From contig NZ_RPHB01000004.1 of NCBI RefSeq assembly GCF_019343195.1, forward strand, positions 1 to 64,000: a stretch of DNA of 64,000 bases, read 5' to 3'. Position 1 is the first letter of the stretch; every line of letters begins with the position of its first letter. This document shows, one piece after another, positions 1 to 64,000 of the stretch. This DNA is from Arthrospiribacter ruber (lineage in GTDB: Bacteria; Bacteroidota; Bacteroidia; Cytophagales; Cyclobacteriaceae). A program made the position numbers and the translations under genes. Below the pieces are notes generated by a model that made no database searches, was not told where the DNA came from, and saw only the letters and a list, made by a program, of their open reading frames with translations.

Positions 1-545
1 TTACAGCGGAAAGGAAAGGACAGAAATGGGTGTCAGACATCACTTATGTCAGGACTTTACAGGGTTGGTTATATCTGACTATTATCATGGATCTCTACGA
101 CAGAAAGATAATCGGATGGTCCATGAGCCATGGTATGGATGCAGAGTCAACTGTAATAGCAGCATTTAAAATGGCAATAAAGAACAGACCTGTCAATCCA
201 TTTGAACTGATCTTTCATTCTGACAGAGGTGTCCAATATGCCTGTAATCAATTCAGAGCTTATTTAGGCCGTTACAACATCAGCCAGAGTATGAGCAGAA
301 AAGGAAATTGCTGGGACAATGCTGTGGCTGAGAACTTCTTTAAAATAATCAAATCTGAAATGGTATATCATTCTTTATTTAAAACAATACCCGAGGCAAA
401 GGTTGCAATATTTGAATTTATAGAAATTTGGTACAACAAAAAAAGGAAGCATTCTTATTTGAAGTATATGACTCCTGAACAGTTTGAAAACTTAAATCAA
501 AAAATAGCAGCTTAATATGTTGTCCAGTTTTTTGTTGCAAATCCA
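1..545 (+). mobile_element. Right part of an IS3-family insertion sequence (IS150-like)
   Basis: The window opens inside the element. It contains the last 171 codons of an OrfB transposase and then about 30 bp of non-coding end. The proposed right terminus is the CA at 544-545, because IS3-family ends are TG...CA and because the reading frame of an interrupted host gene (GxxExxY) resumes at about 546. The left end and OrfA lie outside the window, so the terminal inverted repeats and target duplication cannot be checked. The boundary is inferred to within a few bases. Confidence 0.8.
3..515 (+). CDS. IS3-family transposase OrfB, C-terminal part (5' end outside the window)
   Basis: This is a DDE integrase-core transposase (rve domain) of the IS3/IS150 group, catalysing strand transfer of the element. 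The frame is open to the window edge and reads TAERKGQKWVSDITYVRT, so the internal GTG at position 30 is not the real start. All three catalytic residues are visible: Asp in SDITY, Asp in FHSDRGVQYA, and Glu in NCWDNAVAENFFK. The C-terminus (YNKKRKHSYLKYMTPEQFE) is typical and ends at a TAA. The remaining part looks intact, so the copy may be active if its 5' half is complete. In IS3 elements OrfB is normally made as an OrfAB fusion by -1 frameshifting, which cannot be seen here. Confidence 0.93.
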   Translation, partial: TAERKGQKWVSDITYVRTLQGWLYLTIIMDLYDRKIIGWSMSHGMDAESTVIAAFKMAIKNRPVNPFELIFHSDRGVQYACNQFRAYLGRYNISQSMSRKGNCWDNAVAENFFKIIKSEMVYHSLFKTIPEAKVAIFEFIEIWYNKKRKHSYLKYMTPEQFENLNQKIAA

Positions 546-825
546 CTATATGATCGTCAGTTAAAGAGGATACGCATTTTACCTTAAGAATAATCTTGTC
601 TTCCACCACGAAATCAGAATAAAATTTATGTGGAAGAAGTACACCCCTGAAATAAACTTCATACGGCTTTTCGCGCTTATAATAGATACCTTCCTGTCGA
701 AAAAGCAGTTCCAAAGCATCTTTATACACAATCTCCAAAAAACCATGTCCAAGTTCATTATGAACTTCCATGCATTTCCCAATGATTTGATAGGACTCTT
801 CTTTTTAGATTAAATTTGACTCCAT
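546..825 (-). pseudogene. GxxExxY-family gene (PDDEXK-like), broken by IS insertion and a nonsense codon
   Basis: The minus strand encodes KEESYQIIGKCMEVHNELGH, then GFLEIVYKDALELLFRQ, and later YSDFVVEDKIILKVK. This is the N-terminal two thirds of the GxxExxY family, usually about 125 aa. There are three lesions. (1) The likely start ATG at 823-825 is followed after six codons by an in-frame TAA (805-807); downstream the family match resumes in the same frame. (2) After CVSSLTDDHI the frame runs into the insertion sequence at about 545, so the Q-rich C-terminal motif is lost or lies beyond the element. (3) The usual ExK near this position (IIVELK type) reads LKVK, so the acidic residue is replaced by Lys. 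The gene is not expected to be functional. Its cellular role is not established even for intact members. Confidence 0.85.
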
Positions 826-850
826 ATTACTGATATGTTCAAAATTATTA

Positions 851-902
851 GCCACTAATAACACTAATAAAAATATTAGTGCAAATCTGTGCCATTCGTG
901 GC
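851..902. repeat. Imperfect inverted repeat with about 10-nt periodicity upstream of the GxxExxY relic
   Basis: The outer ends read GCCACTAAT (851-859) and ATTCGTGGC (894-902), imperfect reverse complements. Inside is a perfect 8-bp stem, CACTAATA (862-869) and TATTAGTG (874-881), with a 4-nt loop. Between the ends the sequence steps in roughly 10-base units of the type TTAGTGCAAA, TCTGTGCCAT, TCGTGGCATC. It sits between the 5' end of the GxxExxY relic and the 3' end of the YdeI-like gene. It could act as a terminator-like hairpin, but the periodicity suggests a repeat family. Confidence 0.55.
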
Positions 903-909
903 ATCCCAT

Positions 910-1428
910 TCAGCTTCCCTTCAACTTTTCACCTTTGGCCGACAGTTCAGCTATCTGATCAATCCTAGCCATTCTCGTCTTTTCAGCTTTGGCTAATTTG
1001 ATCCATCGGAGTACGAAGCGTTTACTTGAATAATTGATGGCATAGAAAAATTCGGTAGCTTCGGGCTTCTTGTCCAAAGCTTCCTGTAAGTCCTCTGGCA
1101 CAATGAGCTTGTTCACATCATCCATAAAATCCCATAGACCATTTTGCTTGGAAAGCTCAATGGATTGAAAACCGGCCTCTTGCATTTTTCCTTCTTCAAT
1201 CAACTTGGCAGCTCTGTCTTTATAAGTCTTTGCCCAGTGTTCGACTTTTCGTGGTGAAATTAATTGCATGGTTCTGTGTTCATCCAAATGGAACAGATCC
1301 ACATCTAATACCCTTTCTATAAAATCCACTTTTGTGATTTCCGAAGCAGGCAGCTCGTAAATAGCTAAGAAAGAAGTGTTAAAAATCAACGGCTGTTGCT
1401 CAGCTGCTACTTTCAATTCTTCGGGCAA
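910..1428 (-). CDS. YdeI/OmpD-associated (OmdA-type) family protein with abnormal N-terminus
   Basis: From about residue 52 the protein follows the YdeI/OmdA family. It shows the SPRKVEHWAKTYKDRAAKLI block, then EEGKMQEAGFQSIELSKQNG, VPEDLQEALDKKPEATEFF, and RWIKLAKAEKTRMARI. The family's molecular function is poorly defined. It is linked to bacteriocin protection in some annotations. Full-length members are about 190-200 aa and begin with a tryptophan-rich segment and an ALCFGWID motif. Neither is present here, and the first 50 residues do not resemble the family. The only start in frame is a TTG (1426-1428) directly after an in-frame TGA at 1435-1437. An overlapping ATG at about 1438 leads only to a 12-codon peptide. 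The gene is either a 5'-damaged relic or a divergent short form; the relic reading fits the decayed neighbourhood. Confidence 0.6.
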   Translation of the reverse strand: MPEELKVAAEQQPLIFNTSFLAIYELPASEITKVDFIERVLDVDLFHLDEHRTMQLISPRKVEHWAKTYKDRAAKLIEEGKMQEAGFQSIELSKQNGLWDFMDDVNKLIVPEDLQEALDKKPEATEFFYAINYSSKRFVLRWIKLAKAEKTRMARIDQIAELSAKGEKLKGS

Positions 1429-1547
1429 TTTTATTCATTAAACACAAAAGAAAGTTTGATGTCCTGAATTAGAGTCTATTACAAATCTAACCAAGAAACG
1501 AATCTTAAACTGTTAAACCCCCAACAAGCTAAAAAATATCAGCATCC

Positions 1548-1934
1548 TTAATTAATCAACTCAAAATTTAGATAATCCTGCATTAATTTGAAGTGTTTAT
1601 CAAAAGTAAAAAGTGAAATTTTTTCCTGAATAACCTGTTGCAAGATGATCAAATCTGGAATGCCTACCTTATTTACCCCATTTTGAAGGTTCAGAACTTG
1701 ATATTTTCTTATCAGCGACCAATCAATGCTTAAAGGAATGGTTTCCAATTCTTGAAGGTTTTCTACAATGTCAAATTTGCCTTTATGTTCCAAAAAAGGT
1801 GATAATTCTGTTAAAATTAGCTCATTGGTGCAAACCAAGTCCTCTATGATCATTTGGTCAAGGAGTGGGACATTGCCCGACTTGAAATAATCAATCCACA
1901 CCGAACTATCCACCAAAACCCTATACCCCGACAT
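1548..1934 (-). CDS. vapC: VapC-like toxin, PIN-domain ribonuclease
   Basis: This is a type II toxin: a small cytoplasmic PIN-domain RNase held inactive by the upstream antitoxin. At 128 aa it has normal VapC length. The expected acidic residues are present: Asp in VDSSVWIDYF (residues 8-17), Glu in LILTEL (about 43), Asp in IPDLIILQQV (about 93), and Asp in FTFDKHFKLM (about 112). It starts one base after the antitoxin stop (TAG-T-ATG), so translation is probably coupled. The RNA target cannot be read from sequence. It appears intact, unlike several neighbours. Confidence 0.9.
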   Translation of the reverse strand: MSGYRVLVDSSVWIDYFKSGNVPLLDQMIIEDLVCTNELILTELSPFLEHKGKFDIVENLQELETIPLSIDWSLIRKYQVLNLQNGVNKVGIPDLIILQQVIQEKISLFTFDKHFKLMQDYLNFELIN

Positions 1935-1935
1935 A

Positions 1936-2127
1936 CTATCTATTTCTAAGCGAGTCTAAATCAATATCCAGATCAATTGTTCCTTTATGGGTGATTAAAC
2001 GCTTCCTTTTAATTCGTCCAATCTGTTCCTCCAAAGCTTCCTTTATTAATTGACTTTTTGTTTTAGCACCGGTAAGCTCCATCGCTTCCTTGATTAGCTT
2101 TTCAGGAATTTCTAATGTAGTTCTCAT
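1936..2127 (-). CDS. vapB: VapB-like antitoxin, ribbon-helix-helix
   Basis: This 63-aa protein begins MRTTLEIPEKLIKEAMELTG, the pattern of VapB-type antitoxins with an N-terminal ribbon-helix-helix DNA-binding arm (DUF2191-like). The basic stretch IKRKRLITHKG is followed by an acidic tail, DLDIDLDSLRNR, that would cover the PIN active site. It is the first gene of a two-gene operon, so the complex probably represses its own promoter in the 166-bp interval upstream (2128-2293), where no further gene is supported. Confidence 0.88.
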   Translation of the reverse strand: MRTTLEIPEKLIKEAMELTGAKTKSQLIKEALEEQIGRIKRKRLITHKGTIDLDIDLDSLRNR

Positions 2128-2293
2128 CGTTTTTTATGTATTAAATCATATTTATTTATGCTAATATACACGATTTTCCGATAGATCCAGTTCTCTCAAG
2201 AGTATGAAGAATTGGTTATTCGTCTACTTATTATTTCAGCCATGCTCTTTGGATATGGAATCGGCATTGATAAATAAGGCTTGTTAAAACATT

Positions 2294-3016
2294 TTAAACC
2301 CCTGAAATATCCCTGAATTTTACACTTTGCCTTTGGCTGAGGTCTATTTTTAGTCCATTGTTCATTTCTATCAATAAGGTACTATTGAAATAGGGCTCTA
2401 TTTTTTTGACATAATTCATATTGAAAATATACTGTCGGTTTGCCCTAAAAAACACACTGTCAGGTAAGCGGTTCTCCATGTAAATCAGAGATTTATGAAG
2501 AAGTGGTTTTTTATCCTCAAAAAATACTTTTACATAATTGCCCTCACTTTCCAATAAGAAAATATCGGATACAGGTACAAAGTAGCATTTCTCACCGTCT
2601 TTGATAAAGATTTTTTTGTCCAAGGTAAGTCGCTCTTCTTTGGGAGCCTTTTCTTGCTTCGAAATCCTCTTTTCCAATCGCTTGATGGCTTCTGCAAGTC
2701 TGTCTGGATTAACTGGTTTCAGCAGGTAATCCAAAGCATTCACTTCAAAGGCCTTGATGGCGTATTCATCATAAGCTGTCACAAAAATTACTTCAGGCAC
2801 CTCCTCCAGATTCCCCAGGAACTCAAAACCATTCATTCCCGGCATATTAATGTCCAAAAAAATAAGGTCAGGTTTGAGTTGATTGGCTTTTGCAAGGGCT
2901 TCGCTTGCTTTTTCTTCTGAGGAAATAAGCTCAATCTGAGGAAAAGCATTTAGCAGAACTTTCAGCTCGGCGATTGCCAAAGTTTCATCATCTATGATTT
3001 GTGCTTTGATTGTCAT
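2294..3016 (-). CDS. LytTR-family response regulator
   Basis: This two-component transcription regulator has a receiver domain (residues 1-120) with the acidic pair D9/D10, phosphoacceptor D55 in LIFLDINMPG, and Lys in YLLKPVNP. It is followed by a LytTR DNA-binding domain (about 133-236) containing LLESEGNYVKVFF and FFRANRQYIFNMNYVKKIEP. All receiver residues are intact. It is the last gene of a run of three signalling genes on this strand and overlaps the degenerate kinase by 4 nt (3013-3016). Its functional partner is therefore probably the intact kinase at 4097-5164. Likely targets are the envelope and export genes transcribed in the same direction upstream, but no LytTR operator was identified. 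Confidence 0.93.
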   Translation of the reverse strand: MTIKAQIIDDETLAIAELKVLLNAFPQIELISSEEKASEALAKANQLKPDLIFLDINMPGMNGFEFLGNLEEVPEVIFVTAYDEYAIKAFEVNALDYLLKPVNPDRLAEAIKRLEKRISKQEKAPKEERLTLDKKIFIKDGEKCYFVPVSDIFLLESEGNYVKVFFEDKKPLLHKSLIYMENRLPDSVFFRANRQYIFNMNYVKKIEPYFNSTLLIEMNNGLKIDLSQRQSVKFRDISGV

Positions 3017-4110
3017 GGTTGTGATTGATTTGGTATACTCAAAATTGCATTCATTTGATTTTGTAGATTGCCATGAAAAACCAAGGATGCTGCTTCTCCA
3101 TAAATTTTTTCCAGCCGAAGCTGTAAATTCTCCAGAGAGGCATTTGCCATTTTCCTTATGGCGGAATTCTTATCATAATTCAGTCGTAACTCTACTTTCC
3201 TTTCAAGGATCTCACCACTTAACCGGATTTCTCCTCCATCTTCCAAGGTTTCAACACCATAGCGTATGGCATTCTCCATCAGATTTAGGATAGAACCTGT
3301 TGGAACCCTAAGTTCCATGAATTCTTCTCCAAGTTCAATGGTAAAGGAAAGCTGATCCCCTAATCGGATTTTTTCCAAATCGAGATACTTATGAAGCTCG
3401 TTGAGCTCTTCTTCCAGGCTTACAAGTGTATTTTTTTCATAGTTTAAGGAATAGCGAAGCAACTCGCTGAGCTTCAATATGCTGTCCCTTGCTTGATCTT
3501 TGTCCAATAATACCAAGGCCTGAATACTGCTCAGGGATTGAAACAAGAAAGAGGGATTGAGCTGTGTTTTAAGGAGTTCTAGCTCAGTGGTTTGGGCATT
3601 AAGTTGTGCCACCAAAGTCTCCTCCAAAATCTCAGTGTTGCGGATAAGAATGTGATAGAGGTAATAAATGGTAATCCAAACCATCACATATCTTGCAATA
3701 TTCAATAACTGAGGTCCCATGCTGCTGAGCAATTGACCCACTTCCATATTCAAAATAGAACTTAAACCTCTAATGGATAATAGTCTGGCAATGATAACCA
3801 TAACCAAACTAATCAATACAATATCCAACAATGCTTTACTCCAGATTTTTGGGAGTCCTTGTGAGAACGTGTCAGGGGAAATAAAAAATGTTTTTTATGC
3901 GTGTGTTGTAAGGATACCAATTATGGGAAATATACCGAAAGAATACAGGTAACTCCATTGAAAATCTCCATTGATAAAAAAAGTAAAATTGAAAATTTCT
4001 ATCCCCATTAATGAAAACCAACCAATAAATTGCATCAGCCAATAAAGTCGGGTTTTATTCCACTTTGTCTGAATTTTAAGGTCCCTATGGTTATTGTCAA
4101 CTTTGAGCAT
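3013..4110 (-). pseudogene. Degenerate LytS/YehU-type sensor kinase with an in-frame TAA
   Basis: This is a paralogue of the adjacent intact kinase. The N-terminal part (start ATG 4108-4110, MLKVDNNHRDLK) reads TRLYWLMQFIGWFSLMGIEI and stops at TAA 3895-3897. The same frame then continues as KTFFISPDTFSQGLPKIWSK and onward to 3013. Alignment with the paralogue places the stop at its Tyr62 codon, so one base change explains it. The catalytic core has also changed. The phosphoacceptor motif NPHFLFN is NPSFLFQ (His to Ser, codon 3550-3552), and the G-box GIGLKNI reads NASLENL, while the N-box MENAIRYGV is kept. A downstream restart would give a 272-aa protein without the first membrane segments. 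It may once have been a pseudokinase partner of the intact kinase; it is now probably decaying. Confidence 0.87.
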
Positions 4111-5164
4111 GGATAGGGTAGGAGATGGTGGTGAGCACACTGTTTTCTAGATGGTTTTGTAAATGAAGGTTAGCTGTTTTTCCAAACAGGTGTACCAACC
4201 TTCCCCTAATATTCTTCAGACCAATTCCCTTAAGATTCTCGCCTTTAAGCCTGCCACTATTTATTACCTGGATCAAAAGGGTGTTTTCACGTGATTCCAC
4301 TTGAATTTTTATTTCTCCTCCATCCGGCAGTTGGGTAATGCCATGTTTGATAGCATTTTCGGTCAATGTCAAAACCAAAGCCGGTGGCACTTCCAAGCCT
4401 TCTGCATCTCGTGCAACTTCAATTTCATAACTGAGCCTGCTTCCGAATCTTATTTTTTCCAGTTCGAGGTACTTTTCAACTTTATAGATCTCCTCGGACA
4501 TTTGGATCAGCGGTGTTTTTTCATATCTCAGAGAAAATTGAAGCAATTCGCTGAGCTTGATAATGGCATCTTTGGCCAGCTGCCCGTCTATCAAAACAAG
4601 CGCTTTGATGCTGTTTAACGCATTGAATAGAAAATGGGGGTTGAGCTGTGTCTTGAGCAGTTCGAGTTCGGTAGAAGTCAGTAAACTCTCCATTTCAAGT
4701 TTTTCCTGAAGGATGTTTCGGTTGCGCTCCAAAATCTTATACATGTAATAAATGATAATCCATACCACGATGTATCTCCCTTGATTGAGAATCCGGCCTA
4801 ATATTTCTATGCTTACTGCAAGGATTTGATCTGTCATCAATTCCCAACTTTGAATGATGGATGGTCCAATGATAATTAAAGTAATGATCAGACTGATATT
4901 GAAAGTATCTGCAAGCCCCTTGACCCAGATCGCTCTAACCGGTTTTTCAAAAGTGGATTTTCTGATAAAGAGTATTTTGTAAAAATGGCTGACCAATAAT
5001 CCATAAAGGGCTTGGATACCAAAAGCACTGACATATTCCCATTGGAAACTTCCAACAAGGACAAAAGTGTAATTGATAGTTTCTACTAAGACCAATGAAA
5101 ACCAACCCAGAACTTGACAAAGCCAGTAAATTTGGTTTTTGGAAATTCTTTGTTTCATGATCAT
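4097..5164 (-). CDS. LytS/YehU-type sensor histidine kinase (His_kinase domain)
   Basis: This 355-aa membrane sensor kinase has about four hydrophobic segments in residues 12-145, a linker coiled coil (about 145-170), and a His_kinase domain with phosphoacceptor H177 in LNPHFLFNALNSIKAL. The ATPase part contains the N-box LTENAIKHGI and G-box GIGLKNIRGRL. It would autophosphorylate and pass phosphate to the LytTR regulator at 2294-3016. The stop overlaps the start of the degenerate paralogue by 14 nt. Two starts are possible, ATG 5162-5164 or ATG 5156-5158 two codons later. It appears fully functional; the signal sensed is unknown. Confidence 0.92.
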   Translation of the reverse strand: MIMKQRISKNQIYWLCQVLGWFSLVLVETINYTFVLVGSFQWEYVSAFGIQALYGLLVSHFYKILFIRKSTFEKPVRAIWVKGLADTFNISLIITLIIIGPSIIQSWELMTDQILAVSIEILGRILNQGRYIVVWIIIYYMYKILERNRNILQEKLEMESLLTSTELELLKTQLNPHFLFNALNSIKALVLIDGQLAKDAIIKLSELLQFSLRYEKTPLIQMSEEIYKVEKYLELEKIRFGSRLSYEIEVARDAEGLEVPPALVLTLTENAIKHGITQLPDGGEIKIQVESRENTLLIQVINSGRLKGENLKGIGLKNIRGRLVHLFGKTANLHLQNHLENSVLTTISYPIHAQS

Positions 5165-5311
5165 AAACCTTTAATTGTAAAGCAGTATTCGGTTGGATTT
5201 GTTTATTGAAGAATTTTGATCTTTATGTTAGAGTAATATCTGTATAAAATTTTGTTAGATAGATTTTTATAATGTTATGAATTCATGAATTACATTAAAT
5301 TTTCTTTGGCT

Positions 5312-5827
5312 TTAAGATGTCAAGAGTAAAAAGGTAGTCGTGAAATCAGCATCTTCCTGATAATGTTGGAGAAAAAGGGACATACCCAAACCCAAAAGAA
5401 AAAGGAGTTTGTCTGTAAAAACTTCTTTTTGGTGTAAAACCATTTTAGGTCGTGCCTTCCCTTTTTCATATGTTTCTAGCTGAAAACTGACTAAATCTTC
5501 ATGATACCTTAAGTCATAAATGATGATTTGAAGATTTGACATATTCCTAAAATGGCATTCATATCGAGCACCGTCTTGGAATCTGATTTTACCCTTGGAA
5601 GACCAAAAGCCAAATTTCATTTCAAGTATTTTTTCATTCCTTTCAGTTTCAATATACCAAGTTGGATTCCAAGATCCTTTTTCTGAGATTTTGAAGGACC
5701 TGTTCTCCAAGAATAGAGGCCTCTGCCCTTTGACTTTTTTGCCAAGGCTCAGTAAAGATTCTTCCCCATTGTAGAGTTGCCAAATATCCTTTTCCTTGTT
5801 CCATTTCAAATTGCTCGTTATGGCCAT
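5312..5827 (-). CDS. Conserved-looking hypothetical protein, 171 aa, beta-rich
   Basis: I do not recognise this gene securely. It has no signal peptide or clear membrane segment. The middle is rich in short aromatic beta strands (GSWNPTWYIETE, KFGFWSSKGKIRFQDGARYE, YDLRYHEDLVSFQLETYEKG). The end is hydrophobic (LLFLLGLGMSLFLQHY). The strand pattern recalls a tubby/LURP-one-like barrel, but that is only an impression. It sits in the same orientation between the sensor kinase and the DUF5686 gene, with 147 bp and 139 bp gaps, so co-regulation is possible but it need not be in one operon. The start ATG at 5825-5827 is the only good one. Confidence 0.6.
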   Translation of the reverse strand: MAITSNLKWNKEKDIWQLYNGEESLLSLGKKVKGQRPLFLENRSFKISEKGSWNPTWYIETERNEKILEMKFGFWSSKGKIRFQDGARYECHFRNMSNLQIIIYDLRYHEDLVSFQLETYEKGKARPKMVLHQKEVFTDKLLFLLGLGMSLFLQHYQEDADFTTTFLLLTS

Positions 5828-5966
5828 ATCATTGTTTTTATTTGAATTGGGTTAAAATTTAAGATGTGTTTTAAATCCTTTTTTTGTCAAATATTGAAAA
5901 TGAAACAGGAAAATGAAGGTTTAAATACAGGAGTGAAGAAAATGGGTTATGTGTAATGATGCGGGG

Positions 5967-8429
5967 TTAAAATGCCGTGGTCAATGATAAATTGATCAAA
6001 AAGTTTTCATGAATTACAGGGTTGGCATATGCTCCCCAGCGATAAAATGCCCCAATACCAATCCCCTGATACCCAAAACCGGATTTGTATTTGACCAGGT
6101 TCTGTAGTTCTATACCTGATTCTAAATAACCGCGTTCCATGGTTTTGAATCCGAGATTCTCTGCTAGGGATGGATCTAGAAGGCTGCCAATTGCAAAGCT
6201 TTGAATCAAATTCAATTGAGGAGCAAAACCTACCCAGCCTGCTTTGCGATCAAACAATGGCCCTGTTAAGTGTGAATATGTGGACTGTATGGCCCTGTCT
6301 GATAAAAATTCATAGATCCGCATGGTCTGTAAATAGCCTGGCAAAGAGATGGATATTTCCTGTTCTTGAGGTCGTATGCCGAACCCTGTATTCAAATAAG
6401 AAGGAGGTAATGATTCTCCCCAAGCTCCCATTCCGGAGAATAGAAACCGATTCAAAGAAACCCCTTTCTTCCATTCATGCTGCACTTTCAGTGCTATTTT
6501 CCAAAAATCAACATTGCTGCCCAATATTTCAGGAATTGCTTTGGAAATATGCAAATTGAAGATTGGGTAAGAAGGAGGGCCGGGAAGAAAACCTGAACCT
6601 ATTTTGGAGAGTTTTTCATGGGCATTGTATCTAATATTCAGTCCAACTTCTGCTGCCCGAAAAGAGGAAAGGTTACCCTCTTCTGTGAAAGCTGAATGAT
6701 CGACCCATAGTGGAACCCTATCTTCAAGACTGCTAGCGATGGATACTTTCACATTGCGAAGTGGTATTTGGGAAAATGAAAATGAAAAACGCTCTACCTG
6801 ATCCATTCTTTCGGCTAGAAATTCACGGAATATATCACTGGACCTGCTAAAGCTGTTTGATTTGATGAAAGGTACATGACCGATTTCAACAATGTCATGG
6901 CTATAATAGAACATCAACCGACTATCCTTTCTGTTTAAAAACAATGTCTCAATCCCTCCTCCATATTTCCATGCCCGGTCTCTAAATCCATATCGAAAAT
7001 AACCTTCAGTCCGAAACCATTCCGAAAGCTTTTGATTAGAGGAAATCCCCAGTCCAAGGGCAAAACCTTCATGCTGATTGAGTCTGAATAATCTGTTGGG
7101 CAGCAAATCAACAGGTCCAAGCGGTATTCTGCCTAAACTCAGTTGAGTCATCACTTGGGAAAAAGTATTTAGGCGTTCAAGGGTTTTATCATCCAATTCT
7201 TCGAAGCGTTTGTAGGTAAGAGATTCAGCCTCTGAAAGACTGTCCCGCCTATAATCCTCCATTGGGAAATCCTCGTTTTGAATATCAAAGACCATCGCAA
7301 CAGGGCTGATTGTTCGGGTTTTCAAATCATGATTTATTCTAACATCAGAAATAAAATTCTGATTGATCAGCTTGAGCGGGCGTCCTTCAATGTCAAAATC
7401 TGCCATCAAATATTTGCTATTTATCTGTTCAGGAAACCAATGTTTTCCATCCCATTTATTTTTCTGCTGAAGCTCAAATTGGAGGGTTCCTCCATTTTCC
7501 AAAGACTTGAATACCATATTTTCCAGGGCAAACAAATTGGAAGACACGGCCATAATTCCCTGGCCAAGCAAATACCCTTTGCCTTTTTGAGCTTGGAAAC
7601 TTATGATGTAGGAAGTTCCAGATTCATTCTGGATGCTGTCTTCCAAAAAGTAGTCATATTTTCTCAACCCCTCTTTAGATAAAGGATTAAGATAAGGGAT
7701 GTCAAAAACTATGATATGGTCTTCATATAATGAAAAAGGCTGAAAAGTACTGGAAACCAAGGCGATGACAGGGCTTTTAATACCTGACATTTTAGATGAT
7801 TTTATGGTTTCGTTTCGGTTACCGGGCTTTTTAAAAGTGATTTCAGAAAAACTTTCGGAGATAAAAATATGACCACCTTTAAGTTCAGAATCAATTTTTA
7901 CTGAAAGGGTATCGCCTATTTCAGCTTCTTTTAAAGAAAAAACCAGTTTGTTATAAGCGTTGTATTGATAGGCATTGAGATTTTCAGGGTCATTTATTTT
8001 TTTATTGTCTATTGCGGATCTGATGATTTTCAAAGCAGGATTTTCCCCGGCAAGAAATATCATTTCAGCCATTTCAATTTGCTTGGGAAAAAGGTATATA
8101 CTGCCTGATGCATCAATGGATCTGATTGGAAGCAGTTGGATTTTAAACCCTACATGGGAAATGACCAGGCTGTCAGTTTCTGAATTTGGACTTAACTTGA
8201 ATTCACCTCTGATATCAGTTACAGTGCCTTGATTTTCAAAACCTTTGAAATATACATGGGCAAATGGTACAGGCTCTTTGGTTTCAGAATTCAAAACCCT
8301 TCCTTTGGTAAAATCTGTTCTCTCCTGAGCCAAAATTGGAGAAAGTAATCCAAAAAAAGCTTGAAAAAAGACTGCCAGAAAAATGGGCAGTCTTTTATAT
8401 GTACAGGAAGGATTTGGTTTGAGCACCAT
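5967..8429 (-). CDS. DUF5686 outer-membrane protein with N-terminal CarboxypepD_reg-like domain
   Basis: This 820-aa exported protein has a signal segment (about 12-34, LPIFLAVFFQAFFGLLSPILA). A carboxypeptidase-regulatory-like beta-sandwich follows (about 40-120, VLNSETKEPVPFAHVYFKG). A long DUF5686 region then runs to a C-terminal Phe (LINLSLTTAF), as expected of an outer-membrane barrel. This architecture is common in Bacteroidota and its function is unknown. It probably acts in the outer membrane or at its inner face. The gene lies 52 bp downstream of the ABC permease/M1 peptidase gene in the same direction, suggesting a shared envelope role. Confidence 0.85.
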   Translation of the reverse strand: MVLKPNPSCTYKRLPIFLAVFFQAFFGLLSPILAQERTDFTKGRVLNSETKEPVPFAHVYFKGFENQGTVTDIRGEFKLSPNSETDSLVISHVGFKIQLLPIRSIDASGSIYLFPKQIEMAEMIFLAGENPALKIIRSAIDNKKINDPENLNAYQYNAYNKLVFSLKEAEIGDTLSVKIDSELKGGHIFISESFSEITFKKPGNRNETIKSSKMSGIKSPVIALVSSTFQPFSLYEDHIIVFDIPYLNPLSKEGLRKYDYFLEDSIQNESGTSYIISFQAQKGKGYLLGQGIMAVSSNLFALENMVFKSLENGGTLQFELQQKNKWDGKHWFPEQINSKYLMADFDIEGRPLKLINQNFISDVRINHDLKTRTISPVAMVFDIQNEDFPMEDYRRDSLSEAESLTYKRFEELDDKTLERLNTFSQVMTQLSLGRIPLGPVDLLPNRLFRLNQHEGFALGLGISSNQKLSEWFRTEGYFRYGFRDRAWKYGGGIETLFLNRKDSRLMFYYSHDIVEIGHVPFIKSNSFSRSSDIFREFLAERMDQVERFSFSFSQIPLRNVKVSIASSLEDRVPLWVDHSAFTEEGNLSSFRAAEVGLNIRYNAHEKLSKIGSGFLPGPPSYPIFNLHISKAIPEILGSNVDFWKIALKVQHEWKKGVSLNRFLFSGMGAWGESLPPSYLNTGFGIRPQEQEISISLPGYLQTMRIYEFLSDRAIQSTYSHLTGPLFDRKAGWVGFAPQLNLIQSFAIGSLLDPSLAENLGFKTMERGYLESGIELQNLVKYKSGFGYQGIGIGAFYRWGAYANPVIHENFLINLSLTTAF

Positions 8430-8481
8430 ACGATTTATTTTCCTGATTTAGGAATCATTTCCCACTAGGTTGTATACCAAA

Positions 8482-11400
8482 TTAATTGAGGTTGACCTTC
8501 TTGATATTGTCCCCAGGAACTCTATCGATTAGATAATTGTAAGGATCAATACCCACGGTTTGAGGTTTGGATTTGGTTCTGAAAGTAAAACTGTTTTCTT
8601 CCTTATCAATTTTTAATCTTTCGTAAATCAAAGGCTCACCCAAAAGTTTTTTATTATCTGTATAACCAAATACACCTACATCAATATAGTCTGCAATGGG
8701 AACAGCACTTTCTTTACCCAATGAATCTGATCTGAACTTTTTAGATTCTGTGGTAAATTCAACTATATATTCTTCTCCTTCTTGGGTAATGTTAGCATCA
8801 ACTACCCGGTTGGAAAATAGTGTGATATTCAGGAACAAATCATCGATGACATATTGTAGACTGTCAGGTGTATTGGCCCGAAATGCCCTGACGGCATCCA
8901 TGGAAGTGGGGTAGGGGGCTCCTTGATAACCAAACTCAGCTATCAGATTTTTCAATGCCGCATTGACCTGATCTTCTCCTATCATTTCTTTCAGGTAGTA
9001 CATGGCCACAGAACCTTTTTCATAGTGAATATAGCCCTGCTGCTCAGTTTCAGCCAATGGCCGTTCTGCTTCATACTCACTTCCGCGGCCTCTTAGATAG
9101 CCATCCATTTCATATCTGAGGAATTTCCGCATTTTATCCCTGCCATATTCCTGTTCCATGACCATCAGAGCTGAATACTGCGTAATGGCCTCCATCAATA
9201 ATTCCGCCCCACGCATCTTGGCAGCAATCACCTGATGCGCCCAATACTGATGGGCAGTTTCATGCGCAGTTACATAAAATACCAGATCAATATCGTCCTC
9301 GGTGACATTCCTGAGGTCTGTGATAAATCCCAGTCTTTCGCTGTATGGCATGGTTCCAGGAAATGATTGGGCAAAACCTGCATACCTAGGAAATTCAACA
9401 ATCCTCAGCTGACTGTGGTGATATGGTCCAAAATGCTTTGTATAATAGTCCAAAGATTTTTTCATGGCATTGGCAAAGTTCGGAATGTTGTATTCATGAC
9501 CCTTGGTGTAATATACTTCGATATCTACATCCTGCCATTGCTGACGTTCGACTTGGTAATCTGCCGAAAGGAAAGAAGTGAAATGAACGGATGGAGCTTC
9601 TTGCTGATACTCAAAATACCTTCTCCCATTTTCTTCCCATTCCCTGACAAGCTTGCCTGGACTTATGGCAATCTGACCAGCCTCAGTACCAATTATCGAC
9701 TTCACCTCAATCCAATCACTGCTGTTGGTGATATAATGGTAATTTCTAGCCTCTAGGTTGTTTTCATCCAAAGAAGGCATACGTTTTCTTTCGGGTAGGT
9801 CTTTTTTTCTTCGCTTATTTCTATCCCTTAATTCATTATCAGGCTGGTATCCGATATCAGGAACCATTTCCATGGAATAAAAGAAGCTGCCATTTTCTAC
9901 AATTCTGGTATTTGAGACCCTGTTTTCAAAGCCTTTTGTACGCTTTTCTCCAGTTATGAAAACTTCGAGTTGATCACCGGGAAGCATTGGGTTAGAAAGC
10001 TCGTAAATTCTATACCCCAACTCCGTATCATTTTCTTTAATTTCTGCCCCTTCAATAATTAAGCTTAAGGGGTTCTTGGTGTCTGAAATGGAAAAATGCA
10101 ATTCCGTAAGAGGTACATTTGATTTATTCTCCAAGATGCCTTTGACCTCAAATTCCAAATCCCTCTCAGATGGATAAAGCTCAATATGATAATCTATGCT
10201 GATCCATTTGGGTTGTGGTATACCTTCATATAACTTGTAGGTATTTTCATAATCTACCTGTTTTCTTTCTACCTGATCACTGGATTCATAGTCATTTAAG
10301 ACCAGTGTATTGTAATATACATTGAAGCCGACCAAAACGAATATGACAAAAATAGAGGTAATCAGGATTTTGCTACTTTTCAATCTGGTGGTAGCTTCCT
10401 GCCACCTGCTTTTCAGGTCTAGGGATTTACCTCTGGAAAGAAAAAGGTAGCTTACGTAAATCAATATCATGGCAAATGCTGCCCAGTAGAGTTGAAACCA
10501 GAAAGTAGCAGTTTGCCAAGGACCAAAACCATTTAGGTCAGAGTAAGTTCCTCTCGGTACCGATCCATAACTAACCATCAAGGTTTCTACTTCCAAAGCC
10601 TGCCAAACAAAATCTATGGCAATGATAAATACTACAAAGGCAAAATAGGCGATATATCGGTTATTGATCAGATAGTGGAAGAAAACAGCCAATATGGTCA
10701 AATAAGTAAAGAACAGAAACTCGTTGACCAAAAGTGATCTGAAATATACTCCAAGCTCAAAATTGAAGTAGCTATAGGAAGCCTGGGCAATCACACCAAT
10801 CAATATCGTAATGACAAGGATCAGTTGCACACTAAGTAGGAGTGCAGTGATCTTGGAAGAAAGGAAAAGCCCGGTGGCAGTCGGGGTTGCATCTTTGATT
10901 TCATCCAGCTTAACATCCCTGTCCCGCCAGACCAATACACCAGAATAGAAAATAACAATACCTATCAGAAATAATGAGAAGGCTCCTTGTATGCTTTCAA
11001 CTACATCATAGGTTAAAGGATAATTACTACTCCCATACCTTCCTGTAAATAGTGTCAGGGAGGTGACTAAATTGATGATTCCAATGATCAAAATGATAAT
11101 AAAAGTCTGGTTTTTGACAATGGCTTTCAGTTCAAAGGCCGTCAACTTTAAAAACACCCTCAAAGAAAATGTTGTGGCAGGTTTTTGTTGGATAGCTGGC
11201 ATCCTAAGAGAGATAGGATTTTGCAATTCTGGTTGATCAACATTCTTTTTCTTCTTGGCTTTTTCCTTTTTCTGTTGAAAGGAAAACCTACTGTAAAGCA
11301 CCAGAAGAAAAAGTGTGGCAATTCCCATCCAAAAAAGTCTGTTCCACAAGAAATCTCCCTGCAATCCCGCTGCTGTGGTATTCAATTCTTCTACAGTAGC

Positions 11401-12063
11401 ATATTTGGTAGCAAGATTCAAAGGAGAAAAGCCGAATGGGTCAAGTAGATTTGCGAGCCATTCTTTTTCTATATCGGCAATAAACCTTCCAGATACAGCA
11501 TATAATACCAGAAGCCCCATGGCTCCGATATAAGAAACCATATTGTTTCGGAATGTAATTGCTAAAGCAAAAGTAAGAACGCCAATAATGAAAGTATTGG
11601 GAATACCAAAAGTCAACATTCCCTGGATATGGCCTTCCCAGTACAAAGGGCCGAAACGATTAGGATCTGCCCATGGCATCAAAGGCCCAATCAATGCACC
11701 AGCACTGATGCCCAACAAAGGAATCAGGGCGATCAAATAAGCACCTAAAAACTTCCCGAAGAAATAGGATGATTTTTTGATAGGGTATGAAAATAAAATA
11801 CCTGAAAAGCCTGAGTCAATATCTCTATTGGCAGTAGCATTCATAAATGCTGTTGTCATTAATAATGCAATCAGGGACATCACCCCATAGTATTGCTGTA
11901 TCACAGATGGGGCATTCTTCTTGACACTTGTAGTAGCTCCACCGATCTGTATTTCATCACTGCTGACAGCTCCAAACACCAAAAGACCAATGATCAGAAA
12001 AAATATCCAGAGCATGGGGCTTTTGATCCAAGTCTTAATTTCTTTTTTTAGGAAAACAAACAT
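8482..12063 (-). CDS. ABC-2 type permease fused to an M1-family metallopeptidase domain
   Basis: This 1193-aa fusion has residues 1-570 with two sets of about six membrane segments of the ABC-2 permease type, starting MFVFLKKEIKTWIKSPMLWI. Residues of about 600-1193 form a periplasmic M1 aminopeptidase-like domain. The zinc site is complete: HETAHQYWAHQV (about 930) with the second-helix Glu in LLMEAITQYSAL. The GAMEN exopeptidase motif is not seen. The corresponding stretch reads GFAQSFPGTMPYSERLGFIT. It presumably works with the ATPase encoded 16 bp upstream (12080-12952) to move or process peptides or to mechanically remodel envelope proteins; the substrate is unknown. The fusion type is known in Bacteroidota, so it is not an assembly artefact. 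Confidence 0.92.
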   Translation of the reverse strand: MFVFLKKEIKTWIKSPMLWIFFLIIGLLVFGAVSSDEIQIGGATTSVKKNAPSVIQQYYGVMSLIALLMTTAFMNATANRDIDSGFSGILFSYPIKKSSYFFGKFLGAYLIALIPLLGISAGALIGPLMPWADPNRFGPLYWEGHIQGMLTFGIPNTFIIGVLTFALAITFRNNMVSYIGAMGLLVLYAVSGRFIADIEKEWLANLLDPFGFSPLNLATKYATVEELNTTAAGLQGDFLWNRLFWMGIATLFLLVLYSRFSFQQKKEKAKKKKNVDQPELQNPISLRMPAIQQKPATTFSLRVFLKLTAFELKAIVKNQTFIIILIIGIINLVTSLTLFTGRYGSSNYPLTYDVVESIQGAFSLFLIGIVIFYSGVLVWRDRDVKLDEIKDATPTATGLFLSSKITALLLSVQLILVITILIGVIAQASYSYFNFELGVYFRSLLVNEFLFFTYLTILAVFFHYLINNRYIAYFAFVVFIIAIDFVWQALEVETLMVSYGSVPRGTYSDLNGFGPWQTATFWFQLYWAAFAMILIYVSYLFLSRGKSLDLKSRWQEATTRLKSSKILITSIFVIFVLVGFNVYYNTLVLNDYESSDQVERKQVDYENTYKLYEGIPQPKWISIDYHIELYPSERDLEFEVKGILENKSNVPLTELHFSISDTKNPLSLIIEGAEIKENDTELGYRIYELSNPMLPGDQLEVFITGEKRTKGFENRVSNTRIVENGSFFYSMEMVPDIGYQPDNELRDRNKRRKKDLPERKRMPSLDENNLEARNYHYITNSSDWIEVKSIIGTEAGQIAISPGKLVREWEENGRRYFEYQQEAPSVHFTSFLSADYQVERQQWQDVDIEVYYTKGHEYNIPNFANAMKKSLDYYTKHFGPYHHSQLRIVEFPRYAGFAQSFPGTMPYSERLGFITDLRNVTEDDIDLVFYVTAHETAHQYWAHQVIAAKMRGAELLMEAITQYSALMVMEQEYGRDKMRKFLRYEMDGYLRGRGSEYEAERPLAETEQQGYIHYEKGSVAMYYLKEMIGEDQVNAALKNLIAEFGYQGAPYPTSMDAVRAFRANTPDSLQYVIDDLFLNITLFSNRVVDANITQEGEEYIVEFTTESKKFRSDSLGKESAVPIADYIDVGVFGYTDNKKLLGEPLIYERLKIDKEENSFTFRTKSKPQTVGIDPYNYLIDRVPGDNIKKVNLN

Positions 12064-12079
12064 AATCAGGAGTTTAGGA

Positions 12080-12952
12080 TTAAATCAATTGGTTGATCTT
12101 AGCAAAAAAAACATCTTCCAGATTGGCATCAGCTGGAGTAAAACCTTCCTCGGGTGCTTGCTGGGCAAAAACATGTATCAACGGTTTGCCACCTACTAAC
12201 TTGTCACTGATCACATCATGCTTTTCTCTGTAATCCGGCAGGTTATTCTTTTCTACACTTTTTTCATAAACTTTCCCCTGGATCAGGTCAAGTGCATCAT
12301 CCACTGTTCCATTATAGAGCATTTCACCTTGGTTCATAATGGCCATTTGGGTACACAGCTCCCTGACATCCTGTACAATATGGGTAGAAAGGATCAAAAT
12401 GGCTTCTTCACCGATTTCACTGAGCAGGTTGTAAAAACGGTTTCGTTCCCCTGGATCCAAACCTGCCGTAGGCTCATCCACAATGATCAACTTTGGATTT
12501 CCAATCAGGCATTGTGCAATGCCAAAGCGTTGACGCATACCGCCGGAATAGGATTTGACAGCTTTCTTTCTATGTTCATATAAATTAACTTTTTGTAAAA
12601 GGTACGCTACCAACTCTTTTCTCTCCTTACTTACTGTGACTCCTTTGAGTAAAGCTAGATGATCTAATAGCTCCACCGCTGAACTTCTTGGGTATACCCC
12701 AAATTCCTGGGGAAGATAGCCTAAAATCCCCCTAACCTTATCTTTCTCTTTGAGAACATCTATTTCCCCCAACCTGACTTCACCACTATCGGCTTCTTGT
12801 AAGGTTGCCAGTGTTCGCATCAAAGAAGATTTTCCGGCACCATTGGGACCAAGTAGTCCAAACATTCCTTTTCCAATGGTGAGGCTTACATCCTTCAGGG
12901 CGTGCACTCCATTTGCATATTGTTTGTTAAGGTTGAGAATTTCAAGTTTCAT
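12080..12952 (-). CDS. ABC transporter ATP-binding protein
   Basis: This cytoplasmic ATPase energises the fused permease/peptidase encoded just downstream. The nucleotide-binding domain holds Walker A (GLLGPNGAGKSSLMRTLA, about 31-48), the Q-loop (GYLPQEFGVYP), the signature YSGGMRQRFGIAQ, Walker B (LIIVDEPTAGLDP) and the switch His (LSTHIVQDV). The C-terminal 80 residues are an accessory tail ending NLEDVFFAKINQLI. The start is placed at ATG 12950-12952 (MKLEILNLNKQYANG), the family start. An upstream in-frame ATG at 12988 would add 12 unrelated residues. It is the first gene of the co-directional block ending at the LytTR regulator. Confidence 0.94.
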   Translation of the reverse strand: MKLEILNLNKQYANGVHALKDVSLTIGKGMFGLLGPNGAGKSSLMRTLATLQEADSGEVRLGEIDVLKEKDKVRGILGYLPQEFGVYPRSSAVELLDHLALLKGVTVSKERKELVAYLLQKVNLYEHRKKAVKSYSGGMRQRFGIAQCLIGNPKLIIVDEPTAGLDPGERNRFYNLLSEIGEEAILILSTHIVQDVRELCTQMAIMNQGEMLYNGTVDDALDLIQGKVYEKSVEKNNLPDYREKHDVISDKLVGGKPLIHVFAQQAPEEGFTPADANLEDVFFAKINQLI

Positions 12953-13052
12953 AGATTGAAGTTTTTGGTTAATGGAAATGGGGAGCAACTTAGATCAAGT
13001 TTGATTGCTCACTGTAAAATAGTTGATTTAGTTAATTAAAATGCTAGTAGAC

Positions 13053-13927
13053 TTAGAAAATAATTGGTTCTACCTTATAGCCCTGATCTTTGAGCAATTG
13101 AATGACACCTGTTTCGGTCGGAAGATGTGCAGCACCCACAGCTACAAATGTTGAGGCTCGCTTGATCAATTCTTCTATCTAAACTATCCAACTCTTGTTT
13201 CTTTCAGCCAATAAAAGGTCGGCATACTCTTGAAATAGAGGAGAGTCCATTACAAGCCCATACATCCTGTCAATATCCTGGCTGGTGTAAGCATCCATTA
13301 AATCAAGGAATTCCTCTGTCATATTTTTTCAGTAATGGACTTGACAATTTCATCGATTTGAAATTTATGTGGGATTTTGTCAAAAATGGACATTTGAAAC
13401 TCGATGGTTTCCAATCCGACTACTTGTTTGCTATCTTTATTCATGGTTTCCGAAAGGAAATTTTCATAGGATACAGCTGAAGAACAAGGCAAACTACCTT
13501 GGATTAATAGGGAAGAGATAACAAAGGGCTTTAAAATTCCTAATTGGTCAATACCTGCTCCGAATTTTGCTGTGAAATACTCATTTACAGTGTCAATTTG
13601 CTCAGGGTTTAAGTCTTCTTTGATGTTTCTCATCTCTTGATTTACGGATAGCATCTGCATATTAGCCATCATTTCAGGGTCAGTCACATCGATTTCTAAG
13701 GCCAGCTGATCGCTTGCTTTTAAGGCAGCTTCAATTTGTTCATTCATCAAAAAGTTGTCTTCACAAATAACGTGGATTGTTCCAAACAGATAGGAGGGAC
13801 TTTCCAAACCATTTCCTGAGATTTTCCAAAGAAGAGATTTTTCTTTGATTACAGTTCCATATGCATCATAGATACCCACAAAGGATATCGTGAATAGTAA
13901 AGTGAAGAATCTTAATAGTGTTTTCAT
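13053..13927 (-). pseudogene. TraB/GumN-family gene with a frameshift and a nonsense codon
   Basis: The first 202 codons encode a signal peptide and the TraB/GumN core (LLWKISGNGLESPSYLFGTI, LALEIDV, VVGLETIEFQMSIFDKI). The frame then ends at TGA 13319-13321. The family continues in another frame immediately after a run of six A (T-run 13324-13329 on the plus strand): MTEEFLDLMDAYTSQDIDRM, then LLLAERNKSWIV, a TAG at 13179-13181, IEELIKRASTFVAVGAAHLP, and the natural stop at 13053-13055. One extra A in the run would restore the first break, and a Lys codon would replace the TAG. Two independent lesions argue against a sequencing slip. The diagnostic VGAAHLP motif is cut off, so the product should be inactive. 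Intact members resemble Tiki-type membrane-associated metalloproteases. Confidence 0.9.
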
Positions 13928-14337
13928 GTGTCTATTTTTGTTTTTCAGTTGTCATCCAGATTGGTCGGGACAGGCTATAGAATCTCGCGTGCCTAATAGT
14001 CATCACTATATGTGTCGCTTATGTCATGCTCGATTTCTTGATGTTATCTTTTAACTCCATGCAAAGATGAAAAGCTTAAAACTCAAAATATGGGGAGATT
14101 ACATCAATAAAGATAATGGGAGATAAGTGATGAAAAAGGGTATTCCTAAGTAAGGATTTGATAGAATTGCATACCATCTCTGCCTGGCGATTTGACAGGT
14201 TCTTCATTGGGCTCACTCGAAGTATAAGCATACATCTTAATTTGCCCGCTTTGAATCTGGCATACCTGAGGTTTTTTCAGCAAGCCCTACTTAATCGATG
14301 GGTAATGTTGAATAGCCGTATTTCTTAGGCATTGATT
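13928..14337. other. Gap without a supported gene; holds a 47-codon orphan coding-like fragment
   Basis: On the minus strand the frame 14146-14289 reads KKPQVCQIQSGQIKMYAY then TSSEPNEEPVKSPGRDGMQF and ends YQILT at TAG 14146-14148. It is opened by an upstream TAG and has no start at a sensible place, so it looks like the 3' remnant of a lost gene, whose family I do not recognise. The rest of the gap (13928-14145) shows no ORF, hairpin or promoter I can support. It lies between two broken genes and is probably decayed DNA. Confidence 0.4.
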
Positions 14338-14745
14338 TTAGAATTCCTTTAGCACTAAATAAGTTGTATAAATAATATAGGTCAGCATAAGTGCACCCGA
14401 TTCCCATCGATCTACACTTTTCTTTTGCCCGGTAAGCATTGTGGTCAAAAGAAAGAATGTGCCTCCAATAAGCATGTATAAATCTAAATTAAATTTTGGA
14501 TTATACTCAAATGGTTGAATGATGCCACTTATGGATAGGATCAATAGTATATTAAATATATTGGAGCCTATAATATTGACAACCAATTCAGGAGCTGAAG
14601 TTCCGAAAGCAACTATGGTCAAACCAATTATCAGATCAGAAACTCTATATTTTTTAGCTAAGGAAGAAGCTCCGTCAACCAGCCAACTGGCTCCAAAAAT
14701 AAGGGAGACAAAACCTAGAATTACAAGTGCAAACTCTACAATCAT
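14338..14745 (-). pseudogene. Half-size CaCA (Na+/Ca2+ exchanger, YrbG-like) gene with internal deletion
   Basis: Intact YrbG-type exchangers have about 310-320 aa in two inverted halves, each with a GTSxPE alpha motif followed by GNxxGSNxxN. This ORF has 135 aa. It starts like the N-half (FGASWLVDGASSLAKKYRVS, then IGLTIVAFGTSAPELVV). At about 14574-14578 it jumps straight to NIIGSNIFNILLILSISG and finishes with the C-terminal half's last helices (RWESGALMLTYIIYTTYLVL). About 175 residues are missing, in frame. A simple origin is recombination between the two alpha repeats. Whether the short product folds, for example as a dimer, is unknown. I treat it as a probable pseudogene. Confidence 0.75.
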
Positions 14746-14807
14746 AATGATTTGAAATATTTCTCAAATTAAACCAAGAATCTCGATATGAACATAAAAT
14801 CTAGCAC

Positions 14808-14815
14808 TAGATTTG
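14808..14815 (+). promoter_or_regulatory. Promoter -7 box TAGATTTG for the small lipoprotein gene
   Basis: This matches the Bacteroidota -7 consensus TAnnTTTG exactly, 43 bp before the ATG at 14859. No clear TTTG was found at the -33 distance, so the call rests on one box. Confidence 0.4.
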
Positions 14816-14858
14816 ATCAGTAATAGATGTCCGGTTTGGACTTTAAACCAACAAAAAA

Positions 14859-15044
14859 ATGAAACAAAAATTAGCTTTGATGCTGGTGACCGGTATGGCA
14901 CTCTTAGCATCTTGCGGCAACAAATCTACAGAAGATTCTGTGCAGAAACCTGTGGAAACAGAGCAAACAGAACAGCCTGCAGTAATTGAGGAAGTTACTC
15001 CCGTCGACAGTGTTCTGGAAGTGGAAAGTGACACTTTAAGTTAA
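14859..15044 (+). CDS. Small acidic lipoprotein, 61 aa
   Basis: The lipoprotein signal MKQKLALMLVTGMALLASC has the lipobox LASC with Cys19 as the expected lipidated residue. The mature part is about 42 residues, low in complexity and rich in Glu, Thr, Val and Pro (PVETEQTEQPAVIEEVTPVD), with no recognisable fold. It is a stand-alone gene with its own promoter-like box and a strong terminator, which supports real expression. Function is unknown. Anchoring in an envelope membrane is inferred from the lipobox only. Confidence 0.8.
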   Translation: MKQKLALMLVTGMALLASCGNKSTEDSVQKPVETEQTEQPAVIEEVTPVDSVLEVESDTLS

Positions 15045-15070
15045 ATCTAAAAGATTTATCAAGGATTAGA

Positions 15071-15097
15071 GGCCCGCAATAAAAAGCGGGCCTTTTT
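15071..15097 (+). terminator. Rho-independent terminator of the small lipoprotein gene
   Basis: Perfect 7-bp GC stem GGCCCGC (15071-15077) and GCGGGCC (15086-15092), loop of 8, then TTTTT. Confidence 0.9.
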
Positions 15098-15264
15098 AGT
15101 AATACTCCTAATAATTGCAGAAAAAATTCACCTCTATTATGCATTAATGTTGGCGATCAAATTATCTTTAATTTTTATTTCAAATAAGGTTTTCTCTATG
15201 TAAATCCTTTATAGGTTGATATAAAACAACAAAGCCCAATGCTATGCATCAGGCTTTTGATTAG

Positions 15265-15332
15265 CAGAGGGTGGGGGATTCGATTCGCCGCGGCGAAACG
15301 GTTTGACCCTTACGACAGTTTTGCAAACTAAG
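15265..15332 (-). pseudogene. Truncated tRNA-Ser relic (3' part)
   Basis: On the minus strand this keeps the anticodon-arm, variable-arm and acceptor 3' sequences of the neighbouring tRNA-Ser. The T arm is replaced by TTCGCCGCGGCGAA, a perfect palindrome. The D arm and 5' acceptor strand are missing. It cannot fold as a tRNA. Its downstream terminator hairpin copy (15231-15257) is preserved. Confidence 0.8.
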
Positions 15333-15341
15333 CAGGCTATT

Positions 15342-15376
15342 AAACAAACAAAGCCCAATGCTATGCATTAGGCTTT
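15342..15376 (-). terminator. Terminator of tRNA-Ser
   Basis: The minus strand has a 12-bp stem, AAAGCCTAATGC (15365-15376) against GCATTGGGCTTT (15350-15361), with one G-U pair and a 3-nt loop. It is followed by GTTTGTTT. It begins 8 bp past the tRNA 3' end. Confidence 0.85.
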
Positions 15377-15383
15377 TGATTTG

Positions 15384-15472
15384 CAGAGGGTGGGGGATTC
15401 GAACCCCCGGTACGGTTTGACCCGTACGACAGTTTAGCAAACTGCTGGTTTAAGCCACTCACCCAACCCTCT
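15384..15472 (-). tRNA. tRNA-Ser (anticodon GCT)
   Basis: The acceptor strands AGAGGGT and ACCCTCT pair perfectly, with discriminator G at 15384. The anticodon arm GCAGT-TTGCTAA-ACTGT presents GCT, reading AGC/AGU serine codons. There is a long class II variable arm (CGTACGG...CCGTAC). The T arm is GGGGG-TTCGAAT-CCCCC. CCA is not encoded. Its 3' part is partly duplicated 119 bp away. Confidence 0.96.
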
Positions 15473-15705
15473 GTTCAACTCCAGAAGACATCCTGTCTCA
15501 GAAGTGATGCAAATATAAATGATAATTGGACAATTAAACAAAATGTTAATCTCATTTTAAACACCAAAATATCGTGATCCAAGTGGAATGCATATTAAAC
15601 ACTTGTATATCAATTGAAAAATAAATTGGTTAAGCCCAGTATTTTTTTGATTCCAGGATTCAAATGATTGCTTTTAACAATAGAAATAAAGTATAAAATG
15701 AAAAT

Positions 15706-15721
15706 TACCCTGTACAGGGTA
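15706..15721. promoter_or_regulatory. Perfect 16-bp palindrome, possible operator
   Basis: TACCCTGTACAGGGTA is a perfect inverted repeat. It is followed by TTTTTT and lies 23 bp upstream of a consensus -7 box, that is, at or just upstream of the expected -33 region. It could bind a dimeric regulator of the 92-aa gene at 15817. A terminator reading is less likely, because no gene ends just upstream on the plus strand. Confidence 0.45.
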
Positions 15722-15744
15722 TTTTTTATCAAGTTCAAAATGGA

Positions 15745-15752
15745 TACTTTTG
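15745..15752 (+). promoter_or_regulatory. Promoter -7 box TACTTTTG for the 92-aa gene
   Basis: Exact TAnnTTTG match, with a T-rich stretch (15722-15727) about 20 bp upstream in the -33 position. It gives a leader of roughly 55-60 nt before the ATG at 15817. Confidence 0.45.
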
Positions 15753-15816
15753 ACCATACAAATTGAAATTTATATATTAATTATTGAATAGTTCCAATTA
15801 ATACCTTTTAAGGATT

Positions 15817-16095
15817 ATGCTTATTTCTTCTTTACAAGGCGTCTTCTCCATCAATATGCATGAAACGGACCCTGACAAGCTATCCATCAAATCCAAAAAT
15901 AAAGAATCTTTACAGAGGATTTTTGATGAGAAACGAATTGATTCAATCAGTCATGAGAATTACAAGTTTTCTGTAAGCCTCTGCAAACAGGAGCTGGCAC
16001 ACGTACTCATTATGATGATTAAGGAAATTGATTATGCAGATTTTGACAAGTTCATTTCAGAATTGCACCTAAATTCTGACCAAGCTAGGGCTTGA
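15817..16095 (+). CDS. Small hypothetical protein, 92 aa
   Basis: I do not recognise a named family. It is a soluble, mixed-charge protein with no signal peptide or membrane segment. It begins MLISSLQGVFSINMHETDPD, has a beta-alpha-beta-like central part (KLSIKSKNKESLQRIFDEKR, then NYKFSVSLCKQELAHVLIMM), and ends with DYADFDKFISELHLN. The layout resembles small conserved Bacteroidota proteins of 75-95 aa seen as single genes, but I cannot name one. It stands alone, with a promoter-like box and an upstream palindrome suggesting regulated expression. Confidence 0.6.
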   Translation: MLISSLQGVFSINMHETDPDKLSIKSKNKESLQRIFDEKRIDSISHENYKFSVSLCKQELAHVLIMMIKEIDYADFDKFISELHLNSDQARA

Positions 16096-16346
16096 TTTGT
16101 CGTTATTTTAAATAATTCGGTAATATATGCTAATCTAATTTTTTGAAAACACAAAATCCATTTATATATTTATAAAAGAATTTTTTTTAACACCAAACAA
16201 TTCTCTTCTTTTTATTTTGAAAAGGAATATAATTCTATTAATTATTACTGTTCAAAATTTTATTTTAAGCCCTCCTCTGCTTACCTTTAACTCATAAACA
16301 GGTCAATTTAACTTGTTTTTAGTAAAAACGGTAATCACTATCTGGT

Positions 16347-17660
16347 ATGTTGAAAGTTGATGAAATACAAGCCCTCATCCCATCTAATATCAAATTTTCT
16401 GACCTGATTTATGTATGCGTAGTAGATGTGGAAGGGCAGATTTGGTATGCCAATACAAAATTTCAAAAATTCGTAGGCCAAAAACCTCTTTCTACATGTG
16501 AAGTGAACTTCAGCGAGTGTTTCCCGGATCTTGATAATGATGAGCTGCATTCATTTTGGATAGATGTGATCGGAAGACCAAATGAATGTATCAAATTGGA
16601 TATCGATCAAAATGAAGGTTCATCAAGCTGGGAATTTTCTGCCTTGATGACTCTAGAGGGGGATTTTGGAGGAATTATGGGAGTTGGTTATCCCAAAAAA
16701 GTAGTGGTGAGTTCCGCTACAGATTATTCCTTTCCAAAAGATGTTAATCCTGCAATGGATATTTTTTTCCAGTTGGACCATAAGTGGCAGTTTCTCAATG
16801 TAAATCACTTAGGAGAAAAATTCTTTGAACAGAAAAAGGACAAACTTCTGGGACAAACATTGTGGCAGGTTTACCCTGAAAAGGACATTTATAGGTATGC
16901 GCTTGAATTTAAGAAAGCCAAAGAAAGTAAAACAATGAGGGTGTTTGAGGACTTTAGCACACTTAATGGACGTTGGTACAAAATTTACATCTTGCCCCGT
17001 AAAGCTGGAATAGATGTTATTTTCAAAGACATTTCACATATACAAAACTTATCAGAGGAAATACAACAGCTACAGCTGACCTTGCAATCTGTCCTGGAAA
17101 GTTCAGAAGAAAGCATTTTGCTTGTAGGCAGAGACCTTAAAATATCCGGCTATAATTCCAAAGCTGAAAAATTCATAAAGAAACAGTTTAAAAGAGAGTT
17201 GAATGATGGGGACAAATTCAGCAACTATTTGTCAGAAGGCTTAGATGAAATTTTTCTGAAAGAAGCTGAATCTATCTTAAACGGTAAGTTCAAATCATTT
17301 GAATCGGAAATTGTATTGAAAGGTAATAACTCTAAATCATTGTTTACGCATAAGTTTTTTCCTTTAATTGATCCTTTCGAAAATATTGTAGGCTTTGGAT
17401 ATGCTTTCAAAGATGTACAGGAAAGCACTTCGAAAGAAAAGAAAATGAAAGCCCAAAACAGAGTTATGAGAGATATCCTTCATCATCAGAGTACACTTCT
17501 CCGCTCGCCATTATCCTCCATATTAGGTTTACTGGAATTAATAGATCATAGCCAATTGGATACCGAAAACAAAAAATATCTTTCTTATTTAAAGTCTTTG
17601 GCCCAAGAACTTGATAAAATCATCCGTCAAAACTCAAAGAAGGTGTCGGATTTGGATTAA
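16347..17660 (+). CDS. PAS-domain protein ending in a degenerate DHp-like helix, no ATPase domain
   Basis: This 437-aa cytoplasmic protein has three PAS-like modules: about 15-125 (SDLIYVCVVDVEGQIWYANT), about 135-245 (AMDIFFQLDHKWQFLNVNHL) and about 255-370 (LESSEESILLVGRDLKISGY). A helical segment, HHQSTLLRSPLSSILGLLEL (about 378-397), matches the dimerisation/phosphoacceptor helix of PAS kinases. The usual SHxLRxPL His is Thr here (STLLRSPL), and the protein ends without a HATPase domain. It therefore cannot be a conventional kinase and may be a signalling scaffold or dimerisation partner. It converges on the next gene and shares its stop region (TTAA 17657-17660). Confidence 0.85.
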   Translation: MLKVDEIQALIPSNIKFSDLIYVCVVDVEGQIWYANTKFQKFVGQKPLSTCEVNFSECFPDLDNDELHSFWIDVIGRPNECIKLDIDQNEGSSSWEFSALMTLEGDFGGIMGVGYPKKVVVSSATDYSFPKDVNPAMDIFFQLDHKWQFLNVNHLGEKFFEQKKDKLLGQTLWQVYPEKDIYRYALEFKKAKESKTMRVFEDFSTLNGRWYKIYILPRKAGIDVIFKDISHIQNLSEEIQQLQLTLQSVLESSEESILLVGRDLKISGYNSKAEKFIKKQFKRELNDGDKFSNYLSEGLDEIFLKEAESILNGKFKSFESEIVLKGNNSKSLFTHKFFPLIDPFENIVGFGYAFKDVQESTSKEKKMKAQNRVMRDILHHQSTLLRSPLSSILGLLELIDHSQLDTENKKYLSYLKSLAQELDKIIRQNSKKVSDLD

Positions 17661-19210
17661 AAAAAGTTGCTGTAATCAAAACCAAAAAGCTTTGGCGGAA
17701 CAGTAAAACCTCCGGCTGAAATCTGTTCGGAAGAAATCCATCCTGTATTATCGTGCTTCAAAAAAATAGCTTCTGTCTGTCCCAAAACGGCAGGGCTGCC
17801 CAGGACAATTCTGCTTTTCTTTCCGTTAAAAATGTCAAAATCAGCATATCCCGAAAAGAGCCATACAAAACACTGTGTTGATAAGCCTGCATTGGTATAT
17901 CCAACCATTACAATATCACCTGTGACTGGATTGATATCGGCTCCCGTAATCAGGCCCTGCGAATCAAACTCTGATACAAGCTCGGCGACATGGTCACCCG
18001 GAGTACTGGATAGGGTGTAATACCTTGTTTTGTTATCCAACCAGTTTTTACTGAAAAGATGTAGCTTGTCATTGGCAAAAAAAAAGGCCTCGCAGTCAAA
18101 ATTATTATTGTTAAGTGCTGCGGTGAAGTCTGTTTGATCACTGTATTTGAAAGTAATCTTTTCAGCTTCCACTTTGTCCTCATTGATGATTTTGGACTTT
18201 TCTACCCGGTACACGGTCAGGTCTGTCCTATTTCCTGAGTTGTTACCAAAATCACCTATATAAAGAAAGTTGTCATCCTGGGCAAGGCTTTCCCAGTCAA
18301 CATTGGAAGCATTGTTGATTCTTACTGATTTTAGGGTTGCTCCATTAGATTCATCGAGTTGATAGACAATGTTTTCATTACCACTGTCATTGATGGTCCA
18401 TATTTTACCGTTGAAATAGGCCAAACCAGAACTTTCTCTAAGTTCTGTATTAAGGTTTGTCAAAAATTGTGGCATCTGCGATGCGGGCACTGGACCAACA
18501 TTGACCAAGAGTTCTTCTTCGATCAACTCAAAGTCCTTTATTTGTAGATCTATCACTTCTCCTGTACCATCGGATACCTTGACTCTATAATTATAATGCT
18601 TATAAGCCTCGACTTCAATGGTCCGTCTTATGGTATTCTGAAAAATATTTTCAATAATCTCCAAAACAGGTTGACTGCCTGATTTAGCATACTTATAATA
18701 ATGGTTGCCCAATAAGTTCATGTCGAAATTTCCATTATCTACTAAAATTGGACTAGTTTCCAGAAAATTATTCTCCACTGTAATCAGGCCATATTCAGTT
18801 TCCGCTTCTAGCTTTAATTCCAATGTAGGTGCATTAAGTCTAAATTCACCTTGCGCCAAAAAGGGCAAGAAGTCTTCATAATTCCCTCCACTCACTTCAG
18901 AGCTATAAGTATAATCTGCATAAGGCATAGAAAGGGAGCTGTTAGAGAAATCATTTGGGTCGTAGTTTAGCTCGTATTTTTCACCTGTCTGTCTGTTCGT
19001 AAAAGTAACTTTGGCTTCATTTCTAAATACATGATTCCAGACAGAACCTGAACTTATTCTCGCTCCGGGATTGCCTTGATGATAGGTCTGGAGCTCCAAT
19101 GTTCCCAACCTAACAGTTCCTTCCTGAATACCGGGCGTTTCTTCCTTTTTTTCACATCCCAAAAGGACCAAACCGAGAAGGAGTAATAAATGAATAGACT
19201 TAAACTTCAT
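17657..19210 (-). CDS. Lipoprotein with C-terminal beta-propeller-like domain
   Basis: This 517-aa exported lipoprotein has a signal with lipobox LVLLGC (Cys19). Residues of about 30-255 form a region of unknown beta-rich domains. Residues of about 262-515 form a propeller-like domain with ESSGLAYFNGKIWTINDSGN, NVDWESLAQDDNFLYIGDFG and GNRTDLTVYRVEK. That pattern resembles esterase-like/phytase-like or SdiA-regulated propellers of Bacteroidota surface proteins. The activity is unknown. It overlaps the PAS gene convergently by 4 nt with no terminator between them. Confidence 0.78.
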   Translation of the reverse strand: MKFKSIHLLLLLGLVLLGCEKKEETPGIQEGTVRLGTLELQTYHQGNPGARISSGSVWNHVFRNEAKVTFTNRQTGEKYELNYDPNDFSNSSLSMPYADYTYSSEVSGGNYEDFLPFLAQGEFRLNAPTLELKLEAETEYGLITVENNFLETSPILVDNGNFDMNLLGNHYYKYAKSGSQPVLEIIENIFQNTIRRTIEVEAYKHYNYRVKVSDGTGEVIDLQIKDFELIEEELLVNVGPVPASQMPQFLTNLNTELRESSGLAYFNGKIWTINDSGNENIVYQLDESNGATLKSVRINNASNVDWESLAQDDNFLYIGDFGNNSGNRTDLTVYRVEKSKIINEDKVEAEKITFKYSDQTDFTAALNNNNFDCEAFFFANDKLHLFSKNWLDNKTRYYTLSSTPGDHVAELVSEFDSQGLITGADINPVTGDIVMVGYTNAGLSTQCFVWLFSGYADFDIFNGKKSRIVLGSPAVLGQTEAIFLKHDNTGWISSEQISAGGFTVPPKLFGFDYSNFF

Positions 19211-19309
19211 AATGAATTGAACTGTATCAAATCACTAAGATAGGAAAATGAAACTCTCTTAAACATTTACAAAAACAAAAAGTTACCTAATAAATAAACC
19301 AATAGAGTC

Positions 19310-19732
19310 ATGAAAGAGGTCTTAAAAGAGTATTCATCTAAGTCCAATGGAAACAGTAACGGAAAGAGGACTCTAAAAAAAGAAAACCCATTGCTAATAA
19401 AGGACGCCATATTTGTAAGAAACAAAGGGAATCTTGTCAAAGTTAAGTTTTCTGACATCATGTGGATGAAAGGAGATGGAAATTACACCACATTAGTGAC
19501 CAGATCCAATGTTTATTCCCTAAGGAACATTCTTAAAGAATTTGAATCTGTATTGCCTTCAGATGAATTCATAAGAATCCACAAGAGCTACATTGTAAGA
19601 ATTGAAGAAATTGTGACTATCAATCCCAAAGAACTGACAGTTGGTAAGGATTCTGTCCCGGTAGGTAGGACTTACTACCAAAACCTCCTAAACGGAATCA
19701 ATAAATTGGGCTCAGGGGGGAATGAATCCTGA
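19310..19732 (+). CDS. Stand-alone LytTR DNA-binding protein
   Basis: This 140-aa protein has a basic, low-complexity N-terminus (SSKSNGNSNGKRTLKKEN) and a complete LytTR domain from about 30: VKVKFSDIMWMKGDGNYTTL, VLPSDEFIRIHKSYIVRIEE and VPVGRTYYQNLLNGI. There is no receiver domain, so it is not phosphorylated in the classical way. It probably acts as a transcription factor controlled by its level or by a partner. Its stop directly abuts the stop of queA on the other strand (19732/19733). Confidence 0.9.
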   Translation: MKEVLKEYSSKSNGNSNGKRTLKKENPLLIKDAIFVRNKGNLVKVKFSDIMWMKGDGNYTTLVTRSNVYSLRNILKEFESVLPSDEFIRIHKSYIVRIEEIVTINPKELTVGKDSVPVGRTYYQNLLNGINKLGSGGNES

Positions 19733-20956
19733 TCAAGCCCTCCAATAGATGTTGCTGTCCCCATAGCTAAGAAACCTGTAATCCATTTCTAATGCCTCAT
19801 TATAGATTTTAAACCAATCGCCTTTTGTAAATGCGGCAATCAACAATACCAATGTTGATGAAGGTTGGTGGAAGTTGGTGATAAGACCATCACAAACTTT
19901 GAATTCATATCCGGGCATGATAAAAATCTCAGTGGAACCCGTAATTTCTCTGAGGTTTTTTGTTTTCATCATATCCAGTACCTTACTGAAACTCTCTTTT
20001 CTAGAAGGAAGATTTTCGAAATTCCCATAAGGGTAGAGTTTTTCTATAAAAAACTCTGAAGCTTCATTGGCCAGTAATTTAACACCAAACCAGTAAAGGC
20101 TTTCTAAAGATCTCATGGAGGTAGTGCCGACAGAAACGATTTTGCAGGTAGATTCTGCGAGCTTTGCTACTGTTTCCAAGTCTATGGCAACTTGTTCACT
20201 GTGCATATTATGTTCGGTGACAAGGTCGGATTTGATCGGTTGAAAAGTTCCCGCACTCACATGAAGAGTCAGGTAAACATCTTCAATCCCTTTGTTTCGG
20301 ATTTGCTCAAAAACAGCATCTGTAAAATGTAATCCGGCGGTTGGAGCTGCCACAGCTCCTTCTTTTTTGGAGTAGACGGTCTGATACCTTGGCTTATCCT
20401 CTTTGGTAGCTTTGCGATTGAGGTAGGGAGGGAGGGGAACTTCACCTGAAGCTTCCACCAAAGAAACAAATGGTACGTGCTGCCCGTCCCAAGTAAATTC
20501 TACCCACTTTTTATCCCTGTCGATCAATTGTGCTTTAAGCTCTATTTCCTGATCATGAATCTGAATAATACCTTTTAGAATTTCCTTTTCTTTCCATTTT
20601 TTTAAGTTACCTATCATGCATTCCCAGGATACACCTTTAGTATTGATCATAACTTCATTGATGACTGTACTTGGCGCCACAGGTTTAAGGAGGAAAATCT
20701 CGATCTTCGCACCGGAAGCTCTCTGAAAAATCATTCTGGCAGGAATAACTTTCGTATTGTTCAAAACCAGGAGACTATCCGAAGGCAGAAGTCCAGGCAA
20801 ATCCCGGAACATGTGATGACTGATCTGTCCATTTTTATATTGAAGCAGCTTGGATTCATCCCTTTTTTCAAGGGGAAACTTGGCGATCTTTTCTTCAGGT
20901 AATGTATATTCGTAATCTGATAATTTTATATTTTGAATAGTATTCAACAAAGTCAT
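19733..20956 (-). CDS. queA: S-adenosylmethionine:tRNA ribosyltransferase-isomerase QueA
   Basis: This cytoplasmic enzyme of queuosine biosynthesis transfers the ribosyl part of SAM to 7-aminomethyl-7-deazaguanine in tRNA, forming epoxyqueuosine. Family blocks are clear: DYEYTLPEEKIAKFPLEKRD, LLVLNNTKVIPARM, SGEVPLPPYLNR, YQTVYSKKEGAVAAPTAGLH, HVSAGTFQPIKSD, SVGTTSMRSLES and ITNFHQPSSTLVLLIAAF. At 407 aa it is longer than the roughly 350-aa E. coli type, with extra sequence in the middle and before the C-terminal block. It is transcribed alone, with a consensus -7 box 31-38 bp upstream. Confidence 0.96.
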   Translation of the reverse strand: MTLLNTIQNIKLSDYEYTLPEEKIAKFPLEKRDESKLLQYKNGQISHHMFRDLPGLLPSDSLLVLNNTKVIPARMIFQRASGAKIEIFLLKPVAPSTVINEVMINTKGVSWECMIGNLKKWKEKEILKGIIQIHDQEIELKAQLIDRDKKWVEFTWDGQHVPFVSLVEASGEVPLPPYLNRKATKEDKPRYQTVYSKKEGAVAAPTAGLHFTDAVFEQIRNKGIEDVYLTLHVSAGTFQPIKSDLVTEHNMHSEQVAIDLETVAKLAESTCKIVSVGTTSMRSLESLYWFGVKLLANEASEFFIEKLYPYGNFENLPSRKESFSKVLDMMKTKNLREITGSTEIFIMPGYEFKVCDGLITNFHQPSSTLVLLIAAFTKGDWFKIYNEALEMDYRFLSYGDSNIYWRA

Positions 20957-20986
20957 TGGTTCGGGGTTCTAGATTCAATTGGCCTG

Positions 20987-20994
20987 CAAATATA
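20987..20994 (-). promoter_or_regulatory. Promoter -7 box TATATTTG for queA
   Basis: Exact TAnnTTTG match on the minus strand, with TTTTG about 23 bp further upstream. The predicted leader is about 25 nt. Confidence 0.5.
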
Positions 20995-21000
20995 GCTTGA

Positions 21001-22107
21001 ATGAACTTAGATTTAAACAAAATCCAATTCTCCTATTTTCCACATATATTGAAGTTTAGGTTTGAAGCCGGTACTTCACGGGGAACGTTGACCGAAAAGA
21101 AGACTTTTTTTATAAAAGCCAATAGAAAAGAAAACCCTGACCTTTCGGGTTGGGGAGAAGCGGCCCCTTTACCCAAATTGAGTCTCGACGACAGAGAGGA
21201 TTTTGAGAAAATGCTTTCCGAAATCTGTCAGAGACTCTCGCTTTCTGATATTCCCAAAAGTGAATCTGCCATATTGGATTGGGTAAAGAAACATGTTCCA
21301 ACAGGTTTTCCTAGTATCAGATTTGCATTTGAGATGGCTTTGCTGGACTTGTTTCATGGTGGCCGCAAAATGATTTTTGATACTGGCTTTTACACCTCTA
21401 AAATGCCTATCCCAATCAATGGTCTTATCTGGATGGGAAGTAAAGAAGCCATGTTAGCGCAGATAGATTCCAAACTTGATCAAGGATTTGATTGTATCAA
21501 AATGAAAATCGGTGCCATTGATTTCGATCAGGAATGTAAACTGTTGGGATATATAAGAAGCAAATATTCAGAAGATCAAATCACTTTAAGAGTGGATGCC
21601 AATGGTGCATTCCATCCAAAAGAAGCACTTCAAAAACTAAAAAAGCTGGCTGAATATGATCTTCATAGCATAGAACAGCCCATCAGGCAGGGGCAATTGA
21701 AAGAAATGGAGAAATTGTGCCAAGAAAGCCCTTTGGCGATAGCTTTGGATGAAGAGTTGATTGGAGTAGATGCTGAAAGTAAGAAAAAAGAACTTTTGGA
21801 AACTATCCGTCCTCCTTACATAATTTTGAAGCCAACACTGCTTGGAGGTATCAAATCATCCATGGAATGGATTAATATAGCAGAAAGCATGGGGATAGGT
21901 TGGTGGATGACCTCTGCTTTGGAAAGTAATATAGGCTTGAATGCCATAGCGCAGTTTACATCAACTTTTGATACTTCTTTGCCTCAAGGTCTTGGTACAG
22001 GACAGCTTTATCATAATAATGTACCTTCACCACTAAAAATCAAATCCGGTCAACTTTTTTATGATGCAGGTGAAGAAGATTGGGTAAACCCAAATATCGG
22101 GGTATAA
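21001..22107 (+). CDS. menC: o-Succinylbenzoate synthase (enolase superfamily)
   Basis: This enzyme of menaquinone synthesis dehydrates SHCHC to o-succinylbenzoate. The enolase-superfamily residues are visible: K167 and K169 in CIKMKIG, metal ligands D199 (LRVDANGAF), Glu in SIEQPI (about 226) and Asp in ALDEELI (about 251), and a final Lys in ILKPTLLGG (about 277). The segment WWMTSALESNIGLNAIAQF and GLGTGQLY are typical of Bacteroidota MenC. A dipeptide epimerase is the main alternative within the superfamily, but the SALESNIGLNA signature favours MenC. The gene is not next to other men genes here and is divergent from queA with a 44-bp gap. Confidence 0.87.
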   Translation: MNLDLNKIQFSYFPHILKFRFEAGTSRGTLTEKKTFFIKANRKENPDLSGWGEAAPLPKLSLDDREDFEKMLSEICQRLSLSDIPKSESAILDWVKKHVPTGFPSIRFAFEMALLDLFHGGRKMIFDTGFYTSKMPIPINGLIWMGSKEAMLAQIDSKLDQGFDCIKMKIGAIDFDQECKLLGYIRSKYSEDQITLRVDANGAFHPKEALQKLKKLAEYDLHSIEQPIRQGQLKEMEKLCQESPLAIALDEELIGVDAESKKKELLETIRPPYIILKPTLLGGIKSSMEWINIAESMGIGWWMTSALESNIGLNAIAQFTSTFDTSLPQGLGTGQLYHNNVPSPLKIKSGQLFYDAGEEDWVNPNIGV

Positions 22108-22110
22108 AAA

Positions 22111-22133
22111 AAGTCCCGGAAATTCCGGGACTT
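22111..22133. terminator. Bidirectional terminator between menC and the cold-shock gene
   Basis: Perfect 10-bp stem AAGTCCCGGA/TCCGGGACTT with a 3-nt loop, an A-run on the left and T-rich sequence on the right. It serves both convergent genes. Confidence 0.88.
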
Positions 22134-22161
22134 CTTAAAATGATGTCAATGTGTATATAGC

Positions 22162-22353
22162 TTAGACTACTTTTACATTCACAGCGTTTAGGCCTTTTCT
22201 TCCTTCTTTAAGGTCGAAAGTAACTTCGTCATCTTCTCTGATTTCGTCGATCAAGCCTGTGATGTGAACGAAATACTCTTTTGATGATTCGTTGTCAACG
22301 ATAAATCCGAATCCTTTAGACTCGTTAAAAAATTTTACTTTTCCTGTGTTCAT
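22162..22353 (-). CDS. Cold-shock domain protein
   Basis: This single OB-fold cold-shock protein of 63 aa binds single-stranded RNA/DNA and acts as an RNA chaperone. RNP1 (KGFGFIVD) and RNP2 (EYFVHIT) are intact. The small size matches the CspA family. A promoter-like box lies about 30 bp upstream, giving a very short leader, so the long structured 5' UTR typical of E. coli cspA is not apparent here. Confidence 0.96.
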   Translation of the reverse strand: MNTGKVKFFNESKGFGFIVDNESSKEYFVHITGLIDEIREDDEVTFDLKEGRKGLNAVNVKVV

Positions 22354-22380
22354 GATATTGAAATTGAATTATTAATGATT

Positions 22381-22388
22381 CAAAGGTA
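22381..22388 (-). promoter_or_regulatory. Promoter -7 box TACCTTTG for the cold-shock gene
   Basis: Exact TAnnTTTG match on the minus strand, 28-35 bp before the ATG. No TTTG occurs at the right -33 distance. Confidence 0.45.
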
Positions 22389-22500
22389 CGGATACTTTTT
22401 ACAATTAAAACCATTATGTTAAAATATTTCCAAAGTATTTTTGGTGATTAACCAAAAAATATTTCATTTTTCAACCTGTATTTATTACATAATTAGAGAT

Positions 22501-23658
22501 TTATTTGGAATCTTCCAGTTCAAAAAGATACACTGGTTTGGGAATTTTGATTTTTAAAGTGCTTTCTTTCAATTTTCCGTTTTCTAAGTTTCTTTCAAAC
22601 ACCACTATATCAGAGGATTCCTGATGTGCTGCCAACAGATATTTGCCATCATGGGTAATTATGAAATTTCTCGGCATCTTCCCACCACTTGATACTCTTT
22701 GGTTAAATTCTAATTTTCCGTCATTGGAAATGGAAAAACAGGTGATTTCATTGGCATCTCCACGATTGGAAGCATAAAGAAATCTCTGGTCCGGAGAAAC
22801 TCTCAATTCAGCAGCACCTAATTCTCCTTCAAATTTCTCATCTGTTAAAGAAAGGCTCTGAAGATGCTTCGCTTCATCGTTATTTAAATGATAAACACCA
22901 ATTTCTGCTGTCATTTCATGAATCAGATAGACGATGTTCTTTTCTTCTAAAACCTCCAAATGTCTAGGCCCTGATCCTGGTTCAACCTGAATGAAAGGAG
23001 TTGAATGAAATTCAATTGGTTTTTCTGAATCAGTGTCAAAACTATATAGGTGAATTTTATCCGTTCCCAAGTCTCCTACTAAGAGAAGGTTTTGCTCAGG
23101 GTGGAAAACAGTACTGTGTACATGGGCTTGATTTTGCCGCTCCCTGTTCACACTGCTTCCCTCATGATGAATGGTTTGCAGCAATTCAAGTTTTTTATCT
23201 TTGACTGAATAGGCTGAAAAATTCCCACCTGAATAGTTGCCAACCACCAATATTTTTTCGTCAGGACTTAAAGCAAGATAGCAGGGATGGTCTCCTTGTG
23301 TGAAGGCCTCATCAATCATATTAAGTTTTCCTTTTTCCTTATCAAATTCAAACATTTTGACTTTACCTCCCTTTTCATCGGAAATTTCTTCGACAGCATA
23401 AACCCTTCTTTCAGCTTTATCAGCGATCACAAATGAAGGATTCTCGACTCCCGGGCCAATTGTTTTCACAGCCATTTCGCCATGTTCTGGATCTAAGAAT
23501 AAAAGACCGATCCCCTGCGAATCATTCTCTGTATAAGCACCTACCAAGAATGTATAGATGGTTTTTTCCATTTCTGTATTGTTTTCAGAACCACAACTCA
23601 TCAAAAGGAGTGATAAAACAAGTTGGATACAAATTACCCTAAGTTTAAATGTTTTCAT
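22501..23658 (-). CDS. Lactonase-family lipoprotein (6-phosphogluconolactonase-like propeller)
   Basis: This is a seven-bladed lactonase-type propeller protein (PF10282 family). Blades are visible as repeats such as NPSFVIADKAERRVYAVEEI, HPCYLALSPDEKILVVGNYS and PRNFIITHDGKYLLAAHQES. The start is placed at ATG 23656-23658 (MKTFKLRVICIQLVLSLLLM), which gives a lipoprotein signal with lipobox LLMSC. The longer frame would add 30 residues inside mnhG. The gene overlaps mnhG by 14 nt and so ends the Mrp operon. The lipid anchor indicates an envelope location, so a cytosolic pentose-phosphate role is doubtful; the substrate is unknown. Confidence 0.86.
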   Translation of the reverse strand: MKTFKLRVICIQLVLSLLLMSCGSENNTEMEKTIYTFLVGAYTENDSQGIGLLFLDPEHGEMAVKTIGPGVENPSFVIADKAERRVYAVEEISDEKGGKVKMFEFDKEKGKLNMIDEAFTQGDHPCYLALSPDEKILVVGNYSGGNFSAYSVKDKKLELLQTIHHEGSSVNRERQNQAHVHSTVFHPEQNLLLVGDLGTDKIHLYSFDTDSEKPIEFHSTPFIQVEPGSGPRHLEVLEEKNIVYLIHEMTAEIGVYHLNNDEAKHLQSLSLTDEKFEGELGAAELRVSPDQRFLYASNRGDANEITCFSISNDGKLEFNQRVSSGGKMPRNFIITHDGKYLLAAHQESSDIVVFERNLENGKLKESTLKIKIPKPVYLFELEDSK

Positions 23659-24049
23659 CCTTATCAGCTGATTTGGGAGTAATACCACTTTTTTTGTTTT
23701 CACTGTAAAGTTCTTTGGTTTCCGCATCATATTGCCCCTCAAGATCATCTATTTTCATCCCATCCCATTTTTTGGTTTTAGTAAAATAGGCTGCCCTCAT
23801 CAGCATGTGACCACCAATAGGAGCAGTCAGGAAAATAAACAGAATGATGGCTACGACCCTAGTCGTTACAGAATAGTCCTGAAAATAGATGGCTGCAGAA
23901 AGCAATATCAATCCCAAACCCAAAGTGGCTGTCTTGGTAGTAATATTGATCCTTAGGTATACGTCTGGCTTGGTCAACATGGCCACTGCTGTAGACAATA
24001 CGAAAAGTGCACCAAAAGTCATCATGACCATTATGATAATCTCATTCAT
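23645..24049 (-). CDS. mnhG: Mrp/Mnh Na+/H+ antiporter subunit G
   Basis: This small integral membrane subunit of the multisubunit monovalent cation/proton antiporter has 134 aa. Three hydrophobic helices fill residues 1-85 (MMTFGALFVLSTAVAMLTKP, TTKTATLGLGLILLSAAIYF, VVAIILFIFLTAPIGGHMLM). The APIGGHMLMRAAY motif is typical of MnhG. A charged cytoplasmic tail follows, longer than in many homologues. The start overlaps mnhF by 8 nt. Confidence 0.93.
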   Translation of the reverse strand: MNEIIIMVMMTFGALFVLSTAVAMLTKPDVYLRINITTKTATLGLGLILLSAAIYFQDYSVTTRVVAIILFIFLTAPIGGHMLMRAAYFTKTKKWDGMKIDDLEGQYDAETKELYSENKKSGITPKSADKDENI

Positions 24050-24320
24050 CTTTTTCGCTTCTTTGGATTAGAAAATAAGCAAAAGCCACTGTTCCCAAAA
24101 AGGCTATCAATGCAAATAGCATGGCAATATCCAGAAAGGTACTTTGGTCATTTTGCATGCTGTAAATTGCGATAATCCCAATGGCTATAAGGATAAGCAC
24201 ATCCAATGCAATTACCCTGTCAGGTATGCTTGGTCCTTTAAGAAATCGGATAAAAACCAAGATCACCGAGATACCCAAAATAGGTAGAATCACATAATTG
24301 TAATAGTCGTATATACTCAT
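24042..24320 (-). CDS. mnhF: Mrp/Mnh Na+/H+ antiporter subunit F
   Basis: This 92-aa membrane subunit has three helices and the family motif RFLKGPSIPDRVIALDVL, followed by LIAIGIIAIYSMQND and ALIAFLGTVAFAYFL. Overlaps of 4 nt with mnhE and 8 nt with mnhG indicate translational coupling in the Mrp operon. Confidence 0.94.
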   Translation of the reverse strand: MSIYDYYNYVILPILGISVILVFIRFLKGPSIPDRVIALDVLILIAIGIIAIYSMQNDQSTFLDIAMLFALIAFLGTVAFAYFLIQRSEKDE

Positions 24321-24796
24321 CGCATCAGTTCCAATAATCGGTCTTCAAGTTTCACTTTTATTTCTTTGATAAAATCCTCTTTGCTTTCGCAATGGAGGGT
24401 ATGGACAAACATGGCTTTTCTATCAGTGGACACATCCACAACCATGGTTCCAGGGGTCAGACAGATCAAATTTGCCAAAAAGGTAATTTCAAGGTCTGTT
24501 TCTGCCCTCAAGGGAATCTTGATGATGGCAGGGTTCAGCTTTTCTTTGGAATAAAGTGATTCCTTAACGGTCTGTAAGTTAGCCTTAACGATTTTGCCCA
24601 GTATCACTATAATGAACCATGCTGTTTTTGGAAGGATTGTAAAATACTTGTTTTCAGCCTTATTGATATTGATGATCCAAAGTATTCCAAAACTGATCAG
24701 GAATCCAAACAGAAAATTTTCTTGGGTCAGAGTTCCTGTAGCAAAAACCCAAACCAAGGCCAATAGAATATTGCTCAACAATAAGGATTTGGTCAT
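24317..24796 (-). CDS. mnhE: Mrp/Mnh Na+/H+ antiporter subunit E
   Basis: This 159-aa subunit has N-terminal membrane segments (LLLSNILLALVWVFATGTLT, FLFGFLISFGILWIININKA) and a cytoplasmic C-terminal domain with the MnhE hallmark FLANLICLTPGTMVVDVS and FVHTLHC. It overlaps mnhD and mnhF by 4 nt each (ATGA type). Confidence 0.94.
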   Translation of the reverse strand: MTKSLLLSNILLALVWVFATGTLTQENFLFGFLISFGILWIININKAENKYFTILPKTAWFIIVILGKIVKANLQTVKESLYSKEKLNPAIIKIPLRAETDLEITFLANLICLTPGTMVVDVSTDRKAMFVHTLHCESKEDFIKEIKVKLEDRLLELMR

Positions 24797-26316
24797 AAGG
24801 CATTCAGTTTTTTACTCATTACAGCTTCTATGTACGCTTCAGGATTCATAAGTTCTTTTGCTATTCGCTCTGACAGGCTGACAATATTTTCAGCTCCTAA
24901 TCCAATATATAAAGAAATGATGCTCAGAAAAACTACCGGTAGGATCAATGCTAGTTTTTGCCTTCTTCCAAGCTCTCTGAAATAAATGCCCCTTGCTTTC
25001 TTCGGTAAGTTTTCACCTTTTTTCCAGAATACCTCAGCCCATACTTTTGCTATGACCCATAAGGTAAGGAAAGAACCCAACACTATAAAAGCAATTAAAA
25101 GGTATTCATTACTTTCAAGTCCCCCTTGTATAAAAAAGAGTTTTGCCCAAAATCCGGACAAAGGTGGGATGCCTACAAGTGAAAAGAGGGGGATAGCCAT
25201 CAACAGGGATAGGAGGGGGTAGTTTTGGTACATACCGCCAAGTTCTTTGATATTTTGGGTACCATTGATCTTCAGCACAATTCCTGACACCATGAAAAGG
25301 TTGGTTTTGACTACAATGTCATGAACTAGGTAAAAAACTGTTCCCATGATGGCCAGTTCGGTCATCATACCTACACCTGCCATCATAAATCCGATATGGC
25401 AAATGATGAAATAGCCGAAAATTTTCCCCAGATGCTGGTGTACCATTGCCCCGAGACCTCCGGAAAGAATGGTCAAAGCTGCCATTACGGATAGAATAAC
25501 ACTCAAAAACTCATCCCCCACAAATATCAGCGTGAAAGTCCTGACCATGGCATATACACCTACTTTGGTGAGTAATCCACCAAAAATAGCCGCAACTGCC
25601 GGTGGTGGGGTGTGATAGGATGCGGGGAGCCAAAAGTAAAGAGGAAATACGGCTGATTTGATCCCAAAGGCAACTAAGAAAAGACTGGCCGTCACATTGA
25701 TCAGGCCTTTGTTGTCAATCTCTTGTACCTTCAGCGCAAGATCTGCCATATTCAATGATCCTGTAAGACCATAAAGGAAGGCTATTCCGATAAGAAAGAA
25801 AACGGATGCTAGCAGGTTTAAAGCTACATATTTGATCGCTCCTTCAAGCTGGGCTTTTTTACCTCCTATGGTGATCAATACAAATGAGGAAATAATAATT
25901 ACTTCAAACCACACATAGAGGTTAAAGATATCCCCGGTAAGGAAAGCTCCTTGTAACCCCATGATCAAAAAATGGAGCATAGGATAAAATCCAAACTGAA
26001 GCCTGGCTTTGGTCATACTTGCAGAAGCAAATACCGAAACAGCCAAGCCTGCCACAGAGGCAAGTAGCACCATTGTGGTACCAAAAGTATCTGCAACAAA
26101 GGAAATACCAAAAGGTGCTGACCAGTTGCCGGATTGTGTGACCAAAAGTCCTTCGTTGTAAACTTCCTTAAATAGCACCAGAGAAATTCCCAAACCCAAA
26201 AGCGAAAGTAAAGCACTGAGTATTTTTTGGATCTTGATATAATTCCAAAAAAACAGCAACAGAACCGCAGAGGTCAACTGAAACAAAATAGGCAGGACTA
26301 TCCAAATGTTACTCAT
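24793..26316 (-). CDS. mnhD: Mrp/Mnh Na+/H+ antiporter subunit D
   Basis: This 507-aa antiporter subunit is related to NuoM/NuoN, with about 14 membrane helices and a proton-channel core. Key family segments are [16 protein letters not shown] (membrane Glu), [20 protein letters not shown] (Lys and conserved HTPPPAV) and [13 protein letters not shown] (second Lys). It overlaps mnhC and mnhE by 4 nt. Length is normal. Confidence 0.96.
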
Positions 26317-26666
26317 ATTTCTTCATCAGTTGAATTCAACTCATCTAAGTCATCCGTTTCCAGGACCTTATAGACTCTTTTTATCAAAATAATGGCAAAT
26401 GACTGTAAGCCAAATCCGATTACGATCGCAGTAAGAATAAGGGCCTGGGGTACAGGATCCGCGTAAATGTCTGTAAAGACTTTGGAAGCTTCATCGATCA
26501 CAGGAGGTTTGCCTTTTACAAGCCTTCCCAAAAGAAATATCAACAGATTCACACCATTTCCCAGAAAAATCAGACCAATAATCATCTTGAACATGCTTCT
26601 CCTCAAAAGCATATAAATGCCTGCTGCATGCAAAAGTCCAATAATAAATATCAACAATAACTCCAT
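26313..26666 (-). CDS. mnhC: Mrp/Mnh Na+/H+ antiporter subunit C
   Basis: This 117-aa NuoK-like subunit has three helices. It shows the motifs [39 protein letters not shown] and [20 protein letters not shown], the last being the MnhC signature. The stop-to-start gap from mnhB is 1 nt. Confidence 0.95.
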
Positions 26667-26667
26667 G

Positions 26668-27078
26668 TCAAATCGTATCTGTAATAGAAAACATAATGGT
26701 AAGAGTAGAACCTATCACTACCAAATAAACACCGATATCAAAAACCAAAGCAGATCCTACCATCCCGATCAGCTTAATAGGTTCGTCATACCAAAGCCCG
26801 GTCATCACCGGAAGATTGACCAGCCAAGGACTTACAGCAGCCATTATGGATAAAGCCAAGCCAATTGGCATCAAGTACCTGGGATTCAACCGGACTATAG
26901 ACCTTGTTTCCTTTAATCCAAATGCAAAGGAATGCAGGATAAAAGCTATCGCTGCCATCAAGCCGCCTACAAAGCCTCCACCGGGAAGGTAATGCCCTCT
27001 GAGCAGGATAAATACCGAAAACAACAGCAGCAAGGGAAGCAGGTATTTGGAGGCCGTTTGAAATATCAAAGACTTCAT
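26668..27078 (-). CDS. mnhB: Mrp/Mnh Na+/H+ antiporter subunit B
   Basis: This 136-aa membrane subunit has the MnhB pattern [20 protein letters not shown] followed by FLPV-type helices ([51 protein letters not shown]). It lies 2 nt downstream of mnhA. The MnhA subunit also carries its own C-terminal MnhB-like region, so the gene set follows the group-1 (A to G) layout. Confidence 0.94.
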
Positions 27079-27080
27079 AA

Positions 27081-29384
27081 TCAGTTCTTTTTAAAAGGGT
27101 TGAGGTTAAGGTTTAAAAGGCTGAAAACCCCTATGGCTGCAATGACCAGCACCACTGTTTCTACCATAGTATCTATGCCCCTAAAGTCTACCAAAATCAC
27201 ATTTACTACATTTTTCCCTTTGGCCAGTATATAGGCGTTTTCTGCATAATAGTCCGAAACTTCTGTATAAGAAGGAGCTTCAAAAACCTCCAGAGCCAAA
27301 ATCGCAATCAGGCTCCCAAACATCAACGAAAGAAACCCATCCCTAAGCCTTACCTTTCTAGATGAAAAGGAGCGGTTTCTGGGAAGTTGAACCAACACCA
27401 ACATAAACAACAAGACTGTTAATGTGTCAATCGAAAACTGTGTCATCGCCAAGTCTGGAGCAGAATAGTAGAGGAAAAACAGACAGTTGGCCAGTCCAAC
27501 AATTCCTAATGCTACAATTACCCCTGTTCTGGTTTTAGTAATCAGGGCAAAGAAAATAGACGCCACCATCAATACTACCACCAAAAATTCTGAAGGTGTT
27601 ATCTGGGAAATCTGATTCCAATCCAAATGAATATCCACTCCATCATAAAGCCGATATCCGGCCAATACTGTGAGGAAAAGCAAAATGGTGATGACATAAT
27701 TTCGGAGATAACCGTTTTGAAAAAAACCGGTCCACTTCCAGGCAAAAGCTTTAAATATTCTTCCGCCACTCTCTGCTATATTAATAGGAGATAAATTATC
27801 AAAAGTTTGTGTTTTGAGAATCAAATTAGTCGAAGGCTTGAAAAAGAGGTACAGGCCAAATCCCAAAGCCAAAGTCACCAAACTCATCCCCAATATCCAG
27901 TTGAAACCATGCCAGATGGCCAAATGGATTTCTGGAGCCTCAGGAACCAAACTAATGAAAACAGCTTGTACAAATCCATCCAATACTGCTGGCAAAACTC
28001 CAAAAAGCAAACACAATACAGCCAAGATGCACGGAGGAACCCAAAGTAATGGATTGGGCAAATGGACTTTTTGGTATTCAGCTGGCAGGTTTCCCGAAAA
28101 TGGCTTAACACCTACCCAAAATCCTGCGACGAATAAAATCACCTTGGTAATGACCAAAGCAGCTGTAAGAACCCAAGCAAGCGAACTGGAGTGAAATACT
28201 CCTTCATACATGATTTCCTTGCTGATAAAGCCTAAAAACATAGGAACCCCAGCACTTGATAATGCCGCTAGGTATCCTGCAAAAGCTACAGGCTTCATTA
28301 CCTTCTGCAAACCCGCCAGGCGGGTGACTTCTCTGGTTCCGGTCTCATGGTCTATGATTCCGGTAATCAAAAACAAAGTTGCTTTGTAAAGCGCATGTGT
28401 CAGAATAAATAAACCTGCACCTAAGAGGGCATCTTGTGTACCGACCCCCAAAAGAAATACCAAGATTCCCAAAGCGGAAATAGTAGAGTAGGCCAGAATG
28501 CTTTTTAAATCTGTCCTAAAAAGTGAATGAACTGCCGCAAAAAGCATGGTGATGCCTCCGACAATTATCAAAGTCTCCTGCCAGATAGCTGTACCTCCAA
28601 GGATTGGTGTAAATCTTGCCAATAGATAGATCCCGGCCTTCACCATCGTAGCGGAATGCAGATAGGTACTTACAGGAGTGGGAGCTTTCATGGCTCCAGG
28701 CAACCAAAAGTGGAAAGGGAATTGGGCTGATTTGGTAAATGCTCCCACAAAAACCATAACCACTATCCAGATATAGGACGAGTGCTCTCTGAATACCTCA
28801 GGAGTGGTAATCAGCTCTGTAAAAGAAAAAGTGCCGCTGACAAAACCCATCCAGATCAGTCCCGCCAGCAAAACCAATCCTCCAAATCCAGTTATGCCTA
28901 ATGCTGTCAAAGCTGATTTTCTGGAAGAAGGGTCATTATTTTTATAGCCAATGAGGAAAAAAGAACTGATGCTGGTCAACTCCCAGAATACAAACAGACA
29001 AATAAGATTATCAGAGAAAACCAGCCCCAACATAGCAGCCATAAACATGCTCAGGTAGCCATAGAACCGATCCAAGTATTCATCTCCTTTAAGATAATAA
29101 GAGGTATAAAAAAATACGAGCGTACCTATACCTGTAATAAGTAATCCAAAGAGCAATGAAAGACCATCAAGTCGGAATACCAGATCAACCCCGAAGCTAG
29201 GTACCCATGGATAATTCCACATCAAACTTCCTTCTTGCAGTACGCTTGGCATCAAATATAGCAGGTAAACAAATATTCCCAGAGGAACAAATGGATATAC
29301 CTTAGGCACAAGGTTTTTGTTGATTTTGGAAAATAAGGGTAATAAAGCAGCGCTTAGAAATCCTGAAATAACTGCAAAAATCAT
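27081..29384 (-). CDS. mnhA: Mrp/Mnh Na+/H+ antiporter subunit A
   Basis: This 767-aa subunit has about 21 membrane helices. Residues 1-500 form the NuoL-like proton channel ([18 protein letters not shown] with membrane Glu; [37 protein letters not shown]). Residues of about 570-767 carry the DUF4040/MbhE-type extension ([20 protein letters not shown]-like region, [20 protein letters not shown]). It is the first gene of an A-B-C-D-E-F-G operon. The complex exchanges Na+ (or K+) for H+ and supports salt and alkaline tolerance. Confidence 0.96.
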
Positions 29385-29427
29385 AAAGGGTTAGTTGAAT
29401 TCTTGGATTGACTCAAATACTAAAGTA

Positions 29428-29435
29428 CAAATTTA
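29428..29435 (-). promoter_or_regulatory. Promoter -7 box TAAATTTG for the mnh operon
   Basis: Exact TAnnTTTG match on the minus strand, about 45 bp before mnhA. The 237-bp interval to the divergent ppc gene holds both promoters. Confidence 0.4.
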
Positions 29436-29621
29436 ATCTTTACCTGAAAGGTTCCTTGCTTTTTTAATATCCAACTGGTTTTGATATGAAAAAATCATCA
29501 TTTCGAATGTATTTATATCAAAAATGCATCAAAACAACAATTTTATTGAAGATTCTTACATAAATAAGGCCTAATGTTTATTTTTTACTAAATTCACAGC
29601 CTATTAACCATTAAACCTACT

Positions 29622-32177
29622 ATGTCAATAAACAATTACCAAACTGAAGTAGCCAAACGTTTTACGATCTACAACAGCCTTTTTCTCGATCTCCCTTTTA
29701 GTGATATCCATAGGACAGGTACTCTGCTGCCTATACTGTCTTCAAAATGCCAAGAGGGCTTTGAAAAAGATAAAAGCCCTAAAGAAATCATTGAGGGATT
29801 TTTTGATGAGCTGATGCCCAACAATTCTGCCAAAGAAAGACACGACCTTCTTTTCAAGATGGTTCAATATGTAGAGAGGCAAGTTGTCCTTTTTGACTCT
29901 ATCGAAGATGCAGCATTTGAAAAAATCCATGACTTAAAAGGAAAAGGAAGTGTTTCGGCTTTGATCGCCAGGGCTGGAAATGACGGTAAGAAAAAGGCAC
30001 TGATCGAAAAGTTGAAAAATTTTTCCGTAAGACTGACACTTACTGCACACCCGACGCAATTTTATCCAGGAAGTGTCTTGGGCATCATTACCGATCTTGA
30101 ATCAGCGATTAGAAACAATGACCTTGGCAGTATTGATCTGTTGCTTCAGCAGTTAGGAAAAACCGGTTTTATCAATAAAGAGAAACCATCCCCTTTAGAT
30201 GAAGCAGTCAGTCTAATCTGGTTTTTGGTCAATGTATTCTATCAAAGTATTCCGGATATACTTACCCGATTGCTCAACTCCCTTGAGGTACCTCTTCATG
30301 AATGGGAAAATCCTGGACTGCTAAAAGTGGGCTTCTGGCCTGGAGGAGACCGTGACGGCAATCCATTTGTCACCCACGATATTACTGTTAAAGTTGCCGA
30401 AAGACTTCAAAAGTGGATTCTGAGATGCTACTACCGAGATATCCGCAAACTGCGGAGAAGGCTTACTTTCAAAAACGTGGAGCCCATTATGATGACTGTG
30501 GAAAATGGACTTTTCAATTCACTTTTTGAAAATAAGGGATACTATAATAGTAAAGAAGAGCTTTTAGTAGACCTGATGAAAGCCCGTCAGGGTCTGGTGG
30601 AATACCACGATGGATTGTTTCTGGATCAATTGGACGAGTTCATACTGAAAGTCAAGATTTTCGGTTTCCATTTTGCCAATATGGATGTAAGGCAGGACAG
30701 CCGCAAGCATGATGGACTTTGGGATGAGTTGATAGAAGTAAAGTCGGGAAAAGAAGAATTGAAAAAATTCCAAAAGCTTTCCGAAGAGTCTAAAATCTCT
30801 TATCTCTTGGATATTGAAGGTATTCCGGATCAGTCCCAACTCAAAAACGAATTCCATCAGGAAATGATGAAAAGCTTTGATGCGGTCAAAACCGTACAGC
30901 AAAATAACGGTGAAGAAGGATTGCACCGGTACATCATTTCCAACTGCCAATCGGCATTGCATATACTTGAGGTTTTTCAGCTTTCCAGACTCAGATTTGG
31001 CAAGGAAGTGAAAAACCTTCCCTTGGATATCGTACCTCTTTTTGAAACCATCGATGATCTTGCAGCAGCTCCTGAAATCATGAGAAAGCTCTATGAAAAC
31101 GAGGCCTATCGGGATCATTTGAAAAATAGAAATTCCAAACAAACCATCATGCTTGGTTTCTCGGACGGTACCAAAGATGGTGGATATATCCGTGCCAATT
31201 GGTCTATTTTATTGGCTAAGGAAGAACTGACAAAAGTGTCAAGGGAGTATGATGTGAGTGTGGTATTTTTTGATGGTAGGGGCGGACCTCCGGCCAGAGG
31301 AGGGGGAAACATGAACAACTTCTATGCTTCCTTGGGTGAAAAAGTAGAAAATGCCGAAATCCAGGTGACCATTCAGGGGCAGACCATTTCTGCCAATTAT
31401 GGGAAGCAGGTTTCCTGTACTTATAATTTGGAGCAGTTGCTCTGCGCTGGCCTGGAAAATGAACTTTACCCTTCTTCTGAGAAAAACCTAAGTGGGGAAC
31501 AGAGGGAAATCATTGAAAAAATGGCGGGAATCTCCTATCAGTTTTACAAAGACTTCAAAAGCCATCCAAAATTTGTCCCTTACTTAGAACATGTGACCCC
31601 ATTGAAATATTTTGGTCAGGTAAATATCGGTTCCAGACCACTTAAAAGAGGAAAAGGTTCCGGATTGAAATTTGAAGATTTGCGGGCCATTCCTTTTGTG
31701 GGTTCATGGGCCCAGATGAAGCAGAATATCCCAGGTTTTTTTGGTGTGGGAGCTGCTTTGTCCAAACTTAAGGAGGAAGGAGAATTTGAAAAAGCCAAAA
31801 CACTTTATCAGGATTCCTTGTTTTTCAGGTCACTCTTGGGTAATTCTATGCAATCCTTGGCCAAATCTTTCTACAAAGCCACAGCTTACCTTAAGGAAAA
31901 TGAGGAGTACGCTGAATTTTGGGAGTTGATGTTTGAAGAATACAGACGTACCATTCAGATGCTTTTGGAAGTCTCAGGAATGGATACATTACTACAAGAC
32001 AACCTTACCTCTAAGGAATCCATTGCTATCAGGGAAAAAATTGTTTTGCCAGTGATAACTATACAACAGTATGCCATTCAATCCATGTTAGAATCGGGGA
32101 AAGAGGACAGGACCCTGCAAATGTTGATTTTGAGAACCATGTTTGCGATTATCAATGCTGCAAGAAATGCTGCCTAA
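29622..32177 (+). CDS. ppc: Phosphoenolpyruvate carboxylase
   Basis: This cytoplasmic anaplerotic enzyme converts PEP and bicarbonate to oxaloacetate and phosphate. Catalytic H143 lies in LTLTAHPTQFYPGS. GFWPGGDRDGNPFV and FANMDVRQDSRKHD are typical. The glycine-rich loop reads FFDGRGGPPARGGGN, where the E. coli type has FHGRGGSIGRGG. I believe the Asp form is common in Bacteroidota, but the His change could affect bicarbonate handling or regulation. At 851 aa length is close to the usual 880. The end, INAARNAA, differs from the classical RNTG tail. It is a single gene followed by a hairpin terminator. Confidence 0.95.
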   Translation: MSINNYQTEVAKRFTIYNSLFLDLPFSDIHRTGTLLPILSSKCQEGFEKDKSPKEIIEGFFDELMPNNSAKERHDLLFKMVQYVERQVVLFDSIEDAAFEKIHDLKGKGSVSALIARAGNDGKKKALIEKLKNFSVRLTLTAHPTQFYPGSVLGIITDLESAIRNNDLGSIDLLLQQLGKTGFINKEKPSPLDEAVSLIWFLVNVFYQSIPDILTRLLNSLEVPLHEWENPGLLKVGFWPGGDRDGNPFVTHDITVKVAERLQKWILRCYYRDIRKLRRRLTFKNVEPIMMTVENGLFNSLFENKGYYNSKEELLVDLMKARQGLVEYHDGLFLDQLDEFILKVKIFGFHFANMDVRQDSRKHDGLWDELIEVKSGKEELKKFQKLSEESKISYLLDIEGIPDQSQLKNEFHQEMMKSFDAVKTVQQNNGEEGLHRYIISNCQSALHILEVFQLSRLRFGKEVKNLPLDIVPLFETIDDLAAAPEIMRKLYENEAYRDHLKNRNSKQTIMLGFSDGTKDGGYIRANWSILLAKEELTKVSREYDVSVVFFDGRGGPPARGGGNMNNFYASLGEKVENAEIQVTIQGQTISANYGKQVSCTYNLEQLLCAGLENELYPSSEKNLSGEQREIIEKMAGISYQFYKDFKSHPKFVPYLEHVTPLKYFGQVNIGSRPLKRGKGSGLKFEDLRAIPFVGSWAQMKQNIPGFFGVGAALSKLKEEGEFEKAKTLYQDSLFFRSLLGNSMQSLAKSFYKATAYLKENEEYAEFWELMFEEYRRTIQMLLEVSGMDTLLQDNLTSKESIAIREKIVLPVITIQQYAIQSMLESGKEDRTLQMLILRTMFAIINAARNAA

Positions 32178-32237
32178 AAATGAATTCACTTAATCTTTGT
32201 GAAGATTATTTCATATTTTACTTTGATTAAATTGAAC

Positions 32238-32305
32238 CTGCCAGGTTTTGAAAGCATATTCAAGCTTTAAAACAAGATATGCATTTAAGCCTGGCAGTTT
32301 TTTTT
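32238..32305 (+). terminator. Terminator of ppc
   Basis: Arms CTGCCAGG (32238-32245) and CCTGGCAG (32290-32297), extended inward by about 3 pairs, are followed by eight T. The 44-nt loop contains a second small stem (GCATAT/ATATGC). Confidence 0.65.
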
Positions 32306-32404
32306 CAGCAATCCGGTTAATTACGGATTTGCTTTTATCAAAATCAGGAAGGACAATACAACAAATAGTAGTATTTTAGTTTTTCAATTATAAAGAGTAA
32401 TAAC

Positions 32405-33220
32405 ATGTCCAAAAGACTGATAGTTGCAGTGGATTTTTCATCATATGCCCTAGAACAATTGAGGCTTGCAGCAGCTTGGAAAAAGCAATATGGATGGGAG
32501 ACAATTGTTTTGCACAAAATAGAATTGATATTTCCCACTTTGACGGATAGAGATCAACGGTTGCGTTTGGAATATGATCTCAAGAGAGAAGCCAAAAGCC
32601 AGATCAATGAGCTGCTGGAAGAAGCTGGCCTGGATATCAACACACCAACACATATATTTACCGAAAGTCTAACTGTTTTTATAAAAGATTCAGGAAAAAT
32701 CAGTCCTGAGGATATTGTGGTTTTAGGAATCAAAGGTACAGGTAGTATTTCCAGATTCCTGATCGGAAGTACCACTACCCAATTAATTGACCTATTGCCA
32801 AATGTTATTATCGGAGTCCCTAAGGAATTAAGAGAGCTTCTTCCTGAAAAATTGATGGTAAGCGTACACTATAAAAAGGGGCTAAATGAAAAAGCACTAC
32901 TGGAAATTATTCAATCTCTTTCCGGTAAGCTCAATAAAATTGAATTTGTCTCTGTAGTGACCCCACAAGATGATCTTGATAAATCAAGCCGATTTCTTGA
33001 AAAACTCAGTTCGGAATTTTCTCCAATTACAGACACTGAAAGCAGACTATTTATGGGAGATGATGCATTGGATGCACTGAAATCATTCTATCAGGATTTT
33101 GAACACTCTTTTCTTGTCGTGCAGAAGGGGTCTAGATCATTTACTGATCAGCTTTTCAGAAAGTTTATGATCAATGAATTGGTTTATAATAATTTCGCTC
33201 CTTTAATCATTCTTCCATGA
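32405..33220 (+). CDS. Universal stress protein with tandem UspA-like domains
   Basis: This 271-aa cytoplasmic protein has a first UspA domain (1-145) containing RLIVAVDFSSYALEQLRLAA and the nucleotide-loop type motif GIKGTGSISRFLIGSTT. The second half (about 148-271) is a weaker copy (KLMVSVHYKKGLNEKALLEI, FLVVQKGSRSFTDQLF). Its last 4 nt overlap the start of the CPA2 antiporter gene (33217-33220), so the two are translationally coupled. A role in regulating that transporter is likely but inferred. Confidence 0.88.
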   Translation: MSKRLIVAVDFSSYALEQLRLAAAWKKQYGWETIVLHKIELIFPTLTDRDQRLRLEYDLKREAKSQINELLEEAGLDINTPTHIFTESLTVFIKDSGKISPEDIVVLGIKGTGSISRFLIGSTTTQLIDLLPNVIIGVPKELRELLPEKLMVSVHYKKGLNEKALLEIIQSLSGKLNKIEFVSVVTPQDDLDKSSRFLEKLSSEFSPITDTESRLFMGDDALDALKSFYQDFEHSFLVVQKGSRSFTDQLFRKFMINELVYNNFAPLIILP

Positions 33221-34878
33221 TAGAGTATTTGCAGGAGTTAGCAAAAAATCCCTTTACTGAATTCGCATTGATTTTCTTGTTTGCGGCAATTCTGGGAGGT
33301 ATAGGGCAGTTTTTAAAACAGCCTCTGATTGTGATGTTTATCTTTTTGGGTATTCTTCTTGGACCATCTTTTTTGGACATTGTCCAATCCAAAGAAAATA
33401 TTCACCTACTTGCTGAAATTGGGATCTCTATCCTTTTATTTATTGTAGGTCTGAAGTTGGACCTGAGACTAATTCAGTCAACTGGAAAAATTGCTTTGAT
33501 GACAGGCCTGGGGCAGGTATTGTTTACATCTTTGTTCGGATACCTGATTGGCTTGGCTTTAGGTTTTGGCAACCTTGAAAGTTTTTATATAGCAGTGGCG
33601 CTTACTTTTTCCAGTACCATTATCATCGTAAAGCTTCTATCGGATAAAAAGGAAATAGACTCCCTTCATGGTCAGATTGCCATTGGATTTTTGATTGTAC
33701 AGGATTTGGTAGTCATCATTGTAATGATAGTACTTGCAACCATTGGTAGAGAAGGAGATGGGTCTGTTATAGAAGAAATAGGGAAAACACTGCTCTACAG
33801 CGTGATTTTTGTTGCCTTTACCATTTTGATGATGAAATACCTTATACCTAGGGTAAGTCATTTTCTTGCCAAGTCGGCAGAGCTATTGACGCTTTTTGCC
33901 ATTGCTTGGGCAGTGGCTTTGGCAGGAGTAGGGGAATTGATCGGATTCAGTGGCGAAGTAGGAGCATTTTTAGCGGGAGTCACATTGGCATCCTCTCCTT
34001 TCAAGGATTTGGTATCCGGTAGACTGACAAGTCTTAGAGATTTCCTTCTTTTGTTTTTCTTTGTCAATTTGGGTTCTGAGCTTGATTTCTCAGTCATCGG
34101 TGAGCAGGTTCCTAGCGCTTTGGTGTTTTCGTTTTTCGTCTTGATAGGTAACCCAATTATAGTTTTGGTCATCATGGGTATTATGGGATACAAGAAAAGA
34201 ACTGGTTTTCTAGCTGGCCTTACTGTGGCCCAGATTTCAGAATTTTCCCTGATTTTCGCAGGCCTTGGATTGAGTGTTGGCCACATCAATGATGAAATTC
34301 TGGGTCTGATCACATTGGTCGGTTTGATTACCATTGCCCTTTCAACTTACCTTATTTTGTACTCCCATCAGATTTATGGATTCATTGCTCCGGTACTTAC
34401 GATTTTTGAAAGGAAGAAATTGAATGCCAATGAAAACAAAGAAGCTCCCAAGAAAAAATCCTATGACACGATCATCATTGGACTTGGTCGCCTTGGATCT
34501 GAGATTACAGGGAAAATTGACAAAATGGAAAATGAATGCTCTTATTTTGGTGTTGATTTTGATCCTAATGTAGTAAAAGAATACAGCAAAAGAGGAAAAC
34601 AAGTGGTTTATGCCGATATTGAAGATCCTGAATTGCTCAGTCAGATCCCTTATGAAAATGCAAAATGTATCATCAATACAGTGCCAGTGCCTGAATCAGC
34701 CAAGCATCTTCTTTTAAAACTTCAAAGGGCAAATTTTAAGGGTAAATTGTACCTTACAGCTATAAATTCCACGGATAAAAAATATCTTCAGGACTTAGGG
34801 GCAGAACATGTTTTGATGCCTCAGCAACTTGCTGCGGCTAACTTTTATAACGAATTTCTTTTACCTGAGATAGAATAA
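33217..34878 (+). CDS. CPA2-family cation:proton antiporter with RCK/TrkA-N domain (KefB-like)
   Basis: This 553-aa membrane transporter has residues 1-385 forming about 12-13 helices of a Na_H_Exchanger domain. It includes ILLGPSFLDIVQSKENIHLL, FLIVQDLVVIIVMIVL (conserved QD) and GFSGEVGAFLAGVTLASSPF. Residues of about 415-553 carry a TrkA-N nucleotide-binding domain starting with YDTIIIGLGRLGSEITGKI. It is K+/H+ or Na+/H+ antiport gated by a nucleotide or partner. With the Mrp operon nearby, this 11-kb stretch carries two unrelated cation/H+ antiport systems. Confidence 0.92.
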   Translation: MIEYLQELAKNPFTEFALIFLFAAILGGIGQFLKQPLIVMFIFLGILLGPSFLDIVQSKENIHLLAEIGISILLFIVGLKLDLRLIQSTGKIALMTGLGQVLFTSLFGYLIGLALGFGNLESFYIAVALTFSSTIIIVKLLSDKKEIDSLHGQIAIGFLIVQDLVVIIVMIVLATIGREGDGSVIEEIGKTLLYSVIFVAFTILMMKYLIPRVSHFLAKSAELLTLFAIAWAVALAGVGELIGFSGEVGAFLAGVTLASSPFKDLVSGRLTSLRDFLLLFFFVNLGSELDFSVIGEQVPSALVFSFFVLIGNPIIVLVIMGIMGYKKRTGFLAGLTVAQISEFSLIFAGLGLSVGHINDEILGLITLVGLITIALSTYLILYSHQIYGFIAPVLTIFERKKLNANENKEAPKKKSYDTIIIGLGRLGSEITGKIDKMENECSYFGVDFDPNVVKEYSKRGKQVVYADIEDPELLSQIPYENAKCIINTVPVPESAKHLLLKLQRANFKGKLYLTAINSTDKKYLQDLGAEHVLMPQQLAAANFYNEFLLPEIE

Positions 34879-35098
34879 ATCATAATTAGAAGTATGAGAA
34901 TGGACTAAAGGTCTACTATGGACTTTTGTAAAATTATTAAATATATAGACTGTTGACAGCTTGCTTCCGTTCATTTATTGATTTTAGCATTTAGTTTTTT
35001 GCGAGTTTTTTTATAAACTGCAGGAGGATATGTTCGATTAAAAGAAGTCCCATCAAACTGGCAGATGTCAGTTTTGGCCCCGCACCCCAAAAACCACT

Positions 35099-38000
35099 AT
35101 GAAAGCCTCTTCTAACCCAAATATTCAAAAGAGATTACAGAAATTAAAGTCCCTGAACATTCTTGATACCCTTCCAGAGGAGGAATATGATGCCATTACT
35201 TCTTTGGCAGCCTTCATTTGCAAGACACCTATCAGTCTGATCACTTTATTGGATGAAAATGAACAATTTTTCAAATCAAGATATGGGTTAGAAATTGACC
35301 GTACACCAATAGAGGATTCTGTATGTGTCTGTGTTTTGGATGATCCAGCAAAACCCCTTGTTGTTCCCAATTTACAAGAGGATGTCCGGTTTTCTGACAT
35401 GCCATTGATTAAGGGGGAAGATGGGCTGAAATTTTATGCCGGAATGCCCTTGGTAATGAATGATGGAGTTACTTTAGGAGCACTGTGCGTGATTGATACA
35501 ATCCCTAGGGAACTTGAGCGCGAACAGCTTGAAGCATTGAAAAAACTCCAGTTACAAGTGGTTAAATTACTGGAATTGAGGTTGAAAGAACAGGAGAAAC
35601 AAGTGCTTATAGAAGAGTTGAGGGTTGAAAAGGAGCTGAAGGACAAACTAATAGAAAATACTGCAGGGATCTTTTGGGAGGCAGATGCCAATACTTTTGA
35701 GTTTTCTTATGTCAGTAGACAGGTCAAAAACATTCTCGGATATACTGTAAAGGAATGGTTGTCATCTAATACGTTTTGGGTAGACCACATTCATCCAGAC
35801 GACAGAAACTTTGCCAAAGATTTTTGTCATTCAAAAACGCAGAAGCTTGAGGACCATACTTTTGAATACCGAATGAGGACCAAATCCGGCGGATATATCT
35901 GGGTAGTAGACAAAGTGAAGGTTTTTGAAAAAGAAGGTAAGCCACATCGATTAAGTGGTTTGATCATGGATATCAGCAAGGAAAAAGAGCTGGAATTCAG
36001 ACTTGAAGAAGAACTGAATTTTGTTCGATCTATTCTTGATGGACTCCCTGTGCCTTTTTATCTTCTTGATGCTGATGGCCGTCATTTGATGTGGAACAAG
36101 GTGCTATTGGATATTACGGGATATTCAGATAGTGAAATGGGCAATGTTAAGCCCCGTGAACTTTACAGTCCTTTAGAATTTGAGAAAATTAAAAAAGCAA
36201 TCGAAGGAGTATATAAGAATGGGGTAGGTGAAGTTAAGGCAAACATTACTTCCAAAGATGGAAAGGAGCATCCATTCTTCTTTAAGGCCTCTAAAATCTT
36301 TTACCGTGGCCAACATTGTATTTTTGGTATTGGGATGGATATGTCCGGGATCCTTGAGGCAGAACATACCCTGAAACTGAAAGAAAGAAAATACAGGGCT
36401 TTGGTAGAAGAAGGCTCTGATTTGCTTTTTTTACTGGACTTAGATGCCAGAATTTTTGAAGTAGGCCCTAATATCCCAAGTAAACTTGGTTATAAGCCAG
36501 AAGAGCTTAAACGGAAAATTGGATTTGATTTTTTTCACCCTGATGATAAAGAAAAAATAATGATGGAGTTCGCTTTATTGCAAACTCAGAAAATCGTCCA
36601 ATCCAGTCCGTATAGGTTTAGGCACAAATCAGGACATTACTTATGGTATCAAAGTACCTTGACCAACCTGATGGACGATGAAGCAGTTGGGGCAGTTGTT
36701 GTCAACAGTACTGACATCACGTCTGTCATGGAAAGTGAAAGAAGGTTTAAGGCCTTGGTGCAAGATGGAGGTGATCTGATTTCGATTTTGGATGAAAATG
36801 GTTGTTATATTTATGTGAGTCCTACTTCTGAAACGGTTCTGGGAGTAAGTCCTGACCTTTTGATCGGAAAAAGAGCCTTCGATTTTGTGCACCTTGAGGA
36901 CCTGGCAAGGGTAAAAGCTGATCTTGAAAAGGTACTCTTTGAGAAAAGGGTAGAAATAGCTCCATTTAGATTCGCTGATAAACAAGGTGAATGGAGGTGG
37001 CTGGAAACCGTGGCCACCAATATGACAGAAGATCCTGCCATAGGGGGTATTGTAACCAATTCAAGGGATATTACCGAAAAATATCTGGCCCAGACTAAAC
37101 TTGCACAAAGTGAAGCAAGGTACCGGGTTTTTTTCGAATCTCAGACTAACTACGTGCTGCGTACGGATCTAAATGGAAAGTATACTTATGTCAATAAAAA
37201 ATTTCTTGAAGAATATGGCTGGATCCATGGCCATGAACCCATTGGTAAATACTGTCTAAAAAGTATTTGTGATTATCACCATGAAAGGTTGTTCGGAGTG
37301 GTGGCCGATTGTATCAGGAATCCCGGTAAAGTATTTAAAGTAGACTTGGATAAACCTGCAAAAGATGGAAGTATCAATTCAACCCTTTGGGATTTTGTAT
37401 GTCTTGGCGATGAAGCTGGTGAGCCGTCTGAAATACAATGTTCTGGAATAGATATTACGGAAAGGATTTTGACAGAAAGGGAGCTGAAGCGAGTCAATGA
37501 AATGTTTGAGCTCCTCAATGAAGCCAGTTCTGAAAGTCTATATGAATTCCTTCCTGACGAAAAGGAGTTGTATTTGGGAAAAAGTTTTGAGCGGATATTT
37601 CATCATAAAAGGAAGGGATTAAAAGAAAACCTTGATTTTATTCATGCTTTGCGCTATCCTGCTGATGATCTCAAAATGAGGGAAAAATTTTTTTCCATCG
37701 TTTATGATTCCAATGAAACGGCTTTGAATGTTAAATACCGTATGCTCAACGGTAAAGGTGAATATCGCTGGGTAGAGGATTCTGCGGTAATTTTGAGGGA
37801 TAAATGCGGTACAGCCAAAAGAGTGATCGGTACCGTAAAAGATGTCACTGAGTTTCAAAAAATGTCCATTTTACTGGATGTAGCTACGGAAGTATCCAAG
37901 TTGGGTGGATGGGAGCTGAACACATTGGACAATACCTTAAGCTGGACACCAATCGCTTGTGACATTCATAAAGTACCGCATGATTTTCAGCCTGATTTAA

Positions 38001-39346
38001 AAACGGCACTTAAATTTTACAGGCAGGATTTTAGAGATTTGGCCAAATCAAATGTTCAAAATGCATTGGAAAAAGGTATTTCTTTTGATTTTGAAGCCAT
38101 TATAGTCACGGCTGATGGGGAAGAAAGATGGGTGAGGGCCATAGGGGACCCAGAGGTGATTGACGGCAAAAGCGTCAGGATATATGGAAGTATTCAGGAC
38201 ATCCATGATAGAAAAACAGCAGAAGAAAAAGTAAAAGCATCGAATGAAAGATTTGAAATCATTACGAGAGCCACCAATGATGCCATCTGGGATTATGATG
38301 CCAGTACAGATGAGCTCTTTTGGGGTGTTGGATTTTTAAACTTATTTGGATACGATCCGGAAGAGTTAAACGTAGATTTTCAGTTTTTTATCAGTAAGAT
38401 TTATCCAGAGGATAGAAAGCGGGTTACTGAAAAAATGTTCCGATACATGTCCGGTAAAATCAAAGATGAGGTATGGAATGAAGAATACAGGTTTATCAGA
38501 AGTGATGGTTCAGTAGCTTATGTGACAGACCATGCTGTTTTCATCAGAGGTAAAGATGGAGTGGCAAAAAGGGCCTTGGGCGCTATGTCTGATGTAACTG
38601 AAAGGAAGGAGTATGAAAATTCCCTTAAAATGCTCAATCAAAAACTTGAAAAAAGTGTTCAGGAACTTGCTTTCTCAAACATTGAGTTGGAGCAATTTGC
38701 CTATGTGGCTTCCCATGATTTGCAGGAACCACTGCGCATGATCAGCAGTTTTTTGGGCTTATTGGAAAGAAAATACGATGGTTTGCTGGACGAAAAAGGC
38801 AAACAATATATTCATTTTGCTACTGACGGGGCCGCTAGGATGAAAAACATCATACTAGATTTATTGGAGTTTTCCAGAGTTGGACGGCATGAGGACATCA
38901 AGCAGGAAATCAACATCGGGGATATTGTCTGCGATGTCCTTGAACTGAACAGAAGAAGGGTTCAGGAAAAAAATGCCCAGATAAAAGTAGGGAATATGCC
39001 CAAAGTCAAAAGCTTTAAAACCCCTTTGATGCAGATTTTCCAAAATGTTATTGGCAATGCCTTTAAGTACTCAAAAGAAGATGTGGACCTTGAGATTGAA
39101 ATTAAATCTAAAGAACTTTCAGATTGCTGGGAGTTCTCGGTTTCTGATAATGGTATTGGCATCAGCCATGAATTTCATCAAAAGATCTTCAACCTTTTTC
39201 AAAGACTTCATGCAAAAAATGAATACAGCGGGACAGGTATCGGCTTGGCAATAGTCAAAAAAAATGTGGAATTATTGGGAGGCAAAATCAGCGTAGAATC
39301 CGAGGAAGGTGTAGGAAGCACTTTTTCATTTTCGATAGAAAAGTAA
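35099..39346 (+). CDS. Hybrid-input sensor histidine kinase: GAF plus about eight PAS domains
   Basis: This 1415-aa kinase lacks membrane segments. Order: GAF (about 15-170, LDTLPEEEYDAITSLAAFIC); eight PAS/PAC modules of about 120-130 residues each, starting near 185, 305, 430, 550, 675, 805, 925 and 1050; then HisKA with phosphoacceptor His in YVASHDLQEPLRMISSF (about 1205); then HATPase_c with N-box NVIGNAFKYS, DNGIGIS and GTGIGLAIVKKNVELLGG. It is catalytically complete. PAS modules 3 and 4 resemble one another (KLGYKPEELKRKIGFDFFHP, VLGVSPDLLIGKRAFDFVHL), suggesting internal duplication. No response regulator is adjacent, so its partner is elsewhere. The large number of sensor modules points to integration of several cues, such as light, redox or small ligands. 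Confidence 0.94.
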   Translation: MKASSNPNIQKRLQKLKSLNILDTLPEEEYDAITSLAAFICKTPISLITLLDENEQFFKSRYGLEIDRTPIEDSVCVCVLDDPAKPLVVPNLQEDVRFSDMPLIKGEDGLKFYAGMPLVMNDGVTLGALCVIDTIPRELEREQLEALKKLQLQVVKLLELRLKEQEKQVLIEELRVEKELKDKLIENTAGIFWEADANTFEFSYVSRQVKNILGYTVKEWLSSNTFWVDHIHPDDRNFAKDFCHSKTQKLEDHTFEYRMRTKSGGYIWVVDKVKVFEKEGKPHRLSGLIMDISKEKELEFRLEEELNFVRSILDGLPVPFYLLDADGRHLMWNKVLLDITGYSDSEMGNVKPRELYSPLEFEKIKKAIEGVYKNGVGEVKANITSKDGKEHPFFFKASKIFYRGQHCIFGIGMDMSGILEAEHTLKLKERKYRALVEEGSDLLFLLDLDARIFEVGPNIPSKLGYKPEELKRKIGFDFFHPDDKEKIMMEFALLQTQKIVQSSPYRFRHKSGHYLWYQSTLTNLMDDEAVGAVVVNSTDITSVMESERRFKALVQDGGDLISILDENGCYIYVSPTSETVLGVSPDLLIGKRAFDFVHLEDLARVKADLEKVLFEKRVEIAPFRFADKQGEWRWLETVATNMTEDPAIGGIVTNSRDITEKYLAQTKLAQSEARYRVFFESQTNYVLRTDLNGKYTYVNKKFLEEYGWIHGHEPIGKYCLKSICDYHHERLFGVVADCIRNPGKVFKVDLDKPAKDGSINSTLWDFVCLGDEAGEPSEIQCSGIDITERILTERELKRVNEMFELLNEASSESLYEFLPDEKELYLGKSFERIFHHKRKGLKENLDFIHALRYPADDLKMREKFFSIVYDSNETALNVKYRMLNGKGEYRWVEDSAVILRDKCGTAKRVIGTVKDVTEFQKMSILLDVATEVSKLGGWELNTLDNTLSWTPIACDIHKVPHDFQPDLKTALKFYRQDFRDLAKSNVQNALEKGISFDFEAIIVTADGEERWVRAIGDPEVIDGKSVRIYGSIQDIHDRKTAEEKVKASNERFEIITRATNDAIWDYDASTDELFWGVGFLNLFGYDPEELNVDFQFFISKIYPEDRKRVTEKMFRYMSGKIKDEVWNEEYRFIRSDGSVAYVTDHAVFIRGKDGVAKRALGAMSDVTERKEYENSLKMLNQKLEKSVQELAFSNIELEQFAYVASHDLQEPLRMISSFLGLLERKYDGLLDEKGKQYIHFATDGAARMKNIILDLLEFSRVGRHEDIKQEINIGDIVCDVLELNRRRVQEKNAQIKVGNMPKVKSFKTPLMQIFQNVIGNAFKYSKEDVDLEIEIKSKELSDCWEFSVSDNGIGISHEFHQKIFNLFQRLHAKNEYSGTGIGLAIVKKNVELLGGKISVESEEGVGSTFSFSIEK

Positions 39347-39347
39347 A

Positions 39348-39425
39348 AAAGGCTGTCTCTGGAGTCATTTGAAGTAGACAATGCAAGTGCTTCCTAATTT
39401 CAAATTGAAAACTGAAACAGCCTTT
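39348..39425. terminator. Possible long-loop terminator between the kinase and osmC
   Basis: Arms AAAGGCTGT (39348-39356) and ACAGCCTTT (39417-39425) pair perfectly across a 60-nt loop. Both flanks are A/T-rich. It lies between convergent genes. Confidence 0.45.
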
Positions 39426-39435
39426 ATGTATATTA

Positions 39436-39849
39436 TCAGGACTCTAAACTGAACTCTACCACGATTTCAGTATCAAGAAGTACAGAAATAGGGCAGTTCT
39501 TTTCTGCATCTTTTACTGCCTTTTCAAATTCACCTTCTGAAATACCAGGTACTTTGGCTTTTAGGTCTATTTTTGACTGTGTGATTTTTCCATCGGCAAA
39601 AGTAATGGTACACTTGGCATTCAGTTCGTCGGCTGTATGCCCACTTTCACCCAACACGAAGCTGAGCTTCATGGCAAAGCAACCTGCATGTGCTGCGGCT
39701 ATCAATTCTTCCGGGTTGGTACCCTTTCCATCTTCAAATCTGGAGGAGAATGAATATTGGGTCTGATCCAAAACCCCTGTTTGGCTGCTCAAATGTCCTT
39801 TACCTTCTTTTCCTGATCCTTGCCATACGGCAGTTGCATGTCTTTTCAT
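39436..39849 (-). CDS. OsmC-family peroxiredoxin
   Basis: This 137-aa cytoplasmic thiol peroxidase reduces organic hydroperoxides. The two redox Cys are present: GTNPEELIAAAHAGCFAMKL (peroxidatic Cys) and AEKNCPISVLLDTEI (resolving Cys). Length and the start MKRHATAVWQGSGKEGKGHL match the OsmC branch rather than Ohr. It is a single gene facing the multi-PAS kinase. Confidence 0.94.
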   Translation of the reverse strand: MKRHATAVWQGSGKEGKGHLSSQTGVLDQTQYSFSSRFEDGKGTNPEELIAAAHAGCFAMKLSFVLGESGHTADELNAKCTITFADGKITQSKIDLKAKVPGISEGEFEKAVKDAEKNCPISVLLDTEIVVEFSLES

Positions 39850-39910
39850 TGGTTTGGTTTTTTTTGGTTAAAAGTATTTTAAAATAATTCCTTCAAGTTA
39901 TCAAATTAAA

Positions 39911-39938
39911 AAGGCCGTACCAAATACAGTACGGCCTT
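39911..39938 (-). terminator. Terminator of the S9 peptidase gene
   Basis: 10-bp stem AAGGCCGTAC/GTACGGCCTT with an 8-nt loop and T-rich tails on both strands, 27 bp past the stop of the minus-strand peptidase gene. Confidence 0.88.
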
Positions 39939-39964
39939 CTTTTTAAAACTACTTCCAATATAGG

Positions 39965-42445
39965 TTACTTGAGTGGCTTTTCTCTTTGTATCTCCAGCAT
40001 GTCTACAGGTGGAGGAGAGTTATCTCCTAAGAGATGCTTCACGTAGTAGTCTGCCATTCTCCAGAAGAAATACTCCGTCATGTCACCAAACCCATGCCTC
40101 TGACCTGGCAAAATGATAAAATCAAACCTTTTGTTGGCTTTGATCAAAGCATCTGCCATCCTGATTGTATGGGCAGGATGCACATTATTGTCCACATCTC
40201 CGGTTACCAAAAGCAAATGGCCTTTCAGGTTTTTGGCCAGATCTGGATTTTTTTCTATTTGGTAGACAAAAGTAGTGTCTCCTTTAGGGGTGACAACTTC
40301 TTTTACACCGTGGTGTTTTTCTGACCACCAGCGATTGTATATATTGTTTTCATGATTACCTGCTGAGGATACAGCTACTTTGAAAAAATCAGGGTAAACC
40401 AACATCGCTGCAGTGGACATAAATCCACCTCCCGAATGACCATGAATCCCTACTTTTGATCTGTCAATAAATGGATGTCTGTCAGCAAGTTGTTCAACAG
40501 CGGCTTTTTTATCTGCAAGGCCATAATCTCTCAGGTTGCCATACCCGTAGTTGTGGTACCATTTAGACCTGGCCGGATGACCACCTCTGTTTCCCACAGT
40601 GACTACAACAAAACCCAGCTGTGCCAACCTATCAATCCTGTCCATTGAGCGGCCAAAGGATTTATTGACTGCCTCCGTTTGTGGACCTGGGTAAACGTAT
40701 TCTATGATAGGGTACTTTTTGGTACTGTCAAAATCAAATGGCTTGTACATCACCCCATAAAGATCAGTAATTCCATCATCAGCTTTTATTCTGTAAGGCT
40801 CTGGGAATTTATATCCTGCAGCAAAAAGGGAACTCAGATCTGCTTCTTCCAGATCCATGATTTTTCTTCCCTGATTGTCATGAAGTGTTGATACAGGCGA
40901 AGTGTTCACCCTTGAATAGTTGTTCACAAAAAAGGTAGCATTATCATTTATAGAAACGCTATGGTCATAATTGCCTTGATTAAGTAGTGTGATTGCTCCG
41001 CCGTTTAAACTTACCTTATAAAGATGAAGGTAATATGGGTCTTCGTTCTTTTCCCTACCATTGGCGCTAAAGTAGAGGGTTCTGTTTCTTTCGTCAACCC
41101 TCTCAATGCTTTCAGTATGAAATGGACCGGACGTCAGTTGCCTGATCATTTTTCCCCCCACATCATAGAGGTAAAAATGTCCCCATCCGTCTCTTTCCGA
41201 CCAATGGATAAATTCATTGCCATTAGAAATCAAGTGTGGTTTTTGGACATCTATGTAAGTATTGCTCCTTTCTTCTACCAGTACTTCTTTTTTATTCTCG
41301 CTGATATTCCATCGGCAGATATCTATTCTTTTAAGGTCTCTGGAAGTGATACTGAAATAGAAGAAGTTCTCATCACCCAGCCACTTGACAGGCTTAAATT
41401 CATCATCCTGTTGACTGGCTTTCAAGTCAGCTGCCCATACTCCAATTGTCTGATCTTTGAAAGTTGAAATGTCCAGTTTATTCATTTTTCCCTTTTCAAA
41501 AGAAAAATGCAACAAATCAGTTTGTGGTTGTTCTTTTTCACCAGGCATGGCATACTTGTATGTCTCCAATGTTGGACGTGGATTTCTGGTATTGTGTAAT
41601 ACCCAAAGGTCCTTTACATGCCTTGCATCAGTTCTGGTCAGAACAAATTCATTGGAATTGGCAGACCAATAAACCATGGCCCTTTTTCTGTCATCTTTCT
41701 TTTTTTCTTCTTCTACATTGTCATCTCCACGTCCCGATGAACCGTAGGAGTAATCCTTTTCACCATCTTCAGTCAAGGGATGCTCCACAATGGTAGAGTC
41801 CTTCTCATCTTTTACGGCTTTCAGGAAATTTTCTTTGTCCATCCAATACAGGTTCTCATTTTTTGCAAACACTACTTTGGATGAATCCGGTGAAATATTT
41901 GCCCAAGCCAATCTTTTCTTTTTTTCCTCAGGATCTTCAATCTCTCTCAGGCTTCTGTCGGATAAACTGTATCTGAAAGTGAATGTCTTTTTCTCCAGAG
42001 AGTCTTTGGCGTTTCTATTCTTGGCTTTGATTTCTTCCCAGTCTTTTTTGAGCACTTCTTCCGTGCTTTTTACTGTAAATTCCAGCGCATTTTCATTTTC
42101 CAAAAACTTCAGGTCCTTAAGGTCAAGGTGCTGACCATCGAAAGGATCTTTCACCGCCAGGGTCAGCTGTGCGGCCAGTACATCTTTATCAAATAAAGCG
42201 GTCTTGGTTCTGTTAGCCGGATTGACCAAATACCAATTTTTCCCATCACTGGTCTCGTACTCATACCAAAAGCGGTCTGAGTTTTTTAGCCAATGTGGAC
42301 TAACACTTGTGGAAAAAATCATTTTCTTGAGTTTTTCCGGTGAAAATCTTGAGGCCAGTTCATAATTACCTTTGGGAGAAGCTTCCTGTGCCATCGACAG
42401 GTGGGCCGAAAGGATCAATGTGAACAGGATAATTACTTTTTTCAT
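39965..42445 (-). CDS. S9-family prolyl oligopeptidase (DPP IV-like), exported
   Basis: This 826-aa secreted serine peptidase has a signal peptide (1-19, MKKVIILFTLILSAHLSMA), an N-terminal propeller (DPP IV N-domain, about 90-560), and a C-terminal alpha/beta hydrolase. The catalytic Ser lies in GIHGHSGGGFMSTAAM, the Asp in LLVTGDVDNNVHPAHT and the His in LPGQRHGFGDMTEYF. It cleaves proline-containing peptides in the periplasm or at the cell surface. It is divergent from the S10 carboxypeptidase gene, so both may belong to one peptide-scavenging function. Confidence 0.94.
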   Translation of the reverse strand: MKKVIILFTLILSAHLSMAQEASPKGNYELASRFSPEKLKKMIFSTSVSPHWLKNSDRFWYEYETSDGKNWYLVNPANRTKTALFDKDVLAAQLTLAVKDPFDGQHLDLKDLKFLENENALEFTVKSTEEVLKKDWEEIKAKNRNAKDSLEKKTFTFRYSLSDRSLREIEDPEEKKKRLAWANISPDSSKVVFAKNENLYWMDKENFLKAVKDEKDSTIVEHPLTEDGEKDYSYGSSGRGDDNVEEEKKKDDRKRAMVYWSANSNEFVLTRTDARHVKDLWVLHNTRNPRPTLETYKYAMPGEKEQPQTDLLHFSFEKGKMNKLDISTFKDQTIGVWAADLKASQQDDEFKPVKWLGDENFFYFSITSRDLKRIDICRWNISENKKEVLVEERSNTYIDVQKPHLISNGNEFIHWSERDGWGHFYLYDVGGKMIRQLTSGPFHTESIERVDERNRTLYFSANGREKNEDPYYLHLYKVSLNGGAITLLNQGNYDHSVSINDNATFFVNNYSRVNTSPVSTLHDNQGRKIMDLEEADLSSLFAAGYKFPEPYRIKADDGITDLYGVMYKPFDFDSTKKYPIIEYVYPGPQTEAVNKSFGRSMDRIDRLAQLGFVVVTVGNRGGHPARSKWYHNYGYGNLRDYGLADKKAAVEQLADRHPFIDRSKVGIHGHSGGGFMSTAAMLVYPDFFKVAVSSAGNHENNIYNRWWSEKHHGVKEVVTPKGDTTFVYQIEKNPDLAKNLKGHLLLVTGDVDNNVHPAHTIRMADALIKANKRFDFIILPGQRHGFGDMTEYFFWRMADYYVKHLLGDNSPPPVDMLEIQREKPLK

Positions 42446-42704
42446 CTAGAACTATTTTTATTGGAAGATGAAAACTAATTCAATTTGCTTCCTGAAAACA
42501 TATAAAACTGTACGAATATTTTTTTTCCTACATAAGCGGTATAATAAAGTCGCCTAACCATACCCTAATAAATTTGTTTGAATGATTATGGTGAAGCCTA
42601 ATGCATATATTTTCCATTTATCCTAAAAGGAAGTGACAAAACATAAAAAGCGATGTATCCGGGAATGGATCAATTATCTTCGGGTAACAATAATCACGCA
42701 TACT

Positions 42705-44186
42705 ATGAAAAAACACGTACTCACGCTTTCTCTGATGCTTTTGGCATACACCTTGGCTTTTGCACAGGTGGAAAGGGAAGTAAAACCGGAATCAAGTTCT
42801 GTCACCAATGGTGAGGTGACTATCAAAGGACAAAGGGTGCCTTACAAAACCACTGCAGGAACAATGCCTGTCTGGGATGAAGATGGCAAACCAATTGCAA
42901 CTCTCTTTTATACCTATTATGAAAGAACCGATGTGTCTGATAAAGCCAAGAGACCTTTGGTGGTGTCCTTCAATGGAGGACCTGGTTCGGGATCACTTTG
43001 GATGCATTTGGCATACACGGGTCCTTATAAATTGAATATTGACGATGAAGGTTATCCTTTGCAGCCTTATGGAGTGACCAAAAATCCCCATTCCATTTTG
43101 GATGTGGCAGATATCGTTTATGTAGATCCGGTCAATACGGGATATTCCAGGATTTTGGACAAGGATACGCCTAGGTCTACATTCTTTGGCATCAACAGCG
43201 ACATCAAATACTTGTCTGATTGGGTCAAAACTTTTGTAACCCGTCAAAACAGGTGGCAATCGCCAAAGTACCTAATTGGAGAAAGTTATGGTACTACCCG
43301 TGTCGCAGGAATGGCCCATGAGCTTCAAAATTCACACTGGATGTACCTGAATGGAGTTATTTTGGTTTCGCCTACAGGCTTGGGCTTAGAAAGAAGTGGA
43401 GCAATATCAGGTGCCAATTACCTGCCTTACTACGCAGCAACTTCCTGGTACCACAAAGCACTTTCTTCTGATTTGCAAAACAAAGACCTGGATGAAATCC
43501 TACCGGAAGTAGAAGCTTATACCCTAGATGTGCTTATACCTGCTATGGCCAAAGGCGGCAGCCTTGACCCTAATGAAAGAAAAGAAATAGCTAAGAAAAT
43601 GGCCTATTACACCGGATTGAGTGAAAAGGTAATTCTTGAACATGCTCTGGCAGTACCTACCAGCTATTATTGGAAGGAATTGATGAGAAGCCAAGGACTG
43701 ACAGTGGGTAGGCTGGACAGCAGGTACAGAGGTATTGACCAGACAGATGCAGGTGAGCGTTATGACTACGATCCAGCTTTGACTTCCTGGAACCATGCCT
43801 TTTCTCCGGCTATGAATTATTATGCTAAAAACATATTGAAATTTGATACTGACCTTACTTATAACTTATTCGGACCAGTACATCCTTGGGACAGAAGCAA
43901 TGAAAATACAGGTAGACAACTGGCTCAGGCAATGCTTCAAAACCCATACCTGCATGTAATGACACAATCCGGTTACTATGACGGAGGTACGGATTACTTC
44001 AATGCCAAGTACAACATGTGGCAAATGGATCCGGCAGGCAAAATGCAGGATAGGCTACACTTCAAAGGTTACAGATCCGGGCACATGATGTATCTAAGGG
44101 CAGAAGATCTAGCTACTTCCAACGAAGATATCCGCGAATTCATCAAAAATACTACTCCAGGTGATGGAGTACCGGCTAAATATTGA
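42705..44186 (+). CDS. S10-family serine carboxypeptidase, exported
   Basis: The start is placed at ATG 42705-42707, giving the signal MKKHVLTLSLMLLAYTLAFA. The longer frame from 42633 would add 24 unlikely residues. The mature protein shows VSFNGGPGSGSLWMHL (oxyanion region), the catalytic Ser in LIGESYGTTRVAGMA, the Asp in GYYDGGTDYFNAK and the His in GYRSGHMMYLR. It should release C-terminal residues from peptides outside the cytoplasm. Length (about 493 aa) is normal for bacterial S10 enzymes. Confidence 0.93.
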   Translation: MKKHVLTLSLMLLAYTLAFAQVEREVKPESSSVTNGEVTIKGQRVPYKTTAGTMPVWDEDGKPIATLFYTYYERTDVSDKAKRPLVVSFNGGPGSGSLWMHLAYTGPYKLNIDDEGYPLQPYGVTKNPHSILDVADIVYVDPVNTGYSRILDKDTPRSTFFGINSDIKYLSDWVKTFVTRQNRWQSPKYLIGESYGTTRVAGMAHELQNSHWMYLNGVILVSPTGLGLERSGAISGANYLPYYAATSWYHKALSSDLQNKDLDEILPEVEAYTLDVLIPAMAKGGSLDPNERKEIAKKMAYYTGLSEKVILEHALAVPTSYYWKELMRSQGLTVGRLDSRYRGIDQTDAGERYDYDPALTSWNHAFSPAMNYYAKNILKFDTDLTYNLFGPVHPWDRSNENTGRQLAQAMLQNPYLHVMTQSGYYDGGTDYFNAKYNMWQMDPAGKMQDRLHFKGYRSGHMMYLRAEDLATSNEDIREFIKNTTPGDGVPAKY

Positions 44187-44225
44187 TGGGAAAATAAAGT
44201 CCACAATCTTTTGTGGCTAATTGAA

Positions 44226-44299
44226 AAACCTGCTGATTAATTTGATCTCAAGATTGATTTAAGTCAATTTGGAGGTAAAGTAATCAGTAGGTTTTTTTT
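44226..44299. terminator. Terminator between the S10 peptidase and GluQ-RS genes
   Basis: Arms AACCTGCTGATTA and TAATCAGTAGGTT (13 bp, one G-U) enclose a 41-nt loop and are followed by a run of eight T on the plus strand. They have an A-run on the other side, so the hairpin may work in both directions. Confidence 0.65.
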
Positions 44300-45176
44300 A
44301 TCTGACCAAAACAGAAAAATCATCGAGCTTTTTGAACTCACCTTTAAGTCCAAGATAATTTGCTAAAGTGGTGTAAATGTCAGACTTTTTTTTGCCGGAT
44401 TTTCTCAAGTGCTGAATCGAACTGCTACCCGCAGACTTGCTAAGTTTCTGTCCCTTTTGATCTTTTAGAATGGGATGGTGCAAAAAGGCCGAAGCGGAAA
44501 AACTGTTTTTTTCTAGATATTGGCTAAGGAAAATCTGCGCCAAACTAGATCCATAAAGGTCTCTGCCGCGCACAATAAGGTTGACACCAAAATAAAGGTC
44601 ATCTACCAAAGAGGAAAGTTGATAGGAGGGAAGACCGTCCTTTTTTCTTACCACAAAATCTTTCAATATACCGGGCATTCTGCCCGACACCCTGGTTCCG
44701 GTATAATCATTTAGGCCAATTTCTTCTTGATCAGGAGTCATGATCCTCCAAGCCATTTCTGAACTGTCAAATCCCAGCTTTCGATTTCTACAGAATCCGC
44801 TATAAAACCCTCTTTTGTCCATTTTAAGGATTTTATTTCGGCTACAATCGCAGGCAAAAAGCACATGCTTGTCTTTTAAAAGCTGTAATGTCTCCTTGTA
44901 TTTTTCCAATCTTTTAAATTGTGAAAAACTGTTCTGAAACTCTTTAACATTTTTTGGACCAAGGTCATAGGGTATTTCCATAAAATCCAGCGTTTCAAAG
45001 ATATCCTTAAGGAATTTTGGCTTTGTCCTCTCTTTGTCCAAATCGTCAATCCTGAGAAGGATTTTTGCATTTTCCTTTTTTGCGGTATGATAAGTCAAAA
45101 CAAAAGAATAGATGTTGCCCAAATGTAAGAAGCCACTTGGGGTGGGGGCATATCTGGTAATTTTAGGATTATCCAT
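44298..45176 (-). CDS. gluQ: Glutamyl-Q tRNA(Asp) synthetase-like protein
   Basis: This class I synthetase-like enzyme lacks an anticodon-binding domain. It charges glutamate onto queuosine in tRNA(Asp). At 292 aa it has GluQ-RS length, much shorter than GltX. HIGH-type motif: YAPTPSGFLHLGNIYSF. KMSKS-type motif: GQKLSKSAGSSS. The zinc site is present as CDC at about 109-111 plus GFYSGFC. The partner pathway gene queA is in this window but not adjacent. It is a single gene, convergent with the S10 peptidase. Confidence 0.88.
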   Translation of the reverse strand: MDNPKITRYAPTPSGFLHLGNIYSFVLTYHTAKKENAKILLRIDDLDKERTKPKFLKDIFETLDFMEIPYDLGPKNVKEFQNSFSQFKRLEKYKETLQLLKDKHVLFACDCSRNKILKMDKRGFYSGFCRNRKLGFDSSEMAWRIMTPDQEEIGLNDYTGTRVSGRMPGILKDFVVRKKDGLPSYQLSSLVDDLYFGVNLIVRGRDLYGSSLAQIFLSQYLEKNSFSASAFLHHPILKDQKGQKLSKSAGSSSIQHLRKSGKKKSDIYTTLANYLGLKGEFKKLDDFSVLVR

Positions 45177-45307
45177 GCTTGATTTTCAGAGGTTATTGAC
45201 TCAATAGACCTAAGAAACACAATGTAGGGTGAATCTAAAAGTAAATTCCATTAATATCTTTTAAGATAATAAAATTTTTTAGCCTCAAACTGTGTTGCTA
45301 CTTTAGG

Positions 45308-46114
45308 GTGTTGAAATGCAAAAAGACCATATTGATACTTTTATTGACCGTAGCTGTCGTTTCCGTAAGCTTTGGGCAAGTCGTCACAGGCAATGTGGTA
45401 GAAGGTATGGACCGTAATTTTTTGGAAAAAGTGTGGGTGATAAACCTGAACAATCAGGACAGTGTGATCACCAATGAAAGAGGATATTTTAGGGTCAAAG
45501 GTCAGCGAGGGGACAGCCTTCTTTTCCGACGGGATTATTACATTCCCAAAAAACTGGCAGTGGGGGAAGACACCCATTTGTTTACAGATCTATATTTGGA
45601 TGCCAGAACATTGCCCATGTTTGACCTGTATGGGGAGCGACTGGTTATCCCTTTTAAGGTGGGTAACCAATCTACCATGAGATCCTTAGGGGACAGGGAG
45701 ACCGGTCCAGGGAAAGTGTACATGGGGCTGAGCAACAATGAAAACCTTCAGCCTGGACTTACGCTAGATGGACCTATCTCCTATTTCATGAGGAGTGAAA
45801 GGCAAAAAAGGCAATATGCACGCAAACTGGCTTTTTTGGCCAGGCAGCAGGATTATCTTGACCTCATCCAGTCAGATTCAGTCATGCAGGTACTGAAAAT
45901 GGAGTACAACCTTACCGACAGGGATATGGACGACCTGATTATTGAATTTAATCTGGCCAATCTAGATCATCAATTTCTCGACATGGACTGGGAAAGAGTT
46001 GAGAAAATGTTGACTGACTTTTTGGATCAGAGGACCAGGTACAGAAAGGAAGTGCCGCCCAATCTTGACAGGCGAAATCCAATTGATCAAAGAAATAGCA
46101 GGTTTAGAGATTAA
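45308..46114 (+). CDS. Exported protein with CarboxypepD_reg-like N-terminal domain, function unknown
   Basis: The signal peptide (TILILLLTVAVVSVSFGQ) is followed by a small beta-sandwich of the carboxypeptidase-regulatory type (VVEGMDRNFLEKVWVINLNN, NERGYFRVKGQRGDSLLF). The C-terminal half is helical and highly charged (RSERQKRQYARKLAFLARQQ). The start must be non-ATG: GTG 45308-45310 or TTG 45311-45313. The nearby ATG at 45316 is out of frame. The stop overlaps the stop of the convergent DUF4442 gene (TTAA 46111-46114). Confidence 0.75.
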   Translation: MLKCKKTILILLLTVAVVSVSFGQVVTGNVVEGMDRNFLEKVWVINLNNQDSVITNERGYFRVKGQRGDSLLFRRDYYIPKKLAVGEDTHLFTDLYLDARTLPMFDLYGERLVIPFKVGNQSTMRSLGDRETGPGKVYMGLSNNENLQPGLTLDGPISYFMRSERQKRQYARKLAFLARQQDYLDLIQSDSVMQVLKMEYNLTDRDMDDLIIEFNLANLDHQFLDMDWERVEKMLTDFLDQRTRYRKEVPPNLDRRNPIDQRNSRFRD

Positions 46115-46590
46115 GCTTTCCGCTTAAAAGACCAAGTCACATAAAATTTGGCAACAATTTCCCCATTTGGGGAAATTCCTGTTGAAACAGTCGTGATCTT
46201 ATCTGATCCTCCGATTTCCAAATTATCTATTAATTGACACACTTCTTCGCCTTGGCTACAGCTAAAGGATATTTTCTGATTGGCTTTCTTGAAATATTCC
46301 GCCCTAAAATCCACCACCAACATGCTGAATTTTCCTTTTCCGGCCATGGCAAGTTGACACAGTGCTCCAGTGCTAAGCTCGGCAGCACCGGCCATTGCCG
46401 CAAAATAAATAGATTTGAAAGGATTTTGACTTCTCCAAAAATAGGGAATGGTCACTGTACAGGATTTAAGATCAAGAGACTTGATCCTGAGCTTCCAAAA
46501 TATTGCGGAAGGGAGTTTGAAAAACATGGCCCACCAGAATATGAAAGGGTTGGTCATTCTCTTTAGGTACTTTTTGGCTTCTTCATTCAT
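46111..46590 (-). CDS. DUF4442 / hotdog-fold thioesterase-like protein
   Basis: The start is placed at ATG 46588-46590 (MNEEAKKYLKRMTNPFIFWW), giving 159 aa. The longer frame to 46674 lies inside the divergent M48 gene's leader. The body has the DUF4442 hotdog pattern: LRIKSLDLKSCTVTIPYFWR, NPFKSIYFAAMAGAAELSTG and MLVVDFRAEYFKKAN. It is probably a cytoplasmic acyl-CoA or acyl-ACP handling protein; the substrate is unknown. Its stop overlaps the stop of the convergent upstream gene by 4 nt. Confidence 0.8.
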   Translation of the reverse strand: MNEEAKKYLKRMTNPFIFWWAMFFKLPSAIFWKLRIKSLDLKSCTVTIPYFWRSQNPFKSIYFAAMAGAAELSTGALCQLAMAGKGKFSMLVVDFRAEYFKKANQKISFSCSQGEEVCQLIDNLEIGGSDKITTVSTGISPNGEIVAKFYVTWSFKRKA

Positions 46591-46686
46591 ATCTCCCTTT
46601 GATTGAGTTTTTAATTTTTGGAAAAATAATATACCTGGTTTGAAATGGCATCTTTTTTGGTGATTTTCGCACAAAATATAATCAAT

Positions 46687-47490
46687 ATGCTGAAGAAAAT
46701 ATGTTTTTTATTTGCGTTTGGACTTTTGATTTACTCCTGTGCACGGGTGCCGTTGACGGGCAGAAGTCAACTTTCATTAATCGGTAATCAGGAGTTGCTA
46801 CCATTATCTTACGAACAGTACGAACAGGTATTGGCGGAAAGCAATGTGATTACCAATACCTCTGAAGGGCAGATGGTAGTACGTGTAGGAAGAAGGATAG
46901 CTGATGCAGTGGAATCTTATATGAGAGAGCAAGGGTATGAAAAGCACTTAGAAGGATTTGCCTGGGAATTCAATTTGATTCGGGATGAGACCGTAAATGC
47001 ATGGTGTATGCCCGGTGGTAAAGTAGCCTTTTATACAGGTATCATGCCTATCTGCCAGGATGAAACAGGATTGGCAGTGGTAATGGGGCACGAAGTAGCA
47101 CACGCCATAGCCCATCATGGTAGAGAAAGAATGTCTAATGGCTTGGCTTTGAACGGACTTTTGGGAGGAGTATCTGCAGCCATGGGACAAAACCCAAGCT
47201 TAACGCAAAATCTCTTCCTTCAGGCTTTTGGTGTAGGAGGACAGTTAGGTATGTTGAGCTTCTCCAGAAGACATGAACTGGAAGCAGATCAGTTGGGACT
47301 CAATTTTATGGCCTTGGCCGGATATGACCCAAGAGAAGCACCTAATTTCTGGATAAGAATGGAAGAAGCCAGCTCAGGAGGAAGACCACCGGAATTTCTC
47401 TCCACTCACCCTGGTCCCAATAGAAGGATTGACCAATTGGAGAAAAGAATGCCTGAGGCACTTGAATATTACGAAAGAAGTCAAAGATGA
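46687..47490 (+). CDS. M48-family zinc metallopeptidase lipoprotein
   Basis: The start at ATG 46687-46689 gives a lipoprotein signal (MLKKICFLFAFGLLIYSC). The longer frame from 46645 would add 14 residues. The protease site is H135-E136-x-x-H139 in VVMGHEVAHAIAHHGRERM, with the third ligand Glu in FSRRHELEADQLGLNFMALA. It is an envelope quality-control peptidase of the LoiP/YcaL/Oma1-like branch, about 267 aa. It is followed by a strong terminator. Confidence 0.93.
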   Translation: MLKKICFLFAFGLLIYSCARVPLTGRSQLSLIGNQELLPLSYEQYEQVLAESNVITNTSEGQMVVRVGRRIADAVESYMREQGYEKHLEGFAWEFNLIRDETVNAWCMPGGKVAFYTGIMPICQDETGLAVVMGHEVAHAIAHHGRERMSNGLALNGLLGGVSAAMGQNPSLTQNLFLQAFGVGGQLGMLSFSRRHELEADQLGLNFMALAGYDPREAPNFWIRMEEASSGGRPPEFLSTHPGPNRRIDQLEKRMPEALEYYERSQR

Positions 47491-47500
47491 TAAAATAAAA

Positions 47501-47526
47501 AAACCTGCTTAAAAGCAGGTTTTTTT
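47501..47526 (+). terminator. Terminator of the M48 peptidase gene
   Basis: 10-bp stem AAACCTGCTT/AAGCAGGTTT with a 2-nt loop, followed by TTTT. Confidence 0.88.
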
Positions 47527-47598
47527 ATTCCATAAGTCGTTTTGGTTGACAATTTTTATAAAAAGGTAGTATATAATGAAATACATTCTCCTCCAATT

Positions 47599-47650
47599 TC
47601 TTGTTTCTTACGTCTTATGTCTTGCATCTTTTCTCTCGCCTCTCGCATCT
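47599..47650. repeat. Imperfect heptanucleotide tandem repeat, eight units
   Basis: TCT recurs at exactly 7-base spacing, starting at 47599, 47606, 47613, 47620, 47627, 47634, 47641 and 47648. The intervening four bases vary (TGTT, TACG, TATG, TGCA, TTTC, CGCC, CGCA). The array ends four bases before the exonuclease stop codon (47655-47657). It lies between two convergent genes, downstream of both. Confidence 0.75.
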
Positions 47651-47654
47651 CTTA

Positions 47655-48461
47655 CTACCTTTGTTGGAATTCCCTGAGTTTTACCTGTGTAAACTTCCTT
47701 TTGGTATCCAAAGGGAAATCCCCTTTCATCATCCAGTCATAATATCCAGGCTCTTCTTTTAAGACCTGTGCGATAGGTTTGCCTTTGTGTTTGCCAAAAT
47801 TGAAGCACTCTACACCTTCATCGTTGAATATAAACCTGCCAGCAAGATCCACCATCTTTTCATTTAGAATACTGTGGATTTTTTTCATGTCATTTTCGAT
47901 TATCCCCAGTTTGTTGCCCTGCAGGTCTTCTGCTTCTTCACCTGAATAGCGCTCTATCTGAGCCTCAAAAACCTCATAAGATGCAATGGTATCCGCTTCA
48001 GCTGAGTGTGCATTTTCCAATGACTTACCACAATAGAACTTATAGGCAGCTGTCAGATTTCTTTTTTCCATCATATGAAATATCTTCTGAGAATCCAGAA
48101 TGGCTCTTTTTTCTATGTCAAAATCAATCCCGGCCCTGAGAAATTCTTCCACCAAAAGAGGAATATCAAACTTCAATACATTAAACCCTGACAAGTCTGC
48201 ACCTACCAAAAACTGATGGAGTTCTTTTGCCATTTCCTTGAATGTAGGAGCATCTTTTACATCTTCATCATAAATGCCATGAATCAAGGAAGTCTCATTT
48301 GGAATAGGAACCGTAGGATTGATTAAGCTGGTTTTTGCTTCTTTTCTTCCATCCGGGTGAAGCTTCAAAATACTTATCTCCACAATTCTGTCCGTAGAAA
48401 TGTTGGTACCTGTTGACTCAAGGTCAAAAAATGCAATGGGGTTTTTTAAGTTTAATTTCAT
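47655..48461 (-). CDS. DnaQ-like 3'-5' exonuclease with C-terminal DUF3820-like motif
   Basis: The DEDDh exonuclease domain (1-175) has D13 and E15 in IAFFDLESTGTN, Asp in FNVLKFDIPLL (about 98-108), and His-x4-Asp in ENAHSAEADTIASYE. The C-terminal 70 residues contain FNFGKHKGKPIAQVLKEEPG and YYDWMMKGDFP, a motif also found in exonuclease X-like proteins. It is probably a stand-alone proofreading or repair exonuclease rather than the Pol III epsilon subunit. It lies 9 bp downstream of mpl, so the two are probably one transcript. Confidence 0.9.
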   Translation of the reverse strand: MKLNLKNPIAFFDLESTGTNISTDRIVEISILKLHPDGRKEAKTSLINPTVPIPNETSLIHGIYDEDVKDAPTFKEMAKELHQFLVGADLSGFNVLKFDIPLLVEEFLRAGIDFDIEKRAILDSQKIFHMMEKRNLTAAYKFYCGKSLENAHSAEADTIASYEVFEAQIERYSGEEAEDLQGNKLGIIENDMKKIHSILNEKMVDLAGRFIFNDEGVECFNFGKHKGKPIAQVLKEEPGYYDWMMKGDFPLDTKRKFTQVKLREFQQR

Positions 48462-48470
48462 AATAGAATT

Positions 48471-49835
48471 TTATCCGTTGATTTTTGATTTCAAAATACT
48501 CAAATCCATGTCATCGTAATTGCCAGAACTCATTAGCAAAATGTTGGTATCTTTAAAGTCCTTTTTCTCCAAAAATGCTTTTAATAAATTAATATCAGTA
48601 AAGAGTAGAAGGTCTTTTCTATTGAAGCCAGTTCGTAAGGTGGCTTCATCCATCAACTCTAGCTTTTTCAAAGATACAGCTTTTGGATTCAAATAGATAA
48701 TTGCTTCATCAGCGGCACCCATAGTACCAGAATAATTGTGCACAAAATCTTTGTTGAGGGAGCTATAAGTATGTAACTCCTGGACAGCGATCAGCTTTCT
48801 TCCGGGAAACTGTTTTTTTACGGCCTCTACAGTAGCCTGCAGCTTTGAAGGGGCATGCGCAAAGTCCCTAAAAAGAATGCTATTTTCAGATTTAGCCAGG
48901 ATTTCCTGCCTTTTTGCTGCTCCGGAAAAGGATTGAATGCTGGCGTAGAAATCTTTTTTATCCAAACCTAAAGCCAGACAGATTTCCAAAGCACCCAAAA
49001 GATTCTGTAGGTTATGTTCCCCGAATACCTGAACCGGAATTTCGGCATCTTTATCCAGAAGAAATGTTTTGCCATCTGCAATTCTATGGAGATGTGTGGA
49101 GTATGGGATGAGGAGAAAAGGTTGATCCTGTAGGCTATCAGCAATGCTCTTGACATGTGGGTCATTTTCGCAATAAATAAATGTGCCAGATGCTGGAGTC
49201 ATATCCACCAATTTTACGAACTGCTCATTGTAGTTTTCAAATGTTGGGAATACATTGAAATGGTCCCAAGCTATACCGCTCATTAATAAAATGTCATGGT
49301 GGTAATGGAAGAATTTGGGCTGCCTATCAAGCGGCGAAGTCAGGTATTCATCACCTTCAATGATGATCACCGGGGCATCTGAAAGCTTTACCATCAAGTC
49401 AAACCCTTCAATCTGAGCGCCAACCAAATAGTCAAATTCCACCTTATTTTCCTTCAGCACATGTAGAATCATAGAGGTAATGGTGGTTTTGCCATGTGAT
49501 CCAGAAATGACAATTCTTTTTTTGTCTTTGCTCTGATCATAAATGAATTCCGGGAAAGAATACACAGGAATTCCTAATTCTTTGGCTTTGATCAGCTCAG
49601 GATTGTCGATCCTTGCATGCATACCCAATATGATTCCGTCTAATCCTTCATGTATTTTTTCGGGGTACCAGCCTTTTTCTTTTGGAAGTATCCCTGCGTT
49701 TTCGAGTCTTGTTCTTGAAGGTTCGTAGATTTCATCATCAGATCCTGTGATCTCATAACCCTTTTTCAGTAAAGCCAATGCCAGATTATGCATGACTGCA
49801 CCCCCTATGGCAATAAAATGATATTTCTTACTCAT
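48471..49835 (-). CDS. mpl: UDP-N-acetylmuramate:L-alanyl-gamma-D-glutamyl-meso-diaminopimelate ligase
   Basis: This murein-peptide recycling ligase joins recovered tripeptide to UDP-MurNAc. The Mur-ligase fold has an N-terminal Rossmann part (HFIAIGGAVMHNLALALLKK), the ATP loop VISGSHGKTTITSMI, and IIEGDEYLTSPLDRQPKF plus FRDFAHAPSKLQATVEAV, which are Mpl-type features that distinguish it from MurC. Length (454 aa) is right. It is a cytoplasmic enzyme, co-directional with the exonuclease. Confidence 0.92.
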   Translation of the reverse strand: MSKKYHFIAIGGAVMHNLALALLKKGYEITGSDDEIYEPSRTRLENAGILPKEKGWYPEKIHEGLDGIILGMHARIDNPELIKAKELGIPVYSFPEFIYDQSKDKKRIVISGSHGKTTITSMILHVLKENKVEFDYLVGAQIEGFDLMVKLSDAPVIIIEGDEYLTSPLDRQPKFFHYHHDILLMSGIAWDHFNVFPTFENYNEQFVKLVDMTPASGTFIYCENDPHVKSIADSLQDQPFLLIPYSTHLHRIADGKTFLLDKDAEIPVQVFGEHNLQNLLGALEICLALGLDKKDFYASIQSFSGAAKRQEILAKSENSILFRDFAHAPSKLQATVEAVKKQFPGRKLIAVQELHTYSSLNKDFVHNYSGTMGAADEAIIYLNPKAVSLKKLELMDEATLRTGFNRKDLLLFTDINLLKAFLEKKDFKDTNILLMSSGNYDDMDLSILKSKING

Positions 49836-49856
49836 CTCTTATTAAAAGTTTATGTC

Positions 49857-49864
49857 CAAAAGTA
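49857..49864 (-). promoter_or_regulatory. Promoter -7 box TACTTTTG for mpl
   Basis: Exact TAnnTTTG match on the minus strand, 22-29 bp before the ATG. No -33 TTTG at standard spacing. Confidence 0.42.
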
Positions 49865-50122
49865 GCAATATGAGTACAGAGAGTAGGGTAAATCCTTCAA
49901 AAAAATAAAAATTAATACAGGTTTATATGCCATAGTAGGATTATCTGCAAATACAACAGCTTAATTATTTGATCTCTTTGCCCATTATAAATATTAGTTA
50001 ACCAAGCAAAGTTGACAAACCACAGCTTTCAAAAGGAGAGTAGAATATTGACATTCAGGCTTCAATAAAGTTTTGTGGATATTTAGTGTATAAAATGTTC
50101 AAAAACTCTAGCGTAAAGCCTT

Positions 50123-50130
50123 TACATTTG
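50123..50130 (+). promoter_or_regulatory. TACATTTG box immediately before dnaB (possible leaderless promoter)
   Basis: Exact TAnnTTTG match ending 5 bp before the dnaB ATG (50136). If used, transcription would start at or next to the start codon. It may be coincidental. Confidence 0.25.
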
Positions 50131-50135
50131 TTACC

Positions 50136-51725
50136 ATGGCAGAGAATCAGACAGGCAATAGCAACAGAATTACAGGTAGGAGAAAACCTGATTTAAATTT
50201 AACCAGTGGATTGGGAAAACTTCCTCCCCAGGCCATTGACCTTGAAGAGGCTGTTTTGGGTGCCTTGATGTTGGAAAAAGACGCCCTGACTGCCGTTGTG
50301 GATATCCTGAAGCCTGAGAGTTTCTACAAAGAAGCCCACAAAGTAATCTATTCAGCCATTTTGGATCTTTTTGGGGACAGTCAGCCCATAGATCTTTTGA
50401 CAGTCACCAATCAGCTTAGAAAAAAAGGACAACTTGAAATCGCTGGTGGGGCCTTTTTTATTACAGAGCTGACTTCTAAAGTTTCTTCCGCTGCCAACAT
50501 TGAGTTTCATGCCCGTATCATTACCGAACAGTCCATGAAGCGGGAAATGATCAGCATAGCATCAGAAATTCAAAAGGATGCTTACGAAGACACTACTGAT
50601 GTCTTTGAACTTTTGGATAAGATGGAGCAATCCCTTTTTGAAATTTCAGAGAAAAACATCCGGAAAAACTACTCCAATATGAGAGATATATTGAAGGAGG
50701 CCATTTTGGACCTGGAATCAAAAAAAGGACAAAAAGACGGACTTACCGGGGTCCCAAGTGGATTTACGGCCTTGGATAGGGTGACCTCCGGCTGGCAAAA
50801 ATCCGATCTTGTCATCATAGCTGCCCGTCCTGCAATGGGTAAGACAGCATTTGTTTTGTCAGTATTGAGAAATGCCGCAGTGGATCACAATAGACCTGTG
50901 GCCATATTTTCTCTGGAAATGTCCTCCGTGCAGTTGGTCAACAGGTTGATTTCTTCCGAAGCTGAACTGGATTCTGAAAAGATCAAAAAGGGAAACCTGG
51001 CAGATTATGAGTGGGAGCAGTTGATACACAAAACCGGAAAGCTGGCAAAAGCCCCACTTTTCGTAGATGATACACCGGCATTATCCATTTTGGAACTAAG
51101 AGCAAAGTGTAGAAAACTTAAAGCTCAGCATGATATACAGATGATTGTGATTGACTACCTTCAGCTGATGTCAGGAGATTCCAAGACAGGCGGACAGGGA
51201 GGCAACAGGGAACAGGAGATCGCCAGTATTTCCAGGGCTTTGAAGAAAATCGCAAAGGAACTGAGTATTCCTGTCATAGCACTTTCCCAGCTTTCAAGGG
51301 CGGTGGAAACCAGGGGTGGTGATAAAAGACCGCAACTTTCCGATTTGAGGGAATCTGGAGCCATAGAGCAGGATGCGGATATGGTTATGTTCCTTTACAG
51401 ACCTGAATATTATGGATTTACAGAAGATGACGAAGGCAATTCTGTAATGGGAGTAGGTGAAGTAATTATCGCCAAGCACAGAAATGGATCTCTCGAAAAT
51501 GTGAAGCTGAGGTTTATCGGAAAATATACGAAGTTTACCGACCTGGAAATGAATGTGCCTTATCAGCCACAGGATGTCTCTTATACGAGTAAATTCCAGT
51601 CAGCAGCCAGCGCACAGGATTTTGAATCAGGAAGCACAATCAGGTTGCAAAGTAAGGCTAATGGGGGAGACGGAGATGCTCCTTTCCCAGGCGGACTTGA
51701 TAGCAATGAACCTGCTCCATTTTAG
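50136..51725 (+). CDS. dnaB: Replicative DNA helicase DnaB
   Basis: This hexameric replicative helicase has 529 aa. The N-terminal domain (about 25-130) starts PPQAIDLEEAVLGALMLEKD. The RecA-like ATPase has Walker A (IAARPAMGKTAFVLS, about 228), IFSLEMSSVQLVNRL, Walker B (MIVIDYLQLMSG) and the motif ALSQLSRAVETRGGDKRPQL followed by DLRESGAIEQDADMVMFLYR. The disordered tail ends FPGGLDSNEPAPF. No intein is present. It is divergent from mpl with a 300-bp interval. Confidence 0.97.
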   Translation: MAENQTGNSNRITGRRKPDLNLTSGLGKLPPQAIDLEEAVLGALMLEKDALTAVVDILKPESFYKEAHKVIYSAILDLFGDSQPIDLLTVTNQLRKKGQLEIAGGAFFITELTSKVSSAANIEFHARIITEQSMKREMISIASEIQKDAYEDTTDVFELLDKMEQSLFEISEKNIRKNYSNMRDILKEAILDLESKKGQKDGLTGVPSGFTALDRVTSGWQKSDLVIIAARPAMGKTAFVLSVLRNAAVDHNRPVAIFSLEMSSVQLVNRLISSEAELDSEKIKKGNLADYEWEQLIHKTGKLAKAPLFVDDTPALSILELRAKCRKLKAQHDIQMIVIDYLQLMSGDSKTGGQGGNREQEIASISRALKKIAKELSIPVIALSQLSRAVETRGGDKRPQLSDLRESGAIEQDADMVMFLYRPEYYGFTEDDEGNSVMGVGEVIIAKHRNGSLENVKLRFIGKYTKFTDLEMNVPYQPQDVSYTSKFQSAASAQDFESGSTIRLQSKANGGDGDAPFPGGLDSNEPAPF

Positions 51726-51845
51726 GATTTTATTTATAAAAAATGCGAAGGCTTAAACTTTTGCTTTTCAGTCATTGTTAAGATTTTAATTTTATATACT
51801 TTCCTCTTTAAGGCAAACAGTTCTTTTAACCAAAATTTTGACCAT

Positions 51846-52847
51846 TTGAAAGCTATAGTTTTAGATAAAAATACCTCAGAAAAAATCGCTTTGAGGGAAA
51901 TTGAACTTCCTCAATTAGATGATGACAAAGTGCTGATACAGATAAAGTCTGCTGCGCTCAATCACAGAGATGAATGGTGTAGGCAAGGACTTTATCCCAA
52001 CTTAAAAGATGGAGTGATTTTAGGCTCAGATGGTGCAGGAATTGTAAAAGAAGTAGGCTCTAAAGTGGACAGTAAATGGATTGGACAGGAGGTCATCGTG
52101 AATCCTGCCCTTCATTGGGGTGAGCAAGAAAAAGTTCAGGATAAAGACTTCAAGATCCTCGGGATGCCTGATCATGGGACACTATCCGAGTGTCTAATTG
52201 TATCATCAGACAGGCTTCATCATAAACCTTTACATTTGGATTGGCATCAATCTGCTGCATTGCCATTAGGAGGACTTACGGCTTACAGGGCACTTATGGT
52301 ACAAGGAAAGGCCAAAGCGGAAAAAAGAATATTAGTAACCGGTTTTGGAGGAGGTGTAGCCCAGCTGGCTGCTCAGTTTGGTATAGCACTGGGTGCAGAG
52401 GTTTACGTAAGTAGCAGCAGTGAGTCCAAAATAGAGCAGGCCAGAAATCTCGGAGCAAAGGGTGGCTTTTTGTACAAGGAAGAGGATTGGACCAAGAAGG
52501 CCTTAGAAGAAACAGGTGGTTTCGACCTTATCATAGATAGTGCTATGGGCAATACAGTGGACAACTTGATTAACGTAGCCAGACCCGGAGCCAGAATTGT
52601 CTTTTATGGAGCTACTTTAGGAAATCCTGAGGGATTCAATGCCAGAAAAGTCTTCTGGAATCAAATCAGGCTTATTGGAAGCACAATGGGTTCTGATCGT
52701 GATTTTGAGAACATGATCGGATTTGTCAATAAAAATGGCATCAAACCATTAGTAGATGAGGTCTTTGATCTGGAGGATGCAGTAAAGGCTTTCGAAAAAA
52801 TGAAAGCCGGAAGTCAGACCGGAAAGCTAGTGGTCAAAATTTCTTAG
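51846..52847 (+). CDS. MDR-family oxidoreductase (zinc-independent alcohol dehydrogenase/quinone reductase-like)
   Basis: This 333-aa NAD(P)H-dependent medium-chain reductase starts MKAIVLDKNTSEKIALREIE. The catalytic domain contains AALNHRDEWCRQGLYPNLKD and LGSDGAGIVKEVG. The Rossmann domain contains LVTGFGGGVAQLAAQFGIAL. The structural-zinc Cys cluster is missing and the usual catalytic-zinc ligand pattern is not complete, so zinc-independent action is likely. The start codon is TTG (51846-51848); no in-frame ATG fits. Substrate unknown. It ends convergently with the TPR gene in a 4-nt stop overlap (52844-52847). Confidence 0.85.
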   Translation: MKAIVLDKNTSEKIALREIELPQLDDDKVLIQIKSAALNHRDEWCRQGLYPNLKDGVILGSDGAGIVKEVGSKVDSKWIGQEVIVNPALHWGEQEKVQDKDFKILGMPDHGTLSECLIVSSDRLHHKPLHLDWHQSAALPLGGLTAYRALMVQGKAKAEKRILVTGFGGGVAQLAAQFGIALGAEVYVSSSSESKIEQARNLGAKGGFLYKEEDWTKKALEETGGFDLIIDSAMGNTVDNLINVARPGARIVFYGATLGNPEGFNARKVFWNQIRLIGSTMGSDRDFENMIGFVNKNGIKPLVDEVFDLEDAVKAFEKMKAGSQTGKLVVKIS

Positions 52848-53182
52848 TCTTCCTCTATATCGTATTCAAAGACGAAATTGGAGTAGCTGTTTTTCAGCTC
52901 TCTCAAGGTATTGGAATCATTTTGTTGTTTTGCCAGTGAAATACCTTTAAGAAAAGTTTCCTTAGCTGTTTGAAGCTGTTCTGATTCAGCAAAAAAGTTA
53001 GCGGCCTGAAAATAGGTCGGCAGGTATTCGGGGAACTCTTGAAGAAGTTTAATAAAATATTCGCCAGCCTTTTGAGGTTCAAGTTCTTTGTATTCCAAGG
53101 CCAAAGCGTACCAATTAAAAGGGTTGTTGGGTTCTTGCTCCGCAAACGATTTAATCATTTCCAGACGGGACATTTTGCTCAT
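52844..53182 (-). CDS. Small TPR-like protein, 112 aa
   Basis: This cytoplasmic helical protein has two to three tetratricopeptide-like units: NPFNWYALALEYKELEPQKA, YFIKLLQEFPEYLPTYFQAA and EQLQTAKETFLKGISLAKQQ. It probably mediates protein contacts; no partner is evident. Two starts are close, ATG 53180-53182 and ATG 53171-53173 (MSRLEMIKSFAEQ). Its stop overlaps the convergent oxidoreductase stop. Confidence 0.8.
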   Translation of the reverse strand: MSKMSRLEMIKSFAEQEPNNPFNWYALALEYKELEPQKAGEYFIKLLQEFPEYLPTYFQAANFFAESEQLQTAKETFLKGISLAKQQNDSNTLRELKNSYSNFVFEYDIEED

Positions 53183-53255
53183 GAAATCTTTTTTTAATTA
53201 TTGCCTAATCCTTAAATTCACGCAATTTAAAAATAAATAACCTAAATATTTATAG

Positions 53256-53993
53256 ATGAAAATTCTAGTTTGTATTACTCACGTACCGGATACTACATCC
53301 AAAATACAGTTTACTGATAATAACACAAAGTTTGACAAAAGCGGTGTGCAGTTCATAATAGGACCATACGATGACTATGCACTTGCCAGAGCAGTAGAGC
53401 TCAAAGACGCATTGGGTGCTTCATTGACTGTACTGAATGTGGGAGAGGCAGAAACTGAACCTACACTAAGAAAGGCCTTGGCCATAGGAGCTGATGACGC
53501 CATTAGGGTAAATGCCTTTCCTACTGATGCCCTATTCGTAGCCAAGCAAATTGCAGCCATTGCCAAGGAAAACAACTATGACCTGATTCTAATGGGCCGA
53601 GAGTCCATTGATTTCAATGGTGGAATGGTGCATGGAATGGTAGGTGAATTGTTGGGCATGCCTTCTATATCACCTGTAATGAAATTGGATATAGACGGAG
53701 ATACTGTCAAGATGGCAAGAGAAATCGAAGGTGGAAAAGAATACCTCGAAGCCAAGCTGCCTTTGATTGCTGGATGTCAGGAGCCAATTGCTGAATGGAA
53801 AATCCCCAATATGCGTGGAATCATGTCTGCAAGAACCAAACCTCTAAATGTAGTGGATCCAAAAGATGGTGAAGTGGCTACTGATGTGACTTCCTTCCAG
53901 CTCCCACCAGCCAAAGGTTCGGTTAAACTTGTCGATAAGGACAATGTAGAAGAACTGGTAAAGCTCCTGAAGAATGAAGCAAAAGTGCTTTAA
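53256..53993 (+). CDS. etfB: Electron transfer flavoprotein subunit beta
   Basis: This 245-aa AMP-binding subunit of ETF passes electrons from acyl-CoA dehydrogenases to the quinone pool through ETF:quinone oxidoreductase. Family segments: KILVCITHVPDTTSKIQFTD, GPYDDYALARAVELKDALGA, LILMGRESIDFNGGMVHGMV and the ETF-beta motif EIEGGKEYLEAKLPLIAGCQ. It is the first gene of an etfB-etfA-DUF151 operon (35-nt and 5-nt gaps). Confidence 0.95.
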   Translation: MKILVCITHVPDTTSKIQFTDNNTKFDKSGVQFIIGPYDDYALARAVELKDALGASLTVLNVGEAETEPTLRKALAIGADDAIRVNAFPTDALFVAKQIAAIAKENNYDLILMGRESIDFNGGMVHGMVGELLGMPSISPVMKLDIDGDTVKMAREIEGGKEYLEAKLPLIAGCQEPIAEWKIPNMRGIMSARTKPLNVVDPKDGEVATDVTSFQLPPAKGSVKLVDKDNVEELVKLLKNEAKVL

Positions 53994-54028
53994 TTATTAC
54001 AATTTAACTAACTGAAAAATAGGAAGAT

Positions 54029-54997
54029 ATGTCAATTTTAGTTTATATAGAACACGCGGAAGGTAGTATCAAGAAAACAAGTTTGGAAGCAATTTCTTAC
54101 GGTAAAGCATTGGCAGACAAAACTGCTGCCGGAGACGTAGTTGCAGTTGCTTTGGGAGGTATTTCTGATGAGGAACTGGCAAAAGCCGGTACTGCCGGAG
54201 CAGCGAAAGTATTGCATGTTGCGGACGGAAAGCTTGATGCAGGTGTGATTCAGGCGCATGCAGAGGCTGTTGCTCAGGTTTTCAAACAAGTAGGAGCAAA
54301 CACTTTGGTCTTGGCCAAGTCTTCTTTAGGAGATGCTGTAGCAGCAAGGCTTGCTGTCAAACTGGATGCAGGGCTGGTTTCCAACGTGGTAGATCTACCG
54401 GATACTTCAGGTGAGTATAAAGTAAAAAGAAGTATTTACACAGGAAAAGCATTTGCAGAAACGATTGTGTCCAAGGACAAAAAGATTCTTGCTATCAAAA
54501 AAAATGCAGTGGATTTGATCACTGACGGTTCCCCAGCAGCTGTGGAAAAAGCCGATATCACTATTGGAGAAGAAAACTTTGCTGCAAAAATCACTTCAAC
54601 GGATAAAGCAGAGGGAGAAATTCTTTTACCGGAAGCAGATATTGTTGTTTCTGGAGGGAGAGGAATGAAAGGTCCGGAGAACTGGGGTATGATCGAAGGT
54701 CTTGCCAAAGAATTGGGTGCGGCCACCGGATGTTCTAAGCCTGTATCAGATATTGGATGGAGACCACATCACGAGCATGTAGGCCAAACAGGAGTAAAAG
54801 TTGCACCTACTTTGTACGTGGCAGTTGGAATTTCGGGGGCTATTCAACATCTTGCGGGTGTAAATTCCTCCAAGTACATTGTTGTCATCAACAAAGACCC
54901 TGAGGCGCCATTTTTCAAAGCTGCTGATTATGGAATTGTTGGAGATGCATTTGAGGTATTACCTAAATTAACCGAAGCTATAAAAGCCATAAAATAA
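54029..54997 (+). CDS. etfA: Electron transfer flavoprotein subunit alpha
   Basis: This 322-aa FAD-binding partner of EtfB has an N-terminal domain of about 1-190. The C-terminal FAD domain holds VVSGGRGMKGPENWGMIEGL, SKPVSDIGWRPHHEHVGQTG, VAPTLYVAVGISGAIQHLAG and the final IVVINKDPEAPFFKAADYGI. All typical FAD contacts are in place. No acyl-CoA dehydrogenase or ETF-QO gene lies in this window. Confidence 0.96.
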   Translation: MSILVYIEHAEGSIKKTSLEAISYGKALADKTAAGDVVAVALGGISDEELAKAGTAGAAKVLHVADGKLDAGVIQAHAEAVAQVFKQVGANTLVLAKSSLGDAVAARLAVKLDAGLVSNVVDLPDTSGEYKVKRSIYTGKAFAETIVSKDKKILAIKKNAVDLITDGSPAAVEKADITIGEENFAAKITSTDKAEGEILLPEADIVVSGGRGMKGPENWGMIEGLAKELGAATGCSKPVSDIGWRPHHEHVGQTGVKVAPTLYVAVGISGAIQHLAGVNSSKYIVVINKDPEAPFFKAADYGIVGDAFEVLPKLTEAIKAIK

Positions 54998-55002
54998 AAC
55001 CT

Positions 55003-55611
55003 GTGGATCAGACTGTAGAACTTGAGATTCTTGGATTATCTTCCAACCATTCCCAATCAGGCTCCTTTACCTTGGTAATGGGAGAAGTAGGAGGGATCAG
55101 ACGTCTTCCTATAGTGATCGGAATGTTTGAAGCCCAGGCCATTGCGATTGAGATTGAAAAAATCATTCCCAATAGGCCTATGACCCATGATCTCTTCAAG
55201 TCATTTTCATCCAACTTTAATTATTCCATTGACCATATATTGATCTCAGACATGAGAGAGGGAGTTTTTTACGCAAAAATTGTGTGCAGAAACTCCTCTA
55301 AAGTAGTAGAAATAGATGCCAGACCTTCAGACGCTATAGCTATTGCGGTCAGGTTTGATGCAGCCATTTTCTGCTCCAAAAAAGTAATGTCTGAAGCAGG
55401 AATAGAGTTCAATGAAGAGGATGAAAGAAGGGAGCATGAAAGAAGCAGTAAGACCAAAAGGTCTACCGGATCTTCATCTTCTTCTAAAAGTTCGGATTCA
55501 TTAAAAGATTTTAGTTTGGATAAACTGAACCAGCTTCTTGACAAAGCCATCAATAATGAGGATTATGAAAAGGCTGCAAGGATCCGGGATGAAATCAACA
55601 GGAGAAATTAG
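55003..55611 (+). CDS. Bifunctional nuclease (DUF151) with C-terminal UVR motif
   Basis: This 202-aa protein has a DUF151 domain (about 1-140) with LPIVIGMFEAQAIAIEIEKI, RPMTHDLFKSF and IDARPSDAIAIAVRFDAAIF. A low-complexity Ser/Lys linker (RSTGSSSSSKSSDS) leads to a C-terminal UVR helix-turn-helix (LNQLLDKAINNEDYEKAARI, RDEINRR). DUF151 proteins have reported RNase/DNase activity; UVR motifs bind UvrA/ClpC-type partners. The start is GTG, 5 nt after etfA, so it is co-transcribed. A strong terminator follows. Confidence 0.88.
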   Translation: MDQTVELEILGLSSNHSQSGSFTLVMGEVGGIRRLPIVIGMFEAQAIAIEIEKIIPNRPMTHDLFKSFSSNFNYSIDHILISDMREGVFYAKIVCRNSSKVVEIDARPSDAIAIAVRFDAAIFCSKKVMSEAGIEFNEEDERREHERSSKTKRSTGSSSSSKSSDSLKDFSLDKLNQLLDKAINNEDYEKAARIRDEINRRN

Positions 55612-55642
55612 AAAGCCTGGAAAAACCAGGCTTTCTTTTTTT
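55611..55642 (+). terminator. Terminator of the etfBA-DUF151 operon
   Basis: 10-bp perfect stem GAAAGCCTGG/CCAGGCTTTC with loop AAAAA, then seven T. Confidence 0.9.
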
Positions 55643-55704
55643 GTTAAACTTCATCCTTTAAATTCAAAGGTTCATTAATACCCCATATACTCTTTACCCA
55701 CTCT

Positions 55705-56991
55705 ATGGATTATTTAAGAGGTCTCATTGGAATCATTGTTATTCTTGCGTTTGCGCTTCTCTTTTCGGCCAACAAACGGGCTGTGGATTGGAGGTTGGTA
55801 GGTATAGGAGTTATCTTACAGGCTGTTTTTGGTTTTTTGATAACCAAAGTTGATTTCGTAGCCCGGATATTTTCAGTTGTGAGCAGGGCATTTGTCAAAT
55901 TGCTCAGCTTTTCTGAAGATGGGGCTTTATTTATTTTCGGTGATCTTGCCACAGATACCTTTGGATTCATTTTCGCATTCAAAGTTCTCCCAACCATCAT
56001 TTTCTTTTCTACAGTCAGCGCAGGCTTATATTACTTAGGAGTACTTCAAAAAATCGTTTTTGTAATTGCCTGGGTAATGTCAAGGACCATGAGGCTGTCA
56101 GGACCGGAAAGCCTTTCTGCTGCCGGAAATATCTTTTTAGGGCAGACAGAAGCGCCTTTGTTGGTCAGACCATTTATCCCAACCATGTCACGTTCAGAAT
56201 TGATGTGCCTCATGACGGGAGGAATGGCCACCATTGCAGGGGGAGTGCTGGCAGGCTATGTTGCCTTCTTGGGGGGAGATAGCCTTGAGGAACAAAGCAG
56301 GTTTGCTGCTTACCTTTTAGGTGCCAGCATCATGAATGCACCTGCTGCAATAGTCATTTCCAAAATCATCATTCCTGAAACGGACAAAGAGGTAGTGAAT
56401 GACAAACTTGAGGTAAGTGGTGAAAACATGGGAGTCAACCTTATTGATGCCATGTCAATAGGTGCTTCTGAAGGATTGAAATTGTCTCTTAATGTAGGTG
56501 GAATGCTATTGGCGTTTATAGCAGTCATAGCAGCGCTCAACTACATTTTGTCCGGCCTGATAGGGGAATATACGGGTCTCAATGCCTTAGTAGCTTCTTC
56601 TACCGATGGGCAGTTTACAGGATTTTCTTTAGAGTATTTGTTGGGTCAGGTATTCCGTGTGTTTGCATGGATCATAGGTGTTGAATGGTCAGATACACTA
56701 CAGGTGGGATCCTTACTGGGCCAAAAAACGGTCATCAATGAATTTGTAGCCTATCTGAGCTTGGCGGAGATGAAAAGTGCAGATGCACTTTCACCAAAGT
56801 CTATTGTGATCGCTACTTATGCACTATGCGGGTTTTCCAATTTCAGTTCCATTGCGATCCAAGTCGGAGGCATTGGTAGCATTGCTCCCAATCAGCAAGG
56901 AAATCTTTCAAAATTGGGAATGAGAGCTTTATTAGCGGCTACATTGGCCTGTCTGATGACAGCTACTATTGCCGGAGCATTATTCGGGTAA
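55705..56991 (+). CDS. Concentrative nucleoside transporter (NupC/CNT family)
   Basis: This 428-aa inner-membrane nucleoside:cation symporter has about ten helices and re-entrant loops. CNT motifs: NIFLGQTEAPLLVRPFI (the G-Q-T-E-A-P-L loop), PAAIVISKIIIPETD and EFVAYLSLAEM with YALCGFSNFSSIAIQVGGIG. Ion specificity (H+ or Na+) cannot be fixed by eye. It is a single gene between two strong terminators. Confidence 0.95.
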   Translation: MDYLRGLIGIIVILAFALLFSANKRAVDWRLVGIGVILQAVFGFLITKVDFVARIFSVVSRAFVKLLSFSEDGALFIFGDLATDTFGFIFAFKVLPTIIFFSTVSAGLYYLGVLQKIVFVIAWVMSRTMRLSGPESLSAAGNIFLGQTEAPLLVRPFIPTMSRSELMCLMTGGMATIAGGVLAGYVAFLGGDSLEEQSRFAAYLLGASIMNAPAAIVISKIIIPETDKEVVNDKLEVSGENMGVNLIDAMSIGASEGLKLSLNVGGMLLAFIAVIAALNYILSGLIGEYTGLNALVASSTDGQFTGFSLEYLLGQVFRVFAWIIGVEWSDTLQVGSLLGQKTVINEFVAYLSLAEMKSADALSPKSIVIATYALCGFSNFSSIAIQVGGIGSIAPNQQGNLSKLGMRALLAATLACLMTATIAGALFG

Positions 56992-56997
56992 AAAAGC

Positions 56998-57026
56998 AAA
57001 AGGCTGTTTTAAACAAACAGCCTTTT
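56998..57026. terminator. Bidirectional terminator between the CNT and cyclophilin genes
   Basis: 12-bp perfect stem AAAAGGCTGTTT/AAACAGCCTTTT with a 5-nt loop, placed 7 bp after one stop and 4 bp before the other gene's stop. Confidence 0.9.
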
Positions 57027-57030
57027 CAGA

Positions 57031-57468
57031 TCAATCTTCCAAGATGGTGATTTTTTCGATTTTATCACCCTGACGGATATCATCAATTACATCCAACCCT
57101 TCTATAACTTTTCCAAAACAGGTATGGTTTCTGTCCAAGTGGCTCGTGTTGTCTCTGCTATGACAGATGAAAAATTGAGAGCCTCCTGTATTTCTACCGG
57201 CATGTGCCATAGAAAGGACTCCTCTCTCATGGTACTGATTTTCACCATTCAGTTCACAATCAATTTTATAACCCGGACCACCTGAACCATTTCCTTTAGG
57301 ACAACCACCTTGGATTACAAAATTTGGTATAACCCTATGGAAAGTAAGGCCGTCGTAAAAACCTTTTTTGGAAAGACTTATAAAATTTTCCACTGTCTTT
57401 GGGGCGTCATTTTCATAAAACTCCACGAGCATGCTGCCCTTTTCTGTTAATATTTCCGCTTTTTTCAT
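57031..57468 (-). CDS. Cyclophilin-type peptidyl-prolyl isomerase
   Basis: This 145-aa cytoplasmic cyclophilin (no signal peptide) catalyses cis-trans prolyl isomerisation. Family blocks: [49 protein letters not shown] and [20 protein letters not shown]. The catalytic Arg (FHRV) and the GSQFFI segment are intact. The short length matches PpiB-type enzymes. Confidence 0.95.
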
Positions 57469-57483
57469 TTAATATGTTTTTTA

Positions 57484-57491
57484 CAAAATTA
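57484..57491 (-). promoter_or_regulatory. Promoter -7 box TAATTTTG for the cyclophilin gene
   Basis: Exact TAnnTTTG match, 16-23 bp before the ATG on the minus strand. Confidence 0.4.
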
Positions 57492-57522
57492 GCAAATCCT
57501 TTAGGGAGTAAAAAGCTCCCAT

Positions 57523-57547
57523 AAAAAAAGGAGTGCCGAAGCACTCC
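57523..57547 (-). terminator. Terminator of pckA
   Basis: Minus-strand stem GGAGTGC/GCACTCC with a 4-nt loop, followed by seven T (A-run 57523-57529), 32 bp after the pckA stop. Confidence 0.88.
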
Positions 57548-57578
57548 GTTATCTGGGTTTATACAAAGGGTCAATCGA

Positions 57579-59186
57579 CTAAAATTTTGGCGCTCCGGCC
57601 AAAATATCTTCAGTGGCAAAATCGCTGTATTTTTCGAAGTTTTTGATGAACTCGGCACCTAACTCTCTGGCCTTTTTATCATAAGCATCCTTATCAGACC
57701 AAGTCGCTCTTGGGCTAAGTACCTCATCCGGTACATTTGGGCAGCTAGAAGGTATTCCCACACCAAAGACACTATGCTGCCGGTAAGAAACATGATCCAG
57801 GTCACCATTCAGTGCAGCCGTAATCATGGCTCGGGTATAGGCCAATTTCATTCTGTTTCCTATGCCATAAGGCCCTCCAGTCCAGCCGGTGTTGATCAGC
57901 CAGACATTTACCTGGTGTTTTTCCATTTTCTCACCAAAAAGCTCCGCATATTTGGTAGGGTGCAAGGGGAGGAAGGCAGCTCCAAAACATGCTGAGAAGG
58001 TTGTTTTTGGTTCTACCACACCCACTTCTGTACCTGCTACTTTAGCCGTATATCCTGAAATAAAGTGGTACATGGCCTGGCTCTTGTTTAGCTTTGAAAT
58101 AGGAGGAATCACTCCAAAAGCATCTGCTGTCAGAAAGAAAATATTCTTTGGAATACCAGCTCTTGATGGCGTAATGGCGTTGAAAATGTGCTCTATTGGA
58201 TAAGAGGTTCTGGTATTTTCAGTTACTTCTTTATTGGAATAATCGACCGTTCTGCTTTGTGGATAAAAACGTGTATTTTCCACGATAGCACCGAATTTAA
58301 TCGCATCCCAAATTTCGGGTTCTTTTTCCCTACTTAGGTCGATCACTTTGGCGTAACATCCTCCTTCAAAATTGAAAATGGACTCTTCATTCCAACCATG
58401 CTCATCATCTCCAATCAAGCCTCTATTTGGATCAGCAGACAATGTGGTCTTGCCTGTTCCTGACAATCCAAAGAAAATGGCAGTATCTCCATTTTTGCCA
58501 ACATTTGCCGAACAGTGCATGGACAATACATTATGCTTATATGGAAGAATAAAGTTCAGCACTGAAAAAATACCTTTCTTCATTTCACCTGCATAGGCAG
58601 TACCACCTATCAAAAGTATCTTCTTACTCAGGTTGATTATCGCAAAATTTTCCTGTCTTGTACCGTCTACTTCTGGGTCTGCTTTGAATTCCGGTGCACA
58701 TATAATGGTAAATTCACTGGTGAAATCTTCTAATTCTTTTGACTCAGGACGTAAAAACATGTTGTAGCAAAACATGTTATGCCAGGCCAAGGTGTTGATC
58801 ACGCGGATATTGAGGCGGTATTTCTGATCAGCTCCTGCATAGGCATGTCTTACATAGAGGTTTTTATCTTTTAAAAAGTCCACCATTTTGTCCATCAAAC
58901 CTTCAAATTTTTCCTCAGAAAAAGGAATATTGACATCTCCCCACCAAATAGCATCTTTGGTCAGGCCATCATGGACAACAAATCGATCCTTAGGAGACCT
59001 ACCTGTAAAGGTACCTGTGTCAGCCATTAGGGCACCGGTATCAGTGAGGACACCTTCCTGATTTTTGATCGCATGTTCGACGAGTTCGGCAGGAGTGAGG
59101 TTCCAAAAAACACTTTTTGAGGTTTCTATTCTCAGGTCTGTCAAGCTTCTGGGCATAGCTTTAATTTCGAGTTCTTGTGTACTCAT
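57579..59186 (-). CDS. pckA: Phosphoenolpyruvate carboxykinase (ATP)
   Basis: This 535-aa cytosolic enzyme converts oxaloacetate and ATP to PEP, CO2 and ADP (gluconeogenesis). Motifs: TGRSPKDRFVVHDG near the N-terminus, kinase loop FFGLSGTGKTTLSADPNRGL (about 245-264), the metal-binding GDDEHGWNEESIFNFEGGCY, and NTGWTGGPYGIGNRMKLAYT. The ATP rather than GTP type is shown by the loop and length. With ppc in the same window both directions of the PEP-oxaloacetate step are encoded. Confidence 0.97.
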   Translation of the reverse strand: MSTQELEIKAMPRSLTDLRIETSKSVFWNLTPAELVEHAIKNQEGVLTDTGALMADTGTFTGRSPKDRFVVHDGLTKDAIWWGDVNIPFSEEKFEGLMDKMVDFLKDKNLYVRHAYAGADQKYRLNIRVINTLAWHNMFCYNMFLRPESKELEDFTSEFTIICAPEFKADPEVDGTRQENFAIINLSKKILLIGGTAYAGEMKKGIFSVLNFILPYKHNVLSMHCSANVGKNGDTAIFFGLSGTGKTTLSADPNRGLIGDDEHGWNEESIFNFEGGCYAKVIDLSREKEPEIWDAIKFGAIVENTRFYPQSRTVDYSNKEVTENTRTSYPIEHIFNAITPSRAGIPKNIFFLTADAFGVIPPISKLNKSQAMYHFISGYTAKVAGTEVGVVEPKTTFSACFGAAFLPLHPTKYAELFGEKMEKHQVNVWLINTGWTGGPYGIGNRMKLAYTRAMITAALNGDLDHVSYRQHSVFGVGIPSSCPNVPDEVLSPRATWSDKDAYDKKARELGAEFIKNFEKYSDFATEDILAGAPKF

Positions 59187-59218
59187 TGGGTTATTTTTAA
59201 GGTCTAAAGTTATGCCCT

Positions 59219-59226
59219 CAAAGATA
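59219..59226 (-). promoter_or_regulatory. Promoter -7 box TATCTTTG for pckA
   Basis: Exact TAnnTTTG match on the minus strand, 33-40 bp before the ATG. Confidence 0.42.
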
Positions 59227-59313
59227 GATGTAATTATTTGAATAAAAATAAAAAAAGCCTTTTTTTAGCCTTTTCAATCGATTACGAAGCCATTTTTTGG
59301 TAAAATGATATAG

Positions 59314-59321
59314 TACTTTTG
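59314..59321 (+). promoter_or_regulatory. Promoter -7 box TACTTTTG for the POT transporter gene
   Basis: Exact TAnnTTTG match with TTTG at 59296-59299 (14-bp spacing, shorter than the usual 17-23). It would give a leader of about 145 nt before the TTG start. Confidence 0.35.
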
Positions 59322-59473
59322 TGAAAGTAAATTCCTAGGAATAAAATATAATTTTAATAGTCCAGAGCCCTAATAAACTTGCGGATTCTTGAAGATTTGG
59401 AGAATAGTAGATCTCAGAAATTTGACTTATCATTGTAGCCAATAAAAGTATATATCCACCTAAATCAGATATT

Positions 59474-61057
59474 TTGGAAAATAAATTTGGAAAAGTTCCG
59501 AATGAGGGGAACCTAGAGCTATTTCCCGGACCAACCATATTTGGGCACCCTAGAGGTTTGATGACATTATTTTTCACAGAAATGTGGGAAAGGTTCAGCT
59601 ATTATGGGATGAGAGCTCTTCTTATCCTATTCATGACGTCGGCAGTTATAGACGGAGGATTAGGCTTTGATGACAGGACCTCTGGAGCTATCTATGGTCT
59701 TTACACCATGGGGGTATATTTACTCGCTTTACCTGGGGGATGGTTTGCTGACAGAATATTCGGATTAAAACAATCCGTGTGGTACGGTGGGATTATTATT
59801 GCTTTGGGCCATTTTACCATGGCACTTCCCGGAATATTGGAGCTGATTGAAAGTCAAGGTCCCAAAACTTCTTTAGATAGCTTGGATACCAATTCTTTTT
59901 TTATTGGACTGATACTGATTGTGGTAGGCACAGGATTGTTGAAGCCAAATATCAGCTCCATAGTCGGGCAACTCTACCCCGAAGGAAGTTCCAAAAGAGA
60001 TGCTGGTTTTTCCATTTTTTATATGGGAATCAATTTAGGAGCTTTTATTGCTCCATTGGCCTGCTCCACAGTGGCGGTTTATGACTGGCACTTTGGGTTT
60101 GGTCTTGCCGGTTTGGGCATGGTAATAGGCCTTATACAATACAAAATGTCTCTTGGAACGCTGGAAGGAAAAGGGGAGCTCCAAGTTGCTTCTGATGAAT
60201 CTGAAATCAGACAACAAAAAAAACTCAAAAGGGGTGGAATGGCCTTTGTAGCCTTTCTGTTTATATTGGTAACTATTGTTTTTGCAGGCATAATAGAAAT
60301 TGATGCTTTTGGAATTGCCAGTCTATCCTATAAAATTATTGGAGTTATTACGGTTTTGTATTTCGGATACGTGTTTGCTTTTGGCAAACTTACTTTAGAT
60401 GAAAAGAAAAAAACAGGGGCCATAGTCATTGTTATTTTATTTTCAGCCTTGTTCTGGTCTGGGTTTGAGCAGGCAGGAAGTACGCTGAATTTGTTTGCGG
60501 AAAGATTTACAGACCGGTCTTTCTTGGGCTGGGAGATACCCACAGGATATTTTCAATCTATCAACTCTATGTTCATTATCATTTTTGCCCCCTTCTTTGG
60601 TGCCTTATGGGTATGGCTTGGAAGAAGAAACCTGGAGCCTAGTTCTCCGGCAAAATTTGCTTTTGGCTTGATTCTTTTAGGATTGGGCTTTTTGGTGATG
60701 TATTTCGCAGCAAAAATTGCTGCATCAGGAGACTTGGCCGCCCCGACTTGGTTGGTATTTACTTATATGTTACACACTTTCGGAGAATTGAGTTTAAGTC
60801 CAGTTGGATTGAGTCTTACGACCAAATTGGCTCCTAAAAAATTTCAGGGTCAAATGATGGGAATGTGGTTTATTTCAGTGGCCTTGGGCAACTTATTTGC
60901 TGGCTTGATATCGGGAGAGGTAAGTGGTGGGAGCGAAGAGGCTTTGGCGGAGATGCCTTCCCAATATATGCTTATTGTGGCAACAGCAGTAGGAGCGGGA
61001 TTGCTTTTGCTTTTGATCAGTAAGCCGATCCGAAAACTGATGGGCAATGTTCATTAA
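59474..61057 (+). CDS. Proton-dependent oligopeptide transporter (POT/PTR2 family)
   Basis: This 527-aa inner-membrane MFS transporter imports di- and tripeptides with protons. Motifs: TLFFTEMWERFSYYGMRALL (the ExxERFxYYG motif), SIFYMGINLGAFIAPL (FYxxINxG signature), and LHTFGELSLSPVGLSL (helix 10 motif). It has about 14 helices. The start is TTG (59474-59476) giving MENKFGKVPNEGNLELFPGP; no suitable in-frame ATG was found. The function complements the exported S9, S10 and M48 peptidases encoded in this window. Confidence 0.93.
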   Translation: MENKFGKVPNEGNLELFPGPTIFGHPRGLMTLFFTEMWERFSYYGMRALLILFMTSAVIDGGLGFDDRTSGAIYGLYTMGVYLLALPGGWFADRIFGLKQSVWYGGIIIALGHFTMALPGILELIESQGPKTSLDSLDTNSFFIGLILIVVGTGLLKPNISSIVGQLYPEGSSKRDAGFSIFYMGINLGAFIAPLACSTVAVYDWHFGFGLAGLGMVIGLIQYKMSLGTLEGKGELQVASDESEIRQQKKLKRGGMAFVAFLFILVTIVFAGIIEIDAFGIASLSYKIIGVITVLYFGYVFAFGKLTLDEKKKTGAIVIVILFSALFWSGFEQAGSTLNLFAERFTDRSFLGWEIPTGYFQSINSMFIIIFAPFFGALWVWLGRRNLEPSSPAKFAFGLILLGLGFLVMYFAAKIAASGDLAAPTWLVFTYMLHTFGELSLSPVGLSLTTKLAPKKFQGQMMGMWFISVALGNLFAGLISGEVSGGSEEALAEMPSQYMLIVATAVGAGLLLLLISKPIRKLMGNVH

Positions 61058-61060
61058 AAT

Positions 61061-61088
61061 AAAAAAGAGGTCAGAAGACCTCTTTTTT
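61061..61088. terminator. Bidirectional terminator after the POT gene
   Basis: 12-bp perfect stem AAAAAAGAGGTC/GACCTCTTTTTT with a 4-nt loop. The 46-aa gene on the other strand ends inside its right arm. Confidence 0.88.
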
Positions 61089-61227
61089 ATTTTTCTTTAG
61101 GCTCACTGGTATTCTTGATATCTATCAAGCTGATACCGGCACCTAGACCTATTAAGATGCAAACGATGAGAATGAATGTTTGTGCACCAGAATTGATCGG
61201 AGCACTGAAAATATCTAACAATGTCAT
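61087..61227 (-). CDS. Small single-span membrane protein, 46 aa
   Basis: A short ORF reads MTLLDIFSAPINSGAQTFIL, IVCILIGLGAGISLIDIK and NTSEPKEK. It has one clear membrane helix (about 17-36) and a charged C-terminal tail. Its size would cause many gene callers to miss it. Support: good coding character, ATG start, a fitting position between two terminators, and a stop at the edge of a strong terminator. The function is unknown. Its position next to the peptide transporter may be chance. Confidence 0.6.
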   Translation of the reverse strand: MTLLDIFSAPINSGAQTFILIVCILIGLGAGISLIDIKNTSEPKEK

Positions 61228-61300
61228 ATCTATAATTATTTAATTCTTTTAAAATTTTCCGAAATATAAGGCAGATCGGCTGTCTATCAAAACGAAAATA

Positions 61301-61334
61301 AAAAAAGCAGGTTGTTCCACAGACCTGCTTTTTT
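61301..61334 (-). terminator. Terminator of the acidic-protein gene
   Basis: 12-bp perfect stem AAAAAAGCAGGT/ACCTGCTTTTTT with a 10-nt loop, 20 bp after the stop. Confidence 0.88.
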
Positions 61335-61354
61335 TAATTGGAGATTAGGCCCAC

Positions 61355-61558
61355 CTAATCATCAAGATCGTCATCCTCATCGAAATCATCCTCATCGAAG
61401 TCATCATCAAGATCATCTTCGTCAAAGTCCATGATGTTGTCGTCAAGAAACTCAGAATCTTCATCTAAATCATAGACTTCATCCTGAAATTCTTCAGCAA
61501 ACTCATCATCGTCCTCGATGTCATCAAACTCATCAAATTCGTCGTCAAATTCCTCCAT
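61355..61558 (-). CDS. Polyacidic small protein, 67 aa
   Basis: By direct count 44 of 67 residues are Asp or Glu, and there is no Lys, Arg or His. Phe recurs at short intervals (EEFDDEFDEFDDIEDDDEF; DFDEDDFDEDDD). It must be strongly anionic and probably disordered. No fold is recognisable. It has its own terminator and no close co-directional partner downstream. Possible roles are a DNA mimic, a counter-ion or chaperone-like tail, or a cation buffer; none is shown. The DNA is a GAT/GAA-rich tract, so length may vary by slippage. Confidence 0.72.
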   Translation of the reverse strand: MEEFDDEFDEFDDIEDDDEFAEEFQDEVYDLDEDSEFLDDNIMDFDEDDLDDDFDEDDFDEDDDLDD

Positions 61559-61640
61559 AGCGTGAATAGATTAATGGTTCAAATATATTAAAAGGATTAC
61601 TTTAGCCTAATACAGGTAAAATATATTTTTTGTTTGAAGA

Positions 61641-62114
61641 TTATGCAAAAGTTTTTACCCTTTTATTTTCAGGGATTTGGATTTTCAGATTTTTAAGGAA
61701 ATCATCTTCCAAAATTTTCAACCAGGTTTCCATATAAAGGATTACATCCTCCTTGTTGTTCTTTTTGATCTTCACTCTTCTTTCAAAGGGTATTTTTTCC
61801 AATATTACAGGATCTGAAAGCGTTTCCAAATGCTTGAGCTCATCCACAGTAAGACCTGCTTCTATCATTCTGCTGATCATCAAATCCATTGGATACCCAC
61901 TCGTAGGGCAATAATCAATCAGTTGATCGTTCCAGTCCCCGGATTTCTGCATGGCATACCGGTGGATCTCTCCTTTACTCATTTGGGTAAGTTCCTGAGC
62001 GAGATTTCCACAATTGCATGCACCCATATGTCCCCATTGATAGGGAGCGTGGTTTTTTAACTTATGGATAGTCTTTCTGAAAGCTTCAATTAGTTTTTCA
62101 CTTGGTCTTGCCAT
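61641..62114 (-). CDS. Conserved-looking hypothetical protein, 157 aa
   Basis: I cannot name this family. It is a soluble, mostly helical protein. A distinctive segment, PYQWGHMGACNCGNLAQELT (about 24-43), carries CNC and His, which could bind a metal. DYCPTSGYPMDLMISRMIEA adds another Cys. The C-terminal half is basic and helical (IPFERRVKIKKNNKEDVILY). It lacks a signal peptide. It stands alone between the acidic-protein gene and a CheY-like gene. Confidence 0.68.
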   Translation of the reverse strand: MARPSEKLIEAFRKTIHKLKNHAPYQWGHMGACNCGNLAQELTQMSKGEIHRYAMQKSGDWNDQLIDYCPTSGYPMDLMISRMIEAGLTVDELKHLETLSDPVILEKIPFERRVKIKKNNKEDVILYMETWLKILEDDFLKNLKIQIPENKRVKTFA

Positions 62115-62200
62115 ACTTTTTATTGATACTTTGGTAATAGTATTAGTAAAACTAATTTAGTCAATTCTTGTTTGACAAAAAATAAAGAGTCCTAAAACAA

Positions 62201-62227
62201 AAAAACCATCAGTTAAAGATGGTTTTT
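62201..62227 (-). terminator. Terminator overlapping the end of the CheY-like gene
   Basis: 10-bp stem AAAAACCATC/GATGGTTTTT with a 7-nt loop. The gene's TGA (62209-62211) lies inside the hairpin, so the last codons form one arm. Confidence 0.85.
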
Positions 62228-62568
62228 ATATATTTTTTGATCAGTGGTTTCGAAAGGTACTTTTTGACTAAACTGTAGTTTCTCGCTTTGTCTATATCCC
62301 TTTCATCCACAGAACTACTTAGAATATACACTTCCGGTTTGGTTTTTCCCGGGTCAAATTCTTCCAAAAAGTCCCAACCTGTCATTTCAGGCATATTGAG
62401 GTCCAAAAATAGATAATTCGGATTGATGGCATCCAATTCCTTTAAAGCATTGATGGCATTGTCATATTTATAGATCTGATGAGGTATCCTGATATTTTTT
62501 GAAATAAGCTTTTCGGTCACAAATGTGCTTATTGGGTCATCGTCTATGAGAACTATCTTTACCATCAA
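62209..62568 (-). CDS. CheY-like single-domain response regulator
   Basis: This 119-aa receiver domain has no output domain. Acidic cluster IVLIDDDPISTF, phosphoacceptor Asp in YLFLDLNMPEMTGWDFLE (about 65), Ser/Thr switch in VYILSSSVDERD, and Lys in YLSKPL. It is the type used in Bacteroidota phosphorelays with PAS-rich kinases. The start may be either of two adjacent ATG codons (62568 or 62565). The orphan multi-PAS kinase at 35099 is one conceivable partner, without direct evidence. Confidence 0.93.
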   Translation of the reverse strand: MMVKIVLIDDDPISTFVTEKLISKNIRIPHQIYKYDNAINALKELDAINPNYLFLDLNMPEMTGWDFLEEFDPGKTKPEVYILSSSVDERDIDKARNYSLVKKYLSKPLIKKYIKTIFN

Positions 62569-62673
62569 AATACAAATATCATGATTTAAAATACAATATT
62601 ATTGATGCAAAAATAATAGAAAGTTTTTGCATTACAATATTTCAATAACGTTTTTTTGTATTTAAAAGTATGA

Positions 62674-62988
62674 TTATGGATTGAATTTTTCTTTACCTTT
62701 TAATAAATCGAAAAAAAGAATAAAATCTGAAGCCAAACTGTAGAATGGGTATTTGAAAGTTGCAGGTTTATTCTTTTCAAAGAAAAAATGTCCTACCCAG
62801 GCAAATCCGTATCCGACTACCGGTATCAAAAGTAAATAAATCAATTTTCCTGTAAACAGGGCATATCCCAAAATGAGAAAAAGTAATGCGGTACCAATAA
62901 AGTGGAGTTTCCTACAGGTTGGATTCATATGTTCGGAGAGGTAATACGGATAAAACTCCGAAAGACTGTTATATCTCTTTTCCATCAT
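62674..62988 (-). CDS. Mpo1-like (DUF962) membrane protein
   Basis: This 104-aa protein has the DUF962/Mpo1 pattern: YNSLSEFYPYYLSEHMNPTC, then RKLHFIGTALLFLILGYALF, VVGYGFAWVGHFFFEKNKPA and TFKYPFYSLASDFILFFDLL. The conserved His residues (SEHMNP, KLHFIG, GHFFFEKN) match the metal-binding set of the yeast dioxygenase Mpo1, which degrades 2-hydroxy fatty acids. The bacterial role is inferred only. It is 4 bp downstream of the DUF4136 gene, probably the same operon. Confidence 0.88.
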   Translation of the reverse strand: MMEKRYNSLSEFYPYYLSEHMNPTCRKLHFIGTALLFLILGYALFTGKLIYLLLIPVVGYGFAWVGHFFFEKNKPATFKYPFYSLASDFILFFDLLKGKEKFNP

Positions 62989-62992
62989 CTAA

Positions 62993-63559
62993 TTATTTAT
63001 TTTTCATATGGTTGATGTACGTTTCCACTACCTTTTCCACGGATTTTTTCACTTTCTTTTGCTTGTCTTTTGGGGAGCTCACTTCCGACACTGCAGTCAA
63101 ACGCATCAGCATTTTGTCATTTTTGGGATCTACGAAATCTACAATCAACTGCATAAGCTCATAATTTTTGGTACTTACTGGAGGTCTGTTCATAAACCTG
63201 GGGTCAAACATCCAAGGATCCCATACCCTATAGCCCCACATTGGCATCATATTGTTGACTATTTCCTTTTGCCTGGGGTCTTCGTTAGAAGTGTAGCGCA
63301 GAATAATTTCCGGTTCATTTGGATCATACACCATTCCCTGGCCTTGTAGCAGCCTTTCCAAACCATCTAGGACCATGGCATCCAAAAACGCATCCCTAAA
63401 ACCCCTCTGATCAAATTCTTTGTTCAATATAGCGAAAGTTGTGTACTCTTTGTAAGGAGCAAATTCAGTCTTCTCTTTGAACATTTCAACAGAGCTGCAC
63501 CCCGCCAAAAGAATGGAAAGGAGAACTACTACTATAATTTTTGAAAAAACAGTTTTCAT
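62993..63559 (-). CDS. DUF4136 lipoprotein
   Basis: This 188-aa lipoprotein has the signal MKTVFSKIIVVVLLSILLAG with lipobox LLAGC (Cys21). The DUF4136 domain (about 35-185) contains YKEYTTFAILNKEF, EPEIILRYTSNEDPRQKEIV, VDFVDPKNDKMLMRLTAVSE and a Lys-rich C-terminal helix. It is predicted to be envelope-anchored, of unknown function. It is the first gene of a two-gene unit with the Mpo1-like gene. Confidence 0.88.
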   Translation of the reverse strand: MKTVFSKIIVVVLLSILLAGCSSVEMFKEKTEFAPYKEYTTFAILNKEFDQRGFRDAFLDAMVLDGLERLLQGQGMVYDPNEPEIILRYTSNEDPRQKEIVNNMMPMWGYRVWDPWMFDPRFMNRPPVSTKNYELMQLIVDFVDPKNDKMLMRLTAVSEVSSPKDKQKKVKKSVEKVVETYINHMKNK

Positions 63560-63704
63560 TAATTTTCGGATTTTTTTGTACCGGTATTTTCAGGGTGAAC
63601 CAATACAAGATACGGAATTATTTATTTCAGTTATGTTTAACGGGTTTCAGATTGAAGAGATTAATTATTTACTTTGAATAATTCTTCAACTTAATTTATT
63701 TACA

Positions 63705-64000
63705 ATGAGAAAGGTTTTAGTAGTATTCATTTGTTTGTGTTGTAGCTTAAATGTTTTTGGACAAGATACAGAAGCTGAAGTGGTACAGGATACCACTTAT
63801 TGGGATTCTGGAATTAGTTTTGGATTGAACTTCAATCAGGCCTCATTTAGCGGCAACTGGAAAGCAGGGGGAGTCAATTCCGTTGCTTTTGGTTCTATTA
63901 TAACCGGAAAAGCCAATTATGCCAAGGATAAATGGTCTTGGGACAATCAATTGGAAATGATTTTCGGTGTGGTCAAAAACGAGGGGCAGGAGTTAAGAAA
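63705..64000 (+). CDS. DUF3078-family exported protein, 5' part (runs off the window)
   Basis: ATG 63705-63707 opens a frame that continues past the window end. The signal peptide is MRKVLVVFICLCCSLNVFGQ. The following segment, DTTYWDSGISFGLNFNQASF then SGNWKAGGVNSVAFGSII and KWSWDNQLEMIFGVVKNEGQ, is the N-terminal part of DUF3078 proteins. These are probably outer-membrane beta-barrel proteins of Bacteroidota with unknown function. 98 complete codons are visible. Confidence 0.88.
   Translation, partial: MRKVLVVFICLCCSLNVFGQDTEAEVVQDTTYWDSGISFGLNFNQASFSGNWKAGGVNSVAFGSIITGKANYAKDKWSWDNQLEMIFGVVKNEGQELR

Follow-up and report, generated by a model that had tools for sequence, protein, structure and literature searches.

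What does a kinase gene represent when it lies beside its intact paralogue, lacks key catalytic residues and is interrupted by one stop codon: a redundant copy in decay, or the remains of a non-catalytic partner that was functional until recently? The question is raised by a locus of Arthrospiribacter ruber (contig NZ_RPHB01000004.1), found in the 64,000-nucleotide stretch that was analysed here as a whole (the window). The reading that we regard as probable is that the paralogue (PK) was an auxiliary pseudo-histidine kinase of its intact neighbour (HK1), following a logic similar to that of RocA or DivL, and that it is now truncated in the window assembly.

The locus is a minus-strand operon in which the LytS-type kinase HK1 is followed by PK and by a LytTR response regulator (Table 1). 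The ATG of PK (at 4110) is located inside the end of the HK1 gene, whose stop ends at 4097, and the 3' end of PK shares an ATGA overlap (3016-3013) with the start of the regulator; these two overlaps tie the three genes into a single compact operon. HK1 contains all the expected boxes (H-box NPHFLF, N-box ENAIKHG and G-box GIGLKN), and both kinases score as Pfam His_kinase PF06580, with PK reaching 77.6 bits (gathering cut-off 25.2).

Table 1. Location of the kinase operon, of the altered sites in PK and of the surrounding block (window coordinates).
Feature	Position	Strand	Basis or remark
Operon-bearing block, 92-96% identity to Indibacter alkaliphilus LW1	869..13354	.	alignment to Indibacter contig 165718-178590
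LytTR-type response regulator, 240 aa	2294..3016	-	PF00072 + PF04397 (Pfam)
PK, pseudokinase paralogue, 365 codons, single internal stop	3013..4110	-	PF06580; 40% identical to HK1
Downstream open frame from TTG, 272 aa, TM3-TM4, DHp-like + CA-like	3013..3831	-	restart hypothetical
Approximate G-box (ATP-lid) region of the HK1 alignment	3121..3165	-	no G-box in PK
Ser codon replacing the phosphoacceptor His, NPSFLFQ (HK1: NPHFLFN)	3550..3552	-	alignment with HK1
In-frame TAA, PK codon 72	3895..3897	-	Tyr codon in both full-length orthologues
Upstream PK fragment, 71 aa, TM1-TM2	3895..4110	-	ORF reading
HK1, intact LytS-type sensor kinase, 355 aa	4097..5164	-	predicted TM helices, PF06580

The original prediction, that the PK frame is open apart from one TAA at the position of Tyr62 of HK1, that the phosphoacceptor His is replaced by Ser and that the G-box is lost, was borne out at each point by the frame reading and by the alignment with HK1. 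A frame of this length with at most one stop would be expected by chance with a probability of about 1e-10 (at this base composition). The H-box of PK reads LKTQLNPSFLFQSL, the HK1 counterpart being LKTQLNPHFLFNAL, and the GxGLxN motif is missing from the window PK and from both of its orthologues. In the N-box, the core Asn is kept (MENAI) and the subsequent KHG has become RYG, with ENA being invariant in all nine aligned proteins (9/9). PK can thus be assigned to the LytS type by its domain score, its N-box Asn and its neighbouring LytTR regulator, and departs from it in the phosphoacceptor and in the G-box. These two departures do not carry the same weight, since in the LytS family missing G-boxes alone are no proof of inactivity: AlgZ, like PK, has none (PMC4064291), and the Ser or Gln at the phosphoacceptor position is therefore the stronger argument for PK being inactive.

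Orthologues of PK were sought in 391 genomes of the family Cyclobacteriaceae, and only two of full length were found. The best match was that of Indibacter alkaliphilus LW1 (94% aa identity, no stop) and the next that of a Cyclobacteriaceae MAG (56%); beyond these, no match in the 391 genomes exceeded 46%, and a GTDB-wide scan of named genomes yielded no further close PK. The Indibacter protein has the same Ser and the MAG protein has Gln in place of His; neither has a G-box, and where the window PK is interrupted both read a Tyr codon; among the genomes compared, the TAA occurs in the window alone. The order HK1-PK-regulator is common to the window, Indibacter and the MAG, the latter also with the ATGA overlap. 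With one exception (genome G071, see below), the other subclade genomes whose locus was read have a single His-bearing kinase beside the regulator. Additionally, a census of the DNA pattern for QLNP[not His]FLF in the 391 genomes gave 61 matches, and when each of these loci was inspected (61/61), a substituted frame belonging to this kinase family was present only in the window and in Indibacter; the census is a partial one, because the pattern is blind to the Gln and KPEF forms.

These data establish an order of events. In the tree, the PKs of the window, Indibacter and the MAG group together (100/99), with longer branches than those of the separate HK1 clade (100/99), and this support of about 100% for each clade places the PK/HK1 duplication before the split between the Indibacter-type and MAG lineages. 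The His was most likely also lost before that split, as suggested by its absence from both PK branches. Since Ser and Gln orthologues without a G-box and without a stop exist, the catalytic loss came before the stop. An orthologue of full length that shares the Ser and is free of the TAA, as had been predicted, is found in Indibacter, in the same operon, and the finding that would have spoken for simple decay, an orthologue that still has the His and the G-box, did not turn up.

The closeness of the window and Indibacter loci has to be read in its genomic context, as the operon lies within a block of ~12.5 kb which resembles Indibacter far more than the rest of the genome does. Over the next stretch of backbone that could be aligned (window 15908-42372), identity to Indibacter falls to 68-75%, and rpoB is 81.7% identical at the nucleotide and 96.3% at the amino acid level. 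Because the block is far closer to Indibacter than the backbone, the operon must have moved horizontally, in a recent exchange; within the block, identity per 500 bases ranges from 90 to 99.6%, the mosaic to be expected from several recombination events. The PK alleles being closer than the genomes, the dN/dS values between them cover the time since the alleles parted.

Between the window and Indibacter, dN/dS was 0.20 for PK (bootstrap 0.11-0.35), 0.10 for HK1 (0.05-0.20) and 0.04 for the regulator. The value for PK, obtained from the comparison of the pair that had been proposed as a check, is well under 1 and indicates that the catalytically dead gene was under constraint, although the N/S difference between PK and HK1 is not significant (Fisher p 0.15). 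Downstream of the stop, the codons differ by 21 nonsynonymous and 25 synonymous changes, where ~79% nonsynonymous would be expected under neutrality (p ~9e-7). With a substituted phosphoacceptor and with selection acting on it, as seen from the full-length Ser orthologue and from its dN/dS, PK corresponds to a pseudo-histidine kinase. The claim that the core residues changed while the gene was still coding agrees with this ratio and with the full-length Ser and Gln orthologues.

The constraint also has a regional pattern. Within PK, dN/dS was ~0.44 in the CA-like part and 0.11-0.15 in the rest, a contrast that is not significant alone (Fisher p 0.09). The Indibacter-MAG identities were 62% for PK and 71% for HK1 in TM1-2, 62% for both in TM3-4, 73% and 87% in DHp, and 35% and 52% in CA; the membrane and helical-dimer part of PK has thus been best kept, and the catalytic part lost. 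When the differences were polarised with the MAG, three missense changes and six silent ones, as well as the stop, could be placed on the window branch of PK, with 12 nonsynonymous changes left unassigned; the regulator has 4 nonsynonymous against 17 synonymous changes on that branch, showing no relaxation. The few PK changes and the unrelaxed regulator suggest that the stop is probably young, with change counts too small for a date: the window branch is too short to tell whether the constraint on PK has ended, and a pairwise dN/dS cannot date the stop. Of the two parts of the original prediction, that a non-catalytic partner had existed and that it was lost recently, the first is supported by the constraint on a dead gene (the Indibacter orthologue and the dN/dS), and the second is likely, not proven; the loss of function in the window organism, as well as the age of the stop, is what we infer from these comparisons.

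Other explanations of the locus have to be weighed against this evidence. It is unlikely that a redundant tandem copy simply lost catalysis and has been drifting to a pseudogene everywhere, never being functional once dead. The poor conservation of the CA domain, with its higher dN/dS in the Indibacter pair, and the longer branches of the PK clade would be in line with such decay, but PK has stayed full length in two separate lineages despite about half of its residues having changed, the same core sites are altered in both, and the low dN/dS over the whole gene (and lower still outside CA), together with TM3-4 segments conserved as in HK1, is not what drift would leave. Quite improbable, in our view, is that PK still works in the window organism, either as a split protein or by translation restarting behind the stop, which would yield a TM1-2 peptide and a TM3-4/DHp/CA product. 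The open frame from the TTG at 3831 could give such a product, TM domains alone being enough in RocA (PMC6635533), and the regulator, lying in the ATGA overlap and unrelaxed, implies that translation reaches it or starts anew; however, the regulator may have a start of its own, and relaxation may not yet be visible if the stop is very young.

The stop itself could be an error of sequencing or of the consensus, or else a variant that is rare in the culture, with PK whole in the species. It differs by one base from the Tyr codon of the relatives, lies beside runs of A and T, and is seen in the single genome of the genus that was compared; but it is a substitution and not an indel in a run, and the assembly has 20 contigs (5.36 Mb, 100% complete, 0.25% contamination), so that we give this explanation little credence. 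Least credible of all is an active PK, phosphorylated on another residue (Ser) or in trans within mixed HK1-PK dimers: the ENA core of the N-box is indeed kept in all PKs, but PK has no G-box, the mechanism as known depends on His, and the acceptor position differs between the orthologues (Ser or Gln), which means that there is no conserved acceptor.

Under the preferred reading, of an auxiliary pseudo-histidine kinase, PK would have originated from duplication of a LytS-type kinase inside the operon, before the Indibacter-type and MAG lineages split, would have lost its phosphoacceptor His and ATP-lid G-box while staying under purifying selection, and would have been retained as a membrane-bound non-catalytic partner of HK1. 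Kinases of this kind are dimers. The most likely mode of action would be mixed HK1-PK dimers, or higher contacts, through the TM and DHp-like helices, and in this way PK may have tuned how far HK1 acts as kinase or as phosphatase toward the LytTR regulator that both share. A recent nonsense change would then have cut PK after TM2 in the window organism, with HK1 and the regulator left intact; what remains would be a fragment of 71 residues and, possibly, a protein made from a restart. Duplicates of homodimers are known to form mixed dimers commonly, as seen in yeast (PMC6711710). The model of the Indibacter PK, which is of moderate confidence (pLDDT 76, pTM 0.48) and uninformative on dimers, begins with long helices compatible with the TM segments, which lead into a DHp-like hairpin and then a CA-like domain of the alpha/beta type; in a fold search against solved structures, the GanS kinase domain and further histidine kinases came closest, DivL (4q20) being at rank 13.

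Several known systems share part of this logic. The best parallel is RocA of group A Streptococcus, a membrane-bound non-catalytic kinase homologue which, as proposed for PK, serves an intact two-component kinase (it binds CovS/CsrS), whose TM domains suffice to modulate the partner kinase system (PMC6635533), and which, like the window PK, has natural loss alleles, whole lineages having lost it (PMC7028121, PMC6635533). The two differ in that RocA is a separate accessory gene and not a demonstrated duplicate of its partner, whereas PK is a LytS-type tandem duplicate in the operon, and in that RocA binds its partner, while the PK-HK1 contact is a proposal from sequence. DivL of Caulobacter (Tyr for His) likewise combines a substituted phosphoacceptor with a kept kinase fold and modulates another kinase (PMC5361649), but it is a PAS-based cell-cycle hub which reads the phosphorylation state of a regulator and is not an operon duplicate of its partner. 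In the ChrS pseudokinase of Corynebacterium glutamicum, a dead kinase acts via a paralogous kinase (PMC9491836), as PK would, although that case was evolved in the laboratory by a frameshift in the CA domain, with the His kept. Closer in family are LytS, BtsS (YehU), YpdA and AlgZ, which have PF06580, several TM segments and a LytTR partner, as HK1 and PK do, but which, unlike PK, keep the H-box His. Substituted phosphoacceptors occur in ~1% of sequenced histidine kinases, few of which have been studied (PMC5361649), and a literature search for LytTR pseudokinases, with subscription papers mostly outside its coverage, found none. PK would thus be a modest addition to the known idea of a non-catalytic partner of a bacterial two-component sensor, in a case where the dead kinase, the live duplicate and the regulator are overlapping genes of one operon. 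The single-kinase form in close relatives, the intact dead copy in one genome and the broken copy in another make up a natural series, convenient for asking how a dead partner affects a two-component system.

A second dead kinase was found in G071, a genome of another genus, where three kinases precede the regulator and the middle one (L068:5966-7030) reads KPEFLFK, with Glu for His and no G-box. In the tree, its sister, with weak support (73/97), is the kinase upstream of it, which favours an independent origin; a grouping of the four PKs in one clade was, however, not rejected (p 0.33), and one or two origins are both compatible with the data. A wider reading, that tandem LytS operons of the Cyclobacteriaceae have made dead partner kinases repeatedly (Ser/Gln in one clade, Glu in the three-kinase array), and that these act as heterodimer sensors built into the system, which would be retuned when one is lost or gained, is at present a tentative one.

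Some minor observations were made around the operon. Upstream of it lies a 171-aa gene (5312-5827) without a Pfam match, which occupies the same upstream place in Indibacter, the MAG and G071 and is a possible functional partner of the kinase system. Besides this gene and the operon, the block contains genes for a PIN protein, a DUF5686 protein, an ABC permease-M1 peptidase fusion and an ABC ATPase (named from its sequence reading). At the end of the block and just beyond it (13319-14745) lie two seemingly shortened genes, likewise named by sequence reading: a TraB/GumN-like one (13319-13927) and a cation/Ca exchanger-like one (14338-14745). At the other end, a YdeI/OmdA-like gene (910-1428) is without its usual 5' part (the Indibacter gene encodes 192 aa), and its aligned pieces overlap by 11 bases (1277-1287), as if ~390 bases had been deleted between short repeats. 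In window 1-771, the contig starts inside an IS3-type transposase (30-515), the end of which abuts an apparently truncated gene for a GxxExxY-type protein (418-771).
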